From a virus, in the IMG/VR virus record IMGVR_UViG_3300044539_000040, positions 1 through 22,884 of that record: a stretch of DNA of 22,884 nucleotides; one strand, 5' to 3'. The position numbers and the translations under genes were made by a program. Within the stretch, counting starts at the first letter, position 1. Every line of letters begins with the position of its first letter. The notes below the pieces were generated by a model. It saw nothing but the letters and a program-made list of their open reading frames with translations, had not been told where the DNA came from and did no database searches. Below, piece after piece: positions 1-22,884 of the stretch.

Positions 1-89
1 GGTGATAACCCAATAGAATAAAAATTATCTAAATCAATTGATTCTGCTATTGCTTCTAATCTCACTATTAAACTTCTTACTTCTGTCAT
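1..89 (-). CDS. Small early protein, C-terminus cut by window edge
   Basis: An open frame runs from an ATG at 89 leftward out of the window (N-terminus MTEVRSLIVRLEAIAE, about 29 residues visible). It is helical-looking with no recognisable domain. The start is supported by its position: a copy of the repeated 43-bp promoter element lies 27 nt upstream, as for other genes of this arm, and the leader is A/T-rich without a Shine-Dalgarno sequence. Function unknown. Confidence 0.6.
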   Translation of the reverse strand, partial: MTEVRSLIVRLEAIAESIDLDNFYSIGLS

Positions 90-106
90 TTTATATATTT
101 TTATTT

Positions 107-150
107 GTTACATTTATATTATCATTTTGTTATCGTATTGTTATTGTAAC
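107..150 (-). promoter_or_regulatory. Repeated early promoter element, copy 1
   Basis: Minus strand reads TTACA-N5-AATACGA-N9-GATAATA, then TATAAATGTAAC. The outer ends form a perfect GTTACA/TGTAAC inverted repeat. It sits between the stop codon of the 108-aa gene and the ATG at 89, so it should drive the gene at the window edge. See copy 10 for the family description. Confidence 0.75.
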
Positions 151-476
151 TACGCTTTGATCCAAGTGAAATTCTCTTTTAAAGTTAAACCCTCAGCTCC
201 GTCGTATTCATCAATTATAAATTCTTTACCTTCAGGCACCCAACGAACATATAATCCATCAGCTCCCCCAAGATAAGTTCCTTCATATTCTTTTTCCATA
301 TATTCTTCAAATTCTTTAGTATTAACTTTATTATTTTCTACAAAGTCTACTATAATTGGGTCAAACAACGCCTCATCCGGCATGCCCCACGAACTCCATC
401 CTGCGCCATAACCAGCGGACACTAATACCGCAACTTCTCTGTAGCCATAGCCACTATCTTTATATCTTTTTTCCAT
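150..476 (-). CDS. Conserved-looking phage early protein, 108 aa, unknown function
   Basis: The product is 108 aa, soluble and acidic (many E/D in the second half), with a Gly/Trp-rich N-terminal segment (residues 16-31, VAVLVSAGYGAGWSSW). This segment resembles a motif I associate with uncharacterised tailed-phage proteins; I cannot name a family with certainty. The start codon overlaps the stop codon of the upstream 72-aa gene (TAATG), which suggests translational coupling in one leftward operon from the gene starting at 1618. The stop codon touches promoter copy 1. No catalytic motif or membrane segment is visible. Confidence 0.75.
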   Translation of the reverse strand: MEKRYKDSGYGYREVAVLVSAGYGAGWSSWGMPDEALFDPIIVDFVENNKVNTKEFEEYMEKEYEGTYLGGADGLYVRWVPEGKEFIIDEYDGAEGLTLKENFTWIKA

Positions 477-694
477 TATTCTACTACTTTTATAAAATCA
501 CCGTTTTTATTATACAATATATTCAATTCAAACTTATGGTCTAAGTGGCATATTATTTCGTTAATGTTAGCGAATGTTAATGCCATTGCAAATTTATCCG
601 AAGACGCAGTCAAGCCTTCCTCGCGAGCCAGCGTGTATAGCAAATCAACGCTGAGCTGATTACTATTACGCATTTTAATATATGCTTCTTTCAT
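476..694 (-). CDS. Small early protein, 72 aa, unknown function
   Basis: The 72-aa product (MKEAYIKMRNSNQLSVDL...) is predicted soluble, with an alpha-helical first half and a beta-like C-terminal end (ELNILYNKNGDFIKVV). Its start shares one base with the stop of the upstream gene and its stop shares one base with the downstream start (TAATG at both ends). This is strong evidence that the frame is real and part of a coupled operon. I do not recognise the family. Confidence 0.7.
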   Translation of the reverse strand: MKEAYIKMRNSNQLSVDLLYTLAREEGLTASSDKFAMALTFANINEIICHLDHKFELNILYNKNGDFIKVVE

Positions 695-885
695 TACTTT
701 TGTTTTAATGTTAAAGACTTAATTTTTTCAATCGCTTCGTCTACAACCATATCCACATAACCTGTAGTCATGATAGGGTTTTTACCTTCGGATTGGATTT
801 CTAATATATCCATTTTCATTTGTCTACGCATACACGCTAGTCCCTCAAGAACTAAATAATTTTCAAATCCGTTTAATTTTTTCAT
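694..885 (-). CDS. Small early protein, 63 aa, unknown function
   Basis: The frame is open upstream to a TTG at 912, but the first ATG is at 885 (MKKLNGFENYLVLEGLACMRRQMKMD). I prefer it because the TTG start would overlap the upstream gene by 16 nt whereas the ATG leaves an 11-nt gap. The product is a mostly helical, charged protein of 63 aa without recognisable domains. It ends by overlapping the next start (TAATG at 694). Confidence 0.65.
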   Translation of the reverse strand: MKKLNGFENYLVLEGLACMRRQMKMDILEIQSEGKNPIMTTGYVDMVVDEAIEKIKSLTLKQK

Positions 886-896
886 ATATCTTTTTT

Positions 897-1187
897 TTAA
901 ATTTGTTTCCAATCACCATTCCATAATTCGCCATTCAAAAACCATTCAAAGTTCTTTTGATTAATACGTACGCCACGTAATCCATTCAATCTCTCCTTAG
1001 TGGTATTACTTTGCCAACCGGCATTTGTAATTTTGATTACTCCTTTTTCTTTTATTGCAATTAAATTGCCAAATAAGAATAATTTAGTTGGGCCATTGAC
1101 TTGTACAGTCACTTGGGTATTACCGCCAAATATACCTTTGGCATCATTATAAAATGCATTCACACTATTTTGAGTTACTAATTTCAT
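897..1187 (-). CDS. Conserved phage-type protein with NAGW...TTKERLNGL motif, 96 aa
   Basis: The 96-aa product looks beta-rich: QVTVQVNGPTKLFLFGNLIA at about residues 25-44, then ITNAGWQSNTTKERLNGL (53-70), then WFLNGELWNGDW. The combination of a small beta domain with a conserved NAGW-x-S-N-TTKERLN stretch is one I associate with uncharacterised small proteins common in phages of many hosts. The biochemical role is unknown. It sits in the leftward operon directly after the 82-aa gene (1 nt between genes). Confidence 0.75.
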   Translation of the reverse strand: MKLVTQNSVNAFYNDAKGIFGGNTQVTVQVNGPTKLFLFGNLIAIKEKGVIKITNAGWQSNTTKERLNGLRGVRINQKNFEWFLNGELWNGDWKQI

Positions 1188-1188
1188 A

Positions 1189-1437
1189 TTAATATTTTTC
1201 TTTAATTTCTGTTAATGTTAAGTTGTAGTGGTTCCATAATCTTGTTTTACTAAATACGCTCGCTTTCGCCCCATATGACGATTTCATTTTAGTCTTTACT
1301 TGCTTATAATCTTCGCTAGTAAAACTTTTACATAGACCATCTATATTAACCGCATTGATCCGGTTTGCTTTATTACGTGCTTTCTTTTCTTCAAGATATT
1401 GACACGCTTCTTTCATATTGTTCGCTATTACTATCAT
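1189..1437 (-). CDS. Small basic early protein, 82 aa, unknown function
   Basis: The 82-aa product is Lys/Arg-rich (e.g. EEKKARNKANR, QVKTKMKSS) with no membrane segment, and could bind nucleic acid on charge grounds only. The start at 1437 lies 1 nt beyond the stop of the 59-aa gene upstream, and the stop is 1 nt before the next gene, consistent with an operon. I do not recognise the family. Confidence 0.65.
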   Translation of the reverse strand: MIVIANNMKEACQYLEEKKARNKANRINAVNIDGLCKSFTSEDYKQVKTKMKSSYGAKASVFSKTRLWNHYNLTLTEIKEKY

Positions 1438-1438
1438 A

Positions 1439-1618
1439 CTATTGTTTGATTATATAAGTTAAACCTTTGAAGTTGAACCACTGAGCCGTACCGGATTGAT
1501 CTTTATCGCTATTGTAGATGAAGCCAAAACTTTGAGGCAACTCGCCTACGGTATAAGGCGTGTATAGCACACCGTTCACTTTAATAAAATTGTTCTTTAA
1601 AAATTTAATGTTAGCCAT
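1439..1618 (-). CDS. Small early protein, 59 aa, first gene of the left operon
   Basis: ATG at 1618 opens a 59-residue frame (MANIKFLKNNFIKVNGVLYT...GLTYIIKQ) ending in TAG. It looks beta-rich: an N-x-F-I-K-V-N-G-V-L-Y-T strand pair, then FGFIYNSDKDQSGTAQWFNFKGLTY. It is placed exactly between promoter copy 2 (27 nt upstream of the ATG) and the next gene (1 nt gap). It therefore fills what would otherwise be a gap, and probably begins the transcript that runs to 150. Function unknown. Confidence 0.7.
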   Translation of the reverse strand: MANIKFLKNNFIKVNGVLYTPYTVGELPQSFGFIYNSDKDQSGTAQWFNFKGLTYIIKQ

Positions 1619-1635
1619 AGTTTAATTATTTATTT

Positions 1636-1678
1636 GTTACATTTATATTATCAATTCTTTATCGTGTTGTGATTGTAA
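1636..1678 (-). promoter_or_regulatory. Repeated early promoter element, copy 2
   Basis: Minus strand: TTACA-N5-AACACGA-N9-GATAATA followed by TATAAATGTAAC. It precedes the ATG at 1618 and would serve the seven-gene run down to 150. It directly abuts the stop of the 75-aa gene at 1680. Confidence 0.75.
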
Positions 1679-1679
1679 A

Positions 1680-1907
1680 TTAATCTTTACTTGTATTACT
1701 ATCTTTAAAGAAAGACTCAACCGCTTTATCCGTAATTGCTTGGCGTTCTATTTGATTAGGTTCATCCGCTAACACTTCCAATGCCCAATCGATCAATCTA
1801 CCATAATCATCGGTGTGAAATTCTCTATTGTTAATTAAAACTTTATACATTATTACATCCGGATAATACGGATTTGTATACTCTACTACTTCAAAATCTC
1901 CTATCAT
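1680..1907 (-). CDS. Small acidic early protein, 75 aa, unknown function
   Basis: The 75-aa product starts MIGDFEVVEYTNPYYPDV and contains a beta-strand-rich N-terminal half followed by a helix (RLIDWALEVLADEPNQIERQ). It is soluble, acidic and without cysteines. It lies 10 nt downstream of the 35-aa Cys-rich gene and ends immediately before promoter copy 2, so it closes the transcript that begins at promoter copy 3. I do not recognise the family. Confidence 0.7.
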   Translation of the reverse strand: MIGDFEVVEYTNPYYPDVIMYKVLINNREFHTDDYGRLIDWALEVLADEPNQIERQAITDKAVESFFKDSNTSKD

Positions 1908-1917
1908 AATTCTTTAT

Positions 1918-2025
1918 TTAATATTCATCTTCACATTCATTCCAATCAGCGTGTTCGCCACAATCCGGACATATATCTATATCATCTGAACAACTTGAGT
2001 ACGCTCCACAACAATCACTTTCCAT
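1918..2025 (-). CDS. 35-aa Cys-rich mini-protein, possible zinc-binding
   Basis: ATG at 2025 opens a 35-residue frame (MESDCCGAYSSCSDDIDICP, then DCGEHADWNECEDEY). Cysteines at residues 5, 6, 12, 19, 22 and 31 include a CPDC pair (C19-x2-C22) preceded by CC (5-6), and a His at 25. This is compatible with a very small zinc-ribbon-like fold, as seen in other tiny phage proteins. The sequence is strongly acidic. It lies between the 32-aa frame and the 75-aa gene in a consistent leftward order. The coding claim rests on composition and placement only. Confidence 0.6.
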   Translation of the reverse strand: MESDCCGAYSSCSDDIDICPDCGEHADWNECEDEY

Positions 2026-2052
2026 AATTTATCTATTTTTTATTTGTTTATA

Positions 2053-2151
2053 CTAACTTCTTAGGGCAATAGCCGCGTATTTCGCTTGAATTAAGAACTC
2101 TTTTTTAATGGTTAATAATACCACTCTAATCGCACTTGAATAACTTCTCAT
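2053..2151 (-). CDS. Putative 32-aa basic peptide
   Basis: A short frame (MRSYSSAIRVVLLTIKKEFL, then IQAKYAAIALRS) follows promoter copy 3 with the leader AACAAATAAAT that other genes of this arm also have. It is a single amphipathic or hydrophobic helix with basic residues. No family is recognised. Being so short it could be chance, but otherwise promoter copy 3 would have a leader of more than 100 nt. Confidence 0.45.
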   Translation of the reverse strand: MRSYSSAIRVVLLTIKKEFLIQAKYAAIALRS

Positions 2152-2175
2152 ATTTATTTGTTTTAGTTTGTTTTT

Positions 2176-2218
2176 GTTACACTTATATTATCATTTCAAC
2201 ATCGTATTGTTATTGTAA
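2176..2218 (-). promoter_or_regulatory. Repeated early promoter element, copy 3
   Basis: Minus strand: TTACA-N5-AATACGA-N9-GATAATA then TATAAGTGTAAC. It is located 34 nt (from the GATAATA box) before the ATG at 2151 and would transcribe the 32-, 35- and 75-aa frames. Confidence 0.75.
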
Positions 2219-2274
2219 GTAGGTTGAACTCTATTTGCTTAAATTAAAGTTAAGGCAGGTATAATGAAGAAGCT

Positions 2275-2592
2275 CTACTTACGTTGCATTATTTGCACCA
2301 AATACCCGGTTTCTCGCTCATCACGTAGGCTTGTATATTGATGATAAGCCCAAATTGCTTGATTTACTCGATCTAGCTCGGTTATTCCGCCAAGATAGTA
2401 CTTTACGCCATTGTAGAAGTCGGTTAGGTCATGATCGATGTCATTATAGTGCTCGACGAAATGCTCTAACTCATCTCCTTGCATGTAGTTAAGTCCTACA
2501 ACTTCGTTGCCTTCTTTCATTATTAAGATATGTCGGTCATCGCCGTGGCTGAAGTAGATTTCGCTACTTGTAATTAATTTATATTCTTCCAT
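2275..2592 (-). CDS. Early protein, 105 aa, unknown function
   Basis: The 105-aa acidic soluble product starts MEEYKLITSSEIYFSHGDDR. A beta-like N-terminal half (HILIMKEGNEVVGLNYM) is followed by a helical half rich in H, D and E (HFVEHYNDIDHDLTDFYNGV). It is a single-gene transcription unit: promoter copy 4 lies just upstream and promoter copy 3 about 57 nt downstream of its stop. No domain is recognised. Confidence 0.7.
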   Translation of the reverse strand: MEEYKLITSSEIYFSHGDDRHILIMKEGNEVVGLNYMQGDELEHFVEHYNDIDHDLTDFYNGVKYYLGGITELDRVNQAIWAYHQYTSLRDERETGYLVQIMQRK

Positions 2593-2624
2593 TTTTAATT
2601 TATTTAAGTTATTATTGTTATTTT

Positions 2625-2667
2625 GTTACATCTATATTATCATTTTAGTATCGTGTTTGTCTTGTAA
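2625..2667 (-). promoter_or_regulatory. Repeated early promoter element, copy 4
   Basis: Minus strand: TTACA-N5-AACACGA-N9-GATAATA then TATAGATGTAAC. The GATAATA box is 42 nt upstream of the ATG at 2592. Confidence 0.75.
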
Positions 2668-2738
2668 GGGATCAAATGGGTATATTTGGAATATAGGTAG
2701 GACGGAGTCTACTCTTTCGATCGTTATCTCAACGTCAG

Positions 2739-2781
2739 ACTACACATATATTATCATTTGGGAGTCGTATTCTTGTTGTAA
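2739..2781 (-). promoter_or_regulatory. Repeated early promoter element, copy 5 (orphan)
   Basis: Minus strand: TTACA-N5-AATACGA-N9-GATAATA, with intact spacing but without the GTTAC end of the outer dyad. No open frame longer than a few codons starts within 60 nt downstream. It could provide a tandem upstream promoter for the 105-aa gene, or make a short untranslated RNA; the next 70 nt contain an AGTCT/AGACT dyad around a CGATCG. Confidence 0.65.
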
Positions 2782-2795
2782 GGGGTTTTAGCGGA

Positions 2796-2817
2796 TGCTA
2801 TACGCGTTGCTATACAC
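2796..2817. repeat. Paired TGCTATAC box upstream of promoter copy 5
   Basis: TGCTATACGC, two bases, then TGCTATACAC: two direct boxes 12 nt apart start to start, about one helical turn. It ends up 14 nt upstream (minus-strand sense) of promoter copy 5. A near-identical pair is found beside promoter copies 9 and 10. Possible binding site of an activator or repressor. Confidence 0.6.
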
Positions 2818-2840
2818 GAGTGTTTGGGTAAACACGTGTA
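2813..2840 (-). terminator. Possible stem-loop terminator
   Basis: TACAC (2813-2817) and GTGTTT (2820-2825) pair with AAACAC (2830-2835) and GTGTA (2836-2840), with a GGGT loop and a two-base bulge. It lies 55 nt beyond the stop of the 83-aa gene at 2895. No U-tract follows, so factor-independent termination is uncertain; it may instead be part of the regulatory cluster. Confidence 0.35.
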
Positions 2841-2842
2841 AA

Positions 2843-2891
2843 AGTGTGACACTAGGCTATTAAGGTATAAATAATAGGCTAACGTCGCACT
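2843..2891. repeat. 49-bp dyad element, copy A
   Basis: AGTGTGAC at 2843-2850 and GTCGCACT at 2884-2891 form inverted arms (one mismatch). Inside, CTATTA and TAATAG form a second nested inverted repeat around an A/T-rich core, and TAGGCTA occurs twice directly. The right half (TAGGCTAAYGTCRCACT) is shared with copy B at 5717-5766. It follows the stop of the 83-aa gene by 3 nt. It could be an operator, terminator or replication site. Confidence 0.6.
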
Positions 2892-2894
2892 ATT

Positions 2895-3146
2895 TTACTC
2901 ACCCTCAGGTCCAGATGAGTACTCCATATAGATTGTATCTTTAGTTTGATTATAATACATATCTACTTTTAATTCAAAACCTCTGTGAGGTGGATTAGTT
3001 CGATCATTCCAATAGAATGCTGGTATGTTACCAGGTTCTTTCGCTTTATCGATTTGTGATAAATCATATTTTGAATCTATTGCAGTTGCAATTAGCATTC
3101 CGATCACAATGCCAACGCCTGCGCTTAAAATTGATAGTCTTTTCAT
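2895..3146 (-). CDS. Small membrane-anchored protein, 83 aa
   Basis: N-terminal residues MKRLSILSAGVGIVIGMLIA (with TA) form a basic start plus one hydrophobic segment of about 17 residues, either a signal anchor or an uncleaved signal peptide. The remaining 60 residues are polar with an aromatic, Pro-rich stretch (FYWNDRTNPPHRG). An N-in, C-out single-pass protein in the inner membrane is likely. A role at the cell envelope, for example superinfection exclusion, is possible but not shown. The gene follows the 75-aa frame after a 1-nt gap, in the transcript from promoter copy 6. Confidence 0.65.
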   Translation of the reverse strand: MKRLSILSAGVGIVIGMLIATAIDSKYDLSQIDKAKEPGNIPAFYWNDRTNPPHRGFELKVDMYYNQTKDTIYMEYSSGPEGE

Positions 3147-3147
3147 G

Positions 3148-3375
3148 TTAGTTTAATTTATAGGTTACAATGTTTCTGATACTTTCGATTGATATAGTAT
3201 AATCGGATCCGTCTCGTTCGTACACAGTCATAGTTTTACTTGCTGGATTCAGTAATAACTCATTCTTATTGAAACTCGGGTTAGGCCAGAAGCTAGGATG
3301 TTGTATAGCATCCGCATTAGTTAGTAATTTGTACAATTCGGCTGCATTTGTAGCAGTGTTTTTAATTAGGCTCAT
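3148..3375 (-). CDS. Small early protein, 75 aa, unknown function
   Basis: The frame is open back to 3423, but the ATG at 3375 (MSLIKNTATNAAELYKLLTN) is preferred. It has the usual A/T-rich leader (AATAAATATATAAAT) and avoids overlap with the upstream gene ending at 3396. The product has an N-terminal helix followed by beta-like segments (KTMTVYERDGSDYTISIESI), compatible with a small alpha/beta fold. No family is recognised. Confidence 0.6.
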   Translation of the reverse strand: MSLIKNTATNAAELYKLLTNADAIQHPSFWPNPSFNKNELLLNPASKTMTVYERDGSDYTISIESIRNIVTYKLN

Positions 3376-3395
3376 ATTTATATATTTATTAGTTA

Positions 3396-3644
3396 TTAAT
3401 CGTTTAAGTGTTCTAATGCACATTCGAATGCATAGTCATAATCTATTTCAAACATTTCGTCTCTACGAGCATTTAGCAACTTACATTGATCGTTAGTAAA
3501 AGCCGATGCTTCAAAACCTGATGAATGACTTAATATGTCTTCAGCTTCATCGTCAAAATGATACATCATATCATTATCAAATAGGTTAGTAATGTAGTTT
3601 GCAATGTCTTGCTTAGATTCAATTTTGTTTTGTAAGAATTTCAT
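3396..3644 (-). CDS. Small acidic early protein, 82 aa
   Basis: I place the start at the ATG at 3644 (MKFLQNKIESKQDIANYITN). The frame extends seven codons further to a TTG that lies right next to the GATAATA box of promoter copy 6, so transcripts would hardly include it. The protein is strongly acidic and helical (DNDMMYHFDDEAEDIL, DEMFEIDYDYAFECALEHL). The acidic character invites comparison with DNA mimics, but that is speculation. Confidence 0.65.
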   Translation of the reverse strand: MKFLQNKIESKQDIANYITNLFDNDMMYHFDDEAEDILSHSSGFEASAFTNDQCKLLNARRDEMFEIDYDYAFECALEHLND

Positions 3645-3658
3645 AGTATTTGTTTTTA

Positions 3659-3701
3659 TATTCAATTATATTATCGTTTGTTGATCGTATTTACTTTGTA
3701 A
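3659..3701 (-). promoter_or_regulatory. Repeated early promoter element, copy 6
   Basis: Minus strand: TTACA-N5-AATACGA-N9-GATAATA, with a degenerate downstream end (TTGAATA instead of ATGTAAC). It is the copy closest to its gene: 24 nt from the box to the ATG at 3644. A single TGCTATACAC box (minus strand sense reversed, at 3706-3715) lies 4 nt upstream. Confidence 0.7.
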
Positions 3702-3735
3702 GAAAGTGTATAGCATTTTTGTTTTATTCTAAAAC

Positions 3736-4095
3736 CTACTTTTCAGTAGATTCTAGAACTTCAACAGTAGCCAGATGTCTAACATTACTTGGCATATCAG
3801 TAGATTGTGACCAATATTGTCTTTTGATCCAACATGGCATTATAGATAGTTTAGGCAACATAACTTTTAATACTTCATCATGATTGTAAGTTATCTTTTG
3901 ATTTTTGTTGTTAACAAAAGTTATTACTTGATTTCTACCTAGCCAACTTTTTCTTACTACAAAGTTAGCTCGTTCGATCTTAGGATAGATCAAAGCCAAG
4001 TCTTCAGGACTTAATTTAGCTATCGCTTCAGTTAATAATTCTTTGTTAGTTTTTACAACTACTACTTCTACTACTTCTTTTTTAAATTTGTTCAT
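3736..4095 (-). CDS. Early protein, 119 aa, unknown function
   Basis: This is the longest gene of the left arm. N-terminus MNKFKKEVVEVVVVKTNKEL is followed by a helix (LLTEAIAKLSPEDLALIYPKIE) and a basic beta-like segment (NFVVRKSWLGRNQVITFVNN). The mixture of helix and basic strands would fit a nucleic-acid-binding protein, but no named fold is recognisable. It is a single-gene unit between promoter copies 7 and 6. Confidence 0.7.
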   Translation of the reverse strand: MNKFKKEVVEVVVVKTNKELLTEAIAKLSPEDLALIYPKIERANFVVRKSWLGRNQVITFVNNKNQKITYNHDEVLKVMLPKLSIMPCWIKRQYWSQSTDMPSNVRHLATVEVLESTEK

Positions 4096-4127
4096 CTTTA
4101 TTATATTTAATTTGTTATTTATTATTT

Positions 4128-4170
4128 GTTACATTTATATTATCAATTACTAGTCGTATCTAGACTGTAA
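4128..4170 (-). promoter_or_regulatory. Repeated early promoter element, copy 7
   Basis: Minus strand: TTACA-N5-GATACGA-N9-GATAATA then TATAAATGTAAC. The GATAATA box is 42 nt upstream of the ATG at 4095. Confidence 0.75.
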
Positions 4171-4171
4171 G

Positions 4172-4327
4172 TTATATTATATTTAATTCTATTAATATTG
4201 ATTCTATTATATCTTCTTCTAAGAATAATTCTTCATCATAGTCTAATTTTAAAAGTTCTATTTGATCTTTTATTTCTTGAAGTTGGTTAGGATATTTATT
4301 TACTATTAATTGTTCTATTCTAGTCAT
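4172..4327 (-). CDS. Small acidic helical protein, 51 aa
   Basis: ATG at 4327 opens a 51-residue frame (MTRIEQLIVNKYPNQLQEIK...), ending TAA at 4172. It is very acidic and Leu/Ile-rich with a heptad-like pattern (LLKLDYDEELFLEEDIIESI), so a short coiled coil or helical hairpin is likely. It forms its own unit between promoter copies 8 and 7. Function unknown. Confidence 0.65.
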   Translation of the reverse strand: MTRIEQLIVNKYPNQLQEIKDQIELLKLDYDEELFLEEDIIESILIELNII

Positions 4328-4354
4328 GTTATTTTATTTATTTATTATTATTTA

Positions 4355-4397
4355 CTTACATTTATATTATCATTCTTTGATCGTATTAAGACTGTAG
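4355..4397 (-). promoter_or_regulatory. Repeated early promoter element, copy 8
   Basis: Minus strand: CTACA-N5-AATACGA-N9-GATAATA then TATAAATGTAAG. The GATAATA box is 37 nt upstream of the ATG at 4327. Confidence 0.75.
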
Positions 4398-4401
4398 AGG
4401 A

Positions 4402-4578
4402 TTATAAGACTTTATATTTATAAAGATTTCTAGTCAATAATTTATCAACTTCTTCTAAGTCTTTTGGATTTATTATTAAATTATTATTTAATATATAAAA
4501 AGAATTATTTAATTTGTTAGAATTAATTAATATAGAATTAATTAAAGATTTAAAGTTTTTGTTAATTTTTAAAGTCAT
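4402..4578 (-). CDS. Small Asn/Leu/Lys-rich protein, 58 aa
   Basis: ATG at 4578 opens a 58-residue frame (MTLKINKNFKSLINSILINS...) ending TAA. Composition is extreme (Asn, Leu, Ile and Lys make up most residues), partly reflecting A/T-rich DNA, so the reading frame is supported mainly by its position between promoter copies 9 and 8. No domain is recognised. Confidence 0.6.
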   Translation of the reverse strand: MTLKINKNFKSLINSILINSNKLNNSFYILNNNLIINPKDLEEVDKLLTRNLYKYKVL

Positions 4579-4611
4579 TTTATTTTATTTATTTGTTATT
4601 ATTAATTTCTT

Positions 4612-4654
4612 TATTCAAATATATTATCATTTTAACCTCGTGTCCTGACTGTAA
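4612..4654 (-). promoter_or_regulatory. Repeated early promoter element, copy 9
   Basis: Minus strand: TTACA-N5-GACACGA-N9-GATAATA, downstream end TTTGAAT in place of ATGTAAC. The GATAATA box is 43 nt upstream of the ATG at 4578. A paired TGCTATAC repeat begins 7 nt further upstream. Confidence 0.7.
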
Positions 4655-4661
4655 GGGTTTT

Positions 4662-4684
4662 TGCTATACGCAAATGCTATACAC
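4662..4684. repeat. Paired TGCTATAC box upstream of promoter copy 9
   Basis: TGCTATACGC, three bases, then TGCTATACAC, 13 nt start to start, followed directly by a small ACACC/GGTGT stem (4680-4692). It lies between the stop of the 53-aa gene and promoter copy 9. Confidence 0.6.
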
Positions 4685-4713
4685 CTTCGGTGTTTACACA
4701 CCTCCGGTTTGTA

Positions 4714-4875
4714 TTAGTAATAGATCCCGAACGTTACATTCGAGAATTCTCCCATGATCAATCCGATCACTACTCTCGTGAATCCGACAACGAACATACT
4801 TGTGAGTACGATTTGATATCCGACAATTACACGTTTAATAATTGTTACTTTGTTAATGTTGTTGAATGATCTCAT
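4714..4875 (-). CDS. Small membrane protein, 53 aa
   Basis: ATG at 4875 opens a 53-residue frame (MRSFNNINKVTIIKRVIVGY...FGIYY). A hydrophobic stretch of about 25 residues (IVGYQIVLTSMFVVGFTRVV and onward, residues 17-41) predicts one or two membrane passes after a basic N-terminus. The start overlaps the stop of the upstream gene (ATGA), which supports translational coupling and the reality of both tiny frames. Function unknown. Confidence 0.6.
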   Translation of the reverse strand: MRSFNNINKVTIIKRVIVGYQIVLTSMFVVGFTRVVIGLIMGEFSNVTFGIYY

Positions 4876-5030
4876 AGTGTTATTTGTTTAAGTAATTGAT
4901 TAATGATTTTGTTTATATCTTTTTTGTTGGTTAAATGGTAATGAGAATAGAAGACATTGTTTTTGTTAATGACTAAGTCATAGAGTTTGTATTGAGATGA
5001 GTAGTAGATTTGGAATGTGAAATAAGACAT
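4872..5030 (-). CDS. Small Tyr/Asn-rich protein, 52 aa, first gene of left arm
   Basis: ATG at 5030 opens a 52-residue frame (MSYFTFQIYYSSQYKLYDLV...LLKQITL), ending in a TGA that overlaps the next start. Beta-like aromatic N-terminal half, helical C-terminal end (KKDINKIINQLLKQ). It is the gene nearest the divergent centre on the leftward side, 27 nt below the box of promoter copy 10. No family is recognised. Confidence 0.6.
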   Translation of the reverse strand: MSYFTFQIYYSSQYKLYDLVINKNNVFYSHYHLTNKKDINKIINQLLKQITL

Positions 5031-5047
5031 AAGATAAGTTTTAATTG

Positions 5048-5090
5048 GTTACATATATATTATCATAATAACCTCGTATTCGTCTTGTAG
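5048..5090 (-). promoter_or_regulatory. Repeated early promoter element, copy 10 (family description)
   Basis: Minus strand: CTACA-N5-AATACGA-N9-GATAATA then TATATATGTAAC. All ten copies (43 bp) keep the three blocks at exactly the same spacing while the spacer bases vary, which is what a protein-recognised promoter shows and a recent duplication does not. GATAATA would be the -10-like box, with a start site a few bases downstream and leaders of roughly 15-35 nt. The Bacteroidota primary sigma consensus (TTTG, then TAnnTTTG) is absent, so a phage RNA polymerase or a phage-modified holoenzyme is likely. This copy drives the 52- and 53-aa genes. Confidence 0.75.
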
Positions 5091-5094
5091 GGAG

Positions 5095-5116
5095 TGCTAT
5101 ACGCGTTGCTATACAC
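5095..5116. repeat. Paired TGCTATAC box upstream of promoter copy 10
   Basis: Identical over its 22 bp to the pair at 2796-2817 and 4 nt upstream of promoter copy 10. Being the same at two sites 2.3 kb apart while neighbouring DNA differs argues for selection on the sequence itself. Confidence 0.65.
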
Positions 5117-5132
5117 GCTACGCTGCGCTCCA

Positions 5133-5482
5133 CGTATCGTATCGTAATACGTATACATACATACACGTATCGGCAATGGTAATGTATCGGCACACGGTAA
5201 CGGCAACGCACAGGAGACCAGACACAGCACACAGCACAGACCAGATCACGGCACATCACCAGCACTAGCACACGGCACACGGCAGAGCACAACACCAGAC
5301 ATGATGCAGCGCGATGAGGTAACACTGCTAGCCAGCATACCATACACATGCACCCGTATCGTATCACATCGTATAACATATCGTACACATCACACGCACA
5401 CACCACAGCACACATACAATCACACGAGACACAACGTATCACACTGCCATGCATATCGTACATAGAATAGCCAGATCGTATC
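5133..5482. repeat. CGTATC hexamer cluster in A/C-rich block
   Basis: Exact CGTATC occurs at 5133, 5138, 5166, 5355, 5360, 5435 and 5477, with further ATCGTA/TATCG variants between. They cluster at both ends of a core (about 5190-5310) in which T is nearly absent from the plus strand. Iteron-like spacing is irregular. The hexamer resembles the TCGTAT block of the promoter family, so degenerate binding sites for the same protein are conceivable. Confidence 0.45.
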
Positions 5483-5605
5483 ACACGCGCACAGGAAAAG
5501 GCAAATCGTTTTGTACAAAGTCGAAAAACGGCCGGGGGGTGGGGTAAACCCAAATCGTTTTCCTTTCCAAATTCCAATGTGAAACGTAGGGTGTAACCCC
5601 TTATA

Positions 5606-5615
5606 TATATATTTG
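5606..5615 (+). promoter_or_regulatory. Possible host-type -7 element for the right arm
   Basis: The run TATATATTTG contains TATATTTG, which fits TAnnTTTG, the -7 consensus known for Bacteroidota primary sigma factors. It lies about 200 nt before the first rightward gene. No convincing -33 TTTG partner is seen at the proper distance, and A/T-rich DNA gives such matches by chance. Weak call. Confidence 0.2.
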
Positions 5616-5716
5616 TAACAACATTTTTTCAACACTGATAAAAATTTTTTATAATATTTTTTTTTGTATCTTATTATAATAAACATACGTCGGTTGGTTA
5701 TAATAAATAAACGAAA

Positions 5717-5766
5717 AGTGTGACGTAAGGTAGTTATATATAAAAATAGTAGGCTAATGTCACACT
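5717..5766. repeat. 50-bp dyad element, copy B
   Basis: AGTGTGAC (5717-5724) and GTCACACT (5759-5766) are perfect 8-bp inverted arms around an A/T-rich core with TTATATATAA. The segment TAGGCTAAYGTCRCACT is shared with copy A at 2843-2891. It lies 51 nt before the first rightward gene, the right place for an operator or a promoter core of the late arm. Confidence 0.6.
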
Positions 5767-5817
5767 GTGAGAATTGATTACAATGCGTAATTGTATATAC
5801 TATAACCAAAAAGAATT

Positions 5818-6579
5818 ATGGCATTTAAACTAAGAAGTCAATCACCATTATATCAGGATAAGAATAAGCCTACGCTTTACGACAAGGGTTCTGATAAGGT
5901 ATACAAAAAAGTATACGGGCTTGAGGAGCGTGTTGATAAGGCTTTAGGGTACCCAGAGACTAGAGCTCAGTCTATTGCTGATGATTATACGGCAAAGAAT
6001 AAAGGAGATGATATGAAGGCTGATAAGGTTAGGCATGCGGCTGCTAGTATGTATACGCGCCAAGCTATATCTAAAAAGCTAGGGGGGGGAATCCTTGGTA
6101 ATGTTGTTGGAGGTATAGGAGCTAATGCTTTAGGAGCAGCGCATGAGGTTGCTTCGTTCAATAGCGAGAATGGTATTATAAATGGATTACAGGAAATGGC
6201 AATGGATATGACTAATAACGCTATTGGGAGTATTTCTAAGAAGAAGAACGTGATATCGAATATTGAAAAGTACGGCACTAGTGGGATTGGTGATAAAACA
6301 AAGAAAGACATGCTTAAACGTAAAGTGTCGCCATTATTAAAACAAAAGTTATCCCCTAAGGCAGCCAAGGCTAAAGCGGTAAGAGATTTGGCATTTGCTA
6401 AAACAGATGATAGAAGAGCTAAGAAAGCGCATGCTCAAAGAAAGCATCGTGCAGACCCTAGCGGTAAAGGTAAAGATTGGGATCATGAAGACCAACAGTG
6501 GGAGACTGCTAAAAGGAACAGGGGTAATGACGGGAATGGTACTAAGGGTGAAAGCGGAAAGAAATACAGTACAAAATAA
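5818..6579 (+). CDS. Putative virion-associated protein with HE/MDxxNNxxG signature, 253 aa
   Basis: This is the first gene of the right arm. The N-terminus MAFKLRSQSPLYQDKNK has the SPL-type opening seen in several other proteins here. A middle region (about 66-140) is helical with RHAAASMYTRQA (72-83), a Gly-rich turn, AHE (108-110) and MDMTNNAIG (129-137). This His, HE and MD-x2-NN-x2-G order resembles the DUF6973-type domain, whose activity is not established to my knowledge. The C-terminal 90 residues are very basic and low-complexity, ending in a D/E/K/G-rich tail, as in DNA-associated internal virion proteins. The start is the first ATG after the control region. Function unknown; an internal or ejected protein is an inference. 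Confidence 0.65.
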   Translation: MAFKLRSQSPLYQDKNKPTLYDKGSDKVYKKVYGLEERVDKALGYPETRAQSIADDYTAKNKGDDMKADKVRHAAASMYTRQAISKKLGGGILGNVVGGIGANALGAAHEVASFNSENGIINGLQEMAMDMTNNAIGSISKKKNVISNIEKYGTSGIGDKTKKDMLKRKVSPLLKQKLSPKAAKAKAVRDLAFAKTDDRRAKKAHAQRKHRADPSGKGKDWDHEDQQWETAKRNRGNDGNGTKGESGKKYSTK

Positions 6580-6585
6580 GATATT

Positions 6586-6969
6586 ATGAAAATGAAAGGT
6601 ATAGGCCCTCAAGGATTGGGTACAAGCAAAAATAACGGATATACTATTGGTGAAGCCAGAGGATGCGGTTGCAATAGTAATTGTAGTTGTAGTCCATTAA
6701 AGAAGACTGCGGCTTGGACGCGTAAGGAAGGCAAAGATCCTAAAGGGGGATTGAATGCTAAAGGTGTTGCAAGTTATAGGGCGGCTAACCCTGGTAGTAA
6801 ATTACAAACAGCTGTAACTAAAAAACCATCGGAATTAAAAGCTGGTAGTAAAGACGCTAAACGTAGAAAATCTTTCTGTGCTAGAATGTCTGGTATGCCA
6901 GGTCCTTTGAAAAAACCAAACGGAGAACCAACAAGAAAAAAACTAGCATTAGACAAATGGAACTGTTAA
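6586..6969 (+). CDS. DUF6321-type phage protein, 127 aa
   Basis: The stretch from AAWTRKEGKDPKGGLNAKG (about residue 47) through NPGSKLQTAVTKKPSELK to SKDAKRRKSFCARMSGM (92-108) and the terminal KLALDKWNC is the pattern I know as DUF6321. This is a short basic domain widespread in tailed phages, including marine ones, with no known function. In front lies a Cys/Gly-rich segment (RGCGCNSNCSCSPLKK, 26-41) with five cysteines, possibly metal-binding, containing the SPLKK tag. The gene starts 6 nt after the previous stop, and its end overlaps the next small gene. Confidence 0.75.
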   Translation: MKMKGIGPQGLGTSKNNGYTIGEARGCGCNSNCSCSPLKKTAAWTRKEGKDPKGGLNAKGVASYRAANPGSKLQTAVTKKPSELKAGSKDAKRRKSFCARMSGMPGPLKKPNGEPTRKKLALDKWNC

Positions 6970-7100
6970 AAAGAAAAGATGGGTCTAAGTCGCCTAGAGG
7001 ACTATGGGATAACATTAGAGAGAATAAAGGTAGTGGCAAGAAGCCTACTAAAGCAATGCTTTCAGAGGCAAAAAAAATAAAAGCTAAAACAAAAAAATAA
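6957..7100 (+). CDS. Small basic conserved phage protein, 47 aa
   Basis: ATG at 6957 lies within the end of the DUF6321 gene in another frame. It encodes 47 residues (MELLKRKDGSKSPRGLWDNI, then RENKGSGKKPTKAMLSEAKK...) and ends in a TAA sharing a base with the next ATG (TAATG). The pattern SPRGLWDNIR-x3-GSGKKPT-x2-ML recalls small basic phage proteins often beside DUF6321 genes, from memory. Highly positively charged; a nucleic-acid-associated virion component is possible. Confidence 0.7.
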   Translation: MELLKRKDGSKSPRGLWDNIRENKGSGKKPTKAMLSEAKKIKAKTKK

Positions 7101-8113
7101 TGGCAATAATATATAGTTACCCAGCTACACAAGTAAACACTAACGACTATTTACTTGGGGTTAGATATGAAGAAGATAATAACGCTACCAAACTGTTTTC
7201 AGTAGAAGACATCATAACTTTAGCTAGTGTACCAGGCGCACCAGGGCCACAAGGCGCACAAGGCGTTCAAGGAGAGCAAGGCATACAAGGAGCGCAAGGG
7301 GAACAAGGAACGCAAGGAGATCAAGGGCCTCAAGGAACTGCCGGTAACTCTGTAACTATATTAGGTAGTTACGCAGATTATGCGGCTTTCTTAGCTGGTG
7401 CTGGTGGAAGCCCTGGAGCTGCTATTGGCGATTCATGGATTCTTTTGTCTGATGGTTCCTTAATGAGTTGGAATGGTACAGCGTGGTTTGATGCTGGTGA
7501 TATAAAAGGACCTCAAGGGGATCAAGGGCCAGCAGGTTCCCAAGGGATTCAAGGAGAGCAAGGAGTACAAGGCGTTCAAGGAATACAAGGTCCAGCCGGG
7601 CTTCCTGGCTTGTTTGCTCAAACTGCTGATGGAGGTCCTGTAACTGCTACAACAGTAGAAACAACAATAATAGGTGCTGGGGTGGGTACGTTAACTGTAC
7701 CTGCAAATGGATTTCAAATAGGAGACTCATTTCAAGCGACTTTAGACGGTGTAATTTCTTGTATAAGTTCTTCTGAAATACGTGTTCGAATAAAAACGTT
7801 GTCCGGCACTTTGCTTGCTGATACAGGTATAATCGATTTAGCAGCAGCTACAGACAAATCCTGGATACTAACTTTATACTTTACAATTAGGGCACTTGGC
7901 GGCCCTGGCACAGCTTCTATTTCTTCAGGTGGTTTATTTTCTTATATTAGGAATGGCGGAACTCAATTTGAAGGATATGTGTTAAGCACCCTTAACACCA
8001 CAACCTTTGATACAACGATTAATAACACACTTAATATTACTGTAGAATGGAACACGTCTAACGTTGGCAACTCTATATTATCAAGAAATTTTACACTTAC
8101 AAGAATATATTAA
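7100..8113 (+). CDS. Collagen-like fibre or adhesin protein, 337 aa
   Basis: Domain order: N-terminal MAIIYSYPATQVNTNDYLLG (virion-anchoring candidate, shared with the next gene); collagen-like Gly-x-Gln/Pro triplets at about 46-82; a small domain at 83-136 containing GDSWILLSDGSLMSWNGTAW; a second collagen-like run at 137-170; and a beta-rich C-terminal domain (about 175-337) of the kind that trimerises or binds ligand at fibre tips. Collagen-like runs in phage proteins act as trimeric rods, so a host-binding fibre is the natural reading. Whether it is on tail or head cannot be told. Confidence 0.85.
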   Translation: MAIIYSYPATQVNTNDYLLGVRYEEDNNATKLFSVEDIITLASVPGAPGPQGAQGVQGEQGIQGAQGEQGTQGDQGPQGTAGNSVTILGSYADYAAFLAGAGGSPGAAIGDSWILLSDGSLMSWNGTAWFDAGDIKGPQGDQGPAGSQGIQGEQGVQGVQGIQGPAGLPGLFAQTADGGPVTATTVETTIIGAGVGTLTVPANGFQIGDSFQATLDGVISCISSSEIRVRIKTLSGTLLADTGIIDLAAATDKSWILTLYFTIRALGGPGTASISSGGLFSYIRNGGTQFEGYVLSTLNTTTFDTTINNTLNITVEWNTSNVGNSILSRNFTLTRIY

Positions 8114-8128
8114 CAATAAAAAATATAC

Positions 8129-9838
8129 ATGGCAATAATATATAGTTACCCCCCAAATAGTAATATACTACCAACAGATATACTAATATGTACAAGTACT
8201 GTTTTGGTTAGTGGTAAACCTAAAAATCAAACTAAAAGTATATTAATACAAAACTTAACATCGTACATAAATACTAGTTCTACTAACAATTTAAATCAAG
8301 TGTTAACTAATGGAAATAGTTCTTTATTAAATGCTAAAATAGGCGAGTTATATTTATATGATACCACAGAATTAGAATACGGTAGGATAAAGTTATACGA
8401 TTCTGGATTTAATTTTTACAATAGCTTTGGCAATGCTACAAACATAATTAGCAAAGAAGGTATTGTTTTTTTTCCAAATGCTAACAACGCTTCGTTATTA
8501 ACAACAACAATTACTGCTAATAGAACATACCAATTACCTAATGCTTCCGGAACTATTGCTTTAACCAGTGATTTATCTACTTATGTTCCTTATACAGGAG
8601 CTACACAAGCTGTAAACTTAGGGGCTTTTAATTTAACAGTAAATAGTATATCAGTTGGTAAAGGAAGTGGATCAGGCGCTGCTAACACTGCGGTTGGAAA
8701 TTTGGCGTTATCTTCAGCTACCACTGGGTTTACCAATACGGCATTTGGTAGTGGAACTTTAAAAAGCGTAACAACTGGGTACGAAAATGTAGCTATTGGA
8801 CATAATGCTTTAACAAACGGGATTAGTTTTACTAGAATTACAGCAATTGGATGGGCTGCAGGAGAAAACCACACTTCGTCAATTGGTAGCGGTTCAGTAT
8901 ATATAGGTTGGGGCGCTGGTAGAAATACTACAAGCGCATATAATTGTACTTTTATAGGGGCCAATGCTGCAGTAAATAATACTACTGGAAACTGGAATAC
9001 AGGAATAGGAGAATCATGCATGCAATATGCAACTACCGGAATTGTAAATACAACACTTGGAGTTAGAGCACTGCTGAATAACACAACTGGATCTAACAAT
9101 GTAGCCATTGGCGGTTTTGCTGCGAATTTGATTGGATCAGGCACTACTAATACCGTAAGCAATCAAAGTATATTTATAGGGGCAAACACTAGAGCTCTTA
9201 ATGACAATGAAACAAATCAAATTGTAATAGGGGACACTGCTGTTGGATCCGGTTCAAATACTGTTACTTTAGGTAATACCTCAATAACAACTACTAGATT
9301 AAGAGGAATAGTGCAAGGCGGATCATTTGTGAAAGACGGAGGTACGTCTTTAGAGCATCTAATGGCAAATGGAACAGTATCTACAAATGGAACTTTATTT
9401 TCTGCTGTTTCAACAACATATCAAGTTGCAGCAGGCGCCTTGCAAAGTATTTCATCAGCAATACCAAGTGGTATATTTACAAACGGTAATTTATTGAAAT
9501 TAAATGCCGCTATAACTACTACAGCGGCGAGCGTTGCAATTGCAACAATAGAATTTTACATAAATTCTGCGGCAACAACAGTTGGAGCAACTTTAATAGG
9601 TAGATACAATGGCCCTATTGGTAATCAATATATTCCTATAGATAGATTCTTTTGGGTATCCGGCACAACTATCTATGGAAGGGATTTTACAGCCAGTGCG
9701 TCAACATCAACATCTAATTCAACTTTCGCAATCAATAGTGTTGCAATTCCAGCAACCCAATTTTATATAATCACCCAAGTTACAACAACATCAACTGATA
9801 GGGCCTGCATATCATCATTTCAAATAGAAAAATCATAA
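8129..9838 (+). CDS. Fibre or adhesin with beta-repeat shaft, 569 aa
   Basis: It opens with the same MAIIYSYP octapeptide as the previous protein (the first 23 nt of the genes are identical), followed by a different anchoring region. Residues about 140-400 are built from imperfect repeats of the type N-T-A-x-G-x-x-A-L...T-T-G (for example TGYENVAIGHNALTNG, TGSNNVAIGGFAAN). This is the pattern of trimeric beta-roll shafts in fibres and autotransporter adhesins. The C-terminal 150 residues form another beta-rich tip rich in Ser/Thr. No S74 self-cleaving chaperone signature is visible at the end. Likely receptor binding, with the previous protein as partner or alternative. Confidence 0.8.
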   Translation: MAIIYSYPPNSNILPTDILICTSTVLVSGKPKNQTKSILIQNLTSYINTSSTNNLNQVLTNGNSSLLNAKIGELYLYDTTELEYGRIKLYDSGFNFYNSFGNATNIISKEGIVFFPNANNASLLTTTITANRTYQLPNASGTIALTSDLSTYVPYTGATQAVNLGAFNLTVNSISVGKGSGSGAANTAVGNLALSSATTGFTNTAFGSGTLKSVTTGYENVAIGHNALTNGISFTRITAIGWAAGENHTSSIGSGSVYIGWGAGRNTTSAYNCTFIGANAAVNNTTGNWNTGIGESCMQYATTGIVNTTLGVRALLNNTTGSNNVAIGGFAANLIGSGTTNTVSNQSIFIGANTRALNDNETNQIVIGDTAVGSGSNTVTLGNTSITTTRLRGIVQGGSFVKDGGTSLEHLMANGTVSTNGTLFSAVSTTYQVAAGALQSISSAIPSGIFTNGNLLKLNAAITTTAASVAIATIEFYINSAATTVGATLIGRYNGPIGNQYIPIDRFFWVSGTTIYGRDFTASASTSTSNSTFAINSVAIPATQFYIITQVTTTSTDRACISSFQIEKS

Positions 9839-9841
9839 ATT

Positions 9842-10057
9842 ATGGAAAATTTAACACAAGAAGAAATTAAAACATCAGTGAACGCTGCCTATGATTCAGT
9901 AAAATTAATTAATGAATTAAATTTAATTGAAAAATTATCTAACGAGGAGGAAAGTACTTTAAATAGAAATAAAGAGCATATTGAGATTATGTTAGCAAAA
10001 GAATGGTTTTTCAAGGCCTTGACTGAAGATCAAAAGGCAGAACTATCTAATATTTAA
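9842..10057 (+). CDS. Small helical phage protein, 71 aa
   Basis: The 71-aa helical product (MENLTQEEIKTSVNAAYDSV...) contains NKEHIEIMLAKEWFFKALTE (41-60) and ends TEDQKAELSNI. The motif around IMLAKEWFxxALTxxQ occurs, from memory, in small proteins between fibre and lysis genes of other Bacteroidota phages. It starts 3 nt after the fibre stop and ends 3 nt before the holin candidate. Assembly or regulatory role unknown. Confidence 0.65.
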   Translation: MENLTQEEIKTSVNAAYDSVKLINELNLIEKLSNEEESTLNRNKEHIEIMLAKEWFFKALTEDQKAELSNI

Positions 10058-10060
10058 AAG

Positions 10061-10243
10061 ATGAGTAAAGAACAATTAGATATATTATTAAATAAATGGG
10101 TTAGTAGAAAGCTATCTGTTTTTATAGTAGCATGCGCCGGATTATTTTCGGGATACTTAACCTCGTCTGATTGGGTTATAATAGCCACTGCTTATATAGG
10201 CATACAGGGATTTACGGACATTGTTAATAAATTAAAAAGATAA
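10061..10243 (+). CDS. Holin candidate, 60 aa, two membrane segments
   Basis: MSKEQLDILLNKWVSRKLSV is followed by two hydrophobic segments (about 17-32 and 36-53) separated by a short polar turn (TSSDW), with a basic end (NKLKR). Size, two-pass topology with a short turn, and position at the head of the enzyme/spanin genes fit a small holin or holin partner. The stop overlaps the next start (TAATG). Holins have little sequence conservation, so the call depends on context. Confidence 0.6.
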   Translation: MSKEQLDILLNKWVSRKLSVFIVACAGLFSGYLTSSDWVIIATAYIGIQGFTDIVNKLKR

Positions 10244-10440
10244 TGGACCAAGGATCAATAAGACTGTACATATTAAATGCTTTAACTATTTACTTAAGCT
10301 TTACAAATTTGGAAACTACACTAAAAATACTATTACTATTAATATCAATAGTATATACTAGTATGAAAATATACGATTGGTTATTAATTAAATTAAACAA
10401 AAAAGATGGTAATAACAGTAAAGAGACTATACAAGACTGA
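10243..10440 (+). CDS. Second small membrane protein of the lysis cassette, 65 aa
   Basis: The 65-aa product starts MDQGSIRLYILNALTIYLSF. Two hydrophobic segments (about 7-20 and 26-42) are followed by a charged tail (KLNKKDGNNSKETIQD). Coupled by TAATG to the preceding 60-aa gene, it may be holin or antiholin; which of the two is which cannot be decided from sequence. Its last 35 nt overlap the start of the DUF5675-type gene in another frame. Confidence 0.6.
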   Translation: MDQGSIRLYILNALTIYLSFTNLETTLKILLLLISIVYTSMKIYDWLLIKLNKKDGNNSKETIQD

Positions 10441-10792
10441 TAACTCTGTAATAGGGGAAATGCTTATTGATGGTATATTTGAATGCTTTACTTTAGAAGA
10501 TGCAGAAAGACCGGTTAAAATTAAAGGAGAAACAGCAATACCTAAAGGAACCTACAGAGTGATTATAAATGAATCTAATAGGTTTAAAAGATTATTGCCT
10601 TTATTGATCGATGTTCCAAATTTTGAGGGGGTACGAATCCATAGTGGAAATTCTAACCACGATACTGAAGGTTGCATATTAGTTGGGCAAACGAGGAATA
10701 AAAACTATATTGGACAATCTAGAAAAGCTTTTGATAAACTATTCAAAAAGATGCAAGCTGCTAAGAATATAACATTAACAATTATATCATAA
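10406..10792 (+). CDS. DUF5675-type protein, probable peptidoglycan-acting lysis enzyme, 128 aa
   Basis: The sequence matches the DUF5675 pattern as I know it: CFTLEDAERPVKIKGETAIP (27-46), PKGTYRVIINESNRFKR (46-62), then VRIHSGNSNHDTEGCILVG (76-94). H79, H85 and C90 in IH-S-GN...H-x4-GC resemble the His/Cys arrangement of L,D-transpeptidase-like (YkuD-type) enzymes, but the activity has not been established to my knowledge. Between the holin candidates and a spanin it is the only gene that could be the lysis enzyme, so an endolysin role is a contextual inference. Start: first ATG in frame. It ends TAATG with the spanin gene. Confidence 0.75.
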   Translation: MVITVKRLYKTDNSVIGEMLIDGIFECFTLEDAERPVKIKGETAIPKGTYRVIINESNRFKRLLPLLIDVPNFEGVRIHSGNSNHDTEGCILVGQTRNKNYIGQSRKAFDKLFKKMQAAKNITLTIIS

Positions 10793-11280
10793 TGAAAAGA
10801 ATTATATTAATACTACTTATATTGTTAACCTCTTGCGCAAGCAGGAAGGTAGATATAAATAAAACAGATATTAAAAAAGACAGTATTGTAAACACAGAAG
10901 TTAAAGTTATAACTATAGAAAACAAAATAAAAACGGATTCTACAAACATAGCTACAAACATCGATAGCAGTGAAATTACTATAACCCCAATTGACTCAAG
11001 TAAAGTAATTGTTGTTGACGGTAAGAATTATAAAAACGTTGTTTTAAAGATTAAAAAAACTAAAGCTAATACTTTATATATAAATAATAAAAAAGAATCA
11101 GAAACAAAGCATAAAGACTCCACAGCGACTACTAAGATAGAAGTAAAAGAGCAATCAACTACAAAAACAAAAACAATAGATAAAAAAGCAAATTACTGGG
11201 TTTTATTTTATTGGTTAATTTTAATATTAATTTTATATTTATTATGGCGAAACAGACAGCGAGTATTCAACGTGTTGTAA
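10792..11280 (+). CDS. Unimolecular spanin candidate (u-spanin), 162 aa
   Basis: N-terminus MKRIILILLILLTSCASRKV is a lipoprotein signal with lipobox LTSC (acylation Cys15), predicting an outer-membrane lipid anchor. A long polar, Lys/Thr/Ser-rich periplasmic segment follows (about 18-133), predicted to be extended. The C-terminus carries a hydrophobic segment (about 135-152, YWVLFYWLILILILYLLW) and a basic end, anchoring it in the inner membrane. One protein with both anchors is the known u-spanin architecture (as in phage T1), which fuses inner and outer membranes in the last step of Gram-negative lysis. Its place directly behind the enzyme gene agrees. A two-protein spanin is not seen. Confidence 0.75.
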   Translation: MKRIILILLILLTSCASRKVDINKTDIKKDSIVNTEVKVITIENKIKTDSTNIATNIDSSEITITPIDSSKVIVVDGKNYKNVVLKIKKTKANTLYINNKKESETKHKDSTATTKIEVKEQSTTKTKTIDKKANYWVLFYWLILILILYLLWRNRQRVFNVL

Positions 11281-11375
11281 CAAAAATATCACGGCCGGGA
11301 GTTCACAGTAAAACAAAAACTTCAAAATTGAAGACTTCAAAACTTTATAGTAAAAAATATAAAGGGCAAGGTTAA
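11244..11375 (+). CDS. Small basic phage protein, 43 aa, overlapping the spanin end
   Basis: ATG at 11244 lies 37 nt inside the 3' end of the spanin gene. The 43-residue product (MAKQTASIQRVVTKISRPGV, then HSKTKTSKLKTSKLYSKKYK-GQG) has about a third Lys/Arg and no acidic residue. The S-R-x-G-V-H-x-K-x-K-T-S-K-x-K-x-S-K-x-Y...GQG pattern is one I recall from small proteins of Bacteroidota phages; function unknown, perhaps DNA-binding or an internal head component. Only 60 nt separate its stop from groEL. Confidence 0.7.
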   Translation: MAKQTASIQRVVTKISRPGVHSKTKTSKLKTSKLYSKKYKGQG

Positions 11376-11435
11376 GTGAAAACCGAAAAAAATAAGTAAT
11401 ATATAAAATATATTTAAATCTAATCAAATAAAATT

Positions 11436-12983
11436 ATGTCAGACGCTATAGTCAAAAATTTAAGCTTCGGTAAAGAAGCAAGTGATAGAGTATTTGCAGG
11501 AATAGAAAAATTAACTAAAGCAGTTAGTTCAACCCTCGGAGCAAGTGGTAAATGTGTTCTATTAGAGGATTCTTTTGGTAGACCAATTATTACTAAAGAC
11601 GGTGTTACAGTAGCAGATTCAATTATTCTTTTAGACCCTGTTGAAAACATGGGCGCTACATTATTAAAAGAAGCAGCTAGAAAAACTGTTAGGGAAGCCG
11701 GCGATGGAACAACAACAGCCACAGTATTAGCGCACGCTATTTTAGATATTGCTTATAGTTCAGAAGAAACCAATACTAGACAGATAAAAGACGGTATTAA
11801 TTCAGCAACTGAAAAAGTAATTAACTATTTAGATTCTATTGCTTTATTAGTTGACGATACAATGCTTGACCAGATTGCAACTATATCAACTAATAATGAC
11901 CCTGAATTAGGTGCACTTGTTGGTAATGCTTTTAGATCTGTAGGTAACACCGGAATTGTTATGATGGAAACATCCTCTGATCCAGAATGTAGTCTACAAT
12001 TAGTTGAGGGTGTTCAATGCGATATGGGTTTAACAAATGCCAATTTCATAACAAATCATAAAAATAAAACAGCGGAACTAGATAATCCTTTGGTATTATT
12101 AATTGAAAGTCCTGTTGATAGTATACGACAAATACAATCAGTATTAGAATATGTAATAACAAATAAGAAGTCTTTATTGATAGTTGCAGATATGGATCCA
12201 GTTCCATTAGCGGCTTTAGCAATGAATAAATCAAAAGGCAATATAAAAATTAATGTTATTAATGCACCAACATTTGGTGTTAATAGAAAAGAGATCTTTG
12301 AGGATCTTGCTTTATTGACTAATGCAACATTAATAAATGAGGATCTTGGGGATGATTTAGATTTGATCCAACCAGACCATTTAGGAACATGTCTTAAAAG
12401 TATTACTAGTTACGAGGAAACTATCCTACACGTTGGAGAATCTCCAGAAGATGTATTAGTGATTATAGAAGATATTAAAAAATCTTTATTAGAAAGTAAT
12501 CCTGCGCATACAGTTATTAAGTTAGAAAAAAGATTAGCTAGACTAACCGCAAAGATTGCGGTTGTAAAAGTTGGTGCTAATTCAGAAATAGAATTAAAAG
12601 AAAAAGCAGATAGAATTGAAGACGCTATTTGTGCAACTAAAGCAGCTATTAAAGAAGGCATTGTGCCTGGCGGAGGAATTGCTTTATTAAATGCATCTCA
12701 TAAAATAGATACATTTTCAGTTGGAGAAGAAATACTTATTAAAGCCATACGGGCGCCGTTCCATACAATACTTAGGAATGCAGGAATTGAGTATGCTCCA
12801 TTAGATGTAGTATCAAAGGTTGGATTTGGTCTTAATGTAATAACAGGTGAAACTGTTGATATGATTAAAGAAGGTATAATTGATCCTTTATTGGTTACTA
12901 AAAGCGCTTTAAGAAACGCAGCATCCGTTGCTGTTACAATATTGTCAACTGATTGTGTAATTAACAATCTTAGAGTAGTATGA
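11436..12983 (+). CDS. groEL: Phage-encoded chaperonin GroEL (Cpn60), 515 aa
   Basis: This is a full-length group I chaperonin, slightly shorter than the usual 540-550 aa. Nucleotide-site landmarks are present: TLGASGK (34-40), TKDG with the catalytic Asp at 55, DGTTTATVLA (90-99), and near the C-terminal side RIEDAICATKAA and GIVPGGGIALL, including the second catalytic Asp (RIED). The apical domain is recognisable (QLVEGVQCDMG, NAPTFGVNRKEIFEDLALLT) but diverged from bacterial GroEL at the substrate/GroES-binding helices (DPVPLAALAMNKSKG). The C-terminal GGM tail is missing (ends CVINNLRVV). ATP-driven folding of phage proteins, probably capsid or fibre components, is the likely role. It is coupled to groES by ATGA. 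Confidence 0.95.
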   Translation: MSDAIVKNLSFGKEASDRVFAGIEKLTKAVSSTLGASGKCVLLEDSFGRPIITKDGVTVADSIILLDPVENMGATLLKEAARKTVREAGDGTTTATVLAHAILDIAYSSEETNTRQIKDGINSATEKVINYLDSIALLVDDTMLDQIATISTNNDPELGALVGNAFRSVGNTGIVMMETSSDPECSLQLVEGVQCDMGLTNANFITNHKNKTAELDNPLVLLIESPVDSIRQIQSVLEYVITNKKSLLIVADMDPVPLAALAMNKSKGNIKINVINAPTFGVNRKEIFEDLALLTNATLINEDLGDDLDLIQPDHLGTCLKSITSYEETILHVGESPEDVLVIIEDIKKSLLESNPAHTVIKLEKRLARLTAKIAVVKVGANSEIELKEKADRIEDAICATKAAIKEGIVPGGGIALLNASHKIDTFSVGEEILIKAIRAPFHTILRNAGIEYAPLDVVSKVGFGLNVITGETVDMIKEGIIDPLLVTKSALRNAASVAVTILSTDCVINNLRVV

Positions 12984-13240
12984 AAGCAATAGGTAAAAAT
13001 TTAATTATACAGAAAGTAAAAGAAGGAACAACCTCAACAAAAGGAGGCCTTTTATTAGCTGAAAATCAAAGAGAAGATATTAGATATGTTGAAGCAAATG
13101 TATTATCGATTGGTGACGAAGTTGTGGGTGTTAAAGTTAATGATCAAATATTTTTTGATAGACATGCGGGACACAAAATTGAAATAGACAAAGAGACATA
13201 TCTTGTTATAAAGTTATCAGATGTAGTTGTTATATTATGA
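12980..13240 (+). CDS. groES: Phage-encoded co-chaperonin GroES, 86 aa
   Basis: A GroES-type beta-barrel: MKAIGKNLIIQKVKE start, a mobile loop (about 15-26, EGTTSTKGGLLL) ending in GG-L-L-L that corresponds to the GG-I-V-L edge docking into GroEL, then NVLSIGDEV, VKVNDQIFF and the final KLSDVVVIL (compare ESDILAIVE). It is about ten residues shorter than cellular GroES. The gene order groEL then groES is the reverse of the bacterial operon, and its start overlaps the groEL stop (ATGA). It should form the lid of the phage GroEL chamber. A second protein with GroES-like folds lies at 19058. Confidence 0.9.
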   Translation: MKAIGKNLIIQKVKEGTTSTKGGLLLAENQREDIRYVEANVLSIGDEVVGVKVNDQIFFDRHAGHKIEIDKETYLVIKLSDVVVIL

Positions 13241-13695
13241 TCCGTTTAGAGGCATCAGATATTAAGGCAATTGGATTATTAAAACATTATAGGATAATAA
13301 GAAGATGGGCTTGTAGAAATAACGGGTTAACCGATGCCGATCTAGAACTACTGATCTATTTTGATTGCATGGAATTCTTCAGTAAACAAGATTATAAGAT
13401 AGGTACTTACGCATATAGTTGGGACAATAAGCGCTGGAACAATTTATTAAAAGAAGGTTGGATTGTGGTATGGAGAAACCGGAACCACACAACCCAAAAA
13501 TATAATATATATAAAGTTTCATTTAAGTGTAAACAACTAATAAGTAGGATGTACCGTATAATGTTAGGCAAAGAAGATATACCAACGAGTCATAGAAATA
13601 CTATTATGAATGGTAAAACGTATATGGATACTGTAGCTATAACAGCAATAGAAAACGTTAATAAAGATAAAACAAGAAATAATTATGATGAATAA
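13237..13695 (+). CDS. Winged-helix-like protein, 152 aa
   Basis: Translationally coupled to groES (ATGA). The sequence suits a small winged helix: helix GLLKHYRIIRRWACRNNG (13-30), helix TDADLELLIYFDCMEFFS (32-49), then WDNKRWNNLLKEGWIVVWRN as recognition helix plus wing, and HTTQKYNIYKVSFKCKQLIS, where markers of a MarR-type arrangement (a wing hairpin followed by a helix) can be seen. The C-terminal 45 residues are polar. I recall similar proteins among structural genes of Bacteroidota phages, so it may be a virion or assembly protein that keeps the fold rather than a regulator. Moderate confidence in fold, low in role. Confidence 0.6.
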   Translation: MIRLEASDIKAIGLLKHYRIIRRWACRNNGLTDADLELLIYFDCMEFFSKQDYKIGTYAYSWDNKRWNNLLKEGWIVVWRNRNHTTQKYNIYKVSFKCKQLISRMYRIMLGKEDIPTSHRNTIMNGKTYMDTVAITAIENVNKDKTRNNYDE

Positions 13696-14005
13696 TCAGG
13701 TTTATGCGATGAACGCAAGGGCCAAGCAAACGGCTAAAGGTATTCTGGCTAGTAGGGCTCCAAAACAAGGGGCGCCAAATACTGGCACTATGGTTAATAC
13801 CATTGGGCAACTAGCGCCAAATACTGCTCAGAACCCAAATCAAATAACACCAACGCCAATTAGTCCGACAGCATTGTCAAACCAAGGTACTATTGCAGGT
13901 GTGTATGGAGAGCAAAACCCAGATACATTTACAAGAACAGTACAATCCCCACCTCCTCCTCCGGTAGGAGTACAAACAAATATAACGCCTGATTTAGGGT
14001 ACTAA
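13685..14005 (+). CDS. Low-complexity Pro/Asn/Thr-rich phage protein, 106 aa
   Basis: Starts ATGATG (either Met possible) inside the last codons of the previous gene. A short basic helix (NARAKQTAKGILASRAPKQG) precedes about 80 residues rich in Pro, Asn, Thr and Gln, with a PPPPP run (89-95) near the end. It is probably largely disordered. The composition fits a linker or internal virion protein. I do not recognise a family. Confidence 0.6.
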   Translation: MMNNQVYAMNARAKQTAKGILASRAPKQGAPNTGTMVNTIGQLAPNTAQNPNQITPTPISPTALSNQGTIAGVYGEQNPDTFTRTVQSPPPPPVGVQTNITPDLGY

Positions 14006-14015
14006 AATAACAGCT

Positions 14016-14234
14016 ATGAACTTAGATTTAAAAAAACATCCAAGAAGTATCCACGACAAAGAAGCTAAGACTTCTGGAGTAGGAGCAAACGCATTATGGG
14101 CAGGCCCTTATGATTCAACTGGTCTTCCGAAAGGAAAAGGATCAAGCAGTGGAATAAACGGTATAATCCTTAATAATGCAAAACCAACATATTCCGCAGG
14201 CCCTATTACACAAAAAGCAAAAGGAAGATTTTAA
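14016..14234 (+). CDS. Small Gly/Ser-rich basic protein, 72 aa
   Basis: The 72-aa product starts MNLDLKKHPRSIHDKEAKTS; the middle (GLPKGKGSSSGINGIILNN) is Gly/Ser/Lys-rich; end KAKGRF. Probably disordered, basic, like other small virion-type proteins in this arm. It is preceded by a 10-nt gap and followed by a 50-nt A/C-rich leader of the next gene. No recognised domain. Confidence 0.55.
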   Translation: MNLDLKKHPRSIHDKEAKTSGVGANALWAGPYDSTGLPKGKGSSSGINGIILNNAKPTYSAGPITQKAKGRF

Positions 14235-14284
14235 ATAACAAACAATAAACAATAAACAACAACTAAAACAAAAAACAAAACAAA

Positions 14285-14542
14285 ATGGCAAAATTTATCT
14301 CAATTCCAGTTACAGGATTAGGAACAACTCTTATATCTACAGACGGTTTAATTACGCAATATCTTAGCGCTACTAGCGTTAAACTAGCTGCGGGTGGAAG
14401 ATTAATAGCTCTAACAACTGTAGGAGCAACAACTGCATTTACTGACGCTATCAATAATGCTGCTTTAACACTTAACGGACCAGTATTGGCACCTGTAAGT
14501 TTACCTAGTGGGCAGACTTGTACGGCTATTGTAATCTCGTAA
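14285..14542 (+). CDS. Small beta-rich phage protein, 85 aa, possible virion component
   Basis: Residues alternate as in a beta sandwich: MAKFISIPVTGLGTTLISTD, then SVKLAAGGRLIALTT, then TAFTDAINNAALTLNGP. The pattern F-x-S-IPVTG...TDG...FTDAIN-x-A is one I loosely associate with small proteins near packaging genes of Bacteroidota phages. Its own 50-nt A-rich leader and the following strong hairpin suggest high expression, as expected for a structural protein; a decoration protein is possible. Confidence 0.6.
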   Translation: MAKFISIPVTGLGTTLISTDGLITQYLSATSVKLAAGGRLIALTTVGATTAFTDAINNAALTLNGPVLAPVSLPSGQTCTAIVIS

Positions 14543-14555
14543 CACTAATTTTAAA

Positions 14556-14582
14556 TCCCCTATAGATTATGTTTATAGGGGA
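14556..14582 (+). terminator. Strong stem-loop, probable transcription terminator
   Basis: TCCCCTATA (14556-14564) pairs perfectly with TATAGGGGA (14574-14582) around a 9-nt loop; 13 nt after the stop of the 85-aa gene. The following AATTAATAAATTT has only short T runs, so it may be a factor-dependent or attenuating terminator, or an mRNA 3'-end stabiliser. It is the clearest hairpin in the right arm. Confidence 0.65.
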
Positions 14583-14608
14583 ATTAATAAATTTAAAACA
14601 GTATACAT

Positions 14609-14923
14609 ATGGCATTTAAAATGACTGGCCCGCCGTATAATGTTGATAATACTCCAATCTATAGTATGGACATGGATGATAACGTATTAGGTATGGCGCA
14701 ATCAAACGGGAGTATCTTAGTAAACAAAAATGTATCTCCTTTAGAATTACAAAAGAATAAAACTATATCCCATGAAATGGTTCATATAGATCAAATGAAA
14801 CGTGGTGATTTAGACTATACGGATACTCATGTTATGTGGAAAGGCAAAGAGTATTCTAGAGCGACTATGGATGAGGGTAATAAAAAACTGCCTTGGGAGG
14901 TAGAAGCATATAAAAACCAATAA
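14609..14923 (+). CDS. Mini zinc metallopeptidase-like protein (HExxH), 104 aa
   Basis: N-terminus MAFKMTGPPYNVDNTPIYSM recalls the MAFKL opening of the first right-arm protein. ISHEMVHIDQM places HEMVH at 55-59 (two zinc His, catalytic Glu56), and WEVEAY at 96-101 offers the third ligand (Glu97 or Glu99) as in short gluzincin-type domains. At 104 aa it is smaller than most active peptidases but contains the complete core. A phage maturation protease or a virion-borne envelope-acting enzyme are both possible; the motif is seen, the activity is inferred. Confidence 0.65.
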   Translation: MAFKMTGPPYNVDNTPIYSMDMDDNVLGMAQSNGSILVNKNVSPLELQKNKTISHEMVHIDQMKRGDLDYTDTHVMWKGKEYSRATMDEGNKKLPWEVEAYKNQ

Positions 14924-14967
14924 ATGCGCGTAATAATAATATTATATAAATCTAATATTATTTAATT

Positions 14968-15342
14968 ATGAAAAAAACATTTTTAATTGCAGCTATTCTA
15001 TTGGCAATGGCGTTTGCAGTATTTAATTTAACGAATACGCAAGATATTAACTCGGGCGATTTAATTGGCTATTGGGAACCTGATGAAGAATCCTCTCAAT
15101 TATTCTTTTGGGAAAACGATAATGGAGAAATCCAAGTGCAAGAAATAAGCGGCACAAGCGGGGAACCTATTGACGTTTTAGATTTTAAAATCTATAATAA
15201 ATATTTTTTAGTAAAAACAATTTTTAAACCAACAAATTGGGTTGCTAATAGTAAATATACTTTTATTAATAAAACAACATTAAGTTGTATTGTTGAAACA
15301 AGTACAGGTAGTACAGAATTAATATATACAAAGATTAAATAA
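14968..15342 (+). CDS. Secreted lipocalin-like protein, 124 aa
   Basis: MKKTFLIAAILLAMAFAVFN is a typical signal peptide or signal anchor (no lipobox Cys). The remainder is a beta-rich domain beginning DLIGYWEPDEESSQLFFWEN, then KYFLVKTIFKPTNWVAN and TFINKTTLSCIVETSTGSTE. G-x-W at the first strand with alternating strands recalls small lipocalin-like proteins of Bacteroidota. Export to the periplasm of the infected cell is likely. Among virion genes it stands out as a possible envelope-modifying cargo gene with its own 44-nt A/T-rich leader. Confidence 0.6.
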   Translation: MKKTFLIAAILLAMAFAVFNLTNTQDINSGDLIGYWEPDEESSQLFFWENDNGEIQVQEISGTSGEPIDVLDFKIYNKYFLVKTIFKPTNWVANSKYTFINKTTLSCIVETSTGSTELIYTKIK

Positions 15343-15373
15343 CTAACAAATAACAACAAAAAAAAACAACAAA

Positions 15374-15811
15374 ATGGCATACGTACAAAAACATTCTCCT
15401 ATCAAACAAATGGAGACAATCAAAAAAATTGGATCTAAGATCGCAGCAGGTGGAAAATGGTTAGCTGATGCAGCTGAAGGTAAAAAAGGGACTGCTAATT
15501 ACTCCGAGAGTGATGAAACTATGAGACAAAAAAATATTGTTAGAAATAACCCTAAAACCAAAGAAGTTAAGAAAGAAGATAAAAAAGTAGTTAAAAAAAC
15601 ATCCCCTGTTAAACAAATGGAAACAATTAAAAAAATTGGATCTAAGATTGCAGAAGGCGGGAAGTGGCTAGCTGATGCGGCCGAGGGTAAAAAAGGAACT
15701 GCTAATTATTCAGGTGGCGATGAAACAGCGAGACAAAAAAATACCGGTAGCGCAAAAAACAAAAAAGCTACAGTGGTTAAGAAACCAGTTGCTAAAATGA
15801 AAAAATGCTAA
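15374..15811 (+). CDS. Duplicated SPxKQ-tag protein, 145 aa
   Basis: Built from two tandem copies of one 47-residue unit (residues 8-54 and 77-123), identical at 42 of 47 positions, each opening with SPIKQ/SPVKQ METIKKIG, then GGKWLADAAEGKKGTANYS. A Lys-rich linker joins them and the end is Lys/Val-rich with a terminal Cys. The unit contains an amphipathic helix (MKQMETIKKIGSKIA-like). Silent third-position differences show the duplication is not fresh and protein sequence is being maintained. The SPxKQ opening recurs in other proteins here; a virion-targeted or internal protein is inferred. Confidence 0.65.
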   Translation: MAYVQKHSPIKQMETIKKIGSKIAAGGKWLADAAEGKKGTANYSESDETMRQKNIVRNNPKTKEVKKEDKKVVKKTSPVKQMETIKKIGSKIAEGGKWLADAAEGKKGTANYSGGDETARQKNTGSAKNKKATVVKKPVAKMKKC

Positions 15812-16060
15812 ATGAAAAATCTATCAACAGCAGGTTATAAAAAAAATAGTCCTGATAAAGATAGACCTTATAATCTAATACCAAGCGGGAACATCACAAT
15901 GAAAAACGTTGATGAACCCGTTTTAGGTATTGATAATTTAGGTAATAAAAAAGAAATGCACCCTGGCGAAGATTATTCTTTTCCTGGGGATACTGTTTTA
16001 GAGTTTAAACCTGGAACAAAGAATAAAAACAAAATATACAATAGAATATTTAAAAAATAA
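15812..16060 (+). CDS. Small phage protein with PGxDYxFPGD motif, 82 aa
   Basis: Starts directly after the previous stop. Residues 26-64 (GNITMKNVDEPVLGIDNLGN, then KKEMHPGEDYSFPGDTVLEF) match a pattern that I recall recurring in small proteins of Bacteroidota phages: ITM-x-V-x2-PV-x-G-x-DN-x-GN, followed by PG-x-DY-x-FPGD. The N-terminus carries NSPDKDRPYN, a variant of the SPxK opening. The C-terminal 20 residues are Lys/Asn-rich. Function not known; virion association is probable from context. Confidence 0.65.
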   Translation: MKNLSTAGYKKNSPDKDRPYNLIPSGNITMKNVDEPVLGIDNLGNKKEMHPGEDYSFPGDTVLEFKPGTKNKNKIYNRIFKK

Positions 16061-16063
16061 ATT

Positions 16064-16330
16064 ATGGGACAATACGGAAATCAACCAGATTTTGCTACAA
16101 CAGTAGGTACAGTTAGTGCTTTGCCATTAACAAACATTAAATCTGCGGCTATATATATTGGAGCGGTAGTTGATCCATTGCTTAATACTACAATAACAGT
16201 AAGGCCTGTTGGTAATTCTGCGGATGTAACATTCTCTGGGTTAACTAGCGGTACTTTTTTACCAGTTATTGTTTCTGCAATCACATCAGCAACTAACATT
16301 TCTGTATCGAATATTTTATTAGTATACTAA
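16064..16330 (+). CDS. Small Thr/Val-rich beta protein, 88 aa
   Basis: The 88-aa product starts MGQYGNQPDFATTVGTVSAL. Strand-like stretches (AAIYIGAVVDPLL, TTITVRPVG, DVTFSGLTSGTFLPVIVSAI, NISVSNILLVY) suggest a compact beta sandwich, comparable in size and character to the 85-aa protein at 14285. It stands 3 nt after its neighbour and 1 nt before the spike gene. Candidate base or adaptor piece for the following fibre; not recognised. Confidence 0.6.
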   Translation: MGQYGNQPDFATTVGTVSALPLTNIKSAAIYIGAVVDPLLNTTITVRPVGNSADVTFSGLTSGTFLPVIVSAITSATNISVSNILLVY

Positions 16331-16331
16331 T

Positions 16332-18176
16332 ATGATAAATATAGGTATTGGTATAGGATGGGCAAAAGCTTTATATAGCGTAGCAAATAATGTTATTGCT
16401 AATTTTAAAGCTAGAGTACTGTCATATCCAAATAGTATATTTGAAGCGGGACCTTGTTTAGATGCAACATTGGAAGAATTAAATGCAATTGGATTATTAG
16501 ATAACGCTTCTCTTGTTATTACCCCTAATGCATATAATGAAGGAATATTATACGATGTAATTCCAAACACTACTTTGGGCGATATGGATGTAGTTCGTGC
16601 TACAACAGCAACGAGAGTTAATAGTGCGGGATTGATTGAAGTAGTCCCTAGAAATTTATTGACTTATAGTGAGCAATTTCAAAATGTTGCTTGGACAATA
16701 AGAAATTCTACAATTAGCGCAAATATAACTATAGCTCCAAATGGAACATTAACTGCCGATAAATTAATTGAAGACGTAACAACTGCGGAACATTGGGTAT
16801 TTCAATCAACTACAAATACCATATCATCTGCAACCATAAGTTGTTATATGAAAAAAGGAGAAAGAAATTGGGGTTTTATCAGAACAAGAACGAGTGTTAA
16901 TGATTTTTACGCTTGGTTTAATTTAGATAATGGTTCAATTGGAACAGTGCAAAGTGGTATAACGGCATCAATTATAGACGCGGGGAATGGTTGGTATAAA
17001 TGTATAGTTACAAATCCTAACCCAACGACAGCTGCAAATCCTTCTGTTATTGGTATATCTAATTCAGATAATGTATTTTCATATACAGGTAATGGAACTT
17101 CAGGTATTTTTATTTGGGGCGCTCAATTTGAACAAGGCTCAACAGCAACAGAATATTTCCCTACAACAACAAGATTAAACATACCACGTATTGATTACAC
17201 AAACGGAAGCTGTCCGAGTTTATTGGTAGAACCGCAAAGAACAAATTTATTGCAAAGAAGTGAGGAATTCGATAATGGGATTTGGGGTAAAGTAAATGTT
17301 GTAATCACAGCAGATTCAATTATTTCGCCTAATGGAACTCAAAACGCTGATTTAATTAGTTATAATTCAACTACAAATTTTTTAGCGTTTAGTCTTACAA
17401 ATGCAATTACCTCATCTTATACCATAAGTGTTTTTGCTAAAAAAGGAACAGGAAGCGTTTTAAGAATAAGAGAAATCAACATTTTTGGAACTTCATCAAC
17501 TTTTGATTTGAACGCAGGAACTGTTTTATCGGGTACGGGAAAAATTGAAAATTACGGAAATGGTTGGTATCGTTGTTCAATAACTCAAGCATACACAAAT
17601 CTTCAAACTCCTATAAATTGGAGTTTTGATAGTAATTCAAATATTAATAATCTTTATTTATGGGGGGCTCAATTAGAAGCAGGAGCTTATCCAACTTCAT
17701 ACATTCCAACAGTAGCTACAACAGTAACAAGAAATGCTGATTTAATTTCAAATAATAATCTTATTTCAAAAGGACTAATTGTCAATGATTATGTTTTATT
17801 TCTTGATATTACAAACCCTATATTAGGAAATCAATATATTTTAGATTCGACTGATATATCTTCAATTAGAACAGGAATTTTAAGAGTTGATGGAACAACT
17901 GCATCTATAACAGATATAACAGGTGGAATTTCTATTAGTATATTAAATATTTTGACAATTGGAAAAGGAAAAATGTGCGTAAAAAGAACAGGAAGCACTT
18001 TAAGTTTTTTTGCAAACGGAGTTAAAGCTGCATCAACTACAACAACAACTGCGGGAACAATAAATAATTTAAAAACAGGAGTTACAAATTCAACAACTTC
18101 AAGTTATATCAATAGCATTGAATTGTTTCCAATAGCTTTAACAGATACTGAATGTATTTCACTAACAACACTATAA
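16332..18176 (+). CDS. Large modular fibre or spike protein, 614 aa
   Basis: N-terminal 100 residues form an anchoring region (INIGIGIGWAKALYSVANNV; LVITPNAYNEGILYDVIPN). Two related carbohydrate-binding-like modules follow, each opening N-L-L-x-x-S-E-x-F-x-N...W (about 111 and 302) and closing with W-GAQ-x-E-x-G...T-Y/F-P-T (about 260 and 450). The C-terminal 140 residues (from about 472) look like a concanavalin/LamG-type domain (YVLFLDITNP, GKMCVKRTGSTLSFFANGVK). This module chain is common in tail or head spikes of Bacteroidota phages that bind polysaccharide. No catalytic motif is seen. The next gene overlaps its stop (TAATG). Confidence 0.75.
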   Translation: MINIGIGIGWAKALYSVANNVIANFKARVLSYPNSIFEAGPCLDATLEELNAIGLLDNASLVITPNAYNEGILYDVIPNTTLGDMDVVRATTATRVNSAGLIEVVPRNLLTYSEQFQNVAWTIRNSTISANITIAPNGTLTADKLIEDVTTAEHWVFQSTTNTISSATISCYMKKGERNWGFIRTRTSVNDFYAWFNLDNGSIGTVQSGITASIIDAGNGWYKCIVTNPNPTTAANPSVIGISNSDNVFSYTGNGTSGIFIWGAQFEQGSTATEYFPTTTRLNIPRIDYTNGSCPSLLVEPQRTNLLQRSEEFDNGIWGKVNVVITADSIISPNGTQNADLISYNSTTNFLAFSLTNAITSSYTISVFAKKGTGSVLRIREINIFGTSSTFDLNAGTVLSGTGKIENYGNGWYRCSITQAYTNLQTPINWSFDSNSNINNLYLWGAQLEAGAYPTSYIPTVATTVTRNADLISNNNLISKGLIVNDYVLFLDITNPILGNQYILDSTDISSIRTGILRVDGTTASITDITGGISISILNILTIGKGKMCVKRTGSTLSFFANGVKAASTTTTTAGTINNLKTGVTNSTTSSYINSIELFPIALTDTECISLTTL

Positions 18177-18553
18177 TGGAAATTTACAAACTAAATTACA
18201 CAGACAAAGAAACTGCAATTGCTGATTTATTAGCAAAAGGAGTTTACATAGAAACAACATTTGATGGTATTACTTCATTGAGTTACGGGCAAGGCATTCA
18301 AGCAGTTGTTGAAATTGGTAAGATAGTTGAAATACCAGGTACTTATGATGAAGAAGGTAATGTAATCACAGAGCCTATTTATTATGATGGATATGCTTAC
18401 GACGTTATGTGTGAGCAAGAAATTGTTTTTGAAAGCGAAATATTCCCAGTAGATTGTAAGCATAGTTTTATGGGATATGCGCAAAACGCAGATGGATATA
18501 TCCCAGAAGATTTAATAATTGATTTAAAAATAGCAAATAAAAAAAAAAAATAA
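18176..18553 (+). CDS. Spike-associated protein, 125 aa
   Basis: Although the frame is open back to 18152, I choose the ATG at 18176 (MEIYKLNYTDKETAIADLLA) because it overlaps the spike stop codon as TAATG, the usual junction in this arm. Acidic alpha/beta protein with VVEIGKIVEIPGTYDEEGNV (residues about 43-62), YYDGYAYDVMCE and two Cys (72, 85), ending in a run of Lys. Proteins of this kind directly behind fibre genes often serve as fibre assembly chaperones or caps; that role is inferred from position. Confidence 0.65.
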   Translation: MEIYKLNYTDKETAIADLLAKGVYIETTFDGITSLSYGQGIQAVVEIGKIVEIPGTYDEEGNVITEPIYYDGYAYDVMCEQEIVFESEIFPVDCKHSFMGYAQNADGYIPEDLIIDLKIANKKKK

Positions 18554-18585
18554 AAAAAAATAAAATTAAATAAAATTAAATAAAA

Positions 18586-18831
18586 ATGGAAATTACAAAA
18601 CAGATTACAGAAGAGCAATTAGAGAAGATTACAAATCAACAAAAAGATTTGAATGCATTATTAACAAACATTGGAATATTAGAATCTCAAAAACATGGGT
18701 TCTTGCACCAAATTGCAGATGTTAATAAAGCTATTGAAGAGTTTAAAGAAGAATTGCAACAAGAATACGGAGCAATTAATATTAACTTAGCTGATGGTTC
18801 TTATACTGAAGTTGAAGAAACCAAGGAATAA
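18586..18831 (+). CDS. Small coiled-coil phage protein, 81 aa
   Basis: Residues 3-65 are a long helix with heptad-like Leu/Ile spacing (ITEEQLEKITNQQKDLNALL; LESQKHGFLHQIADVNKAIE), broken once by HGF; the end is acidic (LADGSYTEVEETKE). It resembles, from memory, a small coiled-coil protein placed a few genes before the terminase in other Bacteroidota phages. The 32-nt leader is almost pure A/T with repeated TAAAATTAAA-type units. Scaffold or chaperone-like role possible. Confidence 0.7.
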   Translation: MEITKQITEEQLEKITNQQKDLNALLTNIGILESQKHGFLHQIADVNKAIEEFKEELQQEYGAININLADGSYTEVEETKE

Positions 18832-19058
18832 TGGATTCTGTAATTAGAAAAATAAGTATAGGAGCAGACTACAAGAATGAGGCAATGCACTATTCTATAG
18901 GCCAATCAGTATATGGAGGTCATGAGATAATGCACATTTGGTTAGATAATAAAGACTGTTCGTATACTATATATATAAAAAAAGGAGACGAGGTAATGCC
19001 GTGGAAGAACTTTAATTCCAATATGGCTATTAGCATAGAATATGATTTAGAATACTAA
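18831..19058 (+). CDS. Conserved small packaging-region protein, 75 aa
   Basis: Coupled to neighbours on both sides by TAATG. The sequence MDSVIRKISIGADYKNEAMH, with HYSIGQSVYGG, YTIYIKKGDEVMPWKNFNSN and a final SIEYDLEY, fits a small beta-rich protein that I recall just upstream of terminase genes in many Bacteroidota phages (pattern IRKISIG-x-DYKN-x-MHY...W-K-x-FN-x-NM...IEY). Biochemical role not known. Confidence 0.7.
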   Translation: MDSVIRKISIGADYKNEAMHYSIGQSVYGGHEIMHIWLDNKDCSYTIYIKKGDEVMPWKNFNSNMAISIEYDLEY

Positions 19059-19666
19059 TGACTAGCGTATTTAACTTTATCGTAAAACCTGTCGGAGATA
19101 GGTACGATAACAAAGTTAAAGTAGATGGAAAAGAACTAATACTGAATACAAAAATAGAAAGTTTTAAATCTGTGAATAATTTAGCGGAGGTTGTTGCAAT
19201 CCCGCTAGCTTATTCAACAAGTATTAAGGTTGGTGATTTAGTTATTATACATCACAATGTATTTAGACGTTTCTACGATATACGTGGTAATCAAAAAAAT
19301 AGTCGCGCATATTTTATGGATGAATTATATTTTTGTGATATAGATCAAATCTACTTATATAAAAATGATAAAAAATGGTTGGCATTTGGAGACAGGTGTT
19401 TTATAAAGCCATTAAAAAATATAGACCATTTAAAGCTAGATAAAGAGCAAAGACTTATTGGTATATTAAAATACGGAAATAGTTCTTTAAAAGCACTTAA
19501 AATAGACGAGGGAAACCTTGTAGGTTATACTCCTAATGGAGAATTTGAATTTGTCGTTGATGGGCAAAGACTTTATTGTATGAAATCTAATGATATTGTA
19601 ATTAAATATGAATATAAAGGAAACGAAGAGGAATATAATCCTAGCTGGGCACAAAGCGGTTCTTGA
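19058..19666 (+). CDS. Protein with two tandem GroES-like folds, 202 aa
   Basis: N-terminal half: FNFIVKPVGDRYDN (5-18), LILNTKIESFKSVNNLAEVV, IKVGDLVIIHHNVFRRF (56-72), YFMDELYFCDIDQIYLY (85-101). C-terminal half repeats the plan: RCFIKPL (112-118), RLIGILKYGN, DEGNLVGYTPNGEFEF, VVDGQRLYCMKSNDIVIKYEY. Each half has IKP at the start, an internal GD/GN strand turn and a closing L-Y-x-M/C-x-x-x-DI, as in GroES (KPL-x-DR...VKVGD-x-V...SDIL). No mobile-loop GGIVL motif is evident. It sits three genes before the portal, so a packaging or virion role is plausible, with or without chaperonin contact. Confidence 0.6.
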   Translation: MTSVFNFIVKPVGDRYDNKVKVDGKELILNTKIESFKSVNNLAEVVAIPLAYSTSIKVGDLVIIHHNVFRRFYDIRGNQKNSRAYFMDELYFCDIDQIYLYKNDKKWLAFGDRCFIKPLKNIDHLKLDKEQRLIGILKYGNSSLKALKIDEGNLVGYTPNGEFEFVVDGQRLYCMKSNDIVIKYEYKGNEEEYNPSWAQSGS

Positions 19667-19883
19667 ATTAATTAAAGTGGCTGAAGAGGCTATTTTAGAT
19701 AATGGAGAAGATGATTTATCAGCGGACAAATTAAAGAATGCCGCTGCTACTAAAAAGTTAGCTATTTTTGACGCTTTCGAGATACTTAATAGAATTGAAG
19801 AAGAAACTAGAATGCTGGATGATATTGAAAAAGGCCCATCTATTGTAGCGTTTAAAGGCTTTGCAGAGGGGAGATCTAAGTAA
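19608..19883 (+). CDS. Small terminase subunit candidate, 91 aa
   Basis: Start overlaps the previous gene by 59 nt; the only other in-frame Met is at residue 68, so 19608 is chosen. All-helical: MNIKETKRNIILAGHKAVLE, LIKVAEEAILDNGEDDLSAD, KLKNAAATKKLAIFDAFEIL (42-61), NRIEEETRMLDD. The KLKNAAATKKLAIFDAFEIL segment and immediate TAATG junction with the large terminase fit the small DNA-recognition subunit that forms rings and loads the packaging motor. No helix-turn-helix is obvious; function rests on position and remembered family similarity. Confidence 0.65.
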   Translation: MNIKETKRNIILAGHKAVLELIKVAEEAILDNGEDDLSADKLKNAAATKKLAIFDAFEILNRIEEETRMLDDIEKGPSIVAFKGFAEGRSK

Positions 19884-22111
19884 TGTACGAGCAAACTTTA
19901 TATAAAATATTACCAGATCATGTAAAATCTGCAGTAATAAAGAAAACAAATCGCTATAACAATTGGAAGTATGGATATAATAAAGACCATGATATGGTTG
20001 TTATTAGTAAGACTGGAAAGATTGGTGAAATATATGAAATCCAAGGTTTAAAAATAGCACTGCCATTAATAGAATCAGCATACAAAAGAAAAGACAAAAA
20101 AGAAGAGCAATACTGGGAACGTTTACAAGTACCTAAAGAGCTCGAAAAGATTAAGAATGTATTTGACTGGAATAAATATCCGGATGCTTTCAAAGAGAGA
20201 TGGTACAATTACATTGACAATGAATTTGGTTATAGGGATGAAGGTTTTTCATTTTATAACAACGGTACTCCAGCTTATATAACGGGTACACATTATATGT
20301 ACTTGCAATGGAGCAAGATAGATATTGGTGCCCCAGACTTTAGAGAGTCAAACAGATTATTTTTTATATTCTGGGAGGCTTGTAAAGCAGATTCTAGGTG
20401 TTACGGAATGTGTTATTTAAAGAATAGACGTTCTGGATTTTCATTTATGGCTTCTGCGGAATTAGTTAACTTGGCCACTATGTCAAGTGATTCTAGGTTT
20501 GGTATATTGTCAAAGTCAGGAGCAGATGCTAAAACAATGTTTACCGACAAAGTTGTGCCAATATCAATTAACTATCCTTTCTTTTTTAAACCTATCCAAG
20601 ATGGTATGGATAGACCTAAAACAGAACTTGCTTATAGAATTCCTGCGTCTAAATTTACAAGGAGAAAATTAGATAACAGTGAAACAGCAGAGGAACTTAC
20701 TGGATTAGATACCACAATTGATTGGAAGAATACCGGAGATAATAGTTATGATGGTGAAAAATTAAAACTATTAGCTCATGATGAGTCTGCTAAATGGTTA
20801 AAACCAGATAATATCTTAAATAACTGGCGTGTTACTAAAACTTGTTTAAGATTAGGTAGCAAGATTATTGGCAAGTGCATGATGGGTTCAACCTCAAATG
20901 CTTTAGATAAAGGAGGATCCAATTATAAAAAACTTTATTATAACTCAGATGTTGCAAAAAGAAACCGCAATGGACAGACTAGTTCAGGATTATATAGTTT
21001 GTTCATACCTATGGAATGGTCGTACGAGGGATTCATTGATACTTATGGCCTACCTGTATTCGATACTCCAAAAGCGCCAATTAAAGGTGTAGATAATAAT
21101 TATATTGAATGTGGGGTAATTGAGCATTGGCAAAATGAAGTTGATGGTTTAAAAGACGATCAAGACAGTTTAAATGAATATTACCGTCAGTTTCCAAAAA
21201 CAGAACAACACGCATTTAGAGACGAAGCAAAACAATCACTATTTAATCTTACTAAAATATACGAGCAGATTGATTATAATGATGATTTAAGAAATACAAA
21301 TATTATAACTAAAGGCAGTTTTCAATGGGAATACGGGATACAAGATACTAATGTTGTATTCTACCCTAATAAGGATGGTAGGTTTTTAATTTCTTGGGTA
21401 CCGCCTAAACATTTGCAAAACCGCGTAATAATAAAAAATGGGTTGAAATATCCAGGCAACGAACATACTGGAGCATTTGGTTGTGATAGTTACGATATAT
21501 CAGGGACAGTTGACGCAAGTAGAGGTTCTAATGGAGCCTTACATGGGTTAACTAAGTTTTCAATGGAAGATATTCCGCCTAACCATTTCTTCTTAGAATA
21601 TGTGGCTAGACCGCAAACAGCAGAAATGTTTTTTGAAGATGTATTAATGGCGTTAGTATTTTATGGTATGCCAATACTTGCGGAGAATAATAAACCTAGG
21701 TTATTATATTATTTAAAAAGAAGAGGATATAGAGGGTACTCTATGAATAGACCTGATAGAATTTGGAATAAATTATCCCCAGCAGAAAAAGAAATTGGGG
21801 GTATACCAAACTCCTCACAGGACATAATGCAAGCTCACGCATCAGCTATAGAGACTTATATAGAAAACAATATAGGTTTTAATAATGACTCTTATGGAAC
21901 AATGTATTTCCAACGAACATTAGAAGATTGGGCAAGGTTTAATATAAATGATAGAACAAAGCATGATGCTTCTATTAGTTCTGGATTAGCGATAATGGCG
22001 TGTAACAAACATATGTATACCCCAGTTGCAAATTATCAGAAAGATAAAGTTTCTTTAAACTTTAAGAAGTACAATAATGAAAATAATAGTTCAAAAATAA
22101 TTAATAAATGA
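19883..22111 (+). CDS. terL: Terminase large subunit (TerL), 742 aa
   Basis: The DNA-packaging motor. ATPase part: a Walker A-like KNRRSGFS (180-187) in the position of the divergent P-loops of this TerL group, preceded by FYNNGTPAYITGTHYMYLQW; Walker B LKLLAHDE (294-301, D300/E301); coupling motif MMGSTSN (333-339). Nuclease part of RNase H/RuvC type: FGCDSYDISGTVDASRGSNG (532-551, with D535 and D544 as candidate metal ligands), AENNKPRLLYYL, DRTKHDASISSGLAIMA with late acidic D. PKTEQHAF (438-445) is typical before the nuclease. Somewhat longer than average (about 500-700 aa). The stop overlaps the portal start (ATGA). Confidence 0.93.
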   Translation: MYEQTLYKILPDHVKSAVIKKTNRYNNWKYGYNKDHDMVVISKTGKIGEIYEIQGLKIALPLIESAYKRKDKKEEQYWERLQVPKELEKIKNVFDWNKYPDAFKERWYNYIDNEFGYRDEGFSFYNNGTPAYITGTHYMYLQWSKIDIGAPDFRESNRLFFIFWEACKADSRCYGMCYLKNRRSGFSFMASAELVNLATMSSDSRFGILSKSGADAKTMFTDKVVPISINYPFFFKPIQDGMDRPKTELAYRIPASKFTRRKLDNSETAEELTGLDTTIDWKNTGDNSYDGEKLKLLAHDESAKWLKPDNILNNWRVTKTCLRLGSKIIGKCMMGSTSNALDKGGSNYKKLYYNSDVAKRNRNGQTSSGLYSLFIPMEWSYEGFIDTYGLPVFDTPKAPIKGVDNNYIECGVIEHWQNEVDGLKDDQDSLNEYYRQFPKTEQHAFRDEAKQSLFNLTKIYEQIDYNDDLRNTNIITKGSFQWEYGIQDTNVVFYPNKDGRFLISWVPPKHLQNRVIIKNGLKYPGNEHTGAFGCDSYDISGTVDASRGSNGALHGLTKFSMEDIPPNHFFLEYVARPQTAEMFFEDVLMALVFYGMPILAENNKPRLLYYLKRRGYRGYSMNRPDRIWNKLSPAEKEIGGIPNSSQDIMQAHASAIETYIENNIGFNNDSYGTMYFQRTLEDWARFNINDRTKHDASISSGLAIMACNKHMYTPVANYQKDKVSLNFKKYNNENNSSKIINK

Positions 22112-22884
22112 TTTATACTAACAGTAACAGTTCTTTCCCAAGCCAGGTAGTATCTGACGAAGAAAAAAGAAGTCTAGAATATGGTCATGCAGTAGGTAAA
22201 GCAATAGAAGGCGAATGGTTTCGTGGTGATAGAGTTAACGGTAATTCTGGTAATAATATCGGCGGGAGATGGGGGTCTAATTGGCAGAACTTTCATAGAT
22301 TAAGATTATACGCTAGAGGAGAACAATCTGTTCAAAAGTATAAAGATGAATTGTCAATAAATGGTGACTTATCCTATTTGAATTTAGATTGGAAACCCGT
22401 ACCTATTTTGCCTAAGTTTGTTGATATTGTTGTAAATGGAATATCAAATAAGAATTATGAATTAAAGGCTTATGCTCAAGATCCAGAATCTGTAAAAGCA
22501 AAAACGGAGTATGCTGAAAGTATCCTAAGGGATATGATGGCTAAAGAATTATTGAATGAAATACAAGCAAAGTTAGGCACTAATCTATATAATTCTGTTG
22601 ACCCTTCTAATTTACCTGAAACAAAAGAGGAATTAGAAATACGTTTACAATTAGATTATAAACAATCTATTGAAATTGCTGAAGAAGAAGTAGTTAATCA
22701 GATATTAGACCGCAATAGGTATTCACTTATAGCTAAAAGATTAAACTACGATTTAACGGTATTAGGTATTGCTTCAGCTAAAACAGGATGGAATAAATCA
22801 GAAGGCGTTACAATCGATTACGTTGATCCGGCTAACCTGGTATACTCGTATACAGAAGACCCTAACTTTGAAGATATATATTAT
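22108..22884 (+). CDS. Portal protein, N-terminal 259 residues, cut by window edge
   Basis: Starts in the stop codon of TerL (ATGA) and is open to the window end. Visible features: NWQNFHRLRLYARGEQSVQK, then LSYLNLDWKPVPILPKFVDI-VVNGISN, a helical stretch with repeated acidic/Lys residues (about 140-215), and YDLTVLGIASAKTGWNKSEG, VTIDYVDPANLVYSYTEDPN. This is the portal layout of Bacteroidota podovirus and siphovirus groups: a dodecameric ring at the capsid vertex through which DNA enters. The gene order TerL then portal is standard. Confidence is limited only by truncation. Confidence 0.85.
   Translation, partial: MIYTNSNSSFPSQVVSDEEKRSLEYGHAVGKAIEGEWFRGDRVNGNSGNNIGGRWGSNWQNFHRLRLYARGEQSVQKYKDELSINGDLSYLNLDWKPVPILPKFVDIVVNGISNKNYELKAYAQDPESVKAKTEYAESILRDMMAKELLNEIQAKLGTNLYNSVDPSNLPETKEELEIRLQLDYKQSIEIAEEEVVNQILDRNRYSLIAKRLNYDLTVLGIASAKTGWNKSEGVTIDYVDPANLVYSYTEDPNFEDIYY

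Follow-up and report, generated by a model that had tools for sequence, protein, structure and literature searches.

At the point where the two arms of a phage genome diverge lies a non-coding block (5117–5500) whose defining property is strict alternation of purines and pyrimidines (RY alternation). Judging from the sequences of relatives, this alternation is conserved at one position, while sequence, length, composition and strand polarity vary. The block was found in an IMG/VR virus record of 22,884 bases, analysed over its whole length (the window). Our preferred reading, a tentative one drawn from sequence comparison and modelling, is that the block forms a torsionally soft, Z-DNA-prone spacer of a divergent control region; the spacer probably adjoins a replication origin.

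The window phage and its relatives

The window codes for a terminase large subunit (TerL; phrog_6681), a portal protein (phrog_6547), GroEL (phrog_5725) and a collagen-like tail fibre. A blastn search of annotated phages with the junction gave no match, and relatives were found through proteins instead. TerL is 64% identical to that of MW202828.1 (Podoviridae sp. ctfjg026, from Manatee Spring; a circular genome of 60,850 bases), about 45% to those of the Flavobacterium elemo phages (Elemovirus), 41% to that of Maribacter phage Panino and 36–39% to those of Cellulophaga phages of the Pachyviridae and Pervagoviridae. By these protein comparisons the window phage is a GroEL-encoding phage of a Flavobacteriia-type group, related to Elemovirus, Pachyviridae and Pervagoviridae. 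Elemovirus, Baltivirus (Pachyviridae) and Callevirus (Pervagoviridae), with TerL identities of 36–45%, share with it both GroEL and the two divergent arms.

The genome plan can be read from relatives of up to 66 kb. It consists of a leftward arm, with genes for nucleotide metabolism, a primase-helicase, ERF and a sigma-70-like protein, and a rightward structural arm, the two being split exactly at the block. MW202828.1 carries an alternating block at the same divergent junction, which, unlike that of the window, is G/T-rich on the corresponding strand and built of CG/TG repeats. The most alternating stretch of Panino (0.72) is near its junction. Elemo, phi19:3 and phi38:1, unlike the window phage, have no comparable block.

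Composition and alternation of the block

The preliminary description of this DNA had presented the stretch as a foreign, A/C-rich block with no believable gene. Its composition details were all recounted as stated: three T in 5221–5280, seven CGTATC hexamers (in 5100–5500, versus eight on the whole plus strand of the window and none on the minus strand) and a G-run between two AAATCGTTTT copies. The block is real, non-coding, unusual and located at the divergence point, but its A/C richness is neither unique nor defining. With 133 A, 120 C, 73 G and 58 T in 5117–5500, the base composition is extreme but not without parallel: elsewhere in the window A+C climbs to 0.656, compared with 0.659 in the block, and GC to 0.521, compared with 0.503.

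The alternation, by contrast with the composition, is unmatched in the window. It amounts to 0.742 of the steps over 384 nt, as compared with 0.499 ± 0.025 and a maximum of 0.606 in 20,000 composition-keeping shuffles of the block (z about 9.6). When 100-nt windows were sampled across the 22.9 kb, the top seven all fell in 5051–5500; values of up to 0.82 are reached in the block, against a mean of 0.494 for the window and 0.64–0.67 for the best sampled places outside the block.

The minus strand has a reading frame of 178 aa, which is open because T is scarce on the plus strand. The gaps against the closest relative, L001 (1, 1, 4, 12, 1, 41, 2, 3 and 20 nt), are mostly not multiples of three, and a protein-coding gene was rejected, its frame being broken by these indels. 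An assembly chimera, which the preliminary description had named among the things that would refute it, is ruled out by the recurrence of the junction with conserved flanks in 75 loci, including many independent contigs.

Organization of the divergent junction

The block is upstream of both promoters that we infer from motifs, one leftward and one rightward (Table 1).

Table 1. Features of the divergent junction in the window
Feature	Position	Strand	Basis or remark
Promoter-like motif for leftward transcription of the first early-arm gene, ATTATC-N10-CGTATT-N6-TGTA (plus-strand reading)	5059–5089	−	Repeated motif
TGCTATACGC..TGCTATACAC..CGCTCC motif, left spacer edge	5095–5131		Also dispersed in the early arm
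RY-alternating, deformable spacer, predicted to be Z-DNA-prone (block proper)	5132–5493		Alternation 0.74; deformability z 6.6; modelled P(Z) 0.99 at sigma −0.055
Invariant core GATGCAGCRCGATGAGGTAACRCTGYTAGC within the spacer	5303–5332	+	Only the window's nearest relatives
Conserved module: GGAAAAGGCAAATCGTTTT, G-run 5534–5544, GGTAAACCCAAATCGTTTT	5494–5561	+	Repeat D3; nhmmer profile
Rightward promoter-like element CGTAGGGTGTAACCCC..TATATTTGTAAC	5585–5619	+	Conserved in profile
AT-rich tract AAAAATTTTTTATAATATTTTTTTTT, candidate unwinding element	5640–5665	+	Sequence; conserved in relatives
Imperfect dyad of about 48 nt, AGTGTGACGTAAGG..TAGGCTAATGTCACACT, 5' leader of the rightward arm	5717–5766	+	75 distinct copies across loci
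First gene of the rightward (structural) arm	5818–6579	+	L001 counterpart 92% identical; C-terminal domain recurs in 80 loci

The GTATAGCA/TGCTATAC part of the left-edge motif is present in 34 of 37 spacers, and further copies of the motif are located at 2796, 2808, 4662 and 4675 of the window. Apart from the window, five viral contigs carry the exact pattern of the 30-nt spacer core, surrounded by variable sequence, whereas the core is absent from L003, L005, L006, L007 and MW202828; its conservation would suit a site of either binding or recombination.

The right-hand module, which can also be read as GGAAAAGGCAAA.., the G-run and AAANCGTTTTCC.., belongs to a region captured by an nhmmer profile that matches 5496–5763 of the window and about 70–75 relatives or loci. 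A G-quadruplex at the G-run was discarded on account of the substitution of CCCCCATGGGG, GGGGACCCGG and similar sequences in relatives, and a helix pairing the two flanks of the G-run on account of uncompensated changes in L101, L106 and L130. The rightward promoter-like element is found in tandem in L082, L097, L101 and L127, and we take it to resemble a Bacteroidota promoter of the TAnnTTTG type.

Alternation in the relatives and in a second lineage

Eighty loci were fetched around the first rightward gene, the spacer being defined as the interval between two conserved anchors, and 39 non-redundant spacers, 80–622 nt long and mostly from metagenome contigs, were compared. Their mean alternation is 0.66, compared with 0.50 for the remaining parts of these loci; z exceeds 3 against self-shuffles in 33 of the 39, and most of them out-alternate every other window of the same length in their own locus. 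After trimming of 70 nt at the end that carries the TGCTATAC motif, the alternation is still 0.667. All RR/YY dinucleotide steps are reduced in the spacers, to 0.52–0.91 of expectation, and all YR/RY steps are raised, to 1.12–1.46, with values near 1 elsewhere; the GC content is 0.45, versus a background of 0.35. A+C of the trimmed spacers spans 0.34 to 0.74, with L121 and L124 T/G-rich, and the blocks of MW202828 and L183 are likewise G/T-rich. The expectation in the preliminary description that related phages might keep the composition while the sequence changes was therefore borne out in part, as the alternation is kept and the A/C richness is not.

Alternation is missing or weak in the spacers of L003, L005, L006, L007 and L131. 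The block is therefore frequent in the group, yet phages can do without it. In a selection test based on few alignable pairs, transition/transversion counts of 85/48 versus 192/165 (p 0.051, borderline) weakly suggest a depletion of transversions in the spacer.

In MW202828 the block has a GC content of 0.67 and an alternation of 0.91, the maximum of that genome, the next best place reaching 0.70. This second lineage was scanned through 80 contigs with a GroEL 60–64% identical to that of MW202828. Alternation of at least 0.75 is reached in eight of the 80, most loci falling short, and the twelve most alternating stretches are almost all located 860–1370 bases upstream of GroEL. The nine with enough flank have minus-strand open reading frames on the left and plus-strand ones on the right, L204 being the exception, and seven of these nine blocks are G/T-rich while two (L197 and L201) are A/C-rich. 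A (CG/TG)n or (CG/CA)n block is present at the homologous divergent junction of MW202828 and about ten contigs. As read from these contigs, the second lineage has its alternation at a single position, in blocks of either polarity and in a minority of members only. The alternating stretch of L204 (1485–1626; 0.76 per 100 nt) lies between minus-strand open reading frames and not at a divergent junction.

Modelled response to supercoiling

As an alternating purine–pyrimidine sequence (0.74 over 384 nt, at most 0.61 in shuffles), a pattern that allows under-wound DNA to turn left-handed, the block has the hallmark of a Z-DNA element. In five genomes the Olson-type deformability of the block exceeds that of the remaining sequence by 5.5–8.9 standard deviations. 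The B–Z transition was treated with an equilibrium model, the transition energies being those of Table 1 in PMC3024258. For a 5.4-kb domain, the model yields a P(Z) of 0.68 for the window block at sigma −0.045 and of 0.99 at −0.055, with no other segment above 0.18; the MW202828 block has a P of 1.00. Over the 39 loci at sigma −0.06, the spacer ranked first in 21, versus 2.9 expected, and the mean modelled P(Z) of 0.60 for spacers fell to 0.26 once they were shuffled and was 0.07 in the other segments.

When strand melting was allowed with energies for about 0.1 M salt, the window block stayed the preferred Z site. With 0.01 M energies, melting starts in the AT-rich gene region at 4100–4640, and Z formation in the window is suppressed by it. 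The block accordingly emerges as the element of lowest B–Z energy in its domain at P 0.99 (sigma −0.055) and with melting at 0.1 M, but not with melting at 0.01 M. In nine second-lineage loci P(Z) was 1.00 in all settings, low-salt melting included. Under modelled supercoiling the block would be the preferred B-to-Z site of its region, in a salt-dependent competition with melting. Some of the twist, junction and melting constants of the model come from outside the tabulated energies and are values that we assume to hold.

Possible functions of the spacer

The repeated words of the junction can be explained by a replication origin at which degenerate CRTAY/CGTATC iterons and the invariant core bind a phage initiator and the AT-rich tract unwinds, the alternation being only a by-product of these words. 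This account is unlikely, although several observations agree with it. The cumulative GC skew reaches its lowest point at the junction or close to it in the window (5492), in G008 (33105, with the G-run at 33123), in elemo (18794) and in Panino (77147, the record junction); in MW202828 it is at 16933, about 0.7 kb from the block, and all minima lie within about 1 kb of the junction. Such a minimum is expected of a bidirectional origin, yet it coincides with the switch of gene strand and is therefore not decisive, so that the skew check proposed in the preliminary description returned the expected minimum together with its confounder. Of 37 spacers, 19 are enriched in ATCGTA words; G008 has genes for a primase-helicase and ERF in the adjoining arm, two DnaA-C proteins are encoded by MW202828, and the AT-rich tract is conserved. 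However, CGTATC words are missing from about half of the spacers, where alternation is present regardless, and the core is restricted to the nearest relatives. The junction resembles bidirectional phage and plasmid origins that combine iterons with an AT-rich unwinding element, in that it has divergent arms, a skew minimum, an AT-rich tract and repeated words; it differs from them in having no universal iteron, its repeated words changing between relatives, and no cluster of DnaA boxes (TTWTNCACA) near the block. A tandem-repeat scan of G008, G001, G006 and MW202828 revealed no evident competing iteron array. An origin with unwinding properties, as suggested at the outset, is possible in view of the skew minimum, the adjacent AT-rich tract and the replication genes in the adjoining arm.

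The spacers vary strongly in length and sequence, contain short tandem repeats (CGTAT in G001; GCGTC and CGCGTGTGTGTA in MW202828) and lack the block in some relatives, all of which would suit a neutral, fast-evolving, low-complexity filler that arose by replication slippage and has no role of its own. We regard such a filler as improbable, because in a genome of about 35% GC it should be AT-rich and non-alternating like other spacers, and slippage alone does not predict that two lineages of opposite polarity should both be depleted of all RR/YY steps at a fixed position; the weak depletion of transversions also speaks against it. The two other roles raised by the preliminary description fared worse. 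A packaging start (pac/cos) or genome terminus is very improbable: there is an enrichment of contig ends on the upstream side of the junction (in 46 of the 75 loci, over the 6 kb inspected) and several contigs begin exactly in the TGCTATACRC motif, at ATACGC/ATACACGC, but these ends are spread across about 4 kb and no one sharp site stands out among them. TerL, moreover, lies about 14 kb from the block, and both MW202828 and Baltivirus phi19:3 were deposited as circular. TGCTATACRC/TGCTATAC is also a dispersed repeat that breaks assemblies, and as several contig ends fall on it, those near the junction are probably assembly breaks. Hardly any likelihood is left for an A/C-rich, unstructured non-coding RNA with a regulatory function transcribed from the block. 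The low folding of the plus strand would agree with it, but the block is upstream of both putative promoters, its polarity is reversed in some relatives, folding is no better than in shuffles for either strand (z +1.96 and +1.77) and an Rfam search of the block returned no family (best E 2.8). By the same folding and Rfam results a structured non-coding RNA was rejected.

The reading of the block as a torsionally soft, Z-DNA-prone spacer relates its properties to its place. By the twin-domain effect, negative supercoils gather in the interval that separates two outward-pointing transcription units. In these phages, transcription of the two arms away from each other would let negative supercoils accumulate in the junction interval, where the spacer could take them up by under-twisting or, in vivo, by flipping to left-handed DNA. 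Such an uptake may act on transcription by buffering or timing the firing of both promoters, and on replication by doing the same for the opening of the AT-rich tract at the probable bidirectional origin. It is conceivable, although rather doubtful, that the element is a dedicated torsion valve, in which case at least two phage lineages would keep a Z-DNA-forming element at the divergence of their arms, selected on alternation and not on sequence, which would absorb transcription-driven supercoiling and couple early and late transcription to the initiation of replication.

Known Z-DNA-forming tracts near promoters (PMC3024258) are comparable to the block in their alternating purines and pyrimidines, their low B–Z energy and their location where transcription-driven negative supercoiling should collect. 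Unlike them, the phage spacer is fixed at one genomic position across the group despite changing sequence and polarity, and it is usually long (about 80–600 nt) and imperfect. No phage counterpart of a conserved Z-prone spacer was found in searches of open-access papers. Pinning down a biological role for left-handed or torsion-responsive DNA in bacteria and their viruses has been difficult, as the candidate sites are dispersed and seldom conserved. In the present case dozens of phages retain a physical property, seen as alternation, deformability and predicted Z propensity, at a single functional position. A constant property with variable letters, composition and polarity is the pattern expected if selection sees structure, and low-complexity non-coding phage DNA can thus hide a conserved feature that alignment searches miss.

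Other elements of the two arms

The window contains ten motifs of the ATTATC-N10-CGTATT type and G008, a close relative, contains 13; the majority stand about 30–45 nt upstream of minus-strand open reading frames. In the window, strictly spaced ATTATC-N10-CGTRTT precedes early-arm genes at 118, 1647, 2187, 2636, 2750, 3670, 4139, 4366, 4623 and 5059. The same early arm of G008 codes for a 255-aa protein with sigma-70 regions 2 and 4 (L040:6010–6777), and this sigma-70-like protein may direct one class of early-arm promoters.

The dyad of the rightward leader has a second copy in the window at 2843–2891. Dyads of this kind (AGTGTGACRTTAGG..TAGGCTAAYGTCACACT, 48–50 nt) number one to three per phage and are found both in the rightward-arm leader and within the leftward arm. 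At the varying positions of the 75 distinct copies, A-C and G-T are as frequent as A-T, and G-C never occurs, a pairing pattern that a pair of DNA half-sites would explain no less well than a covarying RNA stem. The rightward-arm leader of L003, a relative without the block, contains a tRNA-Met-like sequence (1167–1236). In MW202828.1 (L054/L055), the palindrome GTCGTTAACGAC is repeated 14 times, always in the early arm and between genes; with a repressor-annotated gene in the same genome, this operator array resembles a stoperator system.
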